Positions 1 to 64,000 of a stretch of 64,000 nucleotides of DNA are shown piece by piece. The notes under the pieces were generated by a model. That model made no database searches. It worked only from the letters and a program-made list of their open reading frames with translations, and was not told the DNA's origin. A program made the translations under genes and the position numbers. Every line of letters begins with the position of its first letter. Position 1 is the first letter of the stretch. Source of the DNA: Anaeromyxobacter dehalogenans 2CP-C (lineage in GTDB: Bacteria; Myxococcota; Myxococcia; Myxococcales; Anaeromyxobacteraceae). Location of the stretch: contig NC_007760.1 in assembly GCF_000013385.1 (NCBI RefSeq), positions 4,562,001 to 4,626,000 on the forward strand, given 5' to 3'.

Positions 1-351
1 GTTGCCGGGGTTGAGGCGGATGCCGTGCATCCCCGCCTTCAGCGCGGCGAGCGCCAGCCGGTAGTCGAAGTGGATGTCGGCCACCAGCGGCACCGGGGTG
101 GCCTTCACGATCTCCGGCAGCGCGGCGGCGGCGTCCTGGTCGGGCACGGCCAGGCGCACCACGTCGGCCCCGGCCTCGGCCAGCGCGCGGATCTGCGCCA
201 GCGTGGCCGCGGCGTCGGCGGTCTGGGTCGTGGTCATCGACTGCACGGCGATGGGGGCGTCGCCGCCGATCGGCACGTTGCCGACCCGGATCTGCCGGGT
301 CTTCCGGCGCTCGCCCAGCGCCGCGCCCTCACCCTTCCCGTATGCGCCCAC
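1..351 (-). CDS. ispG: 4-hydroxy-3-methylbut-2-enyl diphosphate synthase, N-terminal part (runs off the window)
   Basis: This is the beginning of IspG/GcpE, the [4Fe-4S] enzyme that makes HMBPP in the non-mevalonate isoprenoid pathway. The reverse strand reads through the family hallmarks [18 protein letters not shown], a [20 protein letters not shown] helix, and [20 protein letters not shown] of the TIM barrel. The cluster cysteines lie in the missing C-terminal part. I place the start at a GTG at 351 because GGAGGT sits a few bases upstream and the short leader before the conserved core fits the family. A lipoprotein gene on the same strand ends 80 bases upstream. Identity is secure from the core motif; the start is an inference. 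Confidence 0.93.
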
Positions 352-430
352 TCGACACCTCCGAAACGGCACGGCGGCCGCGTCCGGATCTAGGACGGGG
401 CCGCCGGCTTCGCCAGCCTGAGGTCGGGGC

Positions 431-1480
431 CTACAGCTTGCCCGCCGCCTTCAGCTCCTGGTCGATGACGGCCTTGAAGGCCTCCAGCGGCTGCGCGCCC
501 GAGATGAGCCGGCCGTTGATGAAGAACGCCGGGGTCCCGCTCACGCCGGCCGCCTCGCCGGCCTTGTGGTGCTCCTGCACCACCGGGGCCTTCTCGCCGG
601 ACTCGAGGCAGCGGTCGAACTTCGCGCCGTCCACGCCGACCTCGCGGGCGTAGCCCTTCAGGTCGTCCACGGCGAGCTTCCCGTTCGCCGCGAACAGCCG
701 GTCGTGCATCTCCCAGTACTTGCCCTGGTCGCCGGCGCAGTGCGCCGCCTCGGCCGCCTTGGGCGCCAGGTCGTGCGAGGGCAGCGGGAAGTCGCGGTAG
801 ACCACCCGGACCTTGCCCGGGTACGCGGCCATCACGTCCTTCATGGTCGGCTCGGCGCGCACGCAGAACGGGCACTGGTAGTCGGAGAACTCGACGATGG
901 TGATGGGCGCGTCGGCCGGGCCCTTCGACGGGCCAGTCGCCGCGACCTCGACCTTGGGCGGCATGTACGCGGGCAGCAGCACCTCGACGTTCATGTCCTT
1001 CTTCAGCTTCTCGTAGTACGCCGTCAGCTCGGCCTGGGCCTTCTGGTTCTTGATGAACCGGGCGATGTCCGGCTTCACCTGGTCGATGGGCGGGAGCTGC
1101 TGGCCGCCGGCCTTGGCCCGCTCGTACAGGGCGCGGACCTCGTCGTCGGCGGGCTCGGGGATCTTCGCGACCACGTCGCGGTTCACCAGCTCGTCCGGCG
1201 TGATGCCCTCGGCCTTGGCCTTCGCCTCGAACACGCGGCGGCGGATCATCGACTCGAGGCCCTGCCGCTTCAGCTGGTACTTCTGCTCCTCGTACTGCTG
1301 CTCGAGCTGCTTCAGGTCGCTCTTCACGAGCTCGTCCAGCTCGCCCGCGGTGATGGCCTGGCCGCCGACCTTCGCGACCGGCGCCGACGGGTTCTCCTTC
1401 TGCTGCGCCGGCTGGGCCGGGCGGGGGGACTGGCAGGCGGCCGCGAGGACGGCGAGCGCGCCGAGGACGACGTTGCGCAT
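431..1480 (-). CDS. lipoprotein with SurA_N-like chaperone region fused to a DsbA-type thiol oxidoreductase
   Basis: A 349-residue exported protein. Residues 1-16 form a lipoprotein signal ending LAAAC, so Cys16 should be lipidated. Residues 36-170 resemble the N-terminal domain of SurA/PpiC-type periplasmic chaperones (a [12 protein letters not shown] start, then charged helices and an EVRALYE segment). Residues 185-345 are a DsbA-like thioredoxin fold with CPFC at 203-206, and [10 protein letters not shown] carries the cis-proline. It probably oxidises or escorts disulfide-containing envelope proteins. The ATG at 1480 is chosen because the signal peptide begins exactly there; upstream sequence in the same frame is unlike protein. 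It diverges from trxB across 212 bases. The fusion is clear in the sequence; its substrates are unknown. Confidence 0.85.
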
Positions 1481-1692
1481 GGGGATGTTGGCTCCGCGGG
1501 GAAGTGTGTCGGGCCGACGGCCCGGAGGAGGCGAACCTTCCGCCAAAACGGCCGGTCCGTCAACGGTTTCGACCGCGCACGGCGGGGCGCCGGGCGCCTC
1601 CTCGCCCGGGCGATGCGCGGGCGAACCTTCGCCGTGACACGCTGGCTCCAAGCGGCTATTCAGAGGTCCCCTCGCACCAGGGAGGTCACGCC

Positions 1693-2637
1693 ATGTCCAA
1701 GCACGAGCGGCTCGTCATCGTCGGCAGCGGCCCCGCGGGCTACACCGCCGCGCTCTACGCCGCGCGCGCCAACCTCCGGCCGCTGCTGTTCGAGGGCATG
1801 CAGCCGGGCGGGCAGCTGACCATCACCAGCGAGGTGGAGAACTTCCCCGGCTTCCCCGAGGGCATCCTCGGGCCGGAGCTGATGGAGAAGATGAAGAAGC
1901 AGGCCGAGCGCTTCGGCACGCGCTTCGAGGCGAGCGAGATCACCCGGGTGGACTTCTCGCAGCGCCCGTTCAAGCTCTGGCAGGACGACACGCTCTACAC
2001 CGCCGACGCGGTGATCATCGCCACCGGCGCGTCCGCCAAGTGGCTGCAGATCCCGTCGGAGAAGCAGTACCAGGGGCGCGGCGTGTCGGCCTGCGCCACC
2101 TGCGACGGCTTCTTCTTCCGCGGCGTGGAGGTCGCGGTGGTGGGCGGCGGCGACACGGCGCTGGAGGAGGCGAGCTTCCTCACCAAGTACGCGAGCAAGG
2201 TGCACGTGGTGCACCGCCGCGGCGAGCTGCGCGCCTCGAAGATCATGCAGGACCGCGCCCGCAAGAACCCGAAGATCGAGCTCGCGCTGAACGCGGTGGT
2301 GGACGAGATCCTCGGCGACGGGAAGGCGGTCACCGGCGTCCGGCTCAAGGACACCCGCGACGGCTCGACCCGCGAGCTGCCGCTGAAGGGCGTGTTCATG
2401 GGCATCGGTCACGAGCCCAACACCGGCATCTTCAAGGGCCAGCTCGAGATGAACGAGGTCGGTTACCTCGCCGTGAAGGCGCCGTCCACCGCCACCAGCG
2501 TGGCGGGCGTGTTCGCGGCGGGCGACGTCTCGGACCCGCACTACCGGCAGGCGATCAGCGCGGCCGGCACCGGCTGCTCCGCGGCGATCGACGCGGAGCG
2601 CTGGCTGGGCGAGCACGTCACCGAGAGCTGGAACTAG
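1693..2637 (+). CDS. trxB: thioredoxin reductase (NADPH)
   Basis: A 314-residue flavoenzyme that reduces thioredoxin with NADPH in the cytoplasm. The FAD-binding [16 protein letters not shown] is at about residues 11-26, the redox-active CATC at 134-137, the NADPH-site [10 protein letters not shown] near 153, and the C-terminal FAD motif [11 protein letters not shown] near 277. The length matches E. coli TrxB. An AGGGAGGT ribosome-binding site lies just upstream of ATG 1693. moaC follows after 5 bases and is probably co-transcribed. The neighbouring divergent DsbA-like gene makes this a small thiol-redox locus. Confidence 0.96.
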
Positions 2638-2642
2638 CCGCC

Positions 2643-3140
2643 ATGAAGATGATCGACGTCGGCGCGAAGCCGAAGACCGAGCGCGTGGCGGTGGCGCGCG
2701 GCTTCGTGGCCATGTCCGCCGACACGGTGGGCCGGATCCGCGCGGGCGAGGTGGAGAAGGGCGACGTGCTCGCCGCCGCGCGGCTGGCCGGCGTCATGGC
2801 CGCGAAGAAGACGCCGGACCTGGTGCCGCTCTGCCACCCCATCGCGCTCTCCGCCGTGGACGTGAGCGCGGTGCCGGGCCCGGGCGGCGTGGCGGTCGAG
2901 GCGACCGTGCGCACGGTGGACCGGACCGGCGTCGAGATGGAGGCGCTCGCCGCGGTCTCCGCGGCCTGCCTGACCATCTACGACATGCTGAAGCGGTACG
3001 AGAAGGGCATGTCGATCACCGCGATCGAGCTCATCGAGAAGAAGGGCGGGCGGAGCGGGCACTGGACGCGCGGCCCCGCAGCCCCGCCGGATCGACGCCG
3101 AGGAAGCGGATCGCGTTCGCGCCGCACACGCGGCGGATGA
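2643..3140 (+). CDS. moaC: cyclic pyranopterin monophosphate synthase
   Basis: MoaC makes cyclic pyranopterin monophosphate in molybdenum cofactor synthesis. The 165-residue product contains [12 protein letters not shown] (about residues 60-71), [21 protein letters not shown] (about 98-118) and KKGGRSGH, all diagnostic. After GGRSGH the usual protein has only a few residues more, but here a basic, low-complexity tail of about 25 residues continues to the stop at 3138-3140. That tail lies antisense to the end of the convergent TatD-like gene, which overlaps it by 110 bases. The pathway has a client in the window: MsrP at 28.2 kb is a molybdopterin enzyme. Confidence 0.95.
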
Positions 3141-3858
3141 CGGCGGGCGCGAGCCCGGCCTTCGCCATCCGGTCGGCCGCCCGCGCCAGCGCCAGCAGGT
3201 CCCCTCCCCCGACCCCGGCGTCGGAGCCGAGGACGATCCCCTCCGGCCCCAGCGACGCCACCAGCCGCACCGCCGCGTCCACCGCGCCGCGCGGCCCGGC
3301 CCCGCCGGACAGCGACAGGCCCGCCAGGTGGCCGCAGGCGCGGATCGCCTTCACGGTCCGTTCATCGGCGCCCGCGACCAGCACCCGGGCCGGCTCCAGC
3401 TCCGACTCGCGCAGCGCCGCGAGCAGCCGCCGGGTGAGGCGCTCGCGCCCGCGCAGCGGGACCGCCGCGATCACCGGCCGCCGCAGCTCCCGCGCCAGCT
3501 CGAGCTGGCGCGCCAGCACCCGCTCCTCCAGCGCGCCGCCCTCGGCCAGCCCCACCGCGCCGAGCGCCGCCACCTCCGGGCGGCCCAGCGCGTCCGGCAG
3601 CTCCGCGAGCAGCGCCTCCAGGCCGCGCGACGGGATCCGGCGCGGGTGGATGCCGAGGGCGGCCCAGGCGGCGAGGCCGCCGCGGCGCAGCCGCCGCGCG
3701 GCGGCGGCGACCTGCTCCCAGGCGCGGCGGATGGCCGCGGGCGTCGCCGTGCCCCCCCCGTCGCCGGACGCCACCAGCGCCCCCTCGATCCCGAAGAAGC
3801 GGAGGTCGGCGACCTCGCGCGCCCCGAGCGCGCCGGCGTGGAGGAAGGCGTCGAACAC
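3031..3858 (-). CDS. TatD-like amidohydrolase-fold protein with most metal ligands missing
   Basis: 275 residues from a GTG at 3858. The fold signature of TatD DNases is visible: [25 protein letters not shown], a VLGSDAG segment, and a [12 protein letters not shown] end. The catalytic ligands are mostly gone. The N-terminal HxH is FLH (MFDAFLHAG), the glutamate of GEIGLD is absent ([10 protein letters not shown]), the histidine after PV is replaced (VIAAVPLRG) and the next histidine strand reads VLVAGAD. Only one N-terminal His and the late Asp remain. I infer a non-catalytic or altered relative. It is downstream of cheR-cheW on the same strand, and its 3' end overlaps moaC. Confidence 0.72.
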
Positions 3859-3911
3859 GGCGGGGATCGTAACCGGCCGCGGGGGGGAAAGCCCGCGCGG
3901 ACGCCGCGCCG

Positions 3912-4715
3912 TCAGCCCGGGCGCCGCAGCAGCGTCGCCCCGCCGTCCTCCACCCATTCGACGGGGAGGTCCGCCGCGAGCGGCAGCTCCACCGGGCCCA
4001 GCACCAGCCATCCCCCCGGGCGCACCGCCGAGAGCAGCGTGCGCAGCGCCGCGGCCGCGACCGCCGGGTCGAAGTAGATGAGGACGTTGCGGCACACCAC
4101 CGCGTCGAACGCGGGCCCGGGGAGCGGGTCGCGGACGAGGTTGTGGTGGCGGAGCTCGACGCCCGCGCGCACCTCCGGGTGCACCGCCCGCGCGCCGTCC
4201 GGGCCCGCCGGCAGGAGCCAGCGCGCCGCCAGCGCCGGCGGGAGGCGCCGCAGCGCCCGCGGGCCGTAGCGCGCGCGCCGCGCCGCCTCGAGCGCGCCGG
4301 CGGAGACGTCGGTCGCGAGGACGCGATCGCCAGCGGCCGCGTCCCGGCCGGCGTCGCGCAGCAGCATGGCGAGCCCGTAGGCCTCCTCGCCGCTCGCGCA
4401 GCCCGCCGACCACAGGCGGAGCGGCGCCGCGCCGTCCGCGGCGCGCCGCGCCAGCGCGGCGAGTTGCTCGGGGTGGCGCCAGAACGAGGTCTCGCGCACC
4501 GTGGCCTGCTCCACCAGCGCCGCGAGCGCCCCGGCGTCGCCCGCCACGACCGCCGCCGCGAGCCGCGCCGGCGTCGTGCCCCGGTCTTCCGCGGCGCGCT
4601 CCATCGCCGCCCGCAGCGCGTCGCCCAGGCCGCTCGCCAGCGAGAGCCCCGTCTCCGCGGCGAGCGCGCCGGCCACCGCGGCGAGGTCCGCCGGCGAGGC
4701 CGCGCCCGCGGTCAC
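3912..4715 (-). CDS. cheR: CheR-type chemoreceptor methyltransferase
   Basis: A 267-residue SAM-dependent methyltransferase that should methylate glutamates of chemoreceptors. It carries TVRETSFWRHPEQ between the N-terminal helical domain and the catalytic domain, the SAM motif WSAGCASGEEAYGLAM, and CRNVLIYFDP near the C-terminus. The GTG start at 4715 overlaps the stop of the upstream cheW-like gene in a GTGA, so the two are translationally coupled. No CheA, CheB or receptor is encoded nearby; the partners must be elsewhere. Many myxobacteria have several dispersed Che systems, which fits. Confidence 0.9.
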   Translation of the reverse strand: MTAGAASPADLAAVAGALAAETGLSLASGLGDALRAAMERAAEDRGTTPARLAAAVVAGDAGALAALVEQATVRETSFWRHPEQLAALARRAADGAAPLRLWSAGCASGEEAYGLAMLLRDAGRDAAAGDRVLATDVSAGALEAARRARYGPRALRRLPPALAARWLLPAGPDGARAVHPEVRAGVELRHHNLVRDPLPGPAFDAVVCRNVLIYFDPAVAAAALRTLLSAVRPGGWLVLGPVELPLAADLPVEWVEDGGATLLRRPG

Positions 4716-5260
4716 GGCGCCGCCAGCGCGGCGCGCAGCGGCGACGGGTCGAGGAGCGGGAGGACCTCGCCGCCGTCCACGCACAGGCCGGCGAGGAGCG
4801 GCGAGCCGCGCCAGCCCTCCGGCGCCGCCTCGGCCGGATCGCCCTCGTACAGCGACGGGCCGTCCACCGTGCCCGCCACGCGCTCCACCGCGAGCCCCAG
4901 CGCCGGCGCGCCCGCGAGGATCACCACGCGCGCGTCGAGGTCGAGGTCCGCGCGCGCGCCCGCGGCGGCGGCGAGGTCCGCGACGACGACCGGGACCCCG
5001 CGCCAGGAGAACGTCCCGAGCACGTGGGCCGGCGCGCCCGGCAGCGGGGCGAGCGCGACCATGCGGACCACCTCGGCCACCTGCGCGGACGGCAGGAGGG
5101 CGCGGCGGCCGGCGGTCTCGAGCACGAGGTGCAGCCCCGGGAGCCAGGCGCCGCCGAGCGCCGCGAGCGCCCGCTGCGCGTCGCGGAGGGCGCCGGAGAG
5201 CCGGCGGACCTCGGCGGTGAGCGCCGCGCGCGCGGAGGCGGTGGGGAGGTCGGTCGGCAT
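4712..5260 (-). CDS. CheW-like coupling protein
   Basis: 182 residues. The first 35 or so form a charged helix (ARAALTAEVRRLSGALRDAQRAL), followed by a CheW domain: LHLVLETAGRRALLPSAQVAEVVRM, then LGTFSWRGVPVVVADLA, and a late LCVDGGEVLPLLDPSPL. CheW domains link receptors to the CheA kinase. ATG 5260 lies only 3-4 codons ahead of the helix. The stop overlaps the cheR start (GTGA). Upstream is a G-rich spacer without a recognisable promoter. Identity as a CheW-domain protein is good; membership of a particular pathway cannot be told. Confidence 0.82.
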   Translation of the reverse strand: MPTDLPTASARAALTAEVRRLSGALRDAQRALAALGGAWLPGLHLVLETAGRRALLPSAQVAEVVRMVALAPLPGAPAHVLGTFSWRGVPVVVADLAAAAGARADLDLDARVVILAGAPALGLAVERVAGTVDGPSLYEGDPAEAAPEGWRGSPLLAGLCVDGGEVLPLLDPSPLRAALAAP

Positions 5261-5639
5261 CGGCGTCGGTGGAGGATAGCGCAACCGTCGAGGGGGGAGG
5301 GGGGCGGGAGGGGTGGAGGGGGATGGGGGGCGTGGGGGGGCTTTGAGGTGCGGGGGCGGCGCAGGATGGCGGGCGTGGAGGGGGCTTTGAGGGTGCGGGG
5401 GCGGTCGGGGGCGGGACTGAGGGCCGGAACCGGGGATGGCGGGATCGGCTTGCGAGCGGCCTGAGGGGGAGGCGCGGGGCGCGGGACGGGGGAATGCTCG
5501 CCGCTCGCGGTGAGCCTGTCGAACCGCGAGCTGGGCGCGAGATGCGAGGTGCGGGCGGGACTCCGCGAGCGTAGCGGACGTTTGCGACCCACACGGTGAG
5601 TGGATCCTCGTCTCACCATGCGTTAATATCTGCCCAATC
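5261..5639. repeat. 379-bp gene-free, G-rich spacer with an imperfect duplication
   Basis: Between cheW and RAYT1. From about 5291 to 5346 the + strand is nearly pure purine with many runs of three to seven Gs, so it could form G-quadruplexes. A segment containing GGGGGCTTTGAG and then TGCGGGGGCGG occurs twice, near 5336 and 5379. GGATCGGCTTGCGAG at about 5442 recurs at 37391. A REP hairpin lies at 5503-5531. The last 30 bases before RAYT1 are unusually AT-rich (GTTAATATCTGCCCAATC) and could hold its promoter. No protein-like reading frame is apparent. Confidence 0.6.
5503..5531 (+). repeat. REP hairpin, family 1 (upstream copy of RAYT1)
   Basis: A perfect 9-bp stem: GCTCGCGGT at 5503-5511 pairs with ACCGCGAGC at 5523-5531 around the loop GAGCCTGTCGA. 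A second hairpin with the same GGT-loop-ACC design but a different outer stem is at 37518-37551, and an inverted copy lies at 6291-6313 inside the 3' end of RAYT1. Conserved loop with covarying stem is the pattern expected of REP elements recognised by RAYT transposases. Confidence 0.75.
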
Positions 5640-6365
5640 ATGATCCGCGGCGCTCGTCAGCTCCGGTTCCGGCTCTCCCCTCCTCGCAGCCACGGCGGCC
5701 GTCGGCCCGGCGCGGGGCGCAAGCCCTCGGGCGCGCGGGCGGGGGTCTCGCACCACGGGCGGCCTTCGGTCACCGCCTCTTCTCCGGTCCACGTCACCTT
5801 GCGTGTGCTCCCGCACGTCTGGAACCTGCGGAGCCAGCGCGCGCTCCGGGTCGTCGAGGCGGCGTTCGAGGCCGCCACGGCGGCTCGCAGCACCTTCCGC
5901 GTGGTCCACTTCGCGCTCGAGGGGAACCACCTCCACCTCATCGCGGAGGCGGACGGGTCGCGGGCGCTCTCCTCGGGGATGCAGGGGCTGTGCATCCGGC
6001 TCGCGAAGGGGCTCAACCGCATGATGGGGCGGCGCGGCAGGGTCTTCGCGGACCGCTACCACGCCCGCGTGCTCGGGACGCCTTCCGAGGTCCGCAACGC
6101 GCTCGCCTACGTGCTGCTGAATCACCGCAGCCACCTTGCGCGGCTCGGGAAGACACCAGGGCGCGGAGGCGTGGACCGCTTCTCGTCGGGGAAGTGGTTC
6201 GACGGGTGGCGCGGCGGTGGGGCTGGGGTGCTCGACGGCGCGCGCAGGGTCACCGCAGCGCCGCGCACCTGGCTGCTCCGCACGGGCTGGCGTGGTTCGA
6301 CGGGCTCACCACGAGCGGAGCGGGGGCTGCTCTCGCCGGACGAGCTCCCGGCCTCACCGCGCTGA
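5640..6365 (+). CDS. REP-associated tyrosine transposase (RAYT1, Y1/IS200-like HUH nuclease)
   Basis: 241 residues. The HUH motif is GNHLHLIAEADG (about residues 98-109), GRVFADRYHARVL follows near 131, and the candidate catalytic tyrosine is in RNALAYVLLNHRSHLARLG. Ahead of the catalytic domain is a basic GGRRPGAGRKPSG segment that resembles a DNA-contacting arm. RAYTs cut and rejoin single strands at REP hairpins and are domesticated rather than self-spreading. This one is flanked by inverted REPs at 5503-5531 and 6291-6313. The downstream REP supplies part of its C-terminal coding sequence, so the natural end of the protein may have been altered. No obvious ribosome-binding site precedes ATG 5640. 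It is convergent with ggt, 26 bases away. Confidence 0.88.
   Translation: MIRGARQLRFRLSPPRSHGGRRPGAGRKPSGARAGVSHHGRPSVTASSPVHVTLRVLPHVWNLRSQRALRVVEAAFEAATAARSTFRVVHFALEGNHLHLIAEADGSRALSSGMQGLCIRLAKGLNRMMGRRGRVFADRYHARVLGTPSEVRNALAYVLLNHRSHLARLGKTPGRGGVDRFSSGKWFDGWRGGGAGVLDGARRVTAAPRTWLLRTGWRGSTGSPRAERGLLSPDELPASPR
6291..6313 (-). repeat. REP hairpin, family 1, inverted copy inside the RAYT1 3' end
   Basis: CGTGGT at 6291-6296 pairs with ACCACG at 6308-6313 around TCGACGGGCTC, the reverse complement of the family-1 loop GAGCCxGTCGA. Opposite orientation to the copy at 5503-5531, so RAYT1 sits between inverted REPs. Confidence 0.65.
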
Positions 6366-6391
6366 CGCGCTCGGCTGCCAGCCCCACCCGC

Positions 6392-8050
6392 CTACGGCGC
6401 CGCCGCCCCGCCCTCGAGCAGCGGGTCGCTGGCGGCCTCCACCCAGCCCTCGGGGGCGACGCGGGCGGCGTGCGCGTTCGACCAGCGGCGCTCGCGCCAG
6501 AGCAGGCGGTGCCCCCTCGCCTCCAGCGCCCGGGCGGTGGCGGCCTCGAGGCCGTTCGGCTCGACCTGCAGCGCGTCGGGCCTCCACTGATGGTGGATGC
6601 GCGGGGCGGCGAGCGCCTCGGCGAGCCCCATCCCGTCGTCCACCACGTGCGAGATCACCTGCGCCACGGTCGTCGGGATCGTGGTCCCGCCGGCGGCGCC
6701 GACGACGAGCGCGAGCTTGCCGGCGGGGTCGAACACGAGCGTGGGCGCCATCGACGACAGCGGCACCTTGCCGGGCGCGGGGGCGTTCGCGCCGGTGCCG
6801 ACGGCGCCGAACACGTTCGCGGCGCCGGGCGCGGCGTCGAAGTCGTCCATCTCGTCGTTGAGCAGGATCCCGGTGCCGGGCACCACCACGCAGGAGCCGA
6901 ACAGGAAGTTCACGGTGGTGGTGAGGGCGACCGCGTTCCCCTCCCGGTCGATGACCGACAGGTGCGCGGTCTGGCTCGACTCCTGCGTGGGCGGGGGCGC
7001 CTCCACCGTCGCGGCGCGCTCGCCGACGGCGGCGGCGAGCCGCGCGGCGCCGTCGGGCGACACGAGCTCGCGCTCGACCTGGGCGGCGCCGGGCACGAAC
7101 GCGGGGTCGCCGAGCACGGCGCGCCGGGCGAACAGCCGCTTCTCCACCTCGGCCATGGCGTGGAGGAACCGCTCGGGCCGGTAGCCGCCTTCCCGCGGGT
7201 CCTCGTGCTCGAGCGCCTGCAGGAGCCCGATCACGATGCTGCCGCCGGACGAGGGCAGCGGCATCGACACGACCCGGTGCCCGCGGTAGCGCCCCTCGAG
7301 CGGCGTCCGCTCGCGGGTCCGGTACGCGGCGAGGTCCGCCTCGGTGAGCACCCCGCCCTCGGCCTGCGCGGCCCGCGCGATCCTCCGGGCGAGGGGCCCG
7401 CGGTAGAACGCCTCGGGGTCGCGCCCGAGGGCCCGGAGCGTCCGCGCCAGCTCGGGCTGGCGGAGCCGCCACCCGGGCGCGGGCGCGGCGGGCGCCCTGC
7501 CGTCGCCGCGCTCGAGGAACGTGCGCGCGGCCTCGGGGCGCGCGCCGAGGCACGGGAGCCGGCTCCGCGCGGCGCGGACGTAGTGCAGGTTCACCGGCGC
7601 GCCCTGCTCGGCGAGCCGCGCCGCGGGCTCCACCAGCCGCGGGAGCGGCCGCGTCCCGAAGCGCCGCGCCAGCTCGGCGTACCCCTTCACCGCCCCCGGC
7701 ACCGCCACCGCCAGCCCGCCGTCGAGCGAGCGCGACGGCCCGGTCCCCCCGGCGCCGCCCGCGAACATGGTCGCCGACGCGCCCCGGGGCGCCACCTCGC
7801 GGAAGTCGAGCGCCACCACCCGGCGCTCCCGCGCCAGGTACACGAGCGCGAAGCCACCGCCGCCGATGCCGGAGGACTCGGGCTCGACCACGCTCAGCGC
7901 GAACGCGGCGGCCACGGCCGCGTCCACCGCGTTCCCTCCCTCCCGGAGCACCTGCGCGGCGGCGGCGCTGGCGGCGGGGTGACCGGTGGCGACCGCGCCG
8001 CGCGGGGAGGCGGCGGTGGCCGAGAGCAGGAGGGCGAGCAGGAGCGGCAT
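6392..8050 (-). CDS. ggt: gamma-glutamyltransferase
   Basis: 552 residues. A hydrophobic signal peptide (MPLLLALLLSATAAS) sends it to the periplasm. The proenzyme cleaves itself before Thr361 in ESSQTAHLSVIDREGN, giving the large and small subunits; that Thr is the nucleophile. Other family blocks seen are GGNAVDAAVAAAFALSVVEP, SSGIGGGGFALVY, MPLPSSGGSIVI, the FGSCVVVPGTGILLNDEMDDF lid region and PLSSMAPTLVF. It hydrolyses or transfers the gamma-glutamyl group of glutathione and related compounds. Convergent with RAYT1 and divergent from glmU across 148 bases. Confidence 0.95.
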   Translation of the reverse strand: MPLLLALLLSATAASPRGAVATGHPAASAAAAQVLREGGNAVDAAVAAAFALSVVEPESSGIGGGGFALVYLARERRVVALDFREVAPRGASATMFAGGAGGTGPSRSLDGGLAVAVPGAVKGYAELARRFGTRPLPRLVEPAARLAEQGAPVNLHYVRAARSRLPCLGARPEAARTFLERGDGRAPAAPAPGWRLRQPELARTLRALGRDPEAFYRGPLARRIARAAQAEGGVLTEADLAAYRTRERTPLEGRYRGHRVVSMPLPSSGGSIVIGLLQALEHEDPREGGYRPERFLHAMAEVEKRLFARRAVLGDPAFVPGAAQVERELVSPDGAARLAAAVGERAATVEAPPPTQESSQTAHLSVIDREGNAVALTTTVNFLFGSCVVVPGTGILLNDEMDDFDAAPGAANVFGAVGTGANAPAPGKVPLSSMAPTLVFDPAGKLALVVGAAGGTTIPTTVAQVISHVVDDGMGLAEALAAPRIHHQWRPDALQVEPNGLEAATARALEARGHRLLWRERRWSNAHAARVAPEGWVEAASDPLLEGGAAAP

Positions 8051-8198
8051 GCCGGACCTCTACCACGCCGGGATCCCCCTCCCGACCGGTCCGGCGGGCA
8101 CCTCCGGACGCACCCCCCGGCCGCCCGGGCGCCCGCGCTCCGGGTCACACGTGCGCAGGCTTGATCACAGCCCCCACCCGCGCCTAGCCTCCGCGACC

Positions 8199-9665
8199 AT
8201 GCCACGCACCCGCACTCCGCTCGCCGCCATCGTCCTCGCCGCCGGCAAGGGCACCCGGATGAAGTCGAACAAGGCCAAGGTCCTGCACGAGGTCGCGGGC
8301 CGGCCGCTCGCGTACTACCCGGTGAAGCGCGCCGTGGAGCTGGGCGCGAGCCCGGTGGTGGTGGTGGTGGGCCACCAGGCCGAGGCGGTGGAGGCGGCGC
8401 TCTCCGCCGCGCTGCCCGAGGCGCCGCTGCGCTTCGCGGTCCAGGAGCAGCAGCTCGGCACGGCGCACGCGGTGCTCGCCGCGAAGCGCGCGCTGCGCGG
8501 CTACCGCGGCCCGGTGCTGATCCTGTCCGGCGACACGCCGCTCCTCCGCGCCGAGACGCTCGAGGCGGTCGTGTCCGCCCGCCGCCGGGCCCGCGCCGCG
8601 GTCTCGCTCGCCACCATGACGCTCGAGGCGCCGCGCGGCTACGGCCGGGTGGTGCGCGACGCGCGCGGCCGGCCGGCGCGCATCGTGGAGGAGAAGGACG
8701 CGACGGACGCCGAGCGCGCGGTGCGCGAGGTGAACGCGGGCCTCTACTGCGTGGACGCGGAGCTGCTCTGGAAGAAGCTCGCGAAGGTGGGCACCGCGAA
8801 CGCGCAGCGCGAGTTCTACCTGACCGACCTCGTCCCCATGGCGGCGCAGGCGGGCGGCGTGGCCGGCGTCGAGGTGCCGGCGGAGGAGGCCTCGGGCGTC
8901 AACGACCGCATCGAGCTGGCGCGCGCCAACCGCGTGATGGTGGGCCGGCTCGCCGAGGCGTTCATGCGCGCCGGCGTGACCATCGAGGACCCGGCCCGCT
9001 TCGACTGCGACGAGGGCGTCGAGATCGGCGCGGACGCGGTGATCGAGCCGAACGTCCGGCTGCGCGGCCGCACCCGCGTCGGCGCGCGCACGCGGGTGGG
9101 CGTGGGGGCGGTCATCACCGACGGCGTGCTCGCCGACGGCGTGACCGTGAACCCGTACACGGTGATCTCGGAGGCGAAGGTCGCCGAGGGCGCCATCCTC
9201 GGCCCGTTCTCGCGCCTGCGCCCCGGCGCCGACATCGGCCCCGAGGCGCACGTGGGGAACTTCGTCGAGGTGAAGAAGAGCCGGCTCGGGAAGGGTGCGA
9301 AGGCGAACCACCTCGCCTACCTCGGCGACGCCGAGATCGGCGCGGGCGCGAACATCGGCGCCGGCACCATCACGTGCAACTACGACGGCGAGCGCAAGAA
9401 CCCGACGCGGATCGGCGACGGGGCGTTCATCGGCTCGGACTCCATCCTGGTCGCGCCCATCGAGATCGGCGCCGGCGCCTACGTGGCGGCCGGCTCCACG
9501 CTCACCGATCCGGTGCCGGCAGGCGCCCTGGCGCTCGGCCGGGCGCGCCAGGTGACGAAGGAGGGGTGGGTGGCCCAGCGGCAGGCGGAGAAGCAGATGA
9601 AGGGGACGGCCACCGGCCCGGCGCCCGCCCGGAAGGGCCGCCCGGCCGCCCGGCGGGCGAGTTAG
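8199..9665 (+). CDS. glmU: bifunctional GlcN-1-P acetyltransferase / UDP-GlcNAc pyrophosphorylase
   Basis: 488 residues that carry out the last two steps to UDP-GlcNAc, needed for peptidoglycan and LPS. The N-terminal uridylyltransferase opens with IVLAAGKGTRMKSNKAKVLHE. The C-terminal half is a left-handed beta helix of hexapeptide repeats, with GNFVEVKKS and the acetyltransferase block NHLAYLGDAEIG followed by NIGAGTITCNYDG. The Lys/Arg-rich tail is typical low-complexity myxobacterial sequence. glmS starts 36 bases downstream, so enzymes for GlcN-6-P synthesis and its conversion are encoded together; GlmM is not in the window. Confidence 0.97.
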   Translation: MPRTRTPLAAIVLAAGKGTRMKSNKAKVLHEVAGRPLAYYPVKRAVELGASPVVVVVGHQAEAVEAALSAALPEAPLRFAVQEQQLGTAHAVLAAKRALRGYRGPVLILSGDTPLLRAETLEAVVSARRRARAAVSLATMTLEAPRGYGRVVRDARGRPARIVEEKDATDAERAVREVNAGLYCVDAELLWKKLAKVGTANAQREFYLTDLVPMAAQAGGVAGVEVPAEEASGVNDRIELARANRVMVGRLAEAFMRAGVTIEDPARFDCDEGVEIGADAVIEPNVRLRGRTRVGARTRVGVGAVITDGVLADGVTVNPYTVISEAKVAEGAILGPFSRLRPGADIGPEAHVGNFVEVKKSRLGKGAKANHLAYLGDAEIGAGANIGAGTITCNYDGERKNPTRIGDGAFIGSDSILVAPIEIGAGAYVAAGSTLTDPVPAGALALGRARQVTKEGWVAQRQAEKQMKGTATGPAPARKGRPAARRAS

Positions 9666-9701
9666 GCGCGCCCGCGCCACGCGTGGTATTGAGGCGACCC
9701 T

Positions 9702-11537
<1,836 letters not shown>

Positions 11538-11597
11538 CGCGCCGGCCCCGCCGCGCCGGACCTCGCGCGCGGCGCGCGGGTGCGGTAGACCTCGGCC

Positions 11598-12182
11598 GTG
11601 GTCACCCGCCGCCTGTTCGTGGCCCTCGAGCCCACCGACGCCGTGCGCCGCCGCATCGGCGCCGCGGCCGACGCGCTGCGCGCCGACGCCGGGCGCGCGG
11701 CGGGCGACGTCCGCTGGGTGGCGCCCGACGGCGTGCACCTCACGCTGCAGTTCCTGGGCGCGGTGCCGGAGGAGCGGGTGGAGGCGGTGCGCGCCGCGGT
11801 GGAGGCGGCGGCCGCCGTCGCCCGGCCCATGGCGCTCGAGGTGAGCGGCGCGGGCGGCTTCCCCAACGCGCGCCGCCCGCGGGTGGTCTGGCTCGGGCTC
11901 GGCGGCGACGTGGCGGCGCTCTCGGCGCTGGTGGCCGACCTCGGCGCGCGGCTCGCGCCGCTCGGGTTCGCGCCCGAGTCGCGCCCGTTCTCGCCGCACC
12001 TCACGCTGGGCCGCGCGCGCGATCCGCGCGGCGCCCCCGGCCTCGGCGGCGCGCTGGCGGCGCAGGCCCGGGCCGACGGCTTCGGCTGGCGCGCGACCGA
12101 GCTGGTGCTGTTCGAGTCGCACCTCTCGCCGAAGGGCGCGCGCTACGAGGCGCTCCTGCGCGCGCCGCTCGGCGGCGGGTAG
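11598..12182 (+). CDS. thpR: RNA 2',3'-cyclic phosphodiesterase (2H phosphoesterase)
   Basis: 194 residues from a GTG at 11598, just ahead of the conserved RRLFVALEP opening. Two HxTx motifs form the active site: HLTLQFLG at about residues 50-57 and HLTLGRAR at about 135-142. LVLFESHLSPKGARYEAL is the typical family C-terminus. The enzyme opens 2',3'-cyclic phosphates on RNA ends. It lies 60 bases after glmS and is convergent with the Cache-domain gene, 7 bases apart. Confidence 0.92.
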   Translation: MVTRRLFVALEPTDAVRRRIGAAADALRADAGRAAGDVRWVAPDGVHLTLQFLGAVPEERVEAVRAAVEAAAAVARPMALEVSGAGGFPNARRPRVVWLGLGGDVAALSALVADLGARLAPLGFAPESRPFSPHLTLGRARDPRGAPGLGGALAAQARADGFGWRATELVLFESHLSPKGARYEALLRAPLGGG

Positions 12183-12189
12183 CGCCGCC

Positions 12190-13365
12190 CTACCCCGTCC
12201 GCCGCCGCGTCAGCTCCTTCAGCTGGCCGCCGACCACCGCCAGGAAGCGGCCGAAGAAGTCCTCGAACCGGCCGATCTCGTCGGGCGGCCCGGGCGGCGG
12301 CGCGGTCACGTCGTGGTCGCCGCCGGCGAGCCGCGCGGAGAGGTCCTCCATGGTGGACACCATCCGCGCCAGGCGCCCGAAGACCAGCCGCTGGAGGAAC
12401 GCCACCAGCACGAGGGCGAGCAGCAGCGCCATGGCGCAGATCACCGCGAACACCCGCGTGCGCGCCCGCATGAACGTCGCGTGCACGTCGGTGATGTCGT
12501 GGAGCACGAACAGCGCGCCCACCCGGCGCCCGGCCGCGTCGCGCACCGGCACCAGGCCGCGCGCCAGGGTGCGCCCGCCGCGCTCCAGCTCGTCCACCAG
12601 CTGGCCCTCCTCCGGCACCGCGGCGAGATCGCCCTGGAACGCGCCGAGCGCCGGATCGTCGGAGGTCGCGTCCACCACCACGGTGGCGGGCTGGTCGTCC
12701 CAGGGATCGCGCCGGCCCTCGCGCGTGGCGGCCCACGCCGCGCGGTCGAGGAACCGCTTCTCCACCACCAGCGCGTAGGCGTCGCCGGTCTGTGCGCTCA
12801 TGCGCCCGAGGAAGTGGTCCACCTCCTCGCCCAGCTCCACGTACCCCAGCGCCGCCCCGGCGTGCGCCAGCGGCCGGACGACGCGCAGCGCGAACGCGGT
12901 CTGGCCGAGCTCCATGCCGGCCCCGCGCCCGCCCGCCTGGACCGCCTGCGCGAGCGTGGCCCGCCGCACCACGTCGCCGTGCTGCTCGGGCTTGTGGACG
13001 CGCAGGAAGCAGGTCTGCGCCGGCGCCGCGTCGAGGAAGTACCAGTGCGTGATGTCGTGCTGCGCGCGCAGGCCGGCGAACACCGGCGCCGCGAGCGCCA
13101 GCAGCCGCTCGCGATCGCGCGCCGCGAACGCCTCGCCGAACGCCGGGTTCGCGGCGAGCGCGGAGAGCGTCGCGTCCAGCTTCTCCACGTCGGCGCGCTG
13201 CATGGCGGCGAACGTCCCGCCCGCCGCGCGGATGGCCTCGGTGCCCACCAGCCGCACGTTGCGCTCGGCGGCGCCTCGCACCACCGCGGCGACCGCGAGC
13301 GCCACCAGCGCGAGCGCGACCACGATGGCGAGCACCAGCTTCGTCTTGATCGAGATGGCCTTCAT
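12190..13365 (-). CDS. Cache-domain membrane sensor with HAMP-like linker and no output domain
   Basis: 391 residues. One membrane segment at about 8-28, a periplasmic Cache sensor (HDITHWYFLDAAP, TCFLRVHKPEQHGD, then ALRVVRPL and GALFVLHDITD), a second membrane segment at about 310-330, and a HAMP-like stretch to the end (RLARMVSTMEDLSARLAGGDHDV). No methyl-accepting, kinase or cyclase module follows, so the signal must pass to a separate partner. A 67-residue protein is encoded 15 bases upstream in the same direction and may be functionally tied. The ligand cannot be predicted from the sequence. Confidence 0.78.
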   Translation of the reverse strand: MKAISIKTKLVLAIVVALALVALAVAAVVRGAAERNVRLVGTEAIRAAGGTFAAMQRADVEKLDATLSALAANPAFGEAFAARDRERLLALAAPVFAGLRAQHDITHWYFLDAAPAQTCFLRVHKPEQHGDVVRRATLAQAVQAGGRGAGMELGQTAFALRVVRPLAHAGAALGYVELGEEVDHFLGRMSAQTGDAYALVVEKRFLDRAAWAATREGRRDPWDDQPATVVVDATSDDPALGAFQGDLAAVPEEGQLVDELERGGRTLARGLVPVRDAAGRRVGALFVLHDITDVHATFMRARTRVFAVICAMALLLALVLVAFLQRLVFGRLARMVSTMEDLSARLAGGDHDVTAPPPGPPDEIGRFEDFFGRFLAVVGGQLKELTRRRTG

Positions 13366-13380
13366 GTCGGGACCCCCGCG

Positions 13381-13584
13381 CTACGGGATGGGCTCGCCCA
13401 GCACCTGCCCCGCCACGCGGCGCAGGGCGTCTACCTTGGCCTCGTCGTCCGGCGTGGCCTCCTCGACCAGCGCCAGCGAGAAGCCCACGTGGATCGCGAT
13501 GAGCCCCTTGGTCTTGAAGACCGGCAGGTTCTTGCGCGCGATCACGGCGTCGATCTGGCGGACCGTGTCGTACAGCTTCCCCAT
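13381..13584 (-). CDS. small conserved-looking hypothetical protein
   Basis: 67 residues beginning MGKLYDTVRQIDAVIARK, then KTKGLIAIHVGFSLALVEEATPDD, and a helical end. I do not recognise a family. It has a good ribosome-binding site (GGGGAG about 8 bases before ATG) and coding-like codon use, and it leads the Cache-sensor gene by 15 bases. This suggests an operon and a role as a soluble partner of that output-less sensor. That role is inference only. No signal peptide or metal motif is visible. Confidence 0.65.
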   Translation of the reverse strand: MGKLYDTVRQIDAVIARKNLPVFKTKGLIAIHVGFSLALVEEATPDDEAKVDALRRVAGQVLGEPIP

Positions 13585-13826
13585 CGTTCGCTCCCCGCCG
13601 GCGTCGAGGGCCGGCCGGGCGACCCATTGCCAGCGGGGTGCCGCGCACCCGCGAAGCGATGACGCAGGGTTGGGTGACTCCCCTGCAGGGACGCCCCTAC
13701 CCGGGGTGGTGCCGTACCTGCGCCGTCGCGCGCACCCGCACGCACGGCGGGGGGCGCACCGGCTTGCACTCCCCGCCGCGGCGCGCGAGATCTCCGAGCG
13801 TCGCTCGGCCGCACCGGAGGACGCAC

Positions 13827-14420
13827 ATGCCCAAGGACGCTCCCGCCGGACTCGCGCCCGGCTTCCTCGTCGCGGCGCCGGCGCTGGCGGACCCGAACTT
13901 CAACGGGTCGCTCGTGCTCATGGCCGAGCACCACGCGCAAGGTGCGCTCGGCTTCGTGGTGAACCGGCCCGGGCCCATCACGGTGGCCGACGTGCTCGGC
14001 GGCCTGGACGAGCGGCTGCGCGAGCGCGCCGAGGGCGCCGGGCGGGCGGACGACCCGGTGCTGGTGGGCGGGCCGGTGCAGCCGGAGCGGCTCTGGATCC
14101 TGTTCCGGCCCGGGCCGACCGCGCCCGAGGAGGGCGCGGTGGCGCTGGGGAGCGGGCTCGCGCTGGGCGGCTCGCGCGAGCTGCTGGAGGCGCTGGTCCG
14201 CTCGCGCGACCCGGGGCCGTACCTGCTGCTGCTCGGCTACGCCGGCTGGGCGCCGCTCCAGATCGAGCACGAGGTCGGCGAGGGGGCGTGGGTGCCCCTG
14301 CCGCTGCAGGGCGACCTCGTGTTCGACGTGCCCATGGAGAAGCGCTGGGAGACCGCGGTGCGGCGGCTCGGGCTCGATCCGGCCGGGTTCCTGGTGGGCG
14401 GGGGCGGCGCCGAGGCCTGA
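13827..14420 (+). CDS. YqgE/AlgH family protein (DUF179)
   Basis: 197 residues with the family signature: [21 protein letters not shown] at the N-terminus, [36 protein letters not shown], and [17 protein letters not shown] with GAWVPLPL later. The family's function is not well defined; AlgH was named as a regulator of alginate genes in Pseudomonas. GCACCGGAGG just ahead of ATG 13827 supports the start. The gene is alone, divergent from the 67-residue gene across 242 bases and convergent with the DUF2378 gene. Confidence 0.92.
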
Positions 14421-14439
14421 CCGCCGCCCCGGCGGCGCG

Positions 14440-15030
14440 CTACGGCGCCTCCCAGGCCAGCTCGCACTCCGCGTCGAGCGCGCCGGTCTGCCGCGCCTGC
14501 GTGCGGATGTCCTTCGCCCCGACCCGCTCCAGCACCGCGGTGAACACGCCGCAGTGGAACGGCGGCGCGAGCAGCTCGCGGCGGAACGTGACGCGGGCCT
14601 GGCGCTCGCCGGTCCACTCCAGCCGCCGCTCGCCGTAGCTCACCGCGCCCTTGTAGGCGCTCGGGACGTTCGCGAGCAGCTGGCGCGCGCCGCCGGCCTC
14701 CGAGAGCGCCAGCATGGTCTTGCCGACCATCGAGTCGAGCACCATCCCGCCGGCGCGGTGCCCGATCCGGAAGAACGCCTGCTGCTCGCCGCCGAGCCGC
14801 CCGCCGATCCGGTCCGCGACCGCCGCGGCGAGCGCCAGGAAGTCGGTCACCGGGTAGCTGAAGAACTCCACCCGGCTCGCCTTGCCGGCCGGGTCGCAGG
14901 CGCGCGCGACCTCCTCGCCGGCGACCTCCCGCACCACCGAGAACAGCGCGTTGAAGACGAGCCCGCGGACGGTGTCGTCGCTGCGGGCGGCGGCGATGCG
15001 GGCCTCGAGGTCCTGTCGATCGACGGGCAT
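14440..15030 (-). CDS. DUF2378 / TIGR02265 family protein (myxobacteria-restricted)
   Basis: 196 residues: [19 protein letters not shown] at the start, then [64 protein letters not shown] and [25 protein letters not shown]. This is the pattern of the TIGR02265 family known from Myxococcus and its relatives, usually present in several copies and without a known function. ATG 15030 begins at [12 protein letters not shown]. It is the best single taxonomic marker in the window. It diverges from recA across 270 bases. Confidence 0.85.
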
Positions 15031-15109
15031 GGACCGGGCAGTGTGCCCCAAGGGGCGGGGTGCCGGGCAGAGACCCGCTCGGGATGGGCGCGGATTCCCG
15101 CACCTTTCC

Positions 15110-15150
15110 TTGACTCCACCCGACCGTCCGTTCAGTATCCGGACGTTCAG
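15110..15150 (+). promoter_or_regulatory. candidate recA promoter with overlapping LexA-like motif
   Basis: TTGACT (15110-15115) and CAGTAT (15133-15138) are separated by exactly 17 bases, a plausible sigma70-type promoter about 160 bases before recA. Overlapping the -10 side, GTTCAG occurs twice (15131-15136 and 15145-15150). The upstream copy with its left half resembles the Myxococcus LexA motif I recall as CTRHAMRYBYGTTCAGS, at 14 of 17 positions by eye. Binding is inferred, not shown. Confidence 0.45.
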
Positions 15151-15300
15151 GTCCGGCGCCCCCGGTGTCAGGGGGCGCTGGTAGGGAAGAAGGCACGCAG
15201 GAGAAGTCGCCGGGAGCGCCCTTCACAGAGGCCACGGCGAGCGGGGCCGAACGGATCGAGCCCCGCGCCAGGCGCGGCGCGCCCTACAAGGAGACGAAAC

Positions 15301-16377
<1,077 letters not shown>

Positions 16378-16386
16378 TCCGCAACG

Positions 16387-16457
16387 CCCTCGCCCGCCCC
16401 CATGGGCGAGGGAGCCGCGACCGCGGCCCGGCCGGGCCGGCCTCGAGAGAGGCCGGC
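16387..16457 (+). terminator. two perfect GC hairpins after recA
   Basis: CCCTCGCCC (16387-16395) pairs with GGGCGAGGG (16404-16412). Then GCCGGCCTC (16436-16444) pairs with GAGGCCGGC (16449-16457) around a GAGA tetraloop. They begin 10 bases after the recA stop and lie before the LETM1-like gene. There is no U tract, as is usual at this GC content, so they are either intrinsic terminator-like stops or 3'-end protecting structures. Confidence 0.55.
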
Positions 16458-16617
16458 TCGCTTCGTCTCCGCCCCTCCTTCGCCCCCTCGCGCCACCCCG
16501 CCCGCCCCGCGGCCCGACCGGCGCGCCGCACCGCCCGCCCGCACGGCGAAGGATCCGCCGGGTGGGCAAGCGGGCGAGGGGGCAACCGGGTTAGACTCCC
16601 ACCCTTCCGGAATCGAC

Positions 16618-18063
16618 GTGGCGAAGGCCCTCAGCGACAAGAGCTGGCTCGAGCACCTCCTCGCCGAGGAGCTGGAGCAGCACGACCCCGACGCCGCCCG
16701 CGCGCGGCTGCCGGCCGACGTGCGCGCGGCGGCCGAGGCGCGGGGCGACCTGCTCCCCGCGGCGCGCCTGCTGGTGGCCCGCTCGCTGCGCCGCCGGCGG
16801 CTCTGCGCCGAGGCCCCGGCGCCGGACGACGCGTTCCTCGACGAGGTCCGCACGCACGTGGGGCTGGCGCTCGACCTCGCGCTCTTGCGCGGCGAGCCGT
16901 TCCTGCGCACCCGCCAGCGCGCCGAGATCGCCGCGTTCCTGGCGGCGGCGCTCGGCCTCGACGCGCTCGCGCTCGAGGTCGAGCCGGAGCAGCCGGGCGG
17001 GTCCACCGACCGCGCGGTCGAGCGCGCGCTCCGCGGCGCCGCCGAGGCGCTGCAGGCCCGCGCGTACCCGGCCGGCGATCCCGTCTCCGGGCTGCCGCTC
17101 CACCCCGGCGCGACCGCCATCCTGCGCCGGCGGCTCGCGCGCGTGGTGCTCGGCTTCCACCGCGCCGGGCGGCTCGATCCCGTGGCGCTGGCCCGTCACG
17201 GCGCCTACGCCGCGCGCGAGTCGGTGCTGCTCGCCGAGGCGCTCTCCGGCCTGCTGCTCGCGGCCGGCTCGGACGGCGAGCGCGCCCGAGGCGTGCGGGT
17301 GCGGCAGCTCGCGCGCCTCGGCCTGTCGCGCGCCGAGCTGCGCGACGCGCGCCGCCTGGTGGCGTCCCCCCGCGGCCCCGAGGCGATCGCGGCCGACGCG
17401 CCGGAGCGGGTGCGGCCGTTCCTGCTCGAGCAGCTCCTGCTCGCGCAGCTCCGGGTCCGCCTCGACGGCGACGCGCCGCGCGGCTGGACCGAGCGCTTCG
17501 CCGCGGCGGCCGGGCTCGACGCGGCGGCGGTCGCCACCGCGCAGGTGGAGGCGGCGGCGCAGCACTGCGACCACGAGGTCTGGTTCGAGGCGTTCGACGA
17601 GGGCGGCGTCCCGGTGGACTGGCAGGTGCTCGCCGACGAGTGGGAGTCGGTGGCGGACCACGTGGTGGAGCGCGTCTCCACCGCGGTCACCGACAACCTC
17701 GGCTCGCTGGCGACCGAGATCCGCGAGACCGGCGAGCTGGGCGGGCTGCTCGCGAAGGCCGCCGCCGGGAAGACGCTCAGCGCGGCCGAGAAGCGCAAGG
17801 TGAAGGCGCAGCTCATCGACCTCGCCAAGGCGGTGCCCGCCCTCGCCATCTTCGCGGCGCCGGGCGGCATGCTGCTGCTGCCGCTGCTCGCGAAGCTGCT
17901 GCCCTTCAACCTGATGCCGAGCGCCTGGGACCGCCCGCCCCGCGGGGACGGCGCGCCCGCTGCCGGCGCGAAGCCTGCCGCCCCCGGCAAGGAAGTCGCC
18001 GCCGCGCCCGCGACGGCGAAGGCCCCGGGCAAGGCGGGCGGCCGCAAGCGCGAGCCCGCCTGA
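16618..18063 (+). CDS. LETM1-like domain protein
   Basis: 481 residues from a GTG at 16618; codons upstream in the same frame encode only Pro/Arg/Ala-rich text and overlap the recA hairpins, so I reject the longer start. The N-terminal two thirds are helical with no motif I know. The segment LSAAEKRKVKAQLIDLAKAVPALAIF (about residue 396 on), leading to a hydrophobic stretch and LAKLLPFNLMPSAW, matches the LETM1 ribosome-binding-like core. The C-terminus is an Ala/Pro/Lys tail. LETM1 relatives in bacteria have no settled function. The gene ends at a family-3 REP cluster shared with the convergent HEAT-repeat gene. Confidence 0.68.
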   Translation: MAKALSDKSWLEHLLAEELEQHDPDAARARLPADVRAAAEARGDLLPAARLLVARSLRRRRLCAEAPAPDDAFLDEVRTHVGLALDLALLRGEPFLRTRQRAEIAAFLAAALGLDALALEVEPEQPGGSTDRAVERALRGAAEALQARAYPAGDPVSGLPLHPGATAILRRRLARVVLGFHRAGRLDPVALARHGAYAARESVLLAEALSGLLLAAGSDGERARGVRVRQLARLGLSRAELRDARRLVASPRGPEAIAADAPERVRPFLLEQLLLAQLRVRLDGDAPRGWTERFAAAAGLDAAAVATAQVEAAAQHCDHEVWFEAFDEGGVPVDWQVLADEWESVADHVVERVSTAVTDNLGSLATEIRETGELGGLLAKAAAGKTLSAAEKRKVKAQLIDLAKAVPALAIFAAPGGMLLLPLLAKLLPFNLMPSAWDRPPRGDGAPAAGAKPAAPGKEVAAAPATAKAPGKAGGRKREPA

Positions 18064-18106
18064 AGGCTTCGCGACTCCGCGCGGGATGAGCGCCAACGTC
18101 CGCTCA

Positions 18107-18216
18107 CCCTGAGCGTAGGCGGGCCGCAGGCCCGCCGGAGTCGAAGGGTCGGGATGAGCGCGAACGTCCGCTCACCCTGAGCGTAGGCGGGCCGCAGGCC
18201 CGCCGGAGTCGAAGGG
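18107..18216. repeat. REP family 3, cluster A: two tandem 42-bp hairpin elements
   Basis: Copies at 18107-18148 and 18175-18216 begin CCCTGAGCGTA and end GGAGTCGAAGGG, with a central perfect stem GGCGGGCC / GGCCCGCC around GCA. The whole unit, with its GGGATGAGCGC leader, is repeated with a 68-bp period. A deleted relative (GCGACTCCGCGCGGGATGAGCGC) sits just before. The cluster fills the gap between the ends of the convergent LETM1-like and HEAT-repeat genes. Confidence 0.85.
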
Positions 18217-19764
18217 CTACCTCGCCGCCGGCCGCTTCAGCCGGAGCGCCAGCCGCAGCGCGTCCTCGTTCACGCCCGCGGTGAGCGTCCGGCCGCGGTC
18301 CTGCGCGACCGTCCGGTCGATCGCGGCGGCCACCTGCGCGGCGTCCGCGCCGAGCGGCTCGCGCGCGGCGATCCAGCCGAGCGCGAGCACCGCGGCGTGC
18401 CGCGCGGCGAGCGCCGCGTCCCCGTCCACCGGGCGCGCGATGGCGTCCGCGAGCGCGCGCGCCTGCGCGGACCCGCCGGCGCGGCCCACCTCGAGCGCGG
18501 CCCGGTCCCGCACCGCCGGGTCCGGGTCGGAGAGCTTGCCGGCCCAGCAGGCCGCGTCCTGGCAGGCTGCCGCGGCGGCGAGGCGCGCCTTCATCCCCGC
18601 GAGCGCCTGGCCCTCCTGCGCGGGGCAGCCGCTCCCGCACGCGCGGATGGCCTCGTCCACCAGCGCCGCCTCGGGCGCGCCGCCCAGCCGCGACAGCGCC
18701 GCGAGCGGCGCCTCGCGCACGCGCCACGCCCCCGCGGCGGCGGCCGCGCGCAGCGCCGGCAGCGCGGCCGGGTCGCCGATCCGCGCGAGCGCGTCGCAGT
18801 AGCGGTCGCGCGCGTCCGGGTCCGGCTCGCGGCCGATCAGGTCCGCGAGCGGCTTCACCGCCTCGCGCGCGCGCAGCCGGCCCAGCGACTCCGCCGCGAA
18901 GACGCGCACGTAGACGCCGACGCGGGGATCCGCGTCGCGGTAGGCGAGCCGCGCGACCAGGGCCGGCACCGCGTCCGGGCCGCCCACGTCGCCGAGCACC
19001 TGCGCCGCCTTCGCGTACAGCGCGCCGCTCACCACCCCGCGCGCGCGCGCCCAGTCCTGCAGGGCCGCGTCCTTCCCCTCCAGCACCGCCAGCAGCGGCG
19101 CGGCCATGGGCCGGCCGATCTGCGCGGCGGCGAACGCCGCCTCCGGGAAGAACGTGACGCCCGGGCGCTCCTCGAACAGCATCCGGAGCACCACCGGGCC
19201 GGCCCGCGCGTCGCCGATCCGGCCCAGCGCCAGGATGGCGCGCTTGGCGGTGAACGGCTCGACCTCGGTCGAGGTCGCGATGCGCACCAGCGTGTCGATC
19301 GCGGCCGGGTCGCCGATCTCGCCGAGCGCGTCCACCGCCGCCACCTGCGTGTAGCCGTCCGGCGAGGCGGTCAGCTCGACCAGCGCCGGCACCGCCTCGC
19401 GCGCCCGGAGCGCGCCGAGCGCGGTGGCGATGTGCCGGTTCGCGTCGCGCGTGTCGCGGTCCTGCGCGGCGCGGTCCACCGCGTCCAGCAGCGGCTTCAC
19501 CGCGGCCGCGTCGCCGATCTCGCCGAGCGCCACGGCCGCCTCGCCGCGGGCCCGCGGCGCCTGCTTCAGCACCTCGACGAGGTACGGCACGGCGGCGCGG
19601 CGGTCGCCCGGCGCCTTGCGCACCTGCGCGAGCGCCTCGAGCTTCTCGTCGGTGCGGCTCCGGCTGGCGGCGCGCTTCGCCCACCCCTCCGCGTCCTTCG
19701 GGCTTCCACACGCGGTGACGAGCAGGCAGGCGAGCAGGGCGGCAGCGCGGCGCAGCGTCATCAT
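18217..19764 (-). CDS. HEAT-repeat lipoprotein
   Basis: 515 residues. A lipoprotein signal ends LLVTACGS, so the protein should be anchored in the envelope. The body is a run of HEAT/PBS-lyase-type repeats of roughly 30-40 residues, easily seen as AAVALGEIGDAAAVKPLL, ALGALRAREAVPALVEL, AAVDALGEIGDPAAIDTLV, AILALGRIGDARAGPVVL, AAESLGRLRAREAVKPLADL and CDALARIGDPAALPAL. A cysteine-rich insert (ACGSGCPAQ and AAACQDAACWAG) interrupts the later repeats. Such superhelices act as protein-binding scaffolds; the partner is unknown. The HAMP membrane-protein gene lies 30 bases upstream and may be in the same operon. Confidence 0.85.
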   Translation of the reverse strand: MMTLRRAAALLACLLVTACGSPKDAEGWAKRAASRSRTDEKLEALAQVRKAPGDRRAAVPYLVEVLKQAPRARGEAAVALGEIGDAAAVKPLLDAVDRAAQDRDTRDANRHIATALGALRAREAVPALVELTASPDGYTQVAAVDALGEIGDPAAIDTLVRIATSTEVEPFTAKRAILALGRIGDARAGPVVLRMLFEERPGVTFFPEAAFAAAQIGRPMAAPLLAVLEGKDAALQDWARARGVVSGALYAKAAQVLGDVGGPDAVPALVARLAYRDADPRVGVYVRVFAAESLGRLRAREAVKPLADLIGREPDPDARDRYCDALARIGDPAALPALRAAAAAGAWRVREAPLAALSRLGGAPEAALVDEAIRACGSGCPAQEGQALAGMKARLAAAAACQDAACWAGKLSDPDPAVRDRAALEVGRAGGSAQARALADAIARPVDGDAALAARHAAVLALGWIAAREPLGADAAQVAAAIDRTVAQDRGRTLTAGVNEDALRLALRLKRPAAR

Positions 19765-19794
19765 GGGCAGCTCCTCGGCTCCGGGGGACGGCGT

Positions 19795-20442
19795 TCAGCG
19801 GCCGGCGGCGCCCTGGCGGGGCGCCGGAACGGCGATGGGGGTGGGCTCGGGATCGTCGATGGCGAGCGCGGCGCGCCGCTCGCGGGCGGCGGCGGCGAGC
19901 GCCTCGATGGCGGGGGCGAGCTCGGGGGCGTGGGCCTCGGCCGCACGCATCCGCTCCACGGCGGCCTCGAGCACGGCGGCGTGGCGCGCCTCGCGCGCCT
20001 TCATCGCGTCCACCGCCTCGAGGAACGTGCGGAAGAACGCCTTCAGCTCGTCTCCCCGCCGAAGGGTCCGCATGCGCGGGAACCGCCCCTGCGCCATGAT
20101 GGAGAGGTAATGGCCCATCACGAACACCGGCCCGGCCACGCGGTGCGTGATCACGATGCCGAGCAGGCCGAGCGCGCCCGAGAGCAGCAGGGCGATGCCC
20201 GCGAACGCGGCCAGCAGCAGGCGGTCGCTGCGGGCGATGAGCGCGCGCGTGTCGGCGTCCTGCGGCAGGAGCGCGGTGGCCTGCGCGTGGGCCTGGTGCA
20301 GCCACAGCCCGAACGCGACCGCCACCACCAGCCCGGCGCCGGCCATCGTCAGCGCGTACTTGAGCTGGAACCCGCGGTCGAGCAGGAAGTGGCGCCGCGC
20401 GTGGCCCGCGCCGGAAGGGCTCGCGGGGGAGACCTCGGACAT
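19795..20442 (-). CDS. two-TM membrane protein with HAMP-like domain, no output domain
   Basis: 215 residues. Membrane segments at about 30-48 and 73-95 enclose a short periplasmic loop. After the second comes a HAMP-type linker (THRVAGPVFVMGHYLSIMAQGRF, then RRGDELKAFFRTFLEAVDAMKARE) and a coiled helix to a Pro/Ala-rich end. No kinase, receptor or cyclase module follows. It is upstream of the HEAT lipoprotein gene on the same strand; a membrane signalling adaptor is the most one can say. ATG 20442 is the start that leaves a short cytoplasmic N-terminus. Confidence 0.7.
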   Translation of the reverse strand: MSEVSPASPSGAGHARRHFLLDRGFQLKYALTMAGAGLVVAVAFGLWLHQAHAQATALLPQDADTRALIARSDRLLLAAFAGIALLLSGALGLLGIVITHRVAGPVFVMGHYLSIMAQGRFPRMRTLRRGDELKAFFRTFLEAVDAMKAREARHAAVLEAAVERMRAAEAHAPELAPAIEALAAAARERRAALAIDDPEPTPIAVPAPRQGAAGR

Positions 20443-20597
20443 CGTGCGTTCCCCTTTCCGCCTGGGCCCGCCTGGACGCCGACCGGGCCGGGCGATTCTA
20501 CCGCGCGAGCGACCCCCCGCAACGCGGCGCCGCCACCCCATGTCGGCGCGGCGGGGACAAGGTGTGCTCAGGACGGACCGCCCGGAGGGCACCGCGC

Positions 20598-21890
20598 GTG
20601 AGCGCGCGCAGGCCGCTCGCGGCCGCCTGCGAGGCGGTGTACCGCGCCACCCTGGCGCGCACCGCCGCGGCGCGCCTGGTGACGGAGGCGCTGGCGCGCG
20701 AGCCGCTCCCGCCCGGCCCGGTGCGCCTGGCGGCGCTCGGGAAGGCCGCCGCCCCGATGCTGGAGGCGGCGCTCGCCGCGCTCCGCGGGCGCGCCCGCGA
20801 GCCGCTCTGCGTGCTGCCCGAGGGCGCCCGGCCCCCGGTCGCGCCGGGCGCCCGCTGCATCGCCGCCGGCCACCCCCGGCCCACCGCCGGCTCGCTCGAG
20901 GCGGGGCAGGCGCTCCTCGACTGGGCCGCCGCGGGCGGCGGGGCGCCGGCGCTGGTGCTGCTCTCCGGCGGCGGGAGCGCGCTGGCGGTGGCGCCCGCCG
21001 AGGGCCTCGCGCCGGAGGAGAAGGCCGGCGCGATCGCCGCGCTCATGCGCGCCGGGCTCACCATCCAGGCGCTGAACGCGGTGCGCAAGCACCTCTCGCG
21101 GCTGAAGGGCGGCCAGCTCGGCGCGCGGCTCGCGCCCGCGGACGTGCGCGTGCTGGTGCTCTCCGACGTCCCCGGCGACGACCTCTCGGTGATCGCGTCC
21201 GGCCCGCTCGCGCCGGATCCGAGCACGTTCGGCGAGGCGCTCGCGGCGGTGCACGACGCGGGCGCGGCGCTGCCCGGGCCGGTGCGGGCGCGGCTCGAGG
21301 CGGGCGCGCGCGGCGAGCTGCCGGAGACGCCGAAGCCGGGCGACCCGCGCCTCGCCGGCGTGCGCCACCGGCTGCTGGCGGGCCCGGTGGACCTGGCGCG
21401 CACCGCCGCGGAGGTGGCGCGCGGGATGGGCATGGAGGCGGCGGTCGATCCCGTCCCGCTCACCGGCGACGTGGTGGCGGTGGCGGCGCGGCTGGCGCTC
21501 TGGGCGCGCGAGCGGGCGGGGCGGCCGGGGGCCCGCGGGCCGCGGCTGCTCGCGCTCGGCGGCGAGCCCACCATCCGCATCCCCGCCGCCGCGGCGGCGC
21601 CCGAGGGCGGGCGGGCGCAGCACCTGGCGCTCCTCGCCGCCGCCGGCCTGGACGGCCTCCCGGCGGCGCTGCTCGCGGCCGGATCGGACGGGCGCGACGG
21701 GCCCACCGGGCAGGCCGGCGCGGTGGTGGACGGCGAGAGCGCGGGCGAGGCGGCGCGCCGCGGGATCGACCTGGCGCGGGCGCTCGCCGAGGCCCGCTCC
21801 GGCCCCGCCGCCGTGGCGCTCGGCGCCGCCATCCCGCGCTTCGAGACGGGGACGCACCTCTGCGACCTGGTGCTGGTCGCGGTCGAGTGA
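20598..21890 (+). CDS. glycerate 2-kinase (DUF4147/MOFRL family)
   Basis: 430 residues from a GTG at 20598. Family blocks are LAALGKAAAPMLEAAL, the glycine-rich VLLSGGGSALAVAP, LTIQALNAVRKHLSRLKGGQL, LVLSDVPGDDLSVIASGP, and the MOFRL end LALGGEPTIRI with GSDGRDGPTGQAGAVVDG. The family phosphorylates D-glycerate at the 2 position, feeding 2-phosphoglycerate to lower glycolysis. The symbol gckA/ttuD is used for relatives; I leave it blank because the substrate is not proven. fmt starts 67 bases downstream. Confidence 0.9.
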   Translation: MSARRPLAAACEAVYRATLARTAAARLVTEALAREPLPPGPVRLAALGKAAAPMLEAALAALRGRAREPLCVLPEGARPPVAPGARCIAAGHPRPTAGSLEAGQALLDWAAAGGGAPALVLLSGGGSALAVAPAEGLAPEEKAGAIAALMRAGLTIQALNAVRKHLSRLKGGQLGARLAPADVRVLVLSDVPGDDLSVIASGPLAPDPSTFGEALAAVHDAGAALPGPVRARLEAGARGELPETPKPGDPRLAGVRHRLLAGPVDLARTAAEVARGMGMEAAVDPVPLTGDVVAVAARLALWARERAGRPGARGPRLLALGGEPTIRIPAAAAAPEGGRAQHLALLAAAGLDGLPAALLAAGSDGRDGPTGQAGAVVDGESAGEAARRGIDLARALAEARSGPAAVALGAAIPRFETGTHLCDLVLVAVE

Positions 21891-21957
21891 CGCTGCCGCC
21901 CGGCGCGTCCGGTTGGCGCTCGATCTCCCGCCCCCGCCCGCGTATACAGGGGCCGCC

Positions 21958-22896
21958 ATGCGCATCGCCTTCCTCGGCACCCCCGCCTTCGCGGTCGCCG
22001 CGCTCGACGCGCTGGACCGCGCCGGTCACGCGCTCGTGGCCGTCGTGGCGCAGCCCGACCGCCCTGCCGGGCGCGGCCAGGCGCTCCGCGAGCCGGCCAC
22101 CAAGGCCTGGGCCCGCGCGCACGGCGTCGCGGTGCTCCAGCCGGAGAAGGTCCGCGACGGGACGCTCGCCGCCGCCTTGCGCGCGCTCGCGCCGGACGCG
22201 CTGGTGGTCGCCGCCTACGGCCGGATCCTCGGCAAGGACCTGCTCACGCTCGCCCCGCACGGCGCCATCAACGTCCACGGCTCGCTGCTCCCGCGCTGGC
22301 GCGGCGCCGCGCCCATCCAGTGGGCGGTCGCCGAGGGCGAGCGGGAGACCGGCGTCACCATCATGCAGATGGACGAGGGGCTCGACACCGGCGACATCCT
22401 GCTGCAGCGCGCGCTCGAGCTCCGCGAGGACGACACCTCGGAGACGCTCGCGCCCAGGCTGGCGGCGCTCGGCGGCGAGGCGCTCGCGGAGGCGCTCCGC
22501 CTGCTCGAGGCCGGCGCGATCGTGCCGGTGCGCCAGGACCCGGCGCAGGCCACCCTGGCGCGCATCCTCGAGAAGGAGGACGGGCGCGTCGCGTGGGAGA
22601 GCCCGGCGCGACGCGTCGCCGATCGGCTGCGCGGCTTCACGCCCTGGCCCGGCGCGTTCACGACGCTCGAGGGCCGCACGCTGAAGGTCCTGGAGGCGCG
22701 GCCCGCCGCGGACCTCGCGGCGCCCGCGGGCGAGCCCGGCGAGGCGGAGGTGGTCGCCGGCCGCGGGCTCGCGGTCGCGTGCGGCGGCGGGACGGCGCTG
22801 CTCGTGACCCGGGTGCAGCTCGAGGGCCGGCCGGCGCAGTCGGCGCTCGACCTCGCGAACGGCCTGCGCAGGAAGCGCTTCCGGCTGGGCACCTGA
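21958..22896 (+). CDS. fmt: methionyl-tRNA formyltransferase
   Basis: 312 residues. It opens MRIAFLGTPAFAVAALDAL, contains QPDRPAGRGQ, and the catalytic block INVHGSLLPRWRGAAPIQWAV (His and neighbouring Asn), followed by TGVTIMQMDEGLDTGDIL. The C-terminal OB-like domain binds the tRNA acceptor stem. It formylates initiator Met-tRNA with 10-formyl-THF. The stop overlaps the rsmB start in TGATG, so the two genes are translationally coupled. Confidence 0.97.
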   Translation: MRIAFLGTPAFAVAALDALDRAGHALVAVVAQPDRPAGRGQALREPATKAWARAHGVAVLQPEKVRDGTLAAALRALAPDALVVAAYGRILGKDLLTLAPHGAINVHGSLLPRWRGAAPIQWAVAEGERETGVTIMQMDEGLDTGDILLQRALELREDDTSETLAPRLAALGGEALAEALRLLEAGAIVPVRQDPAQATLARILEKEDGRVAWESPARRVADRLRGFTPWPGAFTTLEGRTLKVLEARPAADLAAPAGEPGEAEVVAGRGLAVACGGGTALLVTRVQLEGRPAQSALDLANGLRRKRFRLGT

Positions 22897-24263
22897 TGGC
22901 CGTCCGCACGTCCATCCCGGCCGCGGGCGCCCGCGGCATCGCGTTCGAGGTGCTCCGGCGCGTGGACGAGGGCGGCGCGTACGCGTCGCGCGCGCTCGAC
23001 GCGGCGCTGGGCGCGGCCGGCGCGCTCGATCCCCGCGAGGCGGGGCTCGCCACCCAGCTGGTCTACGGCACGCTCCGGCGGGCGCTCGCGCTCGACGCCG
23101 CGCTGGCGCCGCACTCCCGCCGCCCGCTCGCCGAGCTGGATCCGGCCGCGCGGGTCGCGCTGCGGCTCGGCGCCTACCAGCTGCTCGTGCTCGGCACGCC
23201 CGCGCACGCGGCGGTGGGCGAGACGGTGACGCTCGCGAAGGCGGCGGACCACGGCCGCGCCGCCGGGTACGTGAACGCGGTGCTCCGGGCGCTCTCGCGC
23301 GCCCCGCGCTTCCCGGACCCGCCCGCGCTCGAGGCGGATCCGGCCGGCCACGTCGCCGCCGCCGAGGCGCTGCCGCGCTGGGTGGCCGAGGAGTGGGTGG
23401 CCTGGCTCGGCGCCGGCGAGGCCCTGGCGCTCGCGCGGGCGATGAACGCGCCGGCCCCGCTGTGCGTGCGGACGCCCGATCGCGAGGCGCTGCTGGGGCG
23501 GGCCCGCGCCGCCGGGCTCACCGCGGCGCCCGCGGCCCGCGCGCCGGGCGGGGTGGTGCTCACCGGGGCGTCGGTGGCCGAGCTGGCCCACGCGGCCGGG
23601 GACGTGCCGTTCCAGGTGCAGGACGAGGCCGCGCAGCTCGTGACGCTCCTCGCGGCGGGCGACCTCGCCGGCCGGCCGGCGCGCGTGCTCGACGCCTGCG
23701 CCGCGCCCGGCGGCAAGGCGTTCCACCTGGCCGAGCTGCTCGGGCCCGGGGCCGAGGTGGTCGCCGTCGAGCTCCACCCGCGCAAGGCCGACGAGCTGGC
23801 CCGCGAGGCCGCGCGCCGCGGCCTGCCCGCGGTGCGGGTGGTGTGCGCCGACGCGGGGAAGCCCATCCCCGGGCTCGAGCCCGGGAGCTTCGACGCGGTG
23901 CTGGTGGACGCGCCCTGCGCCGGCCTCGGCACGCTCCGGCGCCACCCCGAGCTGAAGCTGCGCCGCGCGCCCGGCGACCTGCCGCGCATGGCCGCGCTCC
24001 AGCGCCAGATCGCCCTCAACGCCGCCCGGTACGCCCGGCCCGGCGCGCCGGTCGTCTACTCGATCTGCTCGCTCTCGCGCGCCGAGGGGCCGGAGGTGGT
24101 CGAGGCGCTCCTCGCCCAGGGCTTCCGCCGCGCCCCGCCGCCCGCCGGCTTCCCGGCCGACGTGCTCGACGCGCAGGGCGATCTGCTCGCCCTCCCCAGC
24201 CGCCACGGGACCGACGGCTTCTACGCCGCGCGGCTGGTGCGGGACGCGCCCTCCACCGACTAG
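22896..24263 (+). CDS. rsmB: 16S rRNA (cytosine-967-C5)-methyltransferase
   Basis: 455 residues. An N-terminal NusB-like RNA-binding domain (about 10-140, with AYQLLVLGTPAHAAVGETV) is followed by a RsmB/Nop2 methyltransferase domain: LDACAAPGGKAFHLAELLG for SAM binding, VDAPCAGLGTLRRHPELK with one active cysteine, and VYSICSLSRAEG with the second. The start shares its A with the fmt stop. rpe follows after 9 bases, so fmt-rsmB-rpe form one transcription unit. Confidence 0.95.
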   Translation: MAVRTSIPAAGARGIAFEVLRRVDEGGAYASRALDAALGAAGALDPREAGLATQLVYGTLRRALALDAALAPHSRRPLAELDPAARVALRLGAYQLLVLGTPAHAAVGETVTLAKAADHGRAAGYVNAVLRALSRAPRFPDPPALEADPAGHVAAAEALPRWVAEEWVAWLGAGEALALARAMNAPAPLCVRTPDREALLGRARAAGLTAAPAARAPGGVVLTGASVAELAHAAGDVPFQVQDEAAQLVTLLAAGDLAGRPARVLDACAAPGGKAFHLAELLGPGAEVVAVELHPRKADELAREAARRGLPAVRVVCADAGKPIPGLEPGSFDAVLVDAPCAGLGTLRRHPELKLRRAPGDLPRMAALQRQIALNAARYARPGAPVVYSICSLSRAEGPEVVEALLAQGFRRAPPPAGFPADVLDAQGDLLALPSRHGTDGFYAARLVRDAPSTD

Positions 24264-24272
24264 GATCCGTCC

Positions 24273-24947
24273 ATGGCCCTCCCCATCCGCATCGCCCCGT
24301 CGATCCTCTCCGCCGACTTCGGCCGGCTCGCCGAGGAGGTCCGCGCCGTCGAGGCGGCGGGCGCCGACGTGATCCACGTGGACGTGATGGACGGCCGGTT
24401 CGTGCCGAACATCACCATCGGCCCGCTGGTGGTGGAGGCGGTGCGCAAGGTGACGAGGCTCCCGGTGGACGCGCACCTCATGATCGTCGAGCCGGAGAAG
24501 TACGTGGAGGCGTTCGCGAAGGCCGGCGCCGACCTCGTCTCGGTGCACGCCGAGGTCTCGCCGCACCTCCACCGCACGCTGCAGGCCATCCGCGCCGCGG
24601 GGGCGCGGCCGGCGGTGGCGCTCAACCCGTCCACCGACCTGTCCGCGATCGAGTACGTGCTCGGCGACTGCGAGATGGTGCTCGTCATGACCGTCAACCC
24701 GGGCTTCGGCGGCCAGAAGTACATCGAGGCCTGCACCGAGAAGGTCCGCCGCCTGCGCGCCATGGCCGACGCGCGCGGCCTGGCGCTGGAGATCGAGGTG
24801 GACGGCGGGGTGAAGCCGGAGACCGCCGGCAAGGTCGCGGCCGCGGGCGCGAACGTGCTCGTCGCCGGCACCGCGGTGTTCGGCGCGCCGGACTACCGCC
24901 AGGCCATCTCGTCGCTCCGCGCCGCCGCGGAGCGGGGCCGCGCCTAG
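24273..24947 (+). CDS. rpe: ribulose-phosphate 3-epimerase
   Basis: 224 residues, full length. [55 protein letters not shown] and [14 protein letters not shown] are the TIM-barrel active-site segments with their conserved Asp and His metal ligands. It interconverts ribulose-5-P and xylulose-5-P. The last base pairs are unusual: the TAG stop at 24945-24947 is part of CTAG, whose other strand is the stop of the convergent rlpA-like gene. Confidence 0.97.
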
Positions 24948-25381
24948 TCGTCCTCGAGCGGCTCGACCCGGACGCGCACCACGCCGTCCTCCACCATGCC
25001 CAGCTTGCGGGCCGCCGCGTAGGACAGGTCCACCACCCGGCCGCCGGCGAACGGGCCGCGGTCGGTGACCTTCACCACCACGCTCTTGCCGGACTCGAGC
25101 GACGTCACCTTGAGCCGCGTGCCGAACGGCGCGGTGCGGTGCGCGCAGGTCATGGCGTGCATGTCGAAGCGGCTGCCGCTGGCGGTCCGCCGCCCGTGGT
25201 GCCGCTTGCCGTAGTAGCTCGCGAGGCCGACCTGCTCGCCGGGGCGCGCGGGCGCCTCGGCGGCGCGGGCGGGAGCCTCCTCGCCGCGCCCGGGGCCACC
25301 GGCCTCGCGCGCGGGCCCGTGCGCGCAGGCGGCCGCGGCGCAGAGCGCCACCGCCGCCGCGCGGAGCGCGCGCCCGCTCAC
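24944..25381 (-). CDS. RlpA-like double-psi beta-barrel lipoprotein
   Basis: 145 residues from a GTG at 25381. A signal with AAAACAHG suggests a lipoprotein. The double-psi barrel is clear: [41 protein letters not shown] and [20 protein letters not shown] with the conserved Asp of TDRGPF. RlpA proteins are septal lytic transglycosylases that act on peptidoglycan lacking peptides. No SPOR domain is present, so septal targeting may differ. The start overlaps the stop of the upstream glycosylase gene (GTGA), and its stop shares CTAG with rpe. Confidence 0.88.
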
Positions 25382-26013
25382 GCGGTGCGCCTCCGGCGGA
25401 AGGTGCGCTGGACCTCCGGGTGATCGGCGATGAGCGTCAGCGCCTCGTCGAGCAGCGTCTTGCCCGGCTCCATCTTGAACCAGGTCGAGGCACCCGACGG
25501 GTGCGGCAGCGGGATGACGTCGGTCTTCACGCCGTGGAAGTACGCACGGAGCGTGCGCCCGACCACGGCCGCGATGGGCTCCGTGTGGCCGAGCACCTCC
25601 TGGATGGCGAGGCGGCCCACCGGGATCACGAGGCGCGGCCGGAGGATCTCCACCTCCCGCTCGACGAAGCCGCGCCACAGCGCGCACTCGTCGGGCGTGG
25701 GCACCCGGTCGCCGCCGCCCGGCGCCTTGCCGGGGAAGCATCGCACCACGGCGGAGATGTAGACGCGCTCGCGGACCAGCTCCTCGCCGGCGCCGGTGGC
25801 GCGCTCGAGCCAGCGGAACAGCGTCTTGCCGGCGGTCCACGCGAACGGGCGGCCGAAGCGCGCCTCGTGCGGCCCGGGCGCCTGGCCGATGAGGAAGATG
25901 CGGCTCGGCACCGGCGGGCCGTGGATGGGCGGGCCGAAGCCGCGCGGGCGGAACGCCGCGACGTCGCGGAGCACCGCCTCGAGGGCGGTGACGGTCTTCG
26001 GGGTGCGCGGCAC
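25378..26013 (-). CDS. uracil-DNA glycosylase superfamily protein (family 4/5-like)
   Basis: 211 residues. Motif 1 is IGQAPGPHEARFGRPFAWTAGKTLFRWL, motif 2 is IPLPHPSGASTWF, and LRPRLVIPVGRLAIQEVLG links them, all typical of the UDG fold that excises uracil from DNA. Iron-sulfur UDGs use four cysteines. Here the two internal ones are present (VVRCFPGK and TPDECALW), but the N-terminal CxxC pair is absent. It may therefore lack the cluster or use other ligands. It is coupled by GTGA overlap to the RlpA-like gene downstream. Confidence 0.82.
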   Translation of the reverse strand: MPRTPKTVTALEAVLRDVAAFRPRGFGPPIHGPPVPSRIFLIGQAPGPHEARFGRPFAWTAGKTLFRWLERATGAGEELVRERVYISAVVRCFPGKAPGGGDRVPTPDECALWRGFVEREVEILRPRLVIPVGRLAIQEVLGHTEPIAAVVGRTLRAYFHGVKTDVIPLPHPSGASTWFKMEPGKTLLDEALTLIADHPEVQRTFRRRRTA

Positions 26014-26084
26014 GGGGTGCCGAGCCTATCCGGCGGGGCGGCCGCGCGCCAACCGCTCCGGGTGCGCAGGCGTGCGTCCGCCTG

Positions 26085-27023
26085 CTACCCCTCGCGCCAG
26101 GGCTCCTCGCGGATGGAGTGGATCCAGCCCTCGCAGCGCGGAACGTTCGCGGGCACGCCCGTGAACCCGCCGTGCCAGGCCGCCGCCGCGCCGGTGGCGG
26201 AGAGCACCGCGTCGAGGTGCTCGCCGTCGCCGTCCTCGACGATCTGCGCCGCCTGCTCCATCTCGAACTCGAGCTTGGCGGCGTGGCGCAGGGTCCGGAG
26301 GATCTTGGCGCGGGTGGAGGAGCGCGCCACCCCGTCGCGCTCGTCGTCGCGGTAGGTGCACACCCCGCACATCGCGCGCGCCACGTGCCCGGGCCGCACC
26401 TCGACCACGAGCGGCTTGCCGGCGGCCGGCGTATCCCAGGGCAGGAAGGCGGCGGTGGCGCGGGCCATGGTGCAGAGGCCGAAGAACGTCTGCCGGAACG
26501 CGCGCGCGCTGGTGGGCGTGGCCGGCTCGGCGCGGTAGCAGTCGGTGAAGCGCGGGCGGTCCTTCCCGAGCTCGGCGCGCAGCCGCGCCGCGCCCTCGGA
26601 GAAGTCGCCGCCCTGCCCGAGGAAGCGCTCCTCGAGGTTGCGGCCGAGCACCGCCGGGCCGCGGATGGCCTGCCGCAGCAGCCCGAGCTGGCGCAGGTGG
26701 GTCTCGGAGAGCGAGAGCGCGAAGTCCACGCCGAGCGTGAGGCGCCCCTCCGCCCAGCGCGCCTCCTCGGCCAGCCAGGCGGCGAAGCGCGCCTGCACGT
26801 CGCGGCGGCCCGGCGCGTCGGTGAACGGCCGCCACAGGCGCGTCAGGCGCGCCCGCTCCGGCTCGCACTCGATCTTCGCGGCGAGGATCTGGTTGCCGGC
26901 GCCCTCGATCCCGCTCCAGCGCAGGCCGATGACCACGCCGCGCTCCGGCAGCCCGATCCTGGGCGGCGACGCCCTGCCGTAGACGGCACCCGCTGCGGTG
27001 GATGGCTCGTTCTCGTTTGGCAT
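26085..27023 (-). CDS. DUF429 family protein
   Basis: 312 residues. The N-terminal strand GVVIGLRWSGIEGAGNQILAAKIE and the C-terminal RCEGWIHSI match DUF429, a family predicted to share the RNase H-like fold. An internal block (LGVDFALSLSETHLRQLG) supplies a further acidic position. The activity of the family is not established. ATG 27023 has no strong ribosome-binding site. It is divergent from the response regulator gene across 227 bases; no operon partner is evident. Confidence 0.7.
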   Translation of the reverse strand: MPNENEPSTAAGAVYGRASPPRIGLPERGVVIGLRWSGIEGAGNQILAAKIECEPERARLTRLWRPFTDAPGRRDVQARFAAWLAEEARWAEGRLTLGVDFALSLSETHLRQLGLLRQAIRGPAVLGRNLEERFLGQGGDFSEGAARLRAELGKDRPRFTDCYRAEPATPTSARAFRQTFFGLCTMARATAAFLPWDTPAAGKPLVVEVRPGHVARAMCGVCTYRDDERDGVARSSTRAKILRTLRHAAKLEFEMEQAAQIVEDGDGEHLDAVLSATGAAAAWHGGFTGVPANVPRCEGWIHSIREEPWREG

Positions 27024-27250
27024 GGCGTTCGCTGCGTGTATCGCCCGGTTCCAGGGGGTGTCAACGCTGCGCCGGACCAGGGCCCCGGAATCTCTCGCGG
27101 ATGCCGCGGGAACGGACTGCGGGTCGCAGCGCCGCGCGGCTGGGCCCCCGTTGGCGAGGGCCCTGCCGGGACGCAGACCGGCGCCTGCCGCCCGGGCGAG
27201 CGATCAGGGGGTTCCCTCTCCGGGCAGCCGTGCCCAGAGTACGACCGAAC

Positions 27251-27622
27251 ATGGCTTCCCCCGCTCGCATCCTGGTCGTCGAAGACGACCTCGCCATCCG
27301 GGAAACGATCGCCGAGCTGTTGCAGGAGGAGGGCTACGCGGTCAGCTGTGCCGCCAACGGCGCGGAGGCGCTGGACCGGCTCGCCGCGGTGGACCAGCCG
27401 CCCAACCTGATCGTGCTCGACCTGATGATGCCGATCATGGACGGCTGGGCCTTCCGCTCGGTCCAGCGCGACGACCCGCGCCTCTCGCGGATCCCCGTGC
27501 TCGTGCTCTCGGCGGGCCACGGCGGCGACAGCCGCGCCGTCGCGGGACTGGGCGTCGAGGGATTCCTCCCGAAGCCGTTCGACCTGGCGAGCTTCGTGGA
27601 CGCGGTGCACCGGCTCTGCTGA
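27251..27622 (+). CDS. single-domain response regulator
   Basis: 123 residues, a receiver domain alone. The acidic pocket EDD (11-13), phosphoacceptor Asp57 in LIVLDLMMPIMDGW, the Ser of VLVLSAGH and the Lys of FLPKPFD are all present. It ends right after the last helix, so it has no output domain and would act by protein contact, as CheY does. No kinase is adjacent. Its last 188 bases overlap, antisense, the 3' extension of msrQ. Confidence 0.9.
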   Translation: MASPARILVVEDDLAIRETIAELLQEEGYAVSCAANGAEALDRLAAVDQPPNLIVLDLMMPIMDGWAFRSVQRDDPRLSRIPVLVLSAGHGGDSRAVAGLGVEGFLPKPFDLASFVDAVHRLC

Positions 27623-28223
27623 GCTGCGCGCGCAGGCGCACCGCCGCGCGCGCCCCGAGCAGCGCCGCCAGGATCCCCGCGAACACGTACGGGCGCAGCG
27701 CGTCCGCCTTCACGCGCCACATGAAGTGCACCACGCCGAGCGCGGCCACCGCGTAGACCAGCCGGTGCAGCCGCTTCCAGCGCGCGTACCCGAGGCGCCG
27801 GACCCAGCGGTCGGTGGACGTCACCGCCAGCGGCACGAGCAGCAGCCACCCGACGAAGCCCACCGCCATGAACTTCCGCTTCAGCACGTCCTTCGCGAGG
27901 ATCTGCAGGTCGAAGAACTGGTCCACGCCCACGTACCAGCACAGGTGCAGCGTGGCGTACGCGAACGTGAACAGGCCGAGCATGCGCCGCACCCGCACCG
28001 GCCAGGCGAGGCCGACGAGGTCGTGCGCCGGCGTGGGCACGAGCGAGAGCGTGAGCAGCGTCAGCGTCCAGAAGCCGAGCCGGTCGAGCACCGCCTCGAT
28101 GGGGTTCGCGCCCAGCCCGCCGGTGAACGCGTCCCAGGCGATCTTCGCGAGCGGGAGGCAGCAGGCGGCGAACGTGGCCGCCTTCAGGAGGCGCAAGCGG
28201 ATGCGGGTGCCGGCGCGCGTCAC
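27435..28223 (-). CDS. msrQ: heme-binding membrane subunit of protein-methionine-sulfoxide reductase
   Basis: 262 residues from GTG 28223. MsrQ is a multi-pass membrane b-type cytochrome that passes electrons to periplasmic MsrP. Seen here are LGANPIEAVLDRLGFWTLTLLTLSL, RRMLGLFTFAYATLHLCWYVGVD with a heme histidine, and RLHRLVYAVAALGVVHFMWRVKAD with two more. Conserved sequence ends near residue 205. The remaining tail of about 55 residues is Arg/Pro/Gly-rich and runs antisense through the response regulator gene, so it may be a read-through extension created by loss of a stop codon. It follows msrP by 6 bases. Confidence 0.9.
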   Translation of the reverse strand: MTRAGTRIRLRLLKAATFAACCLPLAKIAWDAFTGGLGANPIEAVLDRLGFWTLTLLTLSLVPTPAHDLVGLAWPVRVRRMLGLFTFAYATLHLCWYVGVDQFFDLQILAKDVLKRKFMAVGFVGWLLLVPLAVTSTDRWVRRLGYARWKRLHRLVYAVAALGVVHFMWRVKADALRPYVFAGILAALLGARAAVRLRAQLSRAGAPRPRSSPGRTASGGIPRRPVPRRRGCRRRGPPRARARGSARGAGRRAGPSGRPSRP

Positions 28224-28229
28224 GACGGC

Positions 28230-29171
28230 TCAGTAGTTCTTGCGCAGGTCGAGCCCCGCGTAGAGCGAGGCGACCTCGGCGGCGTAGCCGTTGAACGGCA
28301 GCGTCTTGCGGCGGAAGAACTCGCCGATGCGCCGCTCCCGCGCCTGGCTCCAGCGCGGGTGGTCCACCTCCGGGTTCACGTTCGCGTAGAAGCCGTACTC
28401 GTCCGGCGCGGCGTCGTTCCAGGTGGTGTGCGGCCGGTCGGCGAGGAACGTGATGCGCACGATCGACTTCGCGCCCTTGAACCCGTACTTCCACGGCACC
28501 ACCAGCCGGAGCGGCGCGCCGTTCTGCCCGGGCAGCACGCGCCCGTAGAGCCCCACCGCGAGCAGCGCGAGCGGGTGGGCGGCCTCGTCGATGCGGAGCG
28601 ACTCCACGTACGGCCACGGCAGCACCGGGCGGCGCTGCCCGGGGAGCTGGTCGCGATCGAGCAGCGTCTGGAACGCCACGTACTTCGCGCGCGAGGTCGG
28701 CTCGAGGCGGCGCACCAGGTCGCCGAGCGGGAAGCCCACCCACGGGATCACCATCGACCACGCCTCCACGCAGCGCATCCGGTAGACGCGCTCCTCCAGC
28801 GGGAACATGCGCGTGAGCGCGTCCAGGTCGAGCGTCTGCGGCTTCTTCACCTCGCCGGCGACGGTGACGGTCCAGGGCCGGGGCCGGAGCGAGCCGGCGT
28901 TGCGCGACGGGTCCTCCTTGGAGGTGCCGAGCTCGTAGAAGTTGTTGTAGCCGGTGACCGAGTCCCAGGGCGTGGGCGTCTCGCCGCCGGCCTGGTCCAC
29001 CTTGCGCGCCACCTGCAGCGCCGCGCCGGTGGGCTCGCCGGCTCGCGCGCCGCGCGGCAGGAGCAGCCCCACCGCGCCCGCGGCGCCGAGCGCCAGGAAC
29101 TCCCGCCGCCGCAGGTACAGCGCCTCCGGGGTGGCCTCCCGCTCCGCGGTGTCCGGTCGCCAGCGCGCCAT
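28230..29171 (-). CDS. msrP: protein-methionine-sulfoxide reductase, molybdopterin catalytic subunit
   Basis: 313 residues. A twin-arginine signal [19 protein letters not shown] (from residue 21) exports the folded protein. Cys134 of [19 protein letters not shown] is the molybdenum ligand of the sulfite-oxidase fold. [34 protein letters not shown] and the Tyr-ending LDLRKNY are family-typical. It repairs oxidised methionines in periplasmic proteins using electrons from MsrQ. Molybdenum cofactor supply is represented in the window by moaC. msrPQ form an operon. Confidence 0.95.
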
Positions 29172-29235
29172 CGCCGTCCTCCCTCTCCGCCGGGGATACG
29201 CGCCACCCGGCGGCGGGTTGCATAATGGCCCCGAG

Positions 29236-30153
29236 ATGGCCCTGCTGCGCTGCCACGGCACCCTGGACGAGCTCGCGATGTGGGGCGAGGACCGGCGCCG
29301 CCGCGCCCCCGTCCCGTTCCGCGGGGCGGACGCCGCGCCGCTCGACTGCTTCGGCCCGCTGCCGCCGCTCCCGCCGCCGCCCGGCGCGCCCGGCCCGTGG
29401 CGCGCCCCCTCGCCGCGGCCGTGCCCCGGCGACCTCGAGATGGCGGCGGTGGCGCGGCCGCCGGAGGGCCCGCGGCGCGGCACCGTGGTGCTCGTCCCGC
29501 CGTGGAAGCTCCCGCGGCTCGGCCTCGTCTCGCGCTGGGAGCGCGCGCTCGCCGCCGAGGGGCTCGCGTGCTGGACGCTGGTGCCGCCGCGCCACCTGCA
29601 CCGCGCCGCGCCCGGCGTGCGGAGCGGCGAGGGGTTCGTCACGCCCGACGTCCCGGCGCTGCGCGCGGCGATGGAGCAGCTCGTGCTCGAGATCCGCGTG
29701 CTCCTCGCGCTCGCCCGCGCGCAGGGCGGCGCGGCCGGCGTGTGCGGGCTCTCGCTGGGCGCGCTCGCGGCCGGGCTCGCCGCCACCGCGCCCGAGGCGG
29801 CCGACTTCGCCGCGCTGGTGGCGCCGCCCGCAGATCTCGCGGCGGTGTTCGAGGGGACGCGGATCGGGCGGCGCTACCTGGGGCTGGCCCGCCGCGCCGG
29901 GGCGCCGCCGCCGCCGCCGGCGGAGCTCGCCGCGATGCTGGCGCCGTTCCGGCCGGACGCGCGCCCGCCCACCGCGCGGCGGGTGCTGGTCGTGACCGGC
30001 GAGGCGGATCGGATCGCGCTCCGGCCGGGCGCGGACGCGCTCGCCGCGCGCTGGGGCGCCGCGCGGGCGAGCTTCCCGCGCGGGCACCTCACGCTCATCT
30101 TCGGGTGCGCCGCGGCCCGCCGCGCGGTGGCGCGCTTCGCGGCCGCGCGCTGA
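29236..30153 (+). CDS. alpha/beta-hydrolase fold protein
   Basis: 305 residues. The nucleophile elbow is [14 protein letters not shown] (GxSxG, Ser near residue 176), the acid is likely in [13 protein letters not shown] and the His in [11 protein letters not shown], giving a complete triad. An N-terminal part rich in Pro and Arg precedes the fold ([27 protein letters not shown]). Substrate is unknown. It is convergent with dctP of the TRAP system, with adjacent stop codons (30151-30153 and 30154-30156). ATG 29236 is preceded by CCGAG only. Confidence 0.72.
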
Positions 30154-31149
30154 CTACTTCTTCTTCGCCCCGCCCGCCTTGCAGGCGTCGCGCGCGCCCT
30201 TCACCTCGTCGAAGAACGCGGCCGGCACCACCCCGCCGCGCACCACCGGCCAGGTCTTCTCCATGGCGGTGCGCCAGGCGGCCGGGTCGCCCTTCTCCAC
30301 CTGCAGCCCCTGCTTCTGCATGGCCGTCACGGCGTCGGTGTTGAGCCGCTTCACCTCGACGTCCACCTTCTCGCCCAGCTCCCTGGCGATCGCGGCCAGC
30401 TTGGCGCGGGTGTCCGCCGGGATCTTCTCCCAGGCGTCCTTGCGCACCAGCGTCGCGCCCATCATCCAGCTCCAGGGCAGGTCCATCATGTGGCTCGCCT
30501 TCTCGTGCAGGCGGGCGGTGAGGACGTAGAGCGGCACGTTGGGGATGCAGTCGATCATGCCGGTCTGCAGCGAGGGCACGATGTCGTTGGACGAGAGCAC
30601 CACCGGCTTCAGCCCGGCCGCGCGGAACGCCTCCACGCTCTTCGGGTCGCCCTCCCAGGCCCAGATCTTCGCGTTCGCCATGTCGGCCGGCGAGCGGTGC
30701 GCCGAGGAGCAGAACAGGTGGATGGCGCCGATGCGGCTCCACTGCAGCGCGACGAGCCCGCGCTTCTCCAGCGCCGCCTCGAGCTGCGGCCGCACCTTCG
30801 CGAACGCGCACTCCATCTGCGCCTGGTCCTCGAACAGGAACGGGACCGAGAGCGCCTGCGGCTCGGGGATGACGTCGTGCATGCCGACGTTGGAGATGGC
30901 GGCGCCCTGGAGCTGGCCGATCCCCATCTTGCGGACCATGTCGCCCTCGCTGCCCTGGGCGCCGCCGGCGTAGATGCGGAGCTTCACCTGCCCGCCGGAC
31001 GCCTGCTCCCAGCGCTGCGCCATCTCCTTCAGGATCTCGTGCCAGGTGGACCCCTGGGGCGCGAGCGTGCCGAGCTTGATGACGACGTTCTGGGCGCGGG
31101 CGGCCGGGGCGAGCGCCGCGAGCAGCGCGGCGAGGAGCAGCTTCTTCAC
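30154..31149 (-). CDS. dctP: TRAP transporter substrate-binding protein
   Basis: 331 residues with a Sec signal MKKLLLAALLAALAPAARA. The DctP fold shows in IKLGTLAPQGSTWHEILKEMAQRW, LRIYAGGAQGSEGDMVRKMGIGQL, ALSVPFLFED and the signature HRSPADMANAKIWAWEGDPKSVEAF with the usual substrate-contact Arg. It would capture a ligand in the periplasm and hand it to the DctQM membrane protein encoded nearby on the other strand. The TatT gene lies 15 bases upstream in the same operon, which puts this protein in the TatT-associated subgroup, thought to carry hydrophobic ligands. Ligand not predictable. Confidence 0.92.
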   Translation of the reverse strand: MKKLLLAALLAALAPAARAQNVVIKLGTLAPQGSTWHEILKEMAQRWEQASGGQVKLRIYAGGAQGSEGDMVRKMGIGQLQGAAISNVGMHDVIPEPQALSVPFLFEDQAQMECAFAKVRPQLEAALEKRGLVALQWSRIGAIHLFCSSAHRSPADMANAKIWAWEGDPKSVEAFRAAGLKPVVLSSNDIVPSLQTGMIDCIPNVPLYVLTARLHEKASHMMDLPWSWMMGATLVRKDAWEKIPADTRAKLAAIARELGEKVDVEVKRLNTDAVTAMQKQGLQVEKGDPAAWRTAMEKTWPVVRGGVVPAAFFDEVKGARDACKAGGAKKK

Positions 31150-31164
31150 GTGGGACTCCCGGGA

Positions 31165-32079
31165 CTAGAGGAACAGATCGTCTACGTGGTCGAGCAGCGC
31201 GCGGGCGCGCCGCTGGGCCAGGATGTTGGCGAGCCGGTACTTCGGCTCGGCGTCCGGATCGGCGCGCACGACCTCCTCGAGGACGCGCGTGAACCCGGCC
31301 CGGTCCTGCTGCTGGACGAGGACGCCCTCCGCCCAGGAGACGAGCGGGCCCAGCTTCTTGTTCATCGAGAGGGCGAGCGCCCGGTCGAGGTGCGCCCTGG
31401 CCCGCTCCGCCCCGCCGCCCTGGGCGGCGCTGCGGGTGGCGTCGTAGGAGACGAAGAACTCGTGGATGGCGCCGTCGCCCCAGCGCTCGTCCAGCTCGAG
31501 CGCCCGCTCCATCATCGCGATCGCCACCGGCAGCTCGGCGACGAGCTGCATGTCGCCCTTGCCGTTCACGATGGCGAGCGTCCAGGCGGAGGCGGTCCAG
31601 TACAGCAGCGGGACGTCCTCCTTCCCGGCGCGCCGCAGCGCGGCCGGGACGTCGCGCCCCTCCCGAAGGCGGCGGGAGAGCTTCTCGTGCCGCACCTCCA
31701 GCCCCCGCAGGCCGTACTCGCGGGCGCGCAGGAAGAGCTTCCTCGCGCGGAGGCGGCCGGCGCGGGCCGCGTCGATGCGGCCGTCGAGGTCGGCCTGCTC
31801 GGCGTCCGCCTGCACGAACGCGTAGCCGTACTGCGTGAAGCTGCTGGTGAGCGCGGTCAGGAGCCCCACGTGCCTGGGGTTCTCCTCGAGGATCCCCTCC
31901 ATCGTCTTCAGGCCGAACGGGACCGCGTCCCGCACCAGCTCCGGATCGTCGTCCGAGGCGTAGGAGGTGCCGCTCTGCGCGACGGCGTCGGCGGCGAACG
32001 ACAGCGCGGCGCTCCTGCACCCGGCGAGCGGCGGCAGCGTGACCGCGAGTATGAGGGCGAGGTGGTGGGTACGGTTCAC
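31165..32079 (-). CDS. tatT: TRAP transporter TatT-family lipoprotein
   Basis: 304 residues from GTG 32079, which starts exactly at a lipoprotein signal ending PPLAGC. The rest is helical in TPR-like fashion: GLKTMEGILEENPRHVGLLTALTSSFTQYGYAFVQADAEQ, LYWTASAWTLAIVNGKGDMQL, VAIAMMERALELDERWGDGAIHEFF and PLVSWAEGVLVQQQDRAGFTRVLEEVV. This is the pattern of TatT, the trimeric TPR partner of the P subunit described in Treponema pallidum. It is the first gene of a tatT-dctP operon, divergent from dctQM across 49 bases. Confidence 0.82.
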   Translation of the reverse strand: MNRTHHLALILAVTLPPLAGCRSAALSFAADAVAQSGTSYASDDDPELVRDAVPFGLKTMEGILEENPRHVGLLTALTSSFTQYGYAFVQADAEQADLDGRIDAARAGRLRARKLFLRAREYGLRGLEVRHEKLSRRLREGRDVPAALRRAGKEDVPLLYWTASAWTLAIVNGKGDMQLVAELPVAIAMMERALELDERWGDGAIHEFFVSYDATRSAAQGGGAERARAHLDRALALSMNKKLGPLVSWAEGVLVQQQDRAGFTRVLEEVVRADPDAEPKYRLANILAQRRARALLDHVDDLFL

Positions 32080-32128
32080 GCGGATGGCCCGGCCGCGGAG
32101 GGATCGTGATAAGCGTGGGTACTCATAG

Positions 32129-34018
32129 ATGCCCCTCCGTGAGGGGTCAATCGACTTTCGCGTGACCGCCCCAACCATCTCCAGCCACGGCGACCCGAAC
32201 GCGCAGGGCACGCGCGTCGAGCGCGGCCTCGTCACGTTCCTGCTCGTGACGATGATCCTGCTGCCGGCCGCCTCCACCGTGTCGCGGCGCCTCCTCGGCC
32301 GGGAGCTGCCCGGCTCGGCCGTGCTCGCGCAGCACATCACCCTGTGGGTGGGCTTCCTCGGAGCGATGCTCGCCACCGCGAGCGGCCGCCACCTCGCCCT
32401 CTCCACCCTCGACCTGATCCCGGTGGGCTGGCCGCGCACCGCGGCCTGGTTCCTCGGGCAGGCGGTCTCCGCCGCGGTCACGGCGCTGCTCGCCTGGGCG
32501 TCGCTCGAGCTGGTCAAGGTCGAGTGGACGGGGTTCGGCCAGGTCGCGCTCGGCATCAAGGTCGCCTGGAGCCAGCTGGTGATGCCGGTGGGCTTCGCGA
32601 TCATGGCGCTCCGCTTCGCGTGGCGGGCCGGGGCGCCCTGCGAGTCCCTGCGCTGCTGGGCGCTGCGCGTCGCCGCCGCGCTGGTCGCGGTGGGCGCGTT
32701 CCTGCTCGGGTCGGTGGTGCCCGGCCCGGCGCTCACCTGGATCCTCTCGATCCTGGTGCTGCTCGCGTTCCTGCTGGGCGCGCCGGTGTTCGTGGCCATG
32801 GCCGGCCTCGCCATGGTGCTGTTCTTCCGCGACGCGGGCGACGCGCTCGCGATCGCGGCGGTGCCCACCGCCACCTTCAACCTGGTCTCCTCGGCGACGC
32901 TGCCCGCCATCCCGCTGCTCACCGCGGCCGGCTACGTGCTCGCCGAGGGCGGCGCGGCGCGCCGGCTGGTGCGCGCGTACAAGGGGCTGTTCGGGTGGAT
33001 GCCGGGCGGCGTCGCCGTGATGGCGACGTTCGTGTGCGCGCTGTTCACCACCTTCACCGGCGCGTCCGGCGTCACCATCCTCGCGCTCGGCGGGCTCCTG
33101 CTCCCGGCGCTCCTCGAGGACGGCTACCCGGAGGACTTCTCGGTCGGCCTGGTCACCGCGGCCGGCTCGCTCGGCCTGCTGTTCCCGCCGTCGCTCCCGG
33201 TGATCCTCTACGGCGTGGTGGCGCAGGCGCCCATCGACCACCTGTTCATCGGCGGGCTGGTGCCGGGCCTGCTCATGATCGTCCTCGTCGCCGCCTACGG
33301 CGTCATCGTGGGCGTCCGGTCGCGCGCGCCGCGGCAGCCGTTCCACCCGCGCGAGGCGCTCGCGGCGCTGTGGGACGCGAAGTGGGACCTCGGGCTCCCC
33401 ACGCTCGTGGTGGTGGCGGTCGGCTCGGGGTTCGCGACCGTGGTGGAGGCCGCCGCGCTCGCCGCCGCGTACGCGCTGGTGGTCGAGCTGGTGGTGTTCC
33501 GCTCGATCAGCCCGGTCCGCGACCTGCCGCGGGTGCTGGTCCACGCGTCCACGCTGGTCGGGAGCGTGGTGATCCTGCTCGGCACCGCGCTCGGGCTCAC
33601 CTCCTGGTTCGTGGACGCGGAGATCCCGACCCGGCTGGTGGAGTGGATGACGGCGCACGTGCACTCGCCCGCGCTGTTCCTGCTCATGCTGAACGCGGTG
33701 CTGCTGGTGCTCGGCAGCGTGCTCGAGATCTACTCGGCCATCGTGGTGCTGGCGCCGCTGGTCGCGCCGCTCGGCGTCGCCTACGGCATCGACCCGATCC
33801 ACCTCGGCGTGGTGTTCCTCGCGAACCTCGAGCTCGGCTTCCTGTTCCCGCCGATGGGGCTCAACCTGTTCCTGTCGGCCTCGCGCTTCAACAAGCCGCT
33901 GCCGTACCTCTACCGCAAGGCGTTCCCGTTCCTGCTCATCATGAGCGCGGGCGTCCTCGCCATCACCTACCTGCCGGCCATCACCACCGGCGTGGTGGAG
34001 CTGCTCGCCCGCGACTAG
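32129..34018 (+). CDS. fused TRAP transporter small and large permease (DctQM)
   Basis: 629 residues. The first 175 or so form the four-helix DctQ part (LVTFLLVTMILLPAASTVSRRLLG, ITLWVGFLGAMLATASGRHLAL). The rest is the large DctM permease (SILVLLAFLLGAPVFVAMAGLAMVLFF, TFTGASGVTILALGGLLLP, GSLGLLFPPSLPVILYGVVAQ, LELGFLFPPMGLNLFLSASRF). It moves the ligand delivered by DctP using an ion gradient. A GTG at 32162 is an alternative start, preceded by GAGGGG. That GAGGGG is the 3' arm of a small hairpin (32132-32146) inside the first codons if ATG 32129 is used. The stop shares CTAG with the convergent PAP2_C gene. Confidence 0.92.
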   Translation: MPLREGSIDFRVTAPTISSHGDPNAQGTRVERGLVTFLLVTMILLPAASTVSRRLLGRELPGSAVLAQHITLWVGFLGAMLATASGRHLALSTLDLIPVGWPRTAAWFLGQAVSAAVTALLAWASLELVKVEWTGFGQVALGIKVAWSQLVMPVGFAIMALRFAWRAGAPCESLRCWALRVAAALVAVGAFLLGSVVPGPALTWILSILVLLAFLLGAPVFVAMAGLAMVLFFRDAGDALAIAAVPTATFNLVSSATLPAIPLLTAAGYVLAEGGAARRLVRAYKGLFGWMPGGVAVMATFVCALFTTFTGASGVTILALGGLLLPALLEDGYPEDFSVGLVTAAGSLGLLFPPSLPVILYGVVAQAPIDHLFIGGLVPGLLMIVLVAAYGVIVGVRSRAPRQPFHPREALAALWDAKWDLGLPTLVVVAVGSGFATVVEAAALAAAYALVVELVVFRSISPVRDLPRVLVHASTLVGSVVILLGTALGLTSWFVDAEIPTRLVEWMTAHVHSPALFLLMLNAVLLVLGSVLEIYSAIVVLAPLVAPLGVAYGIDPIHLGVVFLANLELGFLFPPMGLNLFLSASRFNKPLPYLYRKAFPFLLIMSAGVLAITYLPAITTGVVELLARD

Positions 34019-34758
34019 CGCGCGCCGGCGCGCGCCGGCCAGCCCTCGCGCAGCGCGAACACCGCGAAGGTCACCGCGTACGCGCCGGCCACGTCGATGG
34101 TGTAGTGCAGGTGCGCGAGGAACACCGACGCGACCACCAGCACGTGGCCGAGGAGCGCGGGCCAGCGCAGGCGCGGCCAGCGCCACGCGTACAGCAGGAG
34201 CAGGAACGTGGTGGCGGTGTGGCCGGAGAAGAACAGGTCCTTCGTGAGGTACGCGCGCATCGAGCCGTTCGCGAACACCTGCCACGGCGAGAGGAGCTGC
34301 GCGTACGCGTCCCAGGGCGCGTGCCCGGAGATCCCGGGGCCGGCGCGCGCCGGGTCGGGCGCGCCCAGGCCGGTCATGGCGATGGTGGCGCCGCGGAGCA
34401 GGGACACGATCGCGCCGGCCACGTTGTAGCGGACGAAGGTGCGCGGCGAGACCCACAGCAGCGCGGCGGCCACCGGCAGGTAGATGCCGAGCCACAGCAC
34501 GTAGTTCCCGCGCGCCACCCACTCGACGTACGGGACGTGCGCGAGCACGAGGTCGGGCAGCGCGGCCGGCGCGGGGCGGAGCTCGTTCCAGACCGCCGCC
34601 ACGGTCATGGCGGCGTAGCTCGCCAGGCGGAACGCGAGCGCGAGCAGCACCGCGGCCCAGGCGGCGCGCAGGGCGGGCCAGCCGCGCTCGCCCGCCGGCG
34701 CGGCGCTCGCAGGCGGGGCGAGTCGGGCGGGGTCGGGCTGGGGCGACGGGGCGGCCAT
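34015..34758 (-). CDS. membrane protein of the PAP2_C / sphingomyelin-synthase-like phosphatase group
   Basis: 247 residues with about six membrane segments. The catalytic motifs are KDLFFSGHTATTFLLLLYAW (SGHT) and LAHLHYTIDVAGAYAVT (HYTID), with the His-His-Asp arrangement of the sphingomyelin synthase/PAP2_C group rather than the KxxxxxxRP set of ordinary PAP2 enzymes. It could transfer or remove lipid head-group phosphate; the substrate is unknown. The N-terminal 25 residues are Pro/Ala-rich. The stop uses the opposite strand of the CTAG that ends dctQM. Divergent from the BI-1 gene. Confidence 0.78.
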   Translation of the reverse strand: MAAPSPQPDPARLAPPASAAPAGERGWPALRAAWAAVLLALAFRLASYAAMTVAAVWNELRPAPAALPDLVLAHVPYVEWVARGNYVLWLGIYLPVAAALLWVSPRTFVRYNVAGAIVSLLRGATIAMTGLGAPDPARAGPGISGHAPWDAYAQLLSPWQVFANGSMRAYLTKDLFFSGHTATTFLLLLYAWRWPRLRWPALLGHVLVVASVFLAHLHYTIDVAGAYAVTFAVFALREGWPARAGAR

Positions 34759-34840
34759 GGCCGGGGTGTATAGACCATGCGCGGCGCCGGGGCACCAGCC
34801 ACCCACGGCGCTCCGCGCCCGCGCGGGTTACAATCCGTCC

Positions 34841-35551
34841 ATGTCCTTCGACTCCCCTTCCCGCTTCCCCGCCCGCGAGCAGGTGCTGGTCCGCGGCGCG
34901 TCCGACGTCGAGCGCCGCTTCATGTCCGCCGTGTACCGCTGGATGACGCTCGGCCTCGGCGTCACCGCGCTGGTCGCGACCGCGGTGGCGAGCTCGGAGA
35001 CGCTGCTGCTCGCGATCGTCGGCAACCGGATCCTGTTCTACGGGCTCGTCATCGCCGAGCTGGCGCTGGTGATCTGGATCTCGGCCGCGGTGAACCGGCT
35101 GCCGGCCGTCGCCGCCGGCGGGCTGTTCCTGCTCTACTCCGCGCTGAACGGCGCGACGCTCTCGGTGGTGCTGCTCGTCTACACCGGCGCGTCGGTGGGG
35201 ATCGCGTTCCTCACCACCGCCGGCACGTTCGCCGCGATGAGCGTCTACGGCACGGTCACGCGCCGCGACCTGACCGGCTGGGGCAGCTTCCTGTTCATGG
35301 GGCTCATCGGCATCGTCATCGCGAGCCTCGCGAACCTGTTCTTCCGGTCCGACATGGTCTCGTGGGTGGTGTCGTGCGCGGGCGTGCTGGTCTTCACCGG
35401 CCTGACCGCCTACGACACCCAGAAGCTCCGCGCGTACGCGCGCGCGGGCGGCGGCGCGGCGGCCGCGCCGGTGAGCGGCGCGCTCTCGCTCTACCTCGAC
35501 TTCGTGAACCTGTTCCTGTCGCTGCTGCGACTGTTCGGGAACCGGCGCTAG
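34841..35551 (+). CDS. Bax inhibitor-1/YccA family membrane protein
   Basis: 236 residues with seven hydrophobic segments. The N-terminal ERRFMSAVYRWMTLGLGVTALVA and the late GLTAYDTQKLRAYAR followed by SLYLDFVNLFLSLLRLFGNRR are hallmark BI-1 sequences; the Asp pair near the last helices controls a pH-dependent ion leak in studied members. YccA itself restrains the FtsH protease. The gene stands alone; its stop shares CTAG with the convergent methyltransferase gene. Confidence 0.92.
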   Translation: MSFDSPSRFPAREQVLVRGASDVERRFMSAVYRWMTLGLGVTALVATAVASSETLLLAIVGNRILFYGLVIAELALVIWISAAVNRLPAVAAGGLFLLYSALNGATLSVVLLVYTGASVGIAFLTTAGTFAAMSVYGTVTRRDLTGWGSFLFMGLIGIVIASLANLFFRSDMVSWVVSCAGVLVFTGLTAYDTQKLRAYARAGGGAAAAPVSGALSLYLDFVNLFLSLLRLFGNRR

Positions 35552-36390
35552 GCGGGCGCCGCACCGGCCCCGGCGAGCGTCCGCAGCAGCTTCGGGCGCA
35601 CGCCGGTGGCCGCGAGCAGCGCGTCCAGCCGCGCCTGCGCGTCGCGCGACGCCGCGCGGATCTTCTTGCCGAGGATGAGCTCGTTCTTCACCGAGTGCTC
35701 CCAGCCGGTGAGCTCGGTGACGGTCACCTTGTAGCCGTGCGCCTCGAGCGTGAGCGCGCGCAGCACGTTGGTGAGGTGCGAGCCGAACTCGCGCCGGTGC
35801 CAGGCGTGCTCGAACAGCGGCGCGAGCAGCGGCGAGGGCTCCTTCGCCTCGTCGAGCTGGCGCGCCACCTCCGCCTGGCAGCAGGGGACCACCGCCACGT
35901 GGTCGGCGCCGTGCCGGATGGCGAGCGCGAGCGCGTCGTCGGTGGCGGTGTCGCAGGCGTGCAGCGCGGTGACGAGGTTCACCCGCTCCGGCACCGGCGC
36001 GGCGTCGATGGGCGCCTCGACGAACGACAGCCGGTCGAAGCCGAGGCGCGCGGCGCGCTCGGCGCCGGACCTCGCGAGGTCGGGGCGCGACTCGAGCGCG
36101 AGGAGCCGGCCCTTGCCGGCCGGCCCGAGGAACAGCTCGTACAGGATGAAGCCGAGGTAGCTCTTGCCGGCCCCGCAGTCCACCACCACCGGATCGCCGA
36201 AGCGCCCGAGCACGTCGTCGAGCGCGGGGGCGAGCAGGTTCGCGAGGTGGTTCACCTGCTTCAGCTTCCGGAGGCTGTCGGCGTTGAGATCGCCCTGCCG
36301 GGTGAGCAGGTGCAGCTCCTTCAACAGCGCCGGGGACGTGCCCGGGAGCAGCTCGCGACGCACCGCCTCACCCTTCACCTGCCTTCGCAT
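35548..36390 (-). CDS. METTL25/RRNAD-type SAM-dependent methyltransferase
   Basis: 280 residues. An N-terminal KLKQVNHLANLLAPALDD helix precedes the SAM site VVVDCGAGKSYLGFILYEL. The family-typical TALHACDTATDDALALAI and VVPCCQAEVARQL follow, then GSHLTNVLRALTLEAHGYKV and HSVKNELILGKK. The PCCQ motif marks the Methyltransf_32 group, whose bacterial substrates are not established; rRNA or tRNA is likely. Its stop codon lies on the CTAG shared with the BI-1 gene. Confidence 0.82.
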   Translation of the reverse strand: MRRQVKGEAVRRELLPGTSPALLKELHLLTRQGDLNADSLRKLKQVNHLANLLAPALDDVLGRFGDPVVVDCGAGKSYLGFILYELFLGPAGKGRLLALESRPDLARSGAERAARLGFDRLSFVEAPIDAAPVPERVNLVTALHACDTATDDALALAIRHGADHVAVVPCCQAEVARQLDEAKEPSPLLAPLFEHAWHRREFGSHLTNVLRALTLEAHGYKVTVTELTGWEHSVKNELILGKKIRAASRDAQARLDALLAATGVRPKLLRTLAGAGAAPA

Positions 36391-36481
36391 GGCGAGGTTC
36401 TAACCCGGCGGCGCCGCGGGCGGAACCTCAGGGCACGCCCGAGGCGTTGACGGGGGCGGCGGGGCGGAAGAAGGTCGGCGG

Positions 36482-37312
36482 GTGACCGCGCCCACCCCGC
36501 CCTCGCCCGCCCGCGCGCCCGCGCGCGCCTACCTCTCCCGCCCCGGCCCGTGGCTGGTGGCCCACCGCGGCGGCAGCGCGCTCGCGCCGGAGAACACGCT
36601 CGTCGCGTTCGATCGGGCGGTCGCGCTCGGCGCCGACGCGCTGGAGATCGACGTGCGCCGGACCGCCGACGGCGCGGTGGTGGTGTTCCACGACGACGAC
36701 ACGGCGCGGCTCACCGGCGTGCCGGGAACCATCGAGGCGCGGACGCTCGAGGAGGTGCGGCGGCTGGACGCGGCATTCGGGTTCACGCCCGATGGTGGCG
36801 CGACGCAGCCGCTGCGGGGCTCCGGGGTGAAGGTGCCGACGCTGGCGGAGGTGCTGGCGCGGTATCCGGGCTTGCGGCTCAACATCGACGCGAAGCCGGA
36901 CGAGGCGGCGCTCGCGGAGGCGCTGGCGCGGGAGATCCGGGCCGCGGGGGCGGAGGATCGCGTGTGCGTCGGGTCGTTCTTCGACGCCCAGGCGGAGCGG
37001 CTCGCGGCGCTCTTGCCCGGGTGCGCGCGGTACCTGCCGGAGCAGGCGGCGACGTGCCACGTGATCGCGGCGCTGTCGGGGCAGGCGGCGGAGGGGTGTC
37101 CGGGCGGCTACGACGTCGCGGATCTGCCGCATCGGATGGGCGAGGTCGAGGTGGTGTGCCCGCGGGTCGTCGAGCACTTCCACGGGCTGGGGATTCCGGT
37201 GCACGTGTGGACGGTGGACGATCCGGTCGAGATGCGGGAGCTGCTCGCGCTAGGCGTGGATGGGATCGTGACGGATCGGCCGGATGTGCTGGCGAAGGCT
37301 TTGGGGAGGTAG
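36482..37312 (+). CDS. glycerophosphodiester phosphodiesterase
   Basis: 276 residues from GTG 36482. The catalytic HRG is in WLVAHRGGSALAPENTLVAFDRAV, the metal-binding acidic pair in ADALEIDVRRTADGAVVVFHDDD, and IPVHVWTVDDPVEMRELLALGVDGIVTDRPD is the C-terminal family signature. There is no signal peptide, so it should act in the cytoplasm on glycerophosphodiesters from lipid turnover. It is divergent from the methyltransferase gene. Codon use loosens toward the 3' end, where it enters a repeat-rich gap. Confidence 0.93.
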   Translation: MTAPTPPSPARAPARAYLSRPGPWLVAHRGGSALAPENTLVAFDRAVALGADALEIDVRRTADGAVVVFHDDDTARLTGVPGTIEARTLEEVRRLDAAFGFTPDGGATQPLRGSGVKVPTLAEVLARYPGLRLNIDAKPDEAALAEALAREIRAAGAEDRVCVGSFFDAQAERLAALLPGCARYLPEQAATCHVIAALSGQAAEGCPGGYDVADLPHRMGEVEVVCPRVVEHFHGLGIPVHVWTVDDPVEMRELLALGVDGIVTDRPDVLAKALGR

Positions 37313-37797
37313 GGGCGGTTTCGGAAGAGGAGCTAGAGGTCGGGCAGCGGGCTGGCGGGGCGGGCCTTGTTGGCCGGGCGCGGCGGCGCGGGATCGGCTT
37401 GCGAGAGGCCTGTGAGGGAACTGGGGCTGGCGTTCGTTGGCCGCGGCCGCGTAGTGAGCCGGCGGATTCCGCTCATGGTGAGCCGCCAGAAGTCCCCTCG
37501 CGCTGAGCCACCGAATTCCGCTCATGGTGAGCCCCGTCGAACCATGAGCGGGGTCGCACTTATGGTGAGCGACGGTTTGCGGCCCAACGGGAACGCACGC
37601 CGTCCTTGACGTGGTTTCACCGTGAGGCGACTTCGCGGCGCGCGGCGCACGGGAACCCCGCCCAGAACGTACTGCCTCTCGCCTGCGGCTCGCGCTCTCG
37701 TTCCGAGCGCGTTTGCGACCCCACCCTGCCCTTCTCGCGTTTCACGTCGAATACGTGCGTCCAGCGAGACCTCCGAAACGCGTGAGAGAGTGTTCTC
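37313..37797. repeat. 485-bp gene-free region with direct and inverted repeats
   Basis: No protein-like frame is apparent. A 19-bp direct repeat (ATTCCGCTCATGGTGAGCC) lies at 37466-37484 and 37515-37533. The second copy forms the left half of a family-1 REP hairpin (37518-37551). GGATCGGCTTGCGAG at 37391 also occurs upstream of RAYT1. CTTATGGTGAGCG at about 37560 is a further fragment. The last 90 bases are less GC-rich and precede the HNH gene, whose ribosome-binding site is probably GAGAG about 7 bases before its ATG. Confidence 0.7.
37518..37551 (+). repeat. REP hairpin, family 1
   Basis: A perfect 11-bp stem CCGCTCATGGT / ACCATGAGCGG around GAGCCCCGTCGA. The loop and GGT...ACC closing bases match the hairpin upstream of RAYT1 (5503-5531), while the outer stem bases differ in a compensated way. 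Confidence 0.8.
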
Positions 37798-38877
37798 ATG
37801 GACACTGCACGTGAACTCTCGGATCGGCTGGCCACCCTGCTCCGGCGTGAGCGCTCGGCGCTCGCGGAGTTCCTGGTCGCGCTCGCGGGCTTCGACTCGC
37901 GGCGCGCGTGGGCGGAGCTGGGATACGCCTCGCTCTTCCACTACCTGCACCGCGAGCTCGGGCTCTCCAAGGGCTCGGCGCAGTACCGCAAGGTCGCGGC
38001 GGAGCTCCTCCAGGCGGTCCCCGCCGTCGTCGGGCCGCTGCGGGATGGGCGACTCTGCTTCACCACCGTCATCGAGGTGGCGCGGGTCGTCACGGCGGAG
38101 AACTGGGAGGCGGTGCTTCCGCGGTTCTACGGGCTGTCGCGGCATGAGGCGGCCGAGATCGTCGCGGCGCTGGTGCCGCATCCGGCGCCGCCGGTTCGGA
38201 CGGTGCTCACGGCGGTGCGTGCGCCTGTTGGTTCAACTGTTGAACTGACCGCCCCTGCCGTGAAGTTCGGTTCAACTGTTGAACCGGTGGTCCCGCGAGA
38301 GACGGCTGGTTCAACTGTTGAACCACGGGTCACTACGATGACCCTTGCGGCTCCGGCGTCCTCTCCCCGCACCGCGGACCTCACCCCACTCACGGCGGAC
38401 CGTCAGCGGCTCCATGTGACGGTAAGTGAACGTTTCGCGCGCAAGCTGGCGCGGCTCCGGGACCTGCGTCCGGGCCTCTCCGACGACGCGCTCCTCGAGG
38501 CGGCGGTGGATCTGCTGCTGGCGAAGGCGGAGAAGCGGAAGAGTGCGCACTCGGACCGGCCTCGGGGCGGCGTTCGCCCCTCCCGGCCGGATCGCGTTCC
38601 TACCCACGTTCGCCGCGAGGTCTGGCGGCGCGACGGCGGCTGCTGTCAGTGGCGGCTCGCCAACGGGGAGATCTGCGGCTCGACGCATGCGCTCCAGCTC
38701 GATCACGTCGTCCCGCGAGCCCTGGGCGGTGAATCCACCGCGGCCAACCTTCGGGTGCTCTGTGCTGCGCACAACCTCGAGGCGGCGCGGCGGGTGTTCG
38801 GTGACGCGTGGATGGGCAGGTACACCAAGGGCCGGCCAGCGCCGGAGGGGGCCCCGCGCAGCGGGGGAGGGGCGTAG
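37798..38877 (+). CDS. HNH endonuclease-like protein with an N-terminal helical domain
   Basis: 359 residues. The N-terminal 130 residues (AWAELGYASLFHYLHRELGLSKGSAQYRK, LRDGRLCFTTVIEVARV) form the helical domain common to the multicopy HNH proteins of Anaeromyxobacter and actinobacteria (DUF222-like). The C-terminus is an HNH nuclease: VRREVWRRDGGCCQWR, THALQLDHVVPRALGGEST, NLRVLCAAHN. The linker at about 145-176 contains GSTVE three times, each written by a 17-bp palindrome spaced 39 bases apart. Targets are unknown. The gene is less GC-rich than its neighbours, and REP DNA lies upstream and GC hairpins downstream, so it may be acquired. Confidence 0.85.
   Translation: MDTARELSDRLATLLRRERSALAEFLVALAGFDSRRAWAELGYASLFHYLHRELGLSKGSAQYRKVAAELLQAVPAVVGPLRDGRLCFTTVIEVARVVTAENWEAVLPRFYGLSRHEAAEIVAALVPHPAPPVRTVLTAVRAPVGSTVELTAPAVKFGSTVEPVVPRETAGSTVEPRVTTMTLAAPASSPRTADLTPLTADRQRLHVTVSERFARKLARLRDLRPGLSDDALLEAAVDLLLAKAEKRKSAHSDRPRGGVRPSRPDRVPTHVRREVWRRDGGCCQWRLANGEICGSTHALQLDHVVPRALGGESTAANLRVLCAAHNLEAARRVFGDAWMGRYTKGRPAPEGAPRSGGGA
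38230..38324 (+). repeat. three palindromes at an exact 39-bp period inside the HNH gene
   Basis: GGTTCAACTGTTGAACC (8-bp perfect inverted repeat around a central T) occurs at 38230-38246 (last base T), 38269-38285 and 38308-38324. The period of 39 bases keeps the frame, so each copy encodes GSTVE followed by eight unrelated residues. The DNA palindrome is conserved while the intervening bases differ. Confidence 0.93.
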
Positions 38878-38953
38878 CCCCTCACCGCGGGGACCTCGCG
38901 GGCACCCGCGCAGCGGGCCGCGAGGTCACGGGCCCCGCGCAGCAGGAGTGGGG

Positions 38954-38993
38954 CCCCACCGGCTCCGCCGGTGGGGCGAGGGCGCAGCCCTCG
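38954..38993. terminator. back-to-back GC hairpins between convergent HNH and ybiT genes
   Basis: CCCCACCGG (38954-38962) pairs with CCGGTGGGG (38968-38976), then CGAGGGC (38977-38983) pairs with GCCCTCG (38987-38993) around GCA. They fill the end of the gap, two bases before the ybiT stop. Being symmetrical, they could end transcription from both sides. The preceding 75 bases are also repetitive (CCCCGCGCAGC three times). Confidence 0.5.
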
Positions 38994-38995
38994 TC

Positions 38996-40597
<1,602 letters not shown>

Positions 40598-40766
40598 GGG
40601 AGCGGCGCCTTCTTAACGGATCTCCGGAAATTTTGCGAGACGGATCGCGGACTTCACCCCGCGCGCCGCGCCCCGCCGCCGCTGTCGCGCGCGCCCCGGA
40701 TGCGCGCCGTCCGGGAGGGCACTCCGCGCTCGACCGCACGGCGGACCGCGGGTACGCTCCCGCACC

Positions 40767-42047
40767 GTGCACTCCACGCCCGGCGCCGCCCGACTCTTCC
40801 ACGGCCCAGGCGGCCGCGCGCTGCTCGTCCTCACCTTCATCAACCTGTTCAACTACCTCGATCGGTTCGTGGTCTCGGCCCTGGTCGAGAGCCTGCGCGC
40901 GGACCTGTGGCTCACCGACACGCGCCTCGGCTGGCTGATGACGAGCTTCACCATCGTCTACGCGCTCGCCTCCCCGGTGTTCGGCGCGCTGGGCGACCGC
41001 CGGTCCCGTCCCCCGCTCGTGGCGCTCGGCGTCCTCCTCTGGAGCGGCGCCACCATGCTCTCCGGCGCGGCGCGCGGGTTCTACACGCTGCTCCTCGCCC
41101 GCGCCGCGGTGGGCGTCGGCGAGGCCGCCTACGGCACGCTCTCGCCCGGCCTGCTCGCCGACTACTTCGGCAAGGATCGGCGCGGGCGCGCCTACGCCAC
41201 CTTCTTCGCCGCCATCCCCATCGGCTCGGCGCTCGGCTACATCGTGGGCGGGCTCGTCGAGCACCGCTTCGGCTGGCGCACCGCGTTCGTCATCTCCGGC
41301 GCGCCCGGCGTGCTGCTCGCCTACTGGTGCCTGCGCCTCCCCGACCCGCCGCGCGGCGCGAGCGAGCGCCCCTGGCTCGAGCTCGGGAAGCGCGGGCTCG
41401 CCGCGACGTACCGCCGGCTCCTCGCGAACCGGCCCTACGTGCTCGCCGTGGCCGGCTATGCCGCGTACACGTTCGCGGTGGGCGGCATGGCGTTCTGGAT
41501 GCCAGCGTTCCTGGAGCGCTCGCGCGGCGTGCCGCGCGCCATCGCCACCGTCCAGTTCGGCGCCGTGGTGGTGATGACCGGGTTCGCCGGTACGTTCGCC
41601 GGCGGCTTCTTCGCCGACTGGCTCCGCCGCCGCCGCCGCGAGGCCGACCTGTGGGTCTCCGGCATCGCCACGCTGCTCGCCGCGCCGCTCTCGCTGGCGG
41701 TGTTCCTCACCTGGCGGCCGGGGCTCTACCTGTCCGCGCTCATCGCCGCGCAGCTCCTCCTGTTCGCGTCCTCAGGACCCATCAACGCCGCGCTCATGAA
41801 CGTGGTCCCGCCCGCCGAGCGGGCCACCGCGGCGGCGCTCTCCATCCTCGCCATCCACGTGTTCGGCGACCTGCCCTCGCCCACGCTCATCGGCGTGCTC
41901 TCCGATCACAGCTCGCTCGGCCGCGCCGTGCTCATCGTGCCCGCCGCGATCCTGATCTCCGGCGCGATCTGGACGTGGGCGGCGTGGCGCGGGGAGCGGG
42001 CGGCGGCGTTGGCCGGCGCCGGCCCGGGCGACGATCGCGCGGCGTAG
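40767..42047 (+). CDS. major facilitator superfamily transporter (spinster-like)
   Basis: 426 residues with 12 predicted membrane helices. MFS motif A appears as GALGDRRSRPPLVALGVLLWSGATML, and ARAAVGVGEAAYGTLSPGLLADYF with LVEHRFGWRTAFVISGAPGVLLAYW are typical of the spinster-like group of MFS permeases. NAALMNVVPPAERATAAALSILAIHVFGD in the C-terminal half supports this. Substrates in this group range from lipids to organic acids and cannot be predicted here. After its stop begins the family-2 REP array of RAYT2. Confidence 0.88.
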   Translation: MHSTPGAARLFHGPGGRALLVLTFINLFNYLDRFVVSALVESLRADLWLTDTRLGWLMTSFTIVYALASPVFGALGDRRSRPPLVALGVLLWSGATMLSGAARGFYTLLLARAAVGVGEAAYGTLSPGLLADYFGKDRRGRAYATFFAAIPIGSALGYIVGGLVEHRFGWRTAFVISGAPGVLLAYWCLRLPDPPRGASERPWLELGKRGLAATYRRLLANRPYVLAVAGYAAYTFAVGGMAFWMPAFLERSRGVPRAIATVQFGAVVVMTGFAGTFAGGFFADWLRRRRREADLWVSGIATLLAAPLSLAVFLTWRPGLYLSALIAAQLLLFASSGPINAALMNVVPPAERATAAALSILAIHVFGDLPSPTLIGVLSDHSSLGRAVLIVPAAILISGAIWTWAAWRGERAAALAGAGPGDDRAA

Positions 42048-42130
42048 TGCTCGCCCGGCTCTGCTGCGGCAAGGCGTCGAACATCGAGGGTGGACCTTCA
42101 GGCCCGGCGTCGTGATTCGGGGGCCCGGGG

Positions 42131-42225
42131 GCCCCGACCCAGAGTAACGCGATTCGGCCGCCCGGTCCGTAGTTCGGGGCCCCGACCCAGAGTAACGCGA
42201 TTCGGCCGCCCGGTCCGTAGTTCGG
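42131..42225 (+). repeat. REP family 2, left array: tandem 48-bp units
   Basis: Two nearly identical 48-bp units start at 42131 and 42179, each with CCCCGACCCAGAGTAA, then CGCGATTCGGCCGCC and CGGTCCGTAGTTCGG. GCCCCGA and the later TCGGGGC within a unit could pair. The core is the reverse complement of the repeats on the far side of RAYT2 (43416 on), so the gene lies between inverted arrays. Confidence 0.88.
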
Positions 42226-42298
42226 CCTATCCGTGCGCGCCCGACCCCAGTGTCTTCGCGCGTCTTCGCGGGGTACGGGAACTGCGACTCCGCACTGC

Positions 42299-43195
42299 GT
42301 GACCGCCCCGCGCCAGATCCTCCCGCACGCCACCTATCTCGTCACCCGCCGCTGTGCACAGCGACAGTTCCTGCTGCGGCCGTCGGAGTCCACGAACGCC
42401 ATCGTGCTCTACGTCCTGGCCGTGGCGGCCCGGCGGTACGGGATCCTGATCCACGCGTTTTGCGCTCTCTCCAACCACATCCACCTCGTCGTCACCGACC
42501 CCGGGTCGCGCCTCCCTGCCTTCCAGCAGTACGTCGATGCGCTCGTCGCCAGGGCCGTCAACGCTTCCCTCGGTCGGTGGGAGAGCTTCTGGGCGCCGAG
42601 TAGCTACAGCGCCGTACGCCTCGTCTCCCCGGCAGACGTGCTCGACAAGACGGCATATGTGCTCGCGAACCCGGTCGCGGCGGGCCTCGTGCGCACGGCT
42701 TCGGAGTGGCCGGGCCTCTGGTCGGATCCTTCGATGCTCGGCTCGGGCAAGATTGTCGTCCGTCGCCCCAAGCACTTCTTCTCGGCGAACGGCTCGATGC
42801 CCGAGTCCGTCGAGCTCGCCCTCGTCGCGCCGCCGGGTTTCGACTCTGCCGACCAGTTCCGGGAACAACTCGTCGACGCGCTGACCGCGCGCGAGCGCGA
42901 GGCGGTGCAGGCACATGAGGTAAAGGGCCTCGGGTTCATGGGCCCGCGGAAGGTGCTCGCGCAAAGGCCTAGCGGGCGCCCGGCACCTGGGGAACCGCGG
43001 CGCGCGCTCAACCCACGGATCGCGAGCCGGGACAAGTGGAGGCGCATCGAGGCGCTCGGAAGACTTCTCGAGTTCTTGCGGGACTACCGGGTCGCGCTGC
43101 GTGCCTGGAAGGACGGAATGCGCGCTGCCGTCTTCCCAGCGGGAACGTACGGGATGCGCATCGGCCATGACGTCGTGTGCGCCGCGGCTCCGTAG
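42299..43195 (+). CDS. REP-associated tyrosine transposase (RAYT2, Y1/IS200-like)
   Basis: 298 residues from GTG 42299, placed just before the conserved PRQILPHATYLVTRRCAQRQFLL. The HUH motif is FCALSNHIHLVVTDPG (about residue 60), and the catalytic Tyr is probably in VLDKTAYVLANPVAAGLV. A long C-terminal extension (about 180-298) includes FMGPRKVLAQRPSGRP and a basic DKWRRIEALGRLLEFLRDY helix. The protein is not close to RAYT1; they share only the fold. It is flanked by inverted arrays of a different repeat from RAYT1's, as expected if each enzyme handles its own REP. Composition is less GC-biased than the surroundings. Confidence 0.88.
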   Translation: MTAPRQILPHATYLVTRRCAQRQFLLRPSESTNAIVLYVLAVAARRYGILIHAFCALSNHIHLVVTDPGSRLPAFQQYVDALVARAVNASLGRWESFWAPSSYSAVRLVSPADVLDKTAYVLANPVAAGLVRTASEWPGLWSDPSMLGSGKIVVRRPKHFFSANGSMPESVELALVAPPGFDSADQFREQLVDALTAREREAVQAHEVKGLGFMGPRKVLAQRPSGRPAPGEPRRALNPRIASRDKWRRIEALGRLLEFLRDYRVALRAWKDGMRAAVFPAGTYGMRIGHDVVCAAAP

Positions 43196-43381
43196 CCGAC
43201 GCCACCCAGACACAGCGGAACCTGCGCGAGCGGTCGCCTGTGGCGCTACCGCGGGCGGCGGTGCGTCCGGATCGGCCCCGAGCACCAACCAAGGCCCGCT
43301 TCCCCGGCGCGATCGCGAGTTCCGAGTAGTCTTTGACCACGTTTCGGACTGCGCTGTCGCCCCGTACACACCGCGTTCGGC
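43196..43381. other. gap between RAYT2 and the right REP array
   Basis: 186 bases without a convincing gene. It contains ordinary GC-rich sequence and one relatively AT-rich stretch around 43326-43345 (GTAGTCTTTGACCACGTTTC) with no clear promoter. Together with the right REP array this makes a 354-bp gene-free interval up to the stop of the small membrane protein at 43550. Confidence 0.5.
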
Positions 43382-43579
43382 GGGCAGGGCACCGTGGCGG
43401 CGCCCTCACCTAGCCAATTACTCTGGGTCGGGGCCTCTCACCTAGCCAATTACTCTGGGTCGGGGCCTCCCGGGTCGGGGCCTCGGGGTCGGGGCCTCGA
43501 ATTACTCTGGGTCGGGGCCTCCGGCAGGGCACCGCGGCGGCGCCCTCACCTAGCCAATTACTCTGGGTCGGGGCCTCTC
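43382..43579 (-). repeat. REP family 2, right array: four full and two partial copies
   Basis: AATTACTCTGGGTCGGGGCC copies lie at 43416, 43448, 43500 and 43556; GGGTCGGGGCCTC fragments at 43472 and 43486. A larger block of about 58 bases (from GCAGGGCACCG to the end of the core) is duplicated at 43382-43439 and 43522-43579. All cores are inverted relative to the left array at 42131. The last copy runs into the coding end of the small membrane protein gene. Confidence 0.92.
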
Positions 43580-43912
43580 GTCGATCTCCCTGACCGACCT
43601 GTGATGGTCGAAGGCGACCACGCCACCCCACAGCGCGGCGACTGCGAACCACAACGCCATCCCCGTCCGTCGATCGGACCGAGGCGTCCTGACGAGGATC
43701 CAGGCCAATGCGGCCAGATCGAGGAGCAGGAACGCGACGAGGATCGGAACCGCGGTGAGGAAGAAGGAGACGGCGTCTCCTGGCCCGCCAGGCATGCCTT
43801 CTTCTCCGGGCTGAACCCAGAGGGCCGACCCGACCTTCAGGAAGAGAATCATCCCGGCGAGGTTGAGCGAGGCCCAGAGCCAGCGCTTACGGACGTGACG
43901 CTTCGGTTCCAT
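43550..43912 (-). CDS. small membrane protein with a REP-encoded C-terminus
   Basis: 120 residues from ATG 43912 (MEPKRHVRKRWLWASLNLAG). Three hydrophobic segments are seen: ASLNLAGMILFLKVGSALWV, FFLTAVPILVAFLLLDLAALAWILV and MALWFAVAALWGGVVAFDHH. I do not recognise a family. The final residues ERPRPRVIG and the stop codon are written by the fourth copy of the right REP array, so the original end of the gene has been replaced by repeat DNA. The start lies inside the end of the upstream lipoprotein gene (26-base overlap), which suggests coupled expression. Confidence 0.68.
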   Translation of the reverse strand: MEPKRHVRKRWLWASLNLAGMILFLKVGSALWVQPGEEGMPGGPGDAVSFFLTAVPILVAFLLLDLAALAWILVRTPRSDRRTGMALWFAVAALWGGVVAFDHHRSVREIDERPRPRVIG

Positions 43913-44300
43913 GTCGGGCATCCACGCGATGGAGTTCGTACCGCTCGCCACCCTCCTCGCCTTTCCAGTTGAACAGGATCATCGCGCCTCCGCGCCCTTC
44001 GGTGAGGAGGTCGGTTCTGAATCCGCTGCGATGTTCCGCGAGAGCATCGAAGACGAGCCAGATCTCGCGCTTTCGCACACCCCACCGGCCTTTCCCGCCC
44101 ACGAGCTTCGGCTCGGGTGAACCCAGGAGGCCCAGGACCGGCGCCGGGATGTGCTCGGCCGTAAAGCCCGTCTCGGTGAAGACCATCCGCCCGCCGTCGT
44201 TCGATGCCCACTCGCCGCGTACCTCGGCAGGCTCGATGGAGCCACCCGAACAGTGAACCAGGGTGCAGGCGACAGCGACGACAGCGCAGGCGTGTTTCAT
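43887..44300 (-). CDS. putative lipoprotein of unknown function
   Basis: 137 residues. A signal MKHACAVVAVACTLVHC ends in a plausible lipobox Cys. The mature part contains EVRGEWASNDGGRMVFTETGF, RWGVRKREIWLVFDAL and GGAMILFNWKGEEGG, a pattern of short beta strands. I do not recognise a family. It is the middle of three same-strand genes (44706 down to 43550), starting 26 bases after the upstream lipoprotein gene. Codon use is less GC-biased than in the core genes, hinting at acquisition together with RAYT2. Confidence 0.68.
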   Translation of the reverse strand: MKHACAVVAVACTLVHCSGGSIEPAEVRGEWASNDGGRMVFTETGFTAEHIPAPVLGLLGSPEPKLVGGKGRWGVRKREIWLVFDALAEHRSGFRTDLLTEGRGGAMILFNWKGEEGGERYELHRVDARHGTEASRP

Positions 44301-44325
44301 GGCCACTCGATCACCTCGCGGTCCT

Positions 44326-44706
44326 TCACCGAGGACGAACCTCCACCTCGAACCCATGGGCCCGCGCCTCCCGACGGAGCACGTTCGCGCTCCGGGATGC
44401 GGTGATCACCAGCCGGCCTGCCTCCCATGCGACGGTCGGCTTCTCGACGTCGGGGAGCGCGTCCTCCGAGAACACGATCGTCCCCGCCCCGTCCTTCGAC
44501 GCGGCCTCGCGGACGAGCACCCGGTCCGCCACCGACGTCAGCAGGCCGTTCGCGTACTCCACCTCGTCCACGACCGCGATCCATTGCGCCGACGGGTCGG
44601 CAACCCTGTGCCCGACCCGGCGCGTGCCGCGTTCGCACGAGGCCGCTGGCACGGCCAGCGACGCGACGATTCCCAGCGCGACGATCGATGCGGCTCGCTT
44701 CGTCAT
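44326..44706 (-). CDS. putative lipoprotein of unknown function
   Basis: 126 residues with signal MTKRAASIVALGIVASLAVPAASC (Cys24 as lipobox). The mature part reads RVGHRVADPSAQWIAVVDEVEYANG, then VADRVLVREAASKDG, TIVFSEDALPDVEKPTVAWEAGRLVITAS and a basic end. No known domain is recognised. It heads the three-gene small-protein operon beside RAYT2. An envelope role is all the sequence supports. Confidence 0.68.
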   Translation of the reverse strand: MTKRAASIVALGIVASLAVPAASCERGTRRVGHRVADPSAQWIAVVDEVEYANGLLTSVADRVLVREAASKDGAGTIVFSEDALPDVEKPTVAWEAGRLVITASRSANVLRREARAHGFEVEVRPR

Positions 44707-44798
44707 CGGAGTCCCCCGCCCGCGACGAACGCGAGCATACCAGACCGGGACGATGCGTGAAGCGGCTCCGGGCGTACGGGGCGTGTCCGCGCCCGGAC

Positions 44799-45614
44799 CT
44801 AGACCGGCAGCATCCGGTACAGATCCTCGAGCCGCCCGTCGGCGTAGGCCTGGACCAGCTCGGGGTACGCGCCGCGATCCAGCTCGCGCAACAGCGCGTA
44901 CTTCCGGCCGTGGTAATGCCCCACCGCCTCGGCGAGCCGCCAGCCGTCGGCGCCGCCGCGGGCGATCGCGCCCTTGAACGCCGCGTGCCGCACCGCGTGC
45001 ACCCACTTCTGCACCGCGGGCGTCTTCCGCCGCGCCCCCTCGGCCCGGTACCGGATCGCCCACAGCAGCGCGTAGCGATCCACCTTGCTGCGCATCGCCT
45101 CCACCGACGTCGCGAAGCGGTGCTCGACGTGGACGGGCAGCTGCACGGTGGGCGCGGGCGGCAGCGACTCGTGCACGATCATCGAGGGGTCCCAGCGCGC
45201 CGCCTCGCGCCGGATCAGCCGCACGTGGTGCTCGGTGCGGAACAGGAAGCGGTGGCCGTCGAGGTCGGCCCAGTCGCGCCGGACCAGGCCGTGGTAGGGC
45301 ACGGTCCCGCCGCCGGTCGCCTTCCAGGCGCGGATGGCAGCGATCGCCTCCGGCTCGAGCCACTCGTCGGAGTCGAGGAAGAAGACGTGGCTGCAGCCCT
45401 CGAGCGCCTCGACCGCGGCCGCCCGCGCGGCGCCGTACCCGCGCCAGGCGAGCTCCACGCGCCGGAAGCCGCGCGCGCGCACCAGGTCCGCAGAGCCGTC
45501 GGTGGAGCGGGAGTCCACCGCCACGCACTCGTCCGCCACGGCGGCGATGCCGGCGAGGCAGCGCTCGAGCGTGTCGGCGCTGTTCCCGTGGATGACGAAC
45601 CCGCCGAGGCGCAT
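44799..45614 (-). CDS. family 2 glycosyltransferase
   Basis: 271 residues. The GT-A fold starts MRLGGFVIHGNSADTLERCLAGIAAVADECVAVDSRSTDGS. FFLDSDEW supplies the DxD-type metal site, and LDGHRFLFRTEHHVRLIRRE and RYALLWAIRYRAEGARRKTP follow. It resembles the WaaE/KdtX-type group that adds sugars to the lipopolysaccharide core. No membrane segments. ATG 45614 is chosen because sequence upstream in frame is not protein-like. The gene stands alone, divergent from the PEGA-domain gene. Confidence 0.85.
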   Translation of the reverse strand: MRLGGFVIHGNSADTLERCLAGIAAVADECVAVDSRSTDGSADLVRARGFRRVELAWRGYGAARAAAVEALEGCSHVFFLDSDEWLEPEAIAAIRAWKATGGGTVPYHGLVRRDWADLDGHRFLFRTEHHVRLIRREAARWDPSMIVHESLPPAPTVQLPVHVEHRFATSVEAMRSKVDRYALLWAIRYRAEGARRKTPAVQKWVHAVRHAAFKGAIARGGADGWRLAEAVGHYHGRKYALLRELDRGAYPELVQAYADGRLEDLYRMLPV

Positions 45615-45721
45615 GGCCGCGGACCCTACTTGGCCCGCCCCGGCGCACGCAAGGCCGGCGTGCCCGGGCGGCGCGGCACGCCGGGCTCCACCCCGGCGGC
45701 CTCCGCCGATACAATGCCGGC

Positions 45722-46198
45722 ATGTCGCAGCCTGCCTTCCAGGGCCCGCCTCCGTCCGGCCCCGGCGCCCCGCCGCCACCGCCCCCGCAGCGCCCGCCGC
45801 TGCGCCACGCCCCCGGGATCCTCCGCGTGCTGGCCCTCGCCGTCGCGTTCCTCGGGACGGCCGCGCTCGTCGTGGCCTTCGCCCTGCGGGGCCGCCCCGC
45901 CGCGCCGTCCACGCCGCTCACCGCGCTCCCGCCGCTCGAGGCCGAGCACGACCAGCGGACCGGCGAGGACGTGGCGCCGTTCACCGGCTTCGCCGTGTCG
46001 GTCGAGACGATCCCGCCCGGCGCGCTGGTGCTGGTGGACGGGGTGGCGCGGGGCGAGGCGCCGGTGCTCGCCGGCCTCGACTGCCCGCCCGGCCGCGAGA
46101 TCGAGATCCGGGCCGAGGCCGCCGGCCGCCGCGCCTCGGCGCGGGTCGCCTGCCGCGCCGACGCGCTGGTGAAGGTCACGCTCCGGCTCGAGCGCTAG
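45722..46198 (+). CDS. membrane-anchored PEGA-domain protein
   Basis: 158 residues. A Pro-rich cytoplasmic N-terminus (PPPSGPGAPPPPPPQRPPL), one membrane helix at about 32-55 (GILRVLALAVAFLGTAALVVAFAL), and an outside PEGA-like domain near 90-158 (VSVETIPPGALVLVDGVARGEAPVLAGLDCPPG). PEGA domains are common in myxobacterial surface proteins. Function unknown. The methyltransferase gene starts 3 bases after its stop. Confidence 0.75.
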   Translation: MSQPAFQGPPPSGPGAPPPPPPQRPPLRHAPGILRVLALAVAFLGTAALVVAFALRGRPAAPSTPLTALPPLEAEHDQRTGEDVAPFTGFAVSVETIPPGALVLVDGVARGEAPVLAGLDCPPGREIEIRAEAAGRRASARVACRADALVKVTLRLER

Positions 46199-46201
46199 CC
46201 C

Positions 46202-47155
46202 TTGGCCGCGCCGGCCGCCGAGCGGATCTTCTGCGCCTGCGCGCCGGGCCTCGAGCCGGTGCTGGCGGCCGAGCTGCGCGCGCTGGGGCTCGACGCGCGC
46301 CCGGCGCCGGGCGGCGCCGAGGCGGTCGGCGAGGACGCGGCCGCGCTCGCCTGCCTGGGCGCGCGCACCGCCGACTCCGCGCTCCTGCGGCTGTGGGAGG
46401 GCCCCGCGGCCGAGCTGCCCTCGGCGAAGCGCGCCGCGGCGGCGCGGGCGGGCGGGCTCGAGCTCCTGGTGCGGGCCCGCCGCGGCCACGCCACGGTGAG
46501 CGTGGACGCTGCCGGCGCGCCGCTGTTCCGGCGCGGGTGGCGCGCGCGCGTGGGCGCGGCGCCGCTCCGCGAGTCGCTCGCCGCCGGCATCCTGCTCGCC
46601 TGCGGCTGGAGCGGCGATCGGCCGTTCCTGGATCCGATGTGCGGCTCGGGCACGCTCGCCATCGAGGCCGCGCTCATCGCCGCCGGCCGGGCGCCGGGCC
46701 TGGGCCGGACCTTCGCCTTCGAGCGCCTCCCTGGCCACGATCCGGCCCGCACCGCCCGGCTCCGCGCGCAACTCGAGGCGCGCGTCCGGCCCGTCACCGT
46801 GCCGATCCACGCCTCCGACCGGAACGCCGGCGCGCTCCGGCTCGCGCAGAAGAACGCGGCCGCGGCCGGGATGGCCGGCGCCATCGCGTTCGCGCGCGAG
46901 GACGCGGCGCGGGTGGTGCCGCCGCCCGGCCCGGGGCTGTGCGCGGTGAACCCTCCCTACGGCGTGCGCCTCGACGAGGACGCGGCCGCGGCCTGGCGCG
47001 CGCTGGGCGCGCTCCTGGCGAGGCTCGCCGGATGGGAGGTGGCGGTGCTCGGCCCCGACCGCGGGCTCGAGCGGCTGCTCCCTCGCCCGCCCTCCGAGGC
47101 CATCGCCGTCGAGAACGGCGGGATCCGCTGCCGGCTGTTGCGCTGGCGCCGCTGA
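46202..47155 (+). CDS. short RlmL/TrmN-like methyltransferase
   Basis: 317 residues from a TTG at 46202, the only start that includes the conserved ERIFCACAPGLEPVLAAELRALG opening. The SAM motif is PFLDPMCGSGTLAIEAALIAAG and the catalytic NPPYGVRL is at about 240. Compared with the full-length relative at 60972-62135 it has a shortened N-terminal RNA-binding (THUMP) region. The target is probably a guanine or adenine base in rRNA or tRNA. It is tightly behind the PEGA gene and 69 bases before the ABC transporter. Confidence 0.8.
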   Translation: MAAPAAERIFCACAPGLEPVLAAELRALGLDARPAPGGAEAVGEDAAALACLGARTADSALLRLWEGPAAELPSAKRAAAARAGGLELLVRARRGHATVSVDAAGAPLFRRGWRARVGAAPLRESLAAGILLACGWSGDRPFLDPMCGSGTLAIEAALIAAGRAPGLGRTFAFERLPGHDPARTARLRAQLEARVRPVTVPIHASDRNAGALRLAQKNAAAAGMAGAIAFAREDAARVVPPPGPGLCAVNPPYGVRLDEDAAAAWRALGALLARLAGWEVAVLGPDRGLERLLPRPPSEAIAVENGGIRCRLLRWRR

Positions 47156-47224
47156 TCCGTCCCGCCCGAGCGGGCTGCCGGGCGGGCAGGCCGCCGCGCG
47201 CACGGGTCCGCATCGTGTGGCCGC

Positions 47225-48160
47225 ATGTGGAGGGAGCTCGCCGCCCGGCTGATCCGGCGCCCGCGCGCCGACGACGGCGGCGGCCTGCTCGTGCCCAGCC
47301 GCGCCCGGCCGGGCCGGCCCAAGATCGACGTCGCGCGGGTGGGTCACCGCTTCGCGAACGAGGTCGTCGCGCTCCAGGACGTGAACATCGCCGTGCACGC
47401 GGGCGAGTTCGTGTGCCTGCTCGGCCCGTCCGGCTGCGGCAAGACCACGCTGCTCTACGCGCTCGCCGGCCACCTCGCGCCGAGCGGCGGGCGCATCTCC
47501 ATCGACGGGGTCGAGGTGAAGGGGCCGGGCCCGGAGCGCCTGCTCGTGTTCCAGGAGCCGGCGCTGTTCCCGTGGCTGACGGTGCGGCAGAACCTGGTGT
47601 TCGCGCTGCGGGCGAGCGGGATCCGGCGCGGCGAGGCGGCCCGGCGCGCGCAGGCGTTCGTGGCGATGGTGGGCCTCGCCGGCTTCGAGGACGCGCTCCC
47701 GCACGAGCTGTCCGGCGGCATGCGCATGCGCGTGCAGCTCGCGCGCGCGCTGGCGCTCGACCCGGCGGTGCTGCTGATGGACGAGCCGTTCGCGGCGCTC
47801 GACGCGCAGACGCGCGGGCAGATGCAGCAGCACCTGCAGCGCATCTGGATGCGCGATCGCAAGACGGTGGTCTTCGTCACCCACGACGTGCGCGAGGCCC
47901 TCGTGCTGGGCGACCGCGTGGTGGTGATGGCGGCGCGGCCGGGGCGCGTGCTGGAGGACCTGGAGGTCCGGCTGCCGCGGCCGCGCGACCCGGACGACCC
48001 GGCGCTGGTGGAGCTGTCGCGGCGCATCCGCGAGGAGCTGCGCCGCGCCGACGAGACGGGGCGCCGCACGGCGCGGGCGGAGGAGGAACGCGATGCACGA
48101 GCGGCTCCGGGCGGCGGTGTTCCTGCTGGGCGCGCTGCTGATCTGGGAGCTCGCGGCTAG
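47225..48160 (+). CDS. ABC transporter ATP-binding protein (nitrate/sulfonate/taurine type)
   Basis: 311 residues. Walker A is LLGPSGCGKTTLLYALAG, the signature LSGGMRMRVQLARALALDP, Walker B VLLMDEPFAALD, and the H-loop FVTHDVREALVLGDRVVVM. VFQEPALFPWLTVRQNLVFAL is typical of the SsuB/TauB/NrtD group. The last 23 codons overlap the permease gene (48093 on) and are low-complexity. The overlap implies coupled translation. No binding protein is encoded nearby, so the ligand is open. Confidence 0.9.
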   Translation: MWRELAARLIRRPRADDGGGLLVPSRARPGRPKIDVARVGHRFANEVVALQDVNIAVHAGEFVCLLGPSGCGKTTLLYALAGHLAPSGGRISIDGVEVKGPGPERLLVFQEPALFPWLTVRQNLVFALRASGIRRGEAARRAQAFVAMVGLAGFEDALPHELSGGMRMRVQLARALALDPAVLLMDEPFAALDAQTRGQMQQHLQRIWMRDRKTVVFVTHDVREALVLGDRVVVMAARPGRVLEDLEVRLPRPRDPDDPALVELSRRIREELRRADETGRRTARAEEERDARAAPGGGVPAGRAADLGARG

Positions 48161-48854
48161 GTTCGGCCCCTGGCCGCACGCGCTGCTCCCCGGGCCGTTC
48201 GCGGTGGCGGCGCGGCTCGCGGCGCTCGCCGCCGACGGGCGCCTCGGCGCCGGGGTGGCGCGGTCGCTCGTGCGGCTCGCGCAGGGCTACGGGCTCTCGG
48301 TGGCGCTGGGCGTGCCGCTCGGCGTGGCGCTGGCGCGGAGCCCGCTGGTGCGCTCGGTGCTCCGGCCCGCCACCATCGGCCTGCAGGCGCTGCCGTCGGT
48401 GTGCTGGCTCCCGCTCGCGGCGCTCTGGTTCGGCCTCTCCGAGGCCGCGATCGTGTTCGTGGTGCTGGCCGGCTCCCTGCTCGCGGTCGCCATCGCCACC
48501 GAGGACGCGGTGTCCGGCGTGGACCCGGGGCTGCTCCGCGCCGCCGGCACGCTCGGGATCCGGGGCGCGCGCTTCCACCTGGGCGTGCTGCTGCCCTCGG
48601 CGCTCCCCGGCATCCTCACCGGGCTGAAGCTGGGGTGGAGCTTCGCGTGGCGCGCACTCATGGCGGGCGAGCTCCTGTTCCCGGCGGGCGGCCTCGGCCA
48701 GCTCCTCAACGCGGGGCGCGCGCGCGCCGACCCCGCCCAGCTCCTTGGCGTCATCGCGGTGATCGTGGCGCTGGGCGTGCTGGTGGATCAGGTGCTGTTC
48801 CGGCTGCTGGAGGTCCGGGTGCGGCGGCGCTGGGGGCTCGCCACCGCGACATGA
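48093..48854 (+). CDS. ABC transporter permease (SsuC/TauC type)
   Basis: 253 residues with about six membrane helices. SLVRLAQGYGLSVALGVPLGVALARS opens the inner-membrane domain, and the EAA-like loop is seen as [35 protein letters not shown]. It pairs with the ATPase encoded just upstream, which it overlaps by 68 bases. The start lies in a different frame inside that gene. The periplasmic receptor must be elsewhere. Confidence 0.9.
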   Translation: MHERLRAAVFLLGALLIWELAARFGPWPHALLPGPFAVAARLAALAADGRLGAGVARSLVRLAQGYGLSVALGVPLGVALARSPLVRSVLRPATIGLQALPSVCWLPLAALWFGLSEAAIVFVVLAGSLLAVAIATEDAVSGVDPGLLRAAGTLGIRGARFHLGVLLPSALPGILTGLKLGWSFAWRALMAGELLFPAGGLGQLLNAGRARADPAQLLGVIAVIVALGVLVDQVLFRLLEVRVRRRWGLATAT

Positions 48855-48954
48855 GCCCCCGCGCTCCCCATGCGGCTCCCCACGCGCGGCCGCGCGCCGG
48901 CGGGCGGAGATTCGGGTATGGTCCACGGCTTCACGCCGCAGGAGCTGTCGCCCC

Positions 48955-49602
48955 ATGACGGATCGCCTCCCCGCCGCGCTGCTCGCGCTCGTCGCCGCCG
49001 TCCTGGCCTGGTCCGGCATCGGCCCGAAGGACCGGGGCACCTGGCTCATGGAGGTCGCGCCGGTGCTCCTCGTCGTCCCGGTGCTCGTCGCGACCCGGCG
49101 GCGCTTCGCGCTCACCCCGCTCCTGTACGTGCTCGTCGCGCTCCACGCCGCGGTGCTGTGCGTGGGCGGCCACTACACCTACGCCGAGGTTCCGGCCGGC
49201 TTCTGGGTGCGCGACGCGCTCGGCCTGGCCCGGAACCATTACGACCGCCTCGGCCACTTCATGCAGGGCTTCGTGCCCGCGCTGGCGGCGCGCGAGCTGC
49301 TCCTGCGCACCTCGCCGCTGCGCCGCGGGCGCTGGCTGGCGGCGCTCGTCACCTGCGTCGCGCTCGCCATCTCCGCGGCCTACGAGCTGGTGGAGTGGCT
49401 GGCGGCGGTGCTGCTCGGCCAGGGCGCTGACGCGTTCCTCGGCACGCAGGGGGATCCCTGGGACACGCAGTGGGACATGTTCCTGGCGCTGGTCGGCGCG
49501 GTGGCGGCGCAGGCGCTCCTGTCGCGCGTGCACGACCGGGCCATCGCGCGCCTCGGCGCGAGCCCGGACGGCCGTCGCCCCGGCGATCGGGTGGCGGCGT
49601 GA
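48955..49602 (+). CDS. DUF2238 (YjdF-type) membrane protein
   Basis: 215 residues with about six membrane helices. The family block is HYTYAEVPAGFWVRDALGLARNHYDRLGHFMQGFVPALAARELLLR, with AYELVEWLAAVLLGQGADAFLGTQGDPWDTQWDMFLALVGA following; both match DUF2238. No function is established. GGAGCTGTCGCCCC precedes ATG 48955. The stop overlaps the GTG of the NlpC/P60 gene. Confidence 0.88.
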   Translation: MTDRLPAALLALVAAVLAWSGIGPKDRGTWLMEVAPVLLVVPVLVATRRRFALTPLLYVLVALHAAVLCVGGHYTYAEVPAGFWVRDALGLARNHYDRLGHFMQGFVPALAARELLLRTSPLRRGRWLAALVTCVALAISAAYELVEWLAAVLLGQGADAFLGTQGDPWDTQWDMFLALVGAVAAQALLSRVHDRAIARLGASPDGRRPGDRVAA

Positions 49603-50387
49603 GGCTGCGCGCCCTCGCGATCGCCGGCCTCGCGGCGCTCGCCTCCGGCTGCGCCGCGACGCGGCCGCTGCCCGCGCCCGACCTCGCGGCGCCGCCCGTC
49701 GCCGGCGGCGCCGGAGCGCCGGGCGCGCGCGCGCCGGAGGCGGCGGTGGACGGCGGCGAGGACGCCGCGGTCGCGCCGGTGGTGACCTCGGCGACCGCCC
49801 CGGAGCGCGGCGCCGGCGCCGAGGCGACGCGGGACGTGCCGCGCGACCCGGCGCTGGAGCGGCTCCGCGACGAGGTGCTGGAGGCGGCGCGGGCCCGGGT
49901 CGGCGCGCGCACGCGGCTCGACTGCTCGGGCTACGTGCTCGCGGCGCTGCGGGCGGCCGGGCTCACGCCGCGGCTCGGGCCGGCGCGCTCGCGCTCCGAG
50001 GCGCTCTACCGCGCCTCGCGCCCGGTGGAGCGGCCGCGCCCGGGCGACCTGGTGTTCTTCCACGACACCTACGACCGCGACCGGAACGGCCGCGCCGGCG
50101 ACCGCTTCACGCACGTCGGCCTGGTGGAGGCGGTGGAGGGCGACGCGGTGACGATCCTGCACCGCGGCGGCCGCGTGGAGCGCATCCGCATGGACCTCAC
50201 CCGCCCGTCCGATCCCGAGGCGAACGATCCGGTGCGCGTGGCGCGACGGCGCGACGCGCGCGGGACCCGGTACCTGGCGGGCGAGCTGTTCGCCGCCTAC
50301 GGGGAGTTGCTCGCCGGGGACGTCACGCAGATGTTGCAGGGAGGCCGTGCGCCAGCCGTGCGCGCACGCCATCCTGCAGCCCGATGA
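49599..50387 (+). CDS. NlpC/P60-family lipoprotein (putative cell-wall peptidase)
   Basis: 262 residues from GTG 49599. A lipoprotein signal ends LASGC (Cys18). After a disordered Ala/Pro-rich spacer, the NlpC/P60-like fold has the nucleophile in RLDCSGYVLAALRAAG (Cys109), a PGDLVFFHDTYD turn and the His in THVGLVEAV. It should cleave peptide links in peptidoglycan. Start and stop overlap the neighbouring genes by GTGA and ATGA, so DUF2238, this gene and the PAP2 gene form one operon. Confidence 0.85.
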   Translation: MRLRALAIAGLAALASGCAATRPLPAPDLAAPPVAGGAGAPGARAPEAAVDGGEDAAVAPVVTSATAPERGAGAEATRDVPRDPALERLRDEVLEAARARVGARTRLDCSGYVLAALRAAGLTPRLGPARSRSEALYRASRPVERPRPGDLVFFHDTYDRDRNGRAGDRFTHVGLVEAVEGDAVTILHRGGRVERIRMDLTRPSDPEANDPVRVARRRDARGTRYLAGELFAAYGELLAGDVTQMLQGGRAPAVRARHPAAR

Positions 50388-50986
50388 CCGACGACCGATT
50401 TCCAGGGGAAGACCAGCTCGCCGAGGTCGCGGTGGACGCGGGCGCCGGCACCGTGGTCGTCCGCGTCGGCCGCCTGCAGCGCATCCTCTCGCTCGACGAG
50501 GCGCTGCTCGTCTCGGTGCAGCGCTTCCGGCGCCCGTGGCGCACCGCGCTCGCGCGGACGCTCACCCACCTCGGCGACGGGAAGAGCTGGACGGCCATCG
50601 GCCTCGCCTGCCTCGCGACCGCCACCGAGCGGGGTGCCCACCTGGGCCTGCGCATCGGCGCGGCCACCGGCATCGCCACCCTGCTCTCGCAGGCGCTGAA
50701 GCGGAGCCTCACGCGCGCCCGGCCGGACGCGTCCATCACCGGCTTCGAGGCGCTGGCGGCGAACCCGGACCGCTTCTCGTTCCCCTCCGGCCACACCGCC
50801 GCCGCGTTCGGCGTCGCGGTGGCGTTCGCCGGCGAGCCGGCCAGCCTCGGGCCCGCCGCCCTGCTCCTCGCGGTGGGGATCGGCCTGTCGCGCGTGTACC
50901 TGGGCGCCCACTACCCGCTCGACGTGGTGGCGGGCGCGGTGCTGGGCGTGTTCGGCGGCCTGGCCTCGCGGCTGCTGGTTTCCTGA
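50384..50986 (+). CDS. PAP2-family phosphatase
   Basis: 200 residues. The three PAP2 motifs are KRSLTRARPD, FPSGHTAAAFG and SRVYLGAHYPLDVVAG with complete Lys/Arg, His and His-Asp residues. The N-terminus is soluble (about 1-50), then about five membrane helices. Likely substrate is undecaprenyl or phosphatidyl phosphate, which would suit the operon with a peptidoglycan peptidase. ATG 50384 overlaps the previous stop. A REP family 3 cluster begins right after its stop. Confidence 0.9.
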   Translation: MTDDRFPGEDQLAEVAVDAGAGTVVVRVGRLQRILSLDEALLVSVQRFRRPWRTALARTLTHLGDGKSWTAIGLACLATATERGAHLGLRIGAATGIATLLSQALKRSLTRARPDASITGFEALAANPDRFSFPSGHTAAAFGVAVAFAGEPASLGPAALLLAVGIGLSRVYLGAHYPLDVVAGAVLGVFGGLASRLLVS

Positions 50987-50990
50987 GCGC

Positions 50991-51128
50991 GTCCCTCGAC
51001 TCCGCGCCGCCTGAGGTCCCTCGACTCCGCGCGGCCCTTGGCCGCGCTACGCTCGGGATGAGCGCCAAGCGCCCGCTCACCCTGAGCGTCCCTCGACTCC
51101 GCGCGGCGTGGCCGCGCTACGCTCGGGA
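50991..51128. repeat. REP family 3, cluster B
   Basis: Two complete elements, 51017-51058 and 51089-51128, begin TCCCTCGACTCC and end TACGCTCGGGA around a GC-rich central stem (GCGCGGCC / GGCCGCGC in the first). A truncated copy precedes them at 50992. CTCACCCTGAGCG at 51077 is the start of the cluster A type. The cluster lies between the convergent PAP2 and phoU genes. Confidence 0.85.
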
Positions 51129-51158
51129 TGAGCGGATCAGGGTCGGGACGAGCGCCCG

Positions 51159-51860
51159 CTACTCCGGGGTCGCCGGCGCGTCCTGGTCGGCGCGGCTCCG
51201 CGGGTGGCGCACGTCGGTGCCGCGGACCATGTAGACGACCATCTCGGCCAGGTTGGTGGCGTGGTCGCCGAAGCGCTCCAGGTGCTTCGCCGCGAACATG
51301 AGCGAGGTGGCGCGCCGGATGTTGCGCCCGTCCTCCATCATGAGCCCCAGCAGGTCGTTGAAGATCTTGAGGTAGAGCGCGTCGAGCAGGTCGTCGCCGC
51401 GCATCACCTCCTGCGCCTTGTCCACGTCGCGGGTGACGAACGCGTCGAGCGCGCGCTTGAGCTGCGCCTCGGAGAGGTCCGCCAGCTTGGAGAGATCGTG
51501 CAGGGGCACCAGCGACGGCGCCTGGTTGAGGTCGAGCGCGCGCTCCGCGATGTTGACGGCGAGATCGCCCATCCGCTCGAGGTCGGTGACGATCTTGAGC
51601 GCGGTGGTGATGAAGCGCAGGTCGGAGGCGGCCGGCTGGCGCAGCGCCAGGATGCGGCGGCAGGCGCCGTCGATGTCCACCTCCATCCGGTTGACCTCGC
51701 GGTCGCGCAGCCTCACCTGCTCGGCGAGCGGCGAGTCGCGCTCCACGATGGCCCGCACGCTCGCGGCGATGGCCTGCTCGACCAACCCGCCCATCTCCAG
51801 CAGGCGGTCCCGCAGGCTGCGGAGCTCGGCCTCGTACGACTTGTCGGTGTGCGTCGCCAT
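51159..51860 (-). CDS. phoU: phosphate-specific transport accessory protein PhoU
   Basis: 233 residues: two repeats of the PhoU three-helix unit, with MGGLVEQAIAASVRAIVERD, DIDGACRRILALRQPAASDLRFITTALKIVTDLERMGDLAVNIAERAL, and in the second half RRATSLMFAAKHLERFGDHATNLAEMVVYM with the metal-binding ExxxDxxxN/H pattern. PhoU links the Pst transporter to PhoR and keeps the regulon off when phosphate is plentiful. It is the last gene of the pst operon. The acidic, Pro-rich tail is dispensable-looking. Confidence 0.97.
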   Translation of the reverse strand: MATHTDKSYEAELRSLRDRLLEMGGLVEQAIAASVRAIVERDSPLAEQVRLRDREVNRMEVDIDGACRRILALRQPAASDLRFITTALKIVTDLERMGDLAVNIAERALDLNQAPSLVPLHDLSKLADLSEAQLKRALDAFVTRDVDKAQEVMRGDDLLDALYLKIFNDLLGLMMEDGRNIRRATSLMFAAKHLERFGDHATNLAEMVVYMVRGTDVRHPRSRADQDAPATPE

Positions 51861-51892
51861 GGCGTTCCCGTCCCGGAGCTTACCCGATCCGC

Positions 51893-52681
51893 CTACCCGA
51901 ACTTGCCGGTGACGTAGTCCTCGGTGCGCTGCTCGCTGGGGTTGGTGAAGATCTGCTCGGTCGGCCCCACCTCGACGAGGTCGCCCATGTAGAAGAACGC
52001 CGTCTGGTCGGAGACGCGGGCCGCCTGCTGCATGTTGTGGGTGACGATCGCGATGGTGTAGCGCGCCTTCAGGTGGTGGATGAGGTCCTCGATCTTGGCC
52101 GTCGCGATGGGGTCGAGCGCGCTGGCCGGCTCGTCCATCAGCACCACCTCCGGCTCGACCGCGAGCGCCCGGGCGATGCAGAGGCGCTGCTGCTGGCCGC
52201 CCGAGAGGCCGAGCGCGCTCTCGCCCAGCCGGTCCTTGACCTCGTCCCACAGCGCGGCGTTCACGAGCGAGCGCTCCACCCGCTCGGCGAGGGCGGCGCG
52301 GTCCTTCAGGCCGCTCACCCGCAGCCCGTAGGCGACGTTCTCGAAGATCGACTTCGGGAACGGGTTCGACTTCTGGAACACCATCCCCACCCGCCGGCGC
52401 AGCTCGACCGCGTCGATGTGCCGGTCGAACACGCTCTCGCCGTCGAGCAGGATCTCGCCCTCGGCGCGCGCGCCGGGGATGAGGTCGTTCATGCGGTTCA
52501 GCGCGCGCAGGAACGTGGACTTGCCGCAGCCGGACGGGCCGATGAGCGCGGTCACCTGCCGCTCCGGGAGCGCCAGCGAGATGTCCTTCACCGCCAGCTT
52601 CTCGCCGTAGCGCACGGAGAGGTGGCGGGCCTCCATCTTGGGGACCGGGGCGGCGGCGGGGGCGGTGGCGGGGAGGCTCAT
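51893..52681 (-). CDS. pstB: phosphate ABC transporter ATP-binding protein
   Basis: 262 residues. Walker [21 protein letters not shown], the signature [16 protein letters not shown], Walker [24 protein letters not shown], and the PstB-specific [22 protein letters not shown] and [21 protein letters not shown] are present. It drives phosphate uptake through PstCA. One base separates its start from the pstA stop, and phoU starts 32 bases after its stop. Confidence 0.98.
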
Positions 52682-52682
52682 G

Positions 52683-53597
52683 TCAGTGACCGGCGGCGGC
52701 GCGGCGGCGCGTGCGGGTGCGGATGGCGATCGCGACCAGGTTCAGCGCGAAGGTGAGGGCCAGCAGGACGAGCACGGTCGCGTACAGCAGCGGCCGCGTC
52801 GCCTCCACGTCGGGCGACTGCGTGGCGAGCACGTAGACGTGGTAGCCGAGGTGCATGAACTGCGAGAACGGCGAGCCGGGGAGGTCGGGCAGGAAGTAGG
52901 CGACGCCGGTGAACAGGATGGGCGCGACCTCGCCCGCGCCGCGCGCCACCGCCAGGATGGCGCCGGTGAGGATGCCGGGCAGCGCGCCGGGCAGCACCAC
53001 CCGCGCGAGCGTCTGCGACTGGGTGGCGCCGAGCGCGAGGCTCGCGTCGCGCAGCTCGCGGGGCACGGCGCGGAGCGCCTCCTCGGTGGACACGATCACC
53101 ACCGGCAGCGTGAGCACGGCGAGCGTGAGCGAGGCCCAGATCAGCGCGGGCTGACCGTAGTGGAGCGTGCCGGGCTCGGAGAGCGCGCGGTCCAGGCCGC
53201 GGCCCACGAACTGGATGAAGAAGCCCAGGCCGAACAGGCCGAACACGATGGACGGGACGCCGGCCAGGTTCGTCACCGCCACGCGCACCGCGCCGGCCAG
53301 GCGCGAGCGGGGCGGCGCGTACTCGTGGAGGTAGACGGCGGTCGCGACGCCCACCGGGAGGACCGCGACCGTCATGAGCAGCGTCATGACCGCGGTGCCG
53401 TAGATGGCGGGGAAGATGCCGCCGCCGGTCATCCCCTCCTCCGGCGCGGCGGTGAGGAACTCCCAGGAGACGCGGGCGGCGCCGCCGCGGACGACGTCCC
53501 ACAGGATCACGCCCAGCATCGCCACCACCAGGAAGGCGGCGGCCCCGGTGAGGAGCGCCAGCGCGCCCCCGACGGCCTTGCGGCGGCCGACGGTCAC
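52683..53597 (-). CDS. pstA: phosphate ABC transporter permease PstA
   Basis: 304 residues from GTG 53597, which overlaps the pstC stop (GTGA). Six membrane helices, with [38 protein letters not shown] and the EAA loop [38 protein letters not shown] typical of PstA. It forms the membrane channel together with PstC. Confidence 0.97.
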
Positions 53598-54604
53598 GCC
53601 TTGCCCCCGGACATGCGGCGCACCAGCCGCTTCACGAAGCCGGCGGCGAGCGCGTTCAGCACGAAGGTGAACAGGAACAGCTCCACGCCGATGAAGAACA
53701 GCACCGAGTAGTGCGCGCCCCCGAACACCACCTCGCCCATCTCCGCGGCGATGGTGGCGGGGAGCGTGCGCACCGAGTCGCCCAGGCTCCAGGAGGTGAT
53801 GGCCGCGTTGCCGGAGGCCATGAGCACGATCATGGTCTCGCCGATGGAGCGGCCGAAGCCGAGGACCACGCCGGCGAGGACGCCGGGCGCGGCGGCCGGC
53901 AGCACCACCCGGAACGCGGTCTCCCAGCGGGTGGCGCCGAGCGCGAGCGAGGCCTCGCGGTAGGCGCGCGGCACCGCCTGGAGCGCGTCCTCGCTCACCG
54001 TGAAGATGACCGGGATGACGGTCAGCGCCAGCCCGAGCCCGGCCACCACCGCGTTCAGCCGGAACGTGAAGCCGAACGCGGACTGCAGCCAGGTCGCCAT
54101 CACCATCAGGGCGAAGAAGCCGAGCACGACCGACGGGATGCCGGCGAGCAGCTCGATGACGGGCTTCAGCACCTCGCGGAGGCGGCGCGGCGCGAACTCC
54201 GAGGCGTAGAGCGCCGCCGCGATGCCGACCGGGACCGAGACCAGCATGGAGACCGCCGTCACCTTCAGCGTGCCGACGAACAGCGGGATCATCGAGTACT
54301 TCGGCACGCCGCTCACCGGCTGCCACATGAAGCCGGGCGGCCGGTTCGGCCGGAGCACCTGCGGGAGGAACATCTTGCCGAAGCTCGCCTCGCCCCGCAC
54401 CTCGGGGTCGGTGAGGAGCGGCAGCGCCTCGCGCGCGACGAACACGAAGATGAGGACGACGGCGGCGATCCCCGTGAGCGCGATCAGGGTGATGACCCCC
54501 CGGATCGCCGCCTCGCGGAGCTGCCGCCGCCGGATTGAGGGGAGAGGGCGGTCCTCTCCCCTCCGGAGCGGTGCGATGGCCGGCACGGACGCGGATTCAG
54601 CCAT
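53594..54604 (-). CDS. pstC: phosphate ABC transporter permease PstC
   Basis: 336 residues. After a basic N-terminus come about six helices; KYSMIPLFVGTLKVTAVSMLVSVPVGIAAALYASEFAPRRLREVLKP, LLAGIPSVVLGFFAL and the EAA loop [38 protein letters not shown] are diagnostic. It pairs with PstA. Only 51 bases separate it from pstS, and that gap holds GTGG/GTGA/GTGA at 11-bp steps, suggesting a second Pho-controlled promoter. If so, the true start could be an in-frame codon further in. Confidence 0.96.
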   Translation of the reverse strand: MAESASVPAIAPLRRGEDRPLPSIRRRQLREAAIRGVITLIALTGIAAVVLIFVFVAREALPLLTDPEVRGEASFGKMFLPQVLRPNRPPGFMWQPVSGVPKYSMIPLFVGTLKVTAVSMLVSVPVGIAAALYASEFAPRRLREVLKPVIELLAGIPSVVLGFFALMVMATWLQSAFGFTFRLNAVVAGLGLALTVIPVIFTVSEDALQAVPRAYREASLALGATRWETAFRVVLPAAAPGVLAGVVLGFGRSIGETMIVLMASGNAAITSWSLGDSVRTLPATIAAEMGEVVFGGAHYSVLFFIGVELFLFTFVLNALAAGFVKRLVRRMSGGKA

Positions 54605-54621
54605 GGCTCGATTGCGCGGAC

Positions 54622-54647
54622 GTGGCGGCCGTGTGACGGGACGGTGA
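54622..54647 (-). promoter_or_regulatory. candidate PhoB box between pstS and pstC
   Basis: GTGG at 54622, GTGA at 54633 and GTGA at 54644: three half-sites at exactly 11 bp (CGTCAC-type on the minus strand, the pst coding strand). It ends 18 bases before the annotated pstC start. Confidence 0.6.
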
Positions 54648-54655
54648 CGACGTCC

Positions 54656-55474
54656 CTACTTGATCGGGAAGTAGCCGACCTTGGTGACGAGCTGCTGGCC
54701 CTCGGGCGAGAGGCAGTAGTCGATGAACGCCTTCACCTCGCCGGCCGGCTTGGCGCGCGTGTACATGAACAGCGGGCGGGCCAGCGGGTACTTCCCGCTC
54801 TTCACGTTCTCCGCGCTGGGCGCGTACGCCTGGCCGTCGGCGCCCACCACCTTGACCTCCTTCACCCCCTTGGCGTAGGCGGCGCCGCCGTAGCCGATGC
54901 CGCCCTTCTCCTTCGCGACCGCGTTCACCACCGCGGCGGTGCCGGGGAGCGTCTGCGCGGCCGGGGCGTAGTCGTCGCCCTTCAGCACGTGCTCCTTGAA
55001 GAACACGTAGGTGCCCGAGGAGTTCTCGCGGGAGTAGAGGACGATGCGCTGGTCGGGCCCGCCCACCTGCTTCCAGTTGGTGACGTCGCCCACGTAGATC
55101 TGGTGCAGCTGGTCGATGGTGAGCTGGCTCACCGGGTTCGCCTCGTTCACGTACAGCGCCACGCCGTCCTGGGCGACCGGGATCTCGGTCGGGAGCACGC
55201 TGTAGCGCTCGCGGACCTTGCCCTTCTCGTCCGACTTCATCGAGCGCGACGCGTTCGCGATGTCGGTGGTGCCGTTGATGAGCGCCGCGATGCCGGTGCC
55301 GGAGCCGCCGCCGGTGACCTGCACCTTCTTGCCGGGGTTCTTGTTCATGTAGTCCTCGGCCCAGCGCTGGGCGAGGATCACCATCGTGTCGGAGCCCTTC
55401 ACGGTCACGGCGGCGGAGGCGAGGGCCGGGACCACCGCGACGACCGCGGCGAGGGCGAGCAGCATGCGCTTCAT
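54656..55474 (-). CDS. pstS: phosphate-binding protein PstS
   Basis: 272 residues with a Sec signal (MKRMLLALAAVVAVVPALASA). The phosphate site is seen in VKGSDTMVILAQRWAEDY, TGGGSGTGIAALINGTTDIANASR (the SGTG loop) and ENSSGTYVFFKEHVL. This is the shorter PstS type common outside the enterobacteria. It catches phosphate in the periplasm and feeds PstCAB. A ribosome-binding site AAGGAGAG precedes ATG 55474, and a triple PhoB box lies 55-80 bases upstream. Confidence 0.97.
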   Translation of the reverse strand: MKRMLLALAAVVAVVPALASAAVTVKGSDTMVILAQRWAEDYMNKNPGKKVQVTGGGSGTGIAALINGTTDIANASRSMKSDEKGKVRERYSVLPTEIPVAQDGVALYVNEANPVSQLTIDQLHQIYVGDVTNWKQVGGPDQRIVLYSRENSSGTYVFFKEHVLKGDDYAPAAQTLPGTAAVVNAVAKEKGGIGYGGAAYAKGVKEVKVVGADGQAYAPSAENVKSGKYPLARPLFMYTRAKPAGEVKAFIDYCLSPEGQQLVTKVGYFPIK

Positions 55475-55528
55475 GGAGTTCTCTCCTTGTCGGTTGGCTG
55501 CGATCTAGATCTCGACGCGGGAGGACCG

Positions 55529-55554
55529 GTGACGCGCGCGTGACGACCGCGTGA
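55529..55554 (-). promoter_or_regulatory. candidate PhoB box upstream of pstS
   Basis: GTGA at 55529, 55540 and 55551, each followed by CG or AC: three direct repeats at a strict 11-bp period, reading CGTCAC on the pstS strand. The E. coli Pho box has two 7-bp repeats (CTGTCAT) at the same 11-bp period. It sits 55-80 bases before the pstS start. Confidence 0.75.
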
Positions 55555-55588
55555 ACACGTCACCGGCCCCGGGCCGGCCGGCGCTCGG

Positions 55589-56770
55589 CTAGAACTTCGC
55601 CTGGAGCTGCGCGACGAAGCTGTCCTTCTTCGGGTCGGACGGCGCCGTGTCGCCCTTCTCCCGGTTCATCGGGTGGTAGTAGGCGACCGACAGCTTCAGG
55701 TTGCTGCTGAGGATGGTGTGCAGCGCCGCCGAGACCTCGTCGGTGATGAAGACCTTCCCCTGGTTGGCCGCGAGGTTGCGGTCGAGCTTCACGTTCGGGT
55801 TGAACGTGTCGTAGCGGACGGCCACCTGGTTCCAGGGCCCCACGTTCTGCGTGAGGATGACGTCCCAGCCGTAGCCGATGAGCCCCAGGCTGTCGCCGGC
55901 GCCGCCCGCGCCCGTGCCGATGGCGGTCTTGCCCCAGACGTACTCGCCCTTCAGCGCGGTGCCGCCGACGGGGAGCAGGTCGAGGTACAGCTGCAGGTCC
56001 GCGCCGAGGCGCACGCGGTCGTAGGTCGCGTTGGTGGCCGAGGTGTAGTCGATGGTCTTGCCGTACCAGCCGGACACGCCGCCGGTGATCATGCCGAGGT
56101 CCACGCCGAGGCGGCCGATCACGTCCTTGCGCTGGTCGTTGTCCTTGCCGGACGCGCCGTCCACGCCGTTGCCGTTGAACACGCCGACCTTGAAGTTCAC
56201 CGGGCCGTAGGCGCCGCGGAGGGCGACGCCGAGGTCGTACTCGCCCTTCAGGAAGTGGCCGGCGAACATGGCGCGCTCGAGCAGGTCGAGGTCGGAGGAG
56301 GAGCGGACGCCGACGTCGTAGCCGAACGGCATGAGCTGGAGGCCGGCGTCGATCGCGAAGCCCTTCAGGAAGGGCAGCTTGAACGAGGCGTACGCCTCCT
56401 TGAGGCCCACGCCGGAGGGCGTGGCGTCGAGCTGGATCACGTACTGCGCGAGGTCGGAGTCGTAGACGGCCTTGAAGCGGCCGCGGCGGACGTAGAAGCC
56501 GTCGCGCTGGGGCGCGCCCTTCTCGTACTGCGCGGCCTCGAGCCAGCCGAACCGCGGCTGGACGTAGCCGGAGAACTTGAGCTTCTTCAGGCCGGAGACG
56601 TCGGTCTTCATCTCGGCGAGCTGCTCGGCGAGGGCGTCCACCTGGCCCTTCAGCGCGGCGGTGTCGATCTCGGAGGACTCCGCGGGCGCGGAGGCCGGCG
56701 CGGCGGCTTCCTGCGCCAGCGCCGCGGGCGCGAGCCCGACGGCGAGGATGGCGGCGATGAGACGGTTCAT
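55589..56770 (-). CDS. phosphate-selective porin (OprP/OprO-like)
   Basis: 393 residues. Signal peptide MNRLIAAILAVGLAPAALAQ, a short coiled coil (ALKGQVDALAEQLAEMKTDVSGLKKL), then a 16-stranded-type beta barrel starting LKFSGYVQPRFGWLEA and containing DGFYVRRGRFKAVYDSDLAQYVIQLDA, YASFKLPFLKGFAIDAGLQLMPFGYDVG, and ending in the aromatic residue of VAQLQAKF, as outer-membrane proteins do. Placement between phoR and pstS, with PhoB boxes in its own upstream gap, supports phosphate or polyphosphate as the cargo. Selectivity residues cannot be judged by eye. Confidence 0.88.
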   Translation of the reverse strand: MNRLIAAILAVGLAPAALAQEAAAPASAPAESSEIDTAALKGQVDALAEQLAEMKTDVSGLKKLKFSGYVQPRFGWLEAAQYEKGAPQRDGFYVRRGRFKAVYDSDLAQYVIQLDATPSGVGLKEAYASFKLPFLKGFAIDAGLQLMPFGYDVGVRSSSDLDLLERAMFAGHFLKGEYDLGVALRGAYGPVNFKVGVFNGNGVDGASGKDNDQRKDVIGRLGVDLGMITGGVSGWYGKTIDYTSATNATYDRVRLGADLQLYLDLLPVGGTALKGEYVWGKTAIGTGAGGAGDSLGLIGYGWDVILTQNVGPWNQVAVRYDTFNPNVKLDRNLAANQGKVFITDEVSAALHTILSSNLKLSVAYYHPMNREKGDTAPSDPKKDSFVAQLQAKF

Positions 56771-56861
56771 GGGTTCCTTGCCCCTGTCGTGTTGGACCAC
56801 GAGCGGATGCTCGGTTCGGGGGCTTTGTAGGAACCCGGCGTGGCGCGCCGAGGGCACCTGC

Positions 56862-56927
56862 GTGACGCTTGCGTGAACCGCTCACGCTCGGTGAACGGAG
56901 GGTGACGGGCGCGCGAGCGGCGGGTGA
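56862..56927 (-). promoter_or_regulatory. candidate PhoB boxes upstream of the porin gene
   Basis: Two phased groups of GTGA: 56862 and 56873, then 56891, 56902 and 56924 (the last two 22 bp apart, with a degenerate GCGA at 56913). All are on an 11-bp ladder within each group and read CGTCAC or TTCAC on the porin strand. They lie 92-157 bases before the porin start, in the gap after phoR. Confidence 0.72.
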
Positions 56928-56955
56928 CGCGGGCGCGCCGGACGCGCCGCCGCGG

Positions 56956-58086
56956 TCACGCCGCGGGCAGCCGCATCCAGAAGCGCGTGCCGCCGGCGCC
57001 GCTCTCGACGCCGACCTCGCCGCCCATGCCCTGGACCAGGTGCTTCACGATGGCGAGGCCGAGGCCGGTGCCGCCCTGGTCGCGCGAGCGGCCGGAGTCC
57101 ACGCGGTAGAAGCGCTCGAACAGGCGCGGCAGGTGGTGGCGCTCGATGCCGGGGCCGGTGTCGGCGACGGAGATCACCCAGGCGTCGCCGTCGCGCGCCG
57201 CCGACAGCGTCACCGACCCGGTGGCGGTGTACTTCACCGCGTTGTCCACCAGGTTCACGAGCACCTGCTCGAGCGCGCGGGCGTCGGCGCGGAGCGTGGC
57301 GCCGGCCGGGATCCCGGCGCGCAGCGCGATCCCCTTCGCGCGCGCGGCGGACGCGAACAGCTCCAGCACCTGGCGCGCCAGCGGCCCGAGGTCCACCGGC
57401 GCGAGCTCGAACGTCCACTGGCGCGACTCGATGCGCGACAGGTCGAGCAGGTCCTGGGTGAGCCGCGAGAGGCGCTCGGCGTGCCGCGCCACGATCTCCA
57501 CGAACGCGCGGCCGGCGGCGGGGTCCTCCACCGCGCCGGACAGCAGGGTCTCCGCGGCCGCCCGGATCGCGGCGATGGGCGTGCGCAGCTCGTGGCTGGC
57601 GTTCGCGACGAAGTCGCGGCGAGTGGCCTCGGCGCGGCGCGCGTCGGTGACGTCCCGCAGCAGCACCAGCACCTCCCCGCGCAGCAGCGGCGAGAGCGCG
57701 GCGAGGTAGGTCCGGCGCTGGATGGGCAGCTCGAGCCGGCGCGCGGTGCCCTCCAGCGCGCGCTTCACCGCCTCGGACAGCTCCGCGCTGCGGGTGATCT
57801 CGAGCGGCGTCAGCCCGGCGGCGCGGCCGCTCGCGGCCAGCGTGTCGAACGCGGCGTTCGAGGCGCGCACCCAGCCGTCGCGCGAGATGAGCGCGGCGGC
57901 GTCGGGCAGCGCGGCGAGCAGCTCCTGCTCGGCCGGCGCGCGCAGCGCGGAGAAGCGGCGGCGCTCGCGCTCGGCGAGCAGCTCCTCCAGCTCGCGCACC
58001 TCGCGGCCCAGGTCGGCGGGCGGTCCGCCCGACAGCTCGGCCCGCAGCGCGCGGATCGCGGCCGCAAGGGGCGATCTCGCCAGCAC
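56956..58086 (-). CDS. phoR: PhoR-type sensor histidine kinase without membrane segment
   Basis: 376 residues from GTG 58086, 7 bases after the phoB stop. A coiled N-terminus (about 8-50), a PAS domain (about 52-115, ALPDAAALISRDGWVRASNAAFDTLAAS), then DHp with His165 in FVANASHELRTPIAAIRAAAETLL, and the ATPase blocks LEQVLVNLVDNAVKYTATG, VADTGPGIERHHLPRLFERFYR and GGTGLGLAIVKHLVQGMGG. It phosphorylates PhoB when phosphate is scarce. E. coli PhoR has N-terminal membrane helices; none is visible here, and no in-frame upstream start adds one. It must reach the Pst-PhoU complex by another route. Confidence 0.92.
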   Translation of the reverse strand: MLARSPLAAAIRALRAELSGGPPADLGREVRELEELLAERERRRFSALRAPAEQELLAALPDAAALISRDGWVRASNAAFDTLAASGRAAGLTPLEITRSAELSEAVKRALEGTARRLELPIQRRTYLAALSPLLRGEVLVLLRDVTDARRAEATRRDFVANASHELRTPIAAIRAAAETLLSGAVEDPAAGRAFVEIVARHAERLSRLTQDLLDLSRIESRQWTFELAPVDLGPLARQVLELFASAARAKGIALRAGIPAGATLRADARALEQVLVNLVDNAVKYTATGSVTLSAARDGDAWVISVADTGPGIERHHLPRLFERFYRVDSGRSRDQGGTGLGLAIVKHLVQGMGGEVGVESGAGGTRFWMRLPAA

Positions 58087-58093
58087 GCCGCCC

Positions 58094-58792
58094 TCAGTGC
58101 CTCTCGCTCGGATCCACGAGGCGATAGCCGATCCCCCGCACCGTCTCCAGCAGGTCGCGTCCGGACCCCAGCTTCTCACGGAGCCGCTTCACGTGCGTGT
58201 CCACCGTGCGCGTCTCGACCTCGGAGGACATCTCCCAGACGTCCTCGAGGAGCTGCTCGCGCGACTGCACGCGGCCCAGCCGCGACATGAGCGTGGTGAG
58301 CAGCTTGAACTCGAGCGGCGTGAGCACCACCTCGGCGCCGTCCACGTAGGCGCGGTGGGCGTCCACGTCCACGCGGATGGGGCCCACCGACTCGGGCGGG
58401 CGGTCCGAGGGGCGGGCGGCGGAGCGGCGCAGCACCGCCTTCAGCCGGAGCACCAGCTCGCGCACGCTGAACGGCTTCGTCACGTAGTCGTCGGCGCCCA
58501 GCTCGAAGCCGACCACCCGGTCCACCTCGTCCCCCTTGGCGGTGAGCATCACCACCGGGACGTGGCGGGTGCGCGGGTCGGACTTGATCTGCCGGCACAC
58601 CTCGGTCCCCGAGACGTCGGGCAGCATCACGTCGAGCAGGACCAGATCCGGCACGCGGCGGCGGAGGTGCGAGAGCGCCTGCTCGCCGGTGGTGGCGAGC
58701 AGCGTCTCGAACCCGGACGCGCGCAGGTTGAAGTCGAGGAGCGAGAGCAGGTCGCGCTCGTCGTCCACCAGGAGAACGGACGTCACCCCCAC
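58094..58792 (-). CDS. phoB: PhoB-type response regulator
   Basis: 232 residues. The receiver domain has acidic residues DDE (10-12), phosphoacceptor Asp54 in LVLLDVMLPDVSG, and VMLTAKGDEVDRVVGFELGADDYVTKPFSVRELVLR. The C-terminal winged helix (about 125-230) ends TRTVDTHVKRLREKLGSGRDLLETVRGIGYRL, which contacts DNA. It should bind the GTGA/TCAC 11-bp repeats found in four gaps of this cluster, including the one just before its own start. Confidence 0.95.
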   Translation of the reverse strand: MGVTSVLLVDDERDLLSLLDFNLRASGFETLLATTGEQALSHLRRRVPDLVLLDVMLPDVSGTEVCRQIKSDPRTRHVPVVMLTAKGDEVDRVVGFELGADDYVTKPFSVRELVLRLKAVLRRSAARPSDRPPESVGPIRVDVDAHRAYVDGAEVVLTPLEFKLLTTLMSRLGRVQSREQLLEDVWEMSSEVETRTVDTHVKRLREKLGSGRDLLETVRGIGYRLVDPSERH

Positions 58793-58810
58793 ACCTTAAC
58801 GCAGGGCCGG

Positions 58811-58847
58811 GTGACGGGCGCGTGGCGACCGTGCCACGGAAAGGTGA
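58811..58847 (-). promoter_or_regulatory. candidate PhoB box upstream of phoB
   Basis: GTGA at 58811, GTGG at 58822 and GTGA at 58844, positions on an 11-bp ladder with the 58833 rung degenerate. It sits 19-55 bases before phoB and would allow autoregulation. The gap is shared with the divergent OmpA-like gene, which might also respond. Confidence 0.58.
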
Positions 58848-58877
58848 AGTCGCGGCCGGCGAGGGTAGGATGTGGGG

Positions 58878-59957
58878 ATGCGCCCGGCCGCCGCAGCCCT
58901 GCTCCTGCCCGCCCTCGCGTGCGCCGCCGGCGCCGCGCGGCCGCCGCTCGCCCCGGAGGCCGCGCACGCCGGGCCGAGCCGCTGCCTGCTGTTGGCGCCG
59001 TTCGAGAACGCCAGCGACGCGCCGCACGCCGGCGAGGCCGCCACCGCCGCGGTGCGGGCGGCGCTCGACCCGGCGCGGACGGCGGCGCTCGCCGACGACG
59101 ACCTGCGCGCCCTGTTCCGCGACACGCCGCTCGAGCTGCCCGAGGGCGTGTCCCCGTCGCTCGCGCTGGAGCTCGCCGAGCTGACCGGCGCGGACGCGGC
59201 GGTCTACGGGGCGGTGGAGGGCCGCTCGCGCGACGCCGCCGCGCCGGCGCTGCTCGTCTCGCTGCGGGTGGTCGCCGCCGGCGGCCGCGACCTGCTGGTG
59301 GCCGAGACGGTCCCGGTCCGCCCCGGCGCCGGCGAGGCGCCCGAGGACGCCATCCGGCGCGCGCTCGCCGCGGCGCGCCCGGCGCTCGCGCGGCTCGGCG
59401 ACGCGTCCGGGCGCCGGTGCTTCGACCCGGCCCGCCTCGGCGCGCTACGCGGCGTGGCGATGGCCGAGGTGCGCCGGCAGCCCGCCCCCGCGCCCGCCGC
59501 GGCCGTGGTGGTCCCCGTCGCAGCGCCCGCGCCCCCCGCCGCGCCCGGGCCGGCGGCGGAGCCGGCGGGGACGCGCACGCCGCGCCAGGCCGAGTGGGCG
59601 CGGCGACTTGCCGCAGGCGAGCGGTTCGTGCTCGAGGACGCCGCCTTCGCCGGGCGCACCGCCGACCTGCAGCGCGACGGCGGCCTCGCCGACCTCGTGG
59701 TCGCGCTCGCGGCCGTGCCGGGTGTGGCGGTGCGGGTCGAGGCGTTCGTGGACGCCACGGCCGACGCGGTCGCGGACCAGCGCCTCACCCAGGCCATGGC
59801 CGACGCCGCCACCGGGCGCCTGCGGGAGCTGGGTGTGGCCGCGGCACGCCTCACCGGGGTCGGGTACGGAGGGGAGCGCCCGCTGCTCCCGAACTTCACG
59901 GTCCGTGGACGTACCGCGAACCGGCGTCTGGAGATCGTGGGGCACGCCGGCCCGTGA
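58878..59957 (+). CDS. exported protein with OmpA-like C-terminal domain
   Basis: 359 residues from ATG 58878 with a signal peptide MRPAAAALLLPALACAAG. The middle (about 35-180) reads CLLLAPFENASDAPHAGEAATAAVRAAL and LTGADAAVYGAVEGRSRD, the style of periplasmic proteins that build outer-membrane lipoprotein assemblies. After an Ala/Pro spacer the C-terminal 110 residues form an OmpA/MotB-like peptidoglycan-binding domain: FVLEDAAF, VRVEAFVDATADAVADQRLTQAMADAATGRLRELG and NRRLEIVGH. It probably tethers something to the cell wall. The phoB gene is divergent. Confidence 0.78.
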   Translation: MRPAAAALLLPALACAAGAARPPLAPEAAHAGPSRCLLLAPFENASDAPHAGEAATAAVRAALDPARTAALADDDLRALFRDTPLELPEGVSPSLALELAELTGADAAVYGAVEGRSRDAAAPALLVSLRVVAAGGRDLLVAETVPVRPGAGEAPEDAIRRALAAARPALARLGDASGRRCFDPARLGALRGVAMAEVRRQPAPAPAAAVVVPVAAPAPPAAPGPAAEPAGTRTPRQAEWARRLAAGERFVLEDAAFAGRTADLQRDGGLADLVVALAAVPGVAVRVEAFVDATADAVADQRLTQAMADAATGRLRELGVAAARLTGVGYGGERPLLPNFTVRGRTANRRLEIVGHAGP

Positions 59958-60009
59958 CGGCGGGGGCAGCTGGTCGTCCCTTGGCTGCGGGGAGGGTAGC
60001 ATCGCACGC

Positions 60010-60963
60010 GTGGAAGCCAGTGAGCCGGGCCGTACGCCAGCGGTGATGGCGCTCGCGCCGCCGCCGGAGGCGGCGCGGCGCGGCGCGTTCGCGTCCACGC
60101 CGCTCGCCTGGCTGCTGGGGGCGTTCGCGACCATCCTCTCGGTCGGCGCGGTGGACTCGCTCACCCGCAGCGACGTCTCGCTGATCCTGTTCTACCTCGT
60201 GCCCATCGGCTTCGGGACCTGGGCCGTCTCGGTGCGCTGGGGCGCGGCGCTGGCGGTCGCGAGCGCCGCGGTCTCCACCGGCGCGGACGTCCTGTGGCGC
60301 CTGCAGCACGCGGCGCAGGACCTGGCCATCGCGACCCAGGTCTGGAACGGCTTCATGCTGCTCGGCACCGCGGTCGCGCTGGTGCTGGTGCTGGGCGCGC
60401 TGAAGGGGCGGCTGGAGGGGCAGGAGCTGCTCGCCCGCACCGACGCGCTCACGCAGATCGCGAACCGCCGCGCGTTCATCGAGGCGGCGCAGCTGGAGCT
60501 GGAGCGGGCGCGCCGCCACGGCCGGCCGTTCACGGTGGCCTACGTGGACTGCGACGACTTCAAGCTGGTGAACGACCGGCTCGGCCACGCCGAGGGCGAC
60601 GCGCTGCTCGTCACGGTGGCGCAGACGCTGCGCGGCGGCACGCGCGCGGTGGACGCGGTGGCGCGCCTGGGCGGCGACGAGTTCGGCCTGCTGCTGCCCG
60701 AGACCGACGCGGCCATGGCCGACGCGCTGCTCGGGCGCCTGCTGGCGACGCTGCAGTCCGCGGTCTCGCGCCACGGCGGCTGGCAGGTCGGCTTCTCGGT
60801 GGGCGCGGCGGTGTTCCTCTCGCCGCCCGACGACGTGGACGAGCTGATGGCCCGCGCGGACGAGCTGATGTACGCCGCCAAGCGGCACGCCAAGGGCTCG
60901 ATCCGCCTGGACGTGTTCGGCGGGATCACGCCGGTCGCCGCGGACGGGACCGATCCGCGGTAG
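60010..60963 (+). CDS. membrane diguanylate cyclase (GGDEF)
   Basis: 317 residues from GTG 60010. Three to four membrane helices occupy about 28-130. The GGDEF domain (about 140-300) has LARTDALTQIANRRAF, VAYVDCDDFKLVNDRLGHAEGDALL, and an intact active site ARLGGDEFGLLLPE (GGDEF at 221-225). RAVD at 212-215, five residues ahead, is a complete RxxD inhibition site. It should make cyclic di-GMP with product feedback. rlmL starts 8 bases downstream. Confidence 0.92.
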   Translation: MEASEPGRTPAVMALAPPPEAARRGAFASTPLAWLLGAFATILSVGAVDSLTRSDVSLILFYLVPIGFGTWAVSVRWGAALAVASAAVSTGADVLWRLQHAAQDLAIATQVWNGFMLLGTAVALVLVLGALKGRLEGQELLARTDALTQIANRRAFIEAAQLELERARRHGRPFTVAYVDCDDFKLVNDRLGHAEGDALLVTVAQTLRGGTRAVDAVARLGGDEFGLLLPETDAAMADALLGRLLATLQSAVSRHGGWQVGFSVGAAVFLSPPDDVDELMARADELMYAAKRHAKGSIRLDVFGGITPVAADGTDPR

Positions 60964-60971
60964 ACAGGGGC

Positions 60972-62135
60972 ATGCGCTTCTTCGCCACCTGCGCCAAGGG
61001 CACCGAGGGTGCCCTCCGGCGCGAGCTGTCCGGCCTCCGCCTCCCCGCCGTCCGCGGCGATCGCGGCGGCGTCTCGTTCGAGGGGGCGCTGGAGGCCGGC
61101 ATGCGGGCCTGCCTGCACGCGCGGACCGCCATGCGCGTCCTGCTGGAGCTGGCGCGCTTCCCGGCGCCGGACGCGACGGCGCTGTACGAGGGGGCGCGCG
61201 CGGTGGCCTGGCAGGACTGGCTCGACGTGCGGACCACGCTCGCGGTGGAGGCGACCGTCTCCTCGACCACCATCACGCACTCCGGCTTCGCGGCGCTGAA
61301 GGTGAAGGACGCGGTGGTGGACGTGCTGCGCGAGCGGCTCGGCGCGCGCCCGGACGTGGACCCGAAGGACCCGGACGTGCGGATCGTGCTGCACCTGGCC
61401 CGCGACGAGGCCACGCTCTCGCTCGATCTCGCCGGCGCGCCGCTGCACCGGCGCGGCTACCGGGCGGTGACCACCGAGGCGCCGCTCAAGGAGACGCTGG
61501 CCGCGGCGGTGCTGCTGCTCGGCGGCGTCGATCCGGCGCTCCCCTTCGCCGACCCGATGGCCGGCTCCGGCACGCTCGCCATCGAGCACGCGCTGCGCGC
61601 CCGGCGCATCGCGCCCGGCCTGGACCGCGCCTTCGGCTTCCAGCGCTGGCCGAGCTACCGGGGCGGCCCGCAGTCGGCCTGGGACCGCATGAAGGCGGCG
61701 GCGCGCGCCGAGATCCTGCCGCGCGCGCCGGCGCCCATCGTGGCGCGCGACGGCCACCCCAAGGCGATCCAGGCGCTCCGGCTCAACGCGGCCGCCGCGG
61801 GCGTCGAGGCGGACCTCGAGATCGCGCAGGCGGACGCGCGCGACCTCCAGCCGTCCGCCGACGCGGGCGCGATCGTGACGAACCCGCCCTACGGCGAGCG
61901 GCTCGGCGGCGGCGCCGAGGGCGCGAGCGCGGCCGAGGCGCGCGTCGCCGGCAAGAAGCTGCAGGGCTTCTACCGCGGGCTCGCCGAGATGCTGGCGCGC
62001 CACCACGGGTGGACGGCGGTGCTGCTCTCCGGCAACCCGCACCTCGAGCGGGCCATCCCGCTCCGGCCCGCGGTGGACCACCGGCTCTGGAACGGGCCCC
62101 TCGAGGTCCACCTGCTGAAGTACGAGCTGCCGTGA
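60972..62135 (+). CDS. rlmL: THUMP-domain 23S rRNA guanine-N2-methyltransferase (RlmL-type)
   Basis: 387 residues. It opens MRFFATCAKGTEGALRRELSGL and has a THUMP RNA-binding domain (LEATVSSTTITHSGFAALKVKDAVVDVLRE area), then HRRGYRAVTTEAPLKETLAAAVLLLGG, the SAM motif FADPMAGSGTLAIEHALRARRI and catalytic NPPYGERLG near residue 305. It lacks the C-terminal RlmK half present in E. coli RlmL, as do most relatives outside the gammaproteobacteria. A shorter paralogue is at 46202-47155. Confidence 0.9.
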   Translation: MRFFATCAKGTEGALRRELSGLRLPAVRGDRGGVSFEGALEAGMRACLHARTAMRVLLELARFPAPDATALYEGARAVAWQDWLDVRTTLAVEATVSSTTITHSGFAALKVKDAVVDVLRERLGARPDVDPKDPDVRIVLHLARDEATLSLDLAGAPLHRRGYRAVTTEAPLKETLAAAVLLLGGVDPALPFADPMAGSGTLAIEHALRARRIAPGLDRAFGFQRWPSYRGGPQSAWDRMKAAARAEILPRAPAPIVARDGHPKAIQALRLNAAAAGVEADLEIAQADARDLQPSADAGAIVTNPPYGERLGGGAEGASAAEARVAGKKLQGFYRGLAEMLARHHGWTAVLLSGNPHLERAIPLRPAVDHRLWNGPLEVHLLKYELP

Positions 62136-62173
62136 CGTTGCGGAGCAGCGGGCCCCGCGCCTAACGTTCCCGC

Positions 62174-62716
62174 GTGGCCGCCCCCGCCCCGCTCGTCGCC
62201 CTGTGGCTCGCGCTCGCCGCGGCCGCCGGCCCGGGCGGCGCGCCCGCGGTGCCGGTGGCGCCGCCGCGCGCGGGGACGCTGGACGCCCGGCGCGAGGCCA
62301 TCGCGCAGGAGCTGATCCGGCTGGGCGGCGCGCTCCAGCGCGAGATCGAGGCCGGTGACGCGGGCGCGATCCTGGCGCGCGTGCCGGCCGACGGGCTGCG
62401 CTGCGCCGGGCAGGTGGTGCCGCGCGCGCGCGTGGAGCGCGACCTGCGCGAGCCGTCGCGCTGGCTGCACCGGACGCTGTTCGGGCCGCCGGAAGGCGCC
62501 GACCCGAGCGCGCCCGGGAGCCTGCGCGCGTTCCTCGGGCGGGCGAAGGAGGTCGCGGTGCTGGTGAGCTTCCGCCGCGACCCGCGCGCCGGCCCCGTGG
62601 GCCGGCCGTGCCTCGAGTTCCGCGCCCGCGACCTGGTGAACCCCGCCCCGCCGTTCTGCTTCGAGAAGCAGGGCCGGCGCTGGTGGCTCACCGAGTCGCT
62701 GTATCCGTGCGGTTGA
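62174..62716 (+). CDS. secreted hypothetical protein
   Basis: 180 residues with a signal peptide (MAAPAPLVALWLALAAAAG). The mature part is helical (REAIAQELIRLGGALQREIEAGDAGAILARV) and then carries four cysteines (LRCAGQVV, RPCLEFRA, PPFCFEKQG and the final YPCG), likely two disulfides. WWLTESLYPCG at the end is distinctive, but I do not recognise a family. Similar wording occurs in small myxobacterial proteins of the SnoaL/NTF2-like size range; that link is a guess. It follows rlmL by 38 bases and ends at REP cluster C. Confidence 0.7.
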   Translation: MAAPAPLVALWLALAAAAGPGGAPAVPVAPPRAGTLDARREAIAQELIRLGGALQREIEAGDAGAILARVPADGLRCAGQVVPRARVERDLREPSRWLHRTLFGPPEGADPSAPGSLRAFLGRAKEVAVLVSFRRDPRAGPVGRPCLEFRARDLVNPAPPFCFEKQGRRWWLTESLYPCG

Positions 62717-62718
62717 GG

Positions 62719-62870
62719 TCCCTCGACTCCGCGCGGCCGCAGGCCGCGCTACGCTCGGGATGAGCGACCTTGATCCGCTCGCCCTGAGCGTAGGCGGGCC
62801 GCAGGCCCGCCGGAGTCGAAGGGTCACCCTGAGCGTAGGCTACGCCGGCGGCGTGCCCCGAGTCGAAGGG
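62719..62870. repeat. REP family 3, cluster C: three elements
   Basis: Element 1 at 62719-62760 is the TCCCTCGACTCC...TACGCTCGGGA type with stem GCGCGGCC / GGCCGCGC around GCA. Element 2 at 62782-62823 is the CCCTGAGCGTA...GTCGAAGGG type, identical in its core to cluster A. Element 3 at 62827-62870 has the same ends with a different centre (TACGCCGGCGGCGTGCC). The cluster occupies the gap between two convergent genes. Confidence 0.88.
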
Positions 62871-62872
62871 CC

Positions 62873-64000
62873 TCAGTGCTGCAGCGCCGCCAGCCGGCTG
62901 CGGGCGCGGGCGAGCTGGCCGTGGGGACGGAGCCCCTCCGGCAGCGCCTGCCCCTCGGCGAGCGCGCGCTGCAGGGTGGCGCGCGCGGCCTCGTCCTCGC
63001 CGAGCGTCTCCTCCGCCTCGGCCTTCAGCACCAGCACGCGGATGCGCCGCGGGCCCTGGGCGCGCTCCAGCGCCCGGCCGGCGGCGGCGAGCGCGTCGGC
63101 GGGGCGGTCGAGCTTGAGGTAGAGCACGGCGAGGTTGGTGGGCGGCACGTACTCGCCGGGCAGGTCGCGCTCCGAGGCGAGCAGCGCCGGGAGCGCCCGG
63201 GCCGGCTCGCCCAGGCGGACCGCGGCGGAGAGCCGCTGGCCGTCGAACGCGGAGCGCGCGAGCGGCGTGGGAGCGCGGGCGGCCTCGCGCTCCAGGAACG
63301 CGAGCCAGCGCCGCGCCAGCGCCTTCGCGCCGGCCTCGTCGCCGGCCGCGTCGCGGGCGGAGGCCAGGCCGTCGTAGAGCCACGAGCGATCGTCCGCGAG
63401 CACGTCCTTCGCGTCGAGCGCGCGGCGCGCGGCCGGCTCCAGCACGGCGAGCGCGCCCCGCCGGGCGGCCTCGTCCTCCAGCTCGAGCGCGCAGGACAGC
63501 CCCTGGGCCGCCACGCGCGCCCGGCCCGGGCCGGACGGCACGGCGGCGAGCGCCTCGCGCGCGGCGTCGGCGCAGGCCACCGGGTCGCCGGCGAGGCCGA
63601 GCGCCTGGACGCGCGCCTCGGCGGCGCGGGCGCGGCCCGGCCAGCGCGGGCCGCCCTTCGCGAGCGCCTCGCGGTAGGCGGCGGCCGCGTCGGCGTGGCG
63701 GCGCTCGCCCGCCAGCCGGTCGGCGCGGGCCAGCGCCGCGTCCGCCTCGGACGCGCGGGCCTTCCGGACGGCGCGCTCGCCGTCGAGCGCGAGCTTCTCG
63801 ATCTGCGCGGCGGTGGCCGTGCCGGCCCAGCGGAGCACCACGCCCTCGGTGGCCGGGTCGATGATCATCAGCGTCGGCCACACGTCGATCGGGAACTGCT
63901 CCACGAACGGCGCGTTGCCGGGCTTCTCGGTGTCGATGTCGAGCCGGACGAACCGCCCGGCGAGCTTCCGGAGCCTCGCGTCCGGGAGGACGTAGGCCCG
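62873..64000 (-). CDS. thioredoxin-fold protein with TPR-like C-terminus (N-terminus outside the window)
   Basis: The visible part is 375 residues and has no start in the window. Its first 60 residues are the C-terminal half of a thioredoxin-like domain: FVRLDIDTEKPGNAPFVEQFPIDVWPTLMIID with the cis-Pro, then RWAGTATAAQIEKLALDG. The CxxC, if present, lies beyond 64000. The remainder is a run of helical repeats of TPR style (ADRLAGERRHADAAAAYREALAKGG, LAVLYLKLDRPADALAAAGRALERAQGP, ATLQRALAEGQALPEG). Such proteins tend to be exported thiol-disulfide or chaperone factors. The 3' end meets REP cluster C. Confidence 0.8.
   Translation of the reverse strand, partial: RAYVLPDARLRKLAGRFVRLDIDTEKPGNAPFVEQFPIDVWPTLMIIDPATEGVVLRWAGTATAAQIEKLALDGERAVRKARASEADAALARADRLAGERRHADAAAAYREALAKGGPRWPGRARAAEARVQALGLAGDPVACADAAREALAAVPSGPGRARVAAQGLSCALELEDEAARRGALAVLEPAARRALDAKDVLADDRSWLYDGLASARDAAGDEAGAKALARRWLAFLEREAARAPTPLARSAFDGQRLSAAVRLGEPARALPALLASERDLPGEYVPPTNLAVLYLKLDRPADALAAAGRALERAQGPRRIRVLVLKAEAEETLGEDEAARATLQRALAEGQALPEGLRPHGQLARARSRLAALQH

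Follow-up and report, generated by a model that had tools for sequence, protein, structure and literature searches.

Coding palindromes in a multicopy HNH nuclease family of Anaeromyxobacter are candidate binding sites for the ParB/Noc-like domain of their own product

We propose that palindromes carried within the reading frames of a multicopy HNH nuclease family are the cognate DNA-binding sites of the proteins encoded by those same genes, a reading to which we assign a probability of roughly three in four. The analysed window, meaning the whole stretch of 64,000 nucleotides at positions 4562001-4626000 of a single-contig genome (5,013,479 bases; nearest named relatives Anaeromyxobacter sp. 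PSR-1 and A. oryzae), contains one such gene at 37798..38877 on the forward strand. Its open reading frame, Pfam matches and structure model describe a 359-aa protein in which a linker joins a ParB/Noc-like helix-turn-helix (HTH) domain to an HNH nuclease. A binding site for the nuclease itself was among the readings offered by the initial annotation of this DNA, and it is the one best supported here, through the ParB/Noc-like N-domain, the clade-specific palindromes and the covariation between palindrome and HTH.

The predicted N-terminal DNA-binding domain (residues 1-127; 37798..38178, forward strand) has a ParB/Noc/KorB-like fold in the structure model, with a predicted recognition helix at residues 58-73 within the same interval and strand. 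The interdomain linker that houses the palindromes (38215..38412, forward strand) is mostly of low confidence in the model, with pLDDT <60 for most of residues 141-200. It is followed by the HNH domain (residues 262-340; 38581..38817, forward strand), which scores above the Pfam cut-off for PF01844 and keeps the DH...N...H motif and the zinc-binding cysteines. In the family sample that was read (148 members from about 25 genomes), HNH was present in 31 of 33 proteins searched with Pfam, and PF02720 (DUF222) matched 72 of 101 N-domains, at best with 2.7e-7; the window protein's own N-domain reached 22.1 bits against DUF222, below the 24.4-bit cut-off. With a DUF222-related N-domain followed by HNH, the order of the DUF222-HNH (REP13E12-like) family, the product of 37798..38877 is a member of a multicopy DUF222-related HNH family. 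Its own genome holds 14 family matches, corresponding to about 11-12 genes or remnants. The family is dispersed and multicopy, with gene fragments present and up to 46 matches, many of them broken, in genome G007, and phage and plasmid relatives were matched only in the HNH part.

Similarity between paralogues extends 300-480 bp upstream of the gene but only a short way past the stop codon, and the unit that has been duplicated is evidently leader plus gene. In the window, the leader common to paralogues spans 37392..37797 on the forward strand and starts at or near GATCGGCTTGCGAGAGGCC. This 19-bp sequence or a close variant lies upstream of all nine copies checked (37392-37410 in the window; about 300-405 bp upstream of the gene in L006, L007, L008, L009, L010, L011, L012 and L014) and possibly marks where the duplicated unit begins on its 5' side. 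A near-copy is found at 5443-5461, and at L014 the inverse of the motif also occurs just downstream, resembling terminal inverted repeats. The leader further contains an inverted repeat, CCGCTCATGGT...ACCATGAGCGG, at 37518-37551, with similar sequence upstream of the closest paralogues L006 and L012. Elsewhere in the window, CGCTCAGGGTGAGC-like repeat copies at 18102-18183 and 51075-51088 are close to an intergenic motif, CTCACCCTTCGACGGGGCTCAGGGTGAG, around G000 3760078.

The initial annotation described three 17-bp palindromes, in frame at a 39-bp step and encoding GSTVE each time. Frame, step and peptide are exact at 38230-38246, 38269-38285 and 38308-38324. The stated length holds for the second and third copies, both GGTTCAACTGTTGAACC, of which the second is perfect over 17 bp except for its unpaired centre base and the third reaches 19 bp with the flanking T/A (38307-38325); it does not hold for the first, GGTTCAACTGTTGAACT, which ends in T and is perfect over the inner 15 bp (38231-38245). 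Allowing up to three mismatches, 0.02 matches are expected in the window by chance and six were found, both strands counted. The codons that spell GSTVE are uncommon in family genes, where TCA accounts for 6% of Ser, ACT for 7% of Thr and GTT for 9% of Val. The intervening codons had been described as unrelated, whereas 18 spacers from nine genes follow a common, worn pattern, (L/P)xxPAVTS, which points to the array of the window clade being an old 39-bp tandem repeat whose core has been kept while its spacer drifts. A kept core with drifting spacers is the reverse of what would be expected under selection on a peptide repeat. Orthologues retaining GSTVE with synonymous changes that break the palindrome had been named as the observation that would count against conservation at the DNA level; across 27 copies, seven core codons are changed, 5 with and 2 without an effect on the amino acid, and one of the synonymous changes falls on the unpaired centre base. 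Synonymous change is thus not what keeps the GSTVE peptide, and the palindromes, as judged from these comparisons between copies, are real and under selection as DNA.

A genome-wide pattern search for the palindrome, as had been suggested, recovered the 15-bp core (GTTCAACTGTTGAAC/GTTCAACNGTTGAAC) six times, confined to three paralogous HNH genes with 3, 2 and 1 copies; the next best matches have two mismatches. The core occurs 8 and 9 times in two close relatives, where the copies read belong to the same gene clade. Altogether, 27 copies or near-copies are distributed across nine genes, always 39 bp apart, and as many as five of them fall in a single orthologue. When copy number was compared between strains, an orthologue pair assigned by matching flanks (G000 2389121 / G004 2060157) had one copy versus five, two of the five being degenerate, and palindrome copy number is therefore variable. 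For three site types in the own genome, 6/6, 4/4 and 5/6 sites lie in family genes or remnants, the remaining one being intergenic. The 2-mismatch matches in the own genome (L025-L027) and single matches in G013, G033, G070 and G073 fall outside the family, and those that were viewed are unlinked to it; a host-wide regulon was rejected, there being hardly any sites beyond the HNH family.

Some palindromes occur apart from an intact gene. Two lone intergenic family palindromes, at G000 3760078 (L345) and G012 C130:1701 (L347), have no family gene detected nearby and could be old remnants or real targets. A strain without the gene carries, at about 9407-9450 of L344 (G004 4804406/4804434), a remnant of roughly 300 bp in which two family palindromes, different from each other, lie some 12 bp apart, along with a trace of the gene end. 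Lost copies appear to have left both this locus and G017 C2:26878 as remnants; the G017 site has two further exact matches, both on contig C20, and two one-mismatch matches.

In other clades the interdomain linker again holds palindromes, but of different sequence; most are centred on CpG, and they reach 32 bp. Among them are TTCGGGCGCCCGAA, TTTCATGCGCATGAAA, GTTCAACCGGTTGAAC, CTGGTTCATCCGGATGAACCAG, CGGACTTCGCCGGCGAAGTCCG, CGCCCAAAGTTCACCCGGGTGAACTTTGGGCG, GTTACTTCTGACGTCAGAAGTAAC, GATCGTCCAACCGGTTGGACGATC and GCGATTCCCGACGTCGGGAATCGC. Perfect palindromes of at least 18 bp occur in 32 of 143 linkers, against 2.2 expected (maximum 5) when codons are redrawn synonymously, and those of at least 20 bp number 20 against an expected 0.7; equal-length stretches of the N- and C-domains of the same genes contained none of at least 18 bp. 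Even palindromes of 14 bp or longer numbered 52, of which 51 centre on CpG. Linker stems of 6 bp closing a 4-base loop numbered 66; the loop is itself self-complementary in 42 of them, compared with 6% by chance, and the symmetry therefore continues through the centre, as in a duplex DNA site read by a dimer. In the distant family f7, the palindrome CTTGTCCCGGGACAAG lies in the C-terminal tail, most copies being 17-66 bp ahead of the stop codon; its compensated variants include CTCG/CGAG and CACG/CGTG. In several clades, comprising most copies in G002, G003, G005, G007 and G014, there was no convincing palindrome, flanks included where the sequence covered them, and the sites of A. oryzae are degraded. 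Long perfect or near-perfect palindromes near the gene end were also observed in genus g6, in L151 (at the C-terminal end), L125 and L295, for example TGCAAATTATGCCGCGCGCGGCATAATTTGCA; they differ in type from the linker sites. L211 offers another example of tandem sites, with two CTCGCCCCGGGGCGAG copies, 37 bp from each other, on either side of the stop codon.

The N-domain is predicted to adopt a ParB/Noc-type HTH fold. Comparison of its model (pLDDT 94) with the PDB returned ParB, Noc or KorB for all 12 best entries (Z 5.7-8.1; next row 4.2), several of which were solved on parS, NBS or operator DNA, and the whole-protein model matched Spo0J-parS best (Z 9.6), with the ParB/Noc/KorB families heading the list. 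Foldseek E-values were weak (all >0.001) and a profile comparison with real ParB HTHs was marginal (E 0.0048, probability 7%), so that the fold assignment draws on how consistent the structural matches are and on the form of the sites; direct Pfam or PDB sequence searches gave no match between the N-domain and ParB. ParB and Noc bind palindromes of this size via recognition helix α4 and a second contact region, and in ParB α4 together with residues 170-173, 178, 201 and 204 touches parS (PMC7383237). The ParB_N (CTPase) domain gave no Pfam match, and the modelled protein starts at the DNA-binding domain. CTP-dependent clamping and spreading would be unlikely in a protein lacking the CTPase domain.

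The palindrome tracks the recognition-helix residues of the same gene far better than it tracks the rest of the protein. In a set of 48 genes (effective number 22, sites picked as perfect palindromes), mutual information corrected for phylogenetic background ranked position 88 first of 264 columns and positions 58, 62, 51, 48 and 59 among the top ten, with P = 1.5e-6 for HTH versus rest in tests that assume independence of alignment columns or gene pairs. Half-site distance correlated with HTH-plus-contact-loop distance at 0.65; the partial correlation with the HTH was 0.59 after removal of the rest of the N-domain and the C-domain, compared with -0.07 for the rest of the N-domain and 0.15 for the C-domain, and none of 200 random column sets of equal size matched the HTH. 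In a sliding window, covariation peaks at residues 45-65, with a lower second peak at 85-105; codons 51-63 of the window gene (37948..37986, forward strand), in the main peak, cover the end of the first HTH helix, the turn and the start of the recognition helix. Three clades with Tyr at position 62 (HTH ...AYYR or AYWR) have G instead of A at half-site position +6. Sister paralogues, twelve with TTCGGGCGCCCGAA and four with TTCATGCGCATGAA, differ little in their N-domains; the only positions that separate them fully are R51H, G55K, A60S and Y63L, which all fall in the HTH, while at positions 83, 111 and 120 the majority residue differs between the groups without full separation. Positions 55 and 63 correspond, in a mapping aligned by eye, to the parS-touching ParB residues 170 and 178. 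L112 holds both sister palindromes but one HTH type. Palindrome word and reading domain appear to change together in evolution.

We infer that the product of each gene dimerises and binds the palindrome within that gene. The protein would dock on the palindrome as a two-fold symmetric dimer through its ParB/Noc-like HTH and so recruit the HNH nuclease to the gene that encodes it and to that gene's sister copies. The site would sit in the linker, or in the C-terminal tail in the distant group, because this stretch tolerates any peptide, and in the window clade a 39-bp tandem array of 1 to 5 copies would raise local occupancy. That the recruited nuclease then nicks or cuts DNA, and that this feeds gene conversion and spreads the unit of leader and gene, is in our estimate slightly short of an even call: the multiplied unit, the many broken copies and gene conversion at REP13E12 loci suggest recombination between copies, provoked by the nuclease once recruited. 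A cleavage target under self-control, as the initial annotation put it, is possible. Shuffling of N- and C-domains was considered as a sign of cutting in the linker and found unconvincing (across-linker correlation 0.02, against 0.22 and 0.15 at similar distance). The wider picture is tentative, and we would put it at somewhat less than an even chance: one frame would hold a site-specific nuclease together with its recognition site as DNA, such pairs would co-diversify orthogonally, the nuclease would drive conversion and spread, and DUF222-HNH genes would constitute a selfish homing-to-self system with a ParB-like reader.

The main alternative outcome shares the binding step and differs in what follows from it, the protein blocking transcription at the in-gene palindrome and so keeping the dangerous nuclease scarce, with the HNH domain inactive there. 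We regard such autoregulation as a serious but minority possibility. In its favour, the gene carries the site in cis and has it almost to itself, repressors are known in the ParB family, KorB among them, and a roadblock would gain from tandem copies; against this, positions at least 430 bp inside the gene, or mostly 17-66 bp before the stop in f7, are poor places for repression when a leader of 300-480 bp is on hand as a better one, and gene-less remnants retain the site. That some other dedicated DNA-binding protein reads the palindromes, be it a repressor, as raised in the earlier annotation, or a ParB/Noc homologue, is improbable. The genome does have a normal ParB and two further HTH_ParB matches, but with clade-specific palindromes, several to a genome, several dedicated proteins would be needed, and each palindrome tracks the HTH of its own gene.

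Selection on a hairpin in the mRNA is less probable still. A palindrome can fold as RNA, yet the self-complementary loops (42/66 versus 6% by chance) led us to reject this explanation, and the CpG at 51 of 52 even centres and a covariation partner that is a DNA-binding HTH also argue against it. We give an equally slight chance to a coding palindromic insertion of the Rickettsia type, multiplied by slippage and without a binding role. The in-frame position of the palindromes, their varying number between orthologues and the occurrence of some alone between genes would all suit such an element. However, the sites are near-confined to the HNH family, its remnants and a few isolated intergenic copies, their sequences differ by clade and covary with the HTH, and the core is kept while the spacer drifts; in the own genome, no element of this kind was seen in unrelated genes, and this suggestion of the initial annotation was set aside on distribution.

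The open-access literature searched yielded no paper joining Anaeromyxobacter, an HNH endonuclease and palindromes, and none of the papers that came up there seems to report sites of this kind in DUF222 genes. The parts are known, namely ParB-like readers, HNH nucleases, parS inside spo0J and a ParB-CTPase-HNH fusion; what appears to be new, against the open-access literature searched, is a nuclease family whose genes carry their own co-evolving candidate site in coding sequence. Genes of the DUF222-HNH type, which include the REP13E12 repeats of tuberculosis bacteria, are plentiful, multicopy and of no known function, and we propose a testable role for them as a ParB-like reader joined to a nuclease with a built-in cognate site. 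The family would be a natural collection of dozens of reader-site pairs, each gene stating its own target, and of value both for work on the evolution of DNA-binding specificity and as a supply of orthogonal DNA-binding modules.

Compared with ParB, Noc and KorB, the family shares a predicted all-helical HTH, predicted specificity via a recognition helix and a second contact region, and palindromic, mostly CpG-centred candidate sites of 13-16 bp that covary with the HTH. The linker's 14-bp-class CpG-centred palindromes resemble parS and NBS, and the odd 13-bp core of the window clade the KorB operator. A site inside a gene also has precedent, in that parS lies within spo0J of Bacillus subtilis. 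Unlike these proteins, the family has no detected ParB_N CTPase and has a C-terminal HNH, and it comprises dozens of paralogues with diversified sites in one genome. A ParB-type module fused to HNH is known and carries the CTPase fold (PMC12704722), whereas this family appears to carry the HTH part alone. Domain order and multicopy habit are those of the DUF222/HNH REP13E12 family of Mycobacterium, of which the genes described here represent a Myxococcota branch; in M. tuberculosis, few sites undergo gene conversion as often as the REP13E12 loci (PMC13061034). Like HNH homing endonucleases, the family would consist of sequence-specific HNH nuclease genes spreading as selfish units, but no intron, intein or interrupted target was seen here, the candidate site lies inside the nuclease reading frame and persists in occupied copies, and the one gene-less allele examined is a decayed remnant still carrying two palindromes. 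Some homing enzymes, among them I-TevI, a GIY-YIG enzyme, act as repressors by binding the gene that encodes them. With Rickettsia palindromic elements the family shares palindromic DNA inside reading frames; those elements are mobile and occur in many unrelated genes, whereas the sites described here are near-confined to one family.
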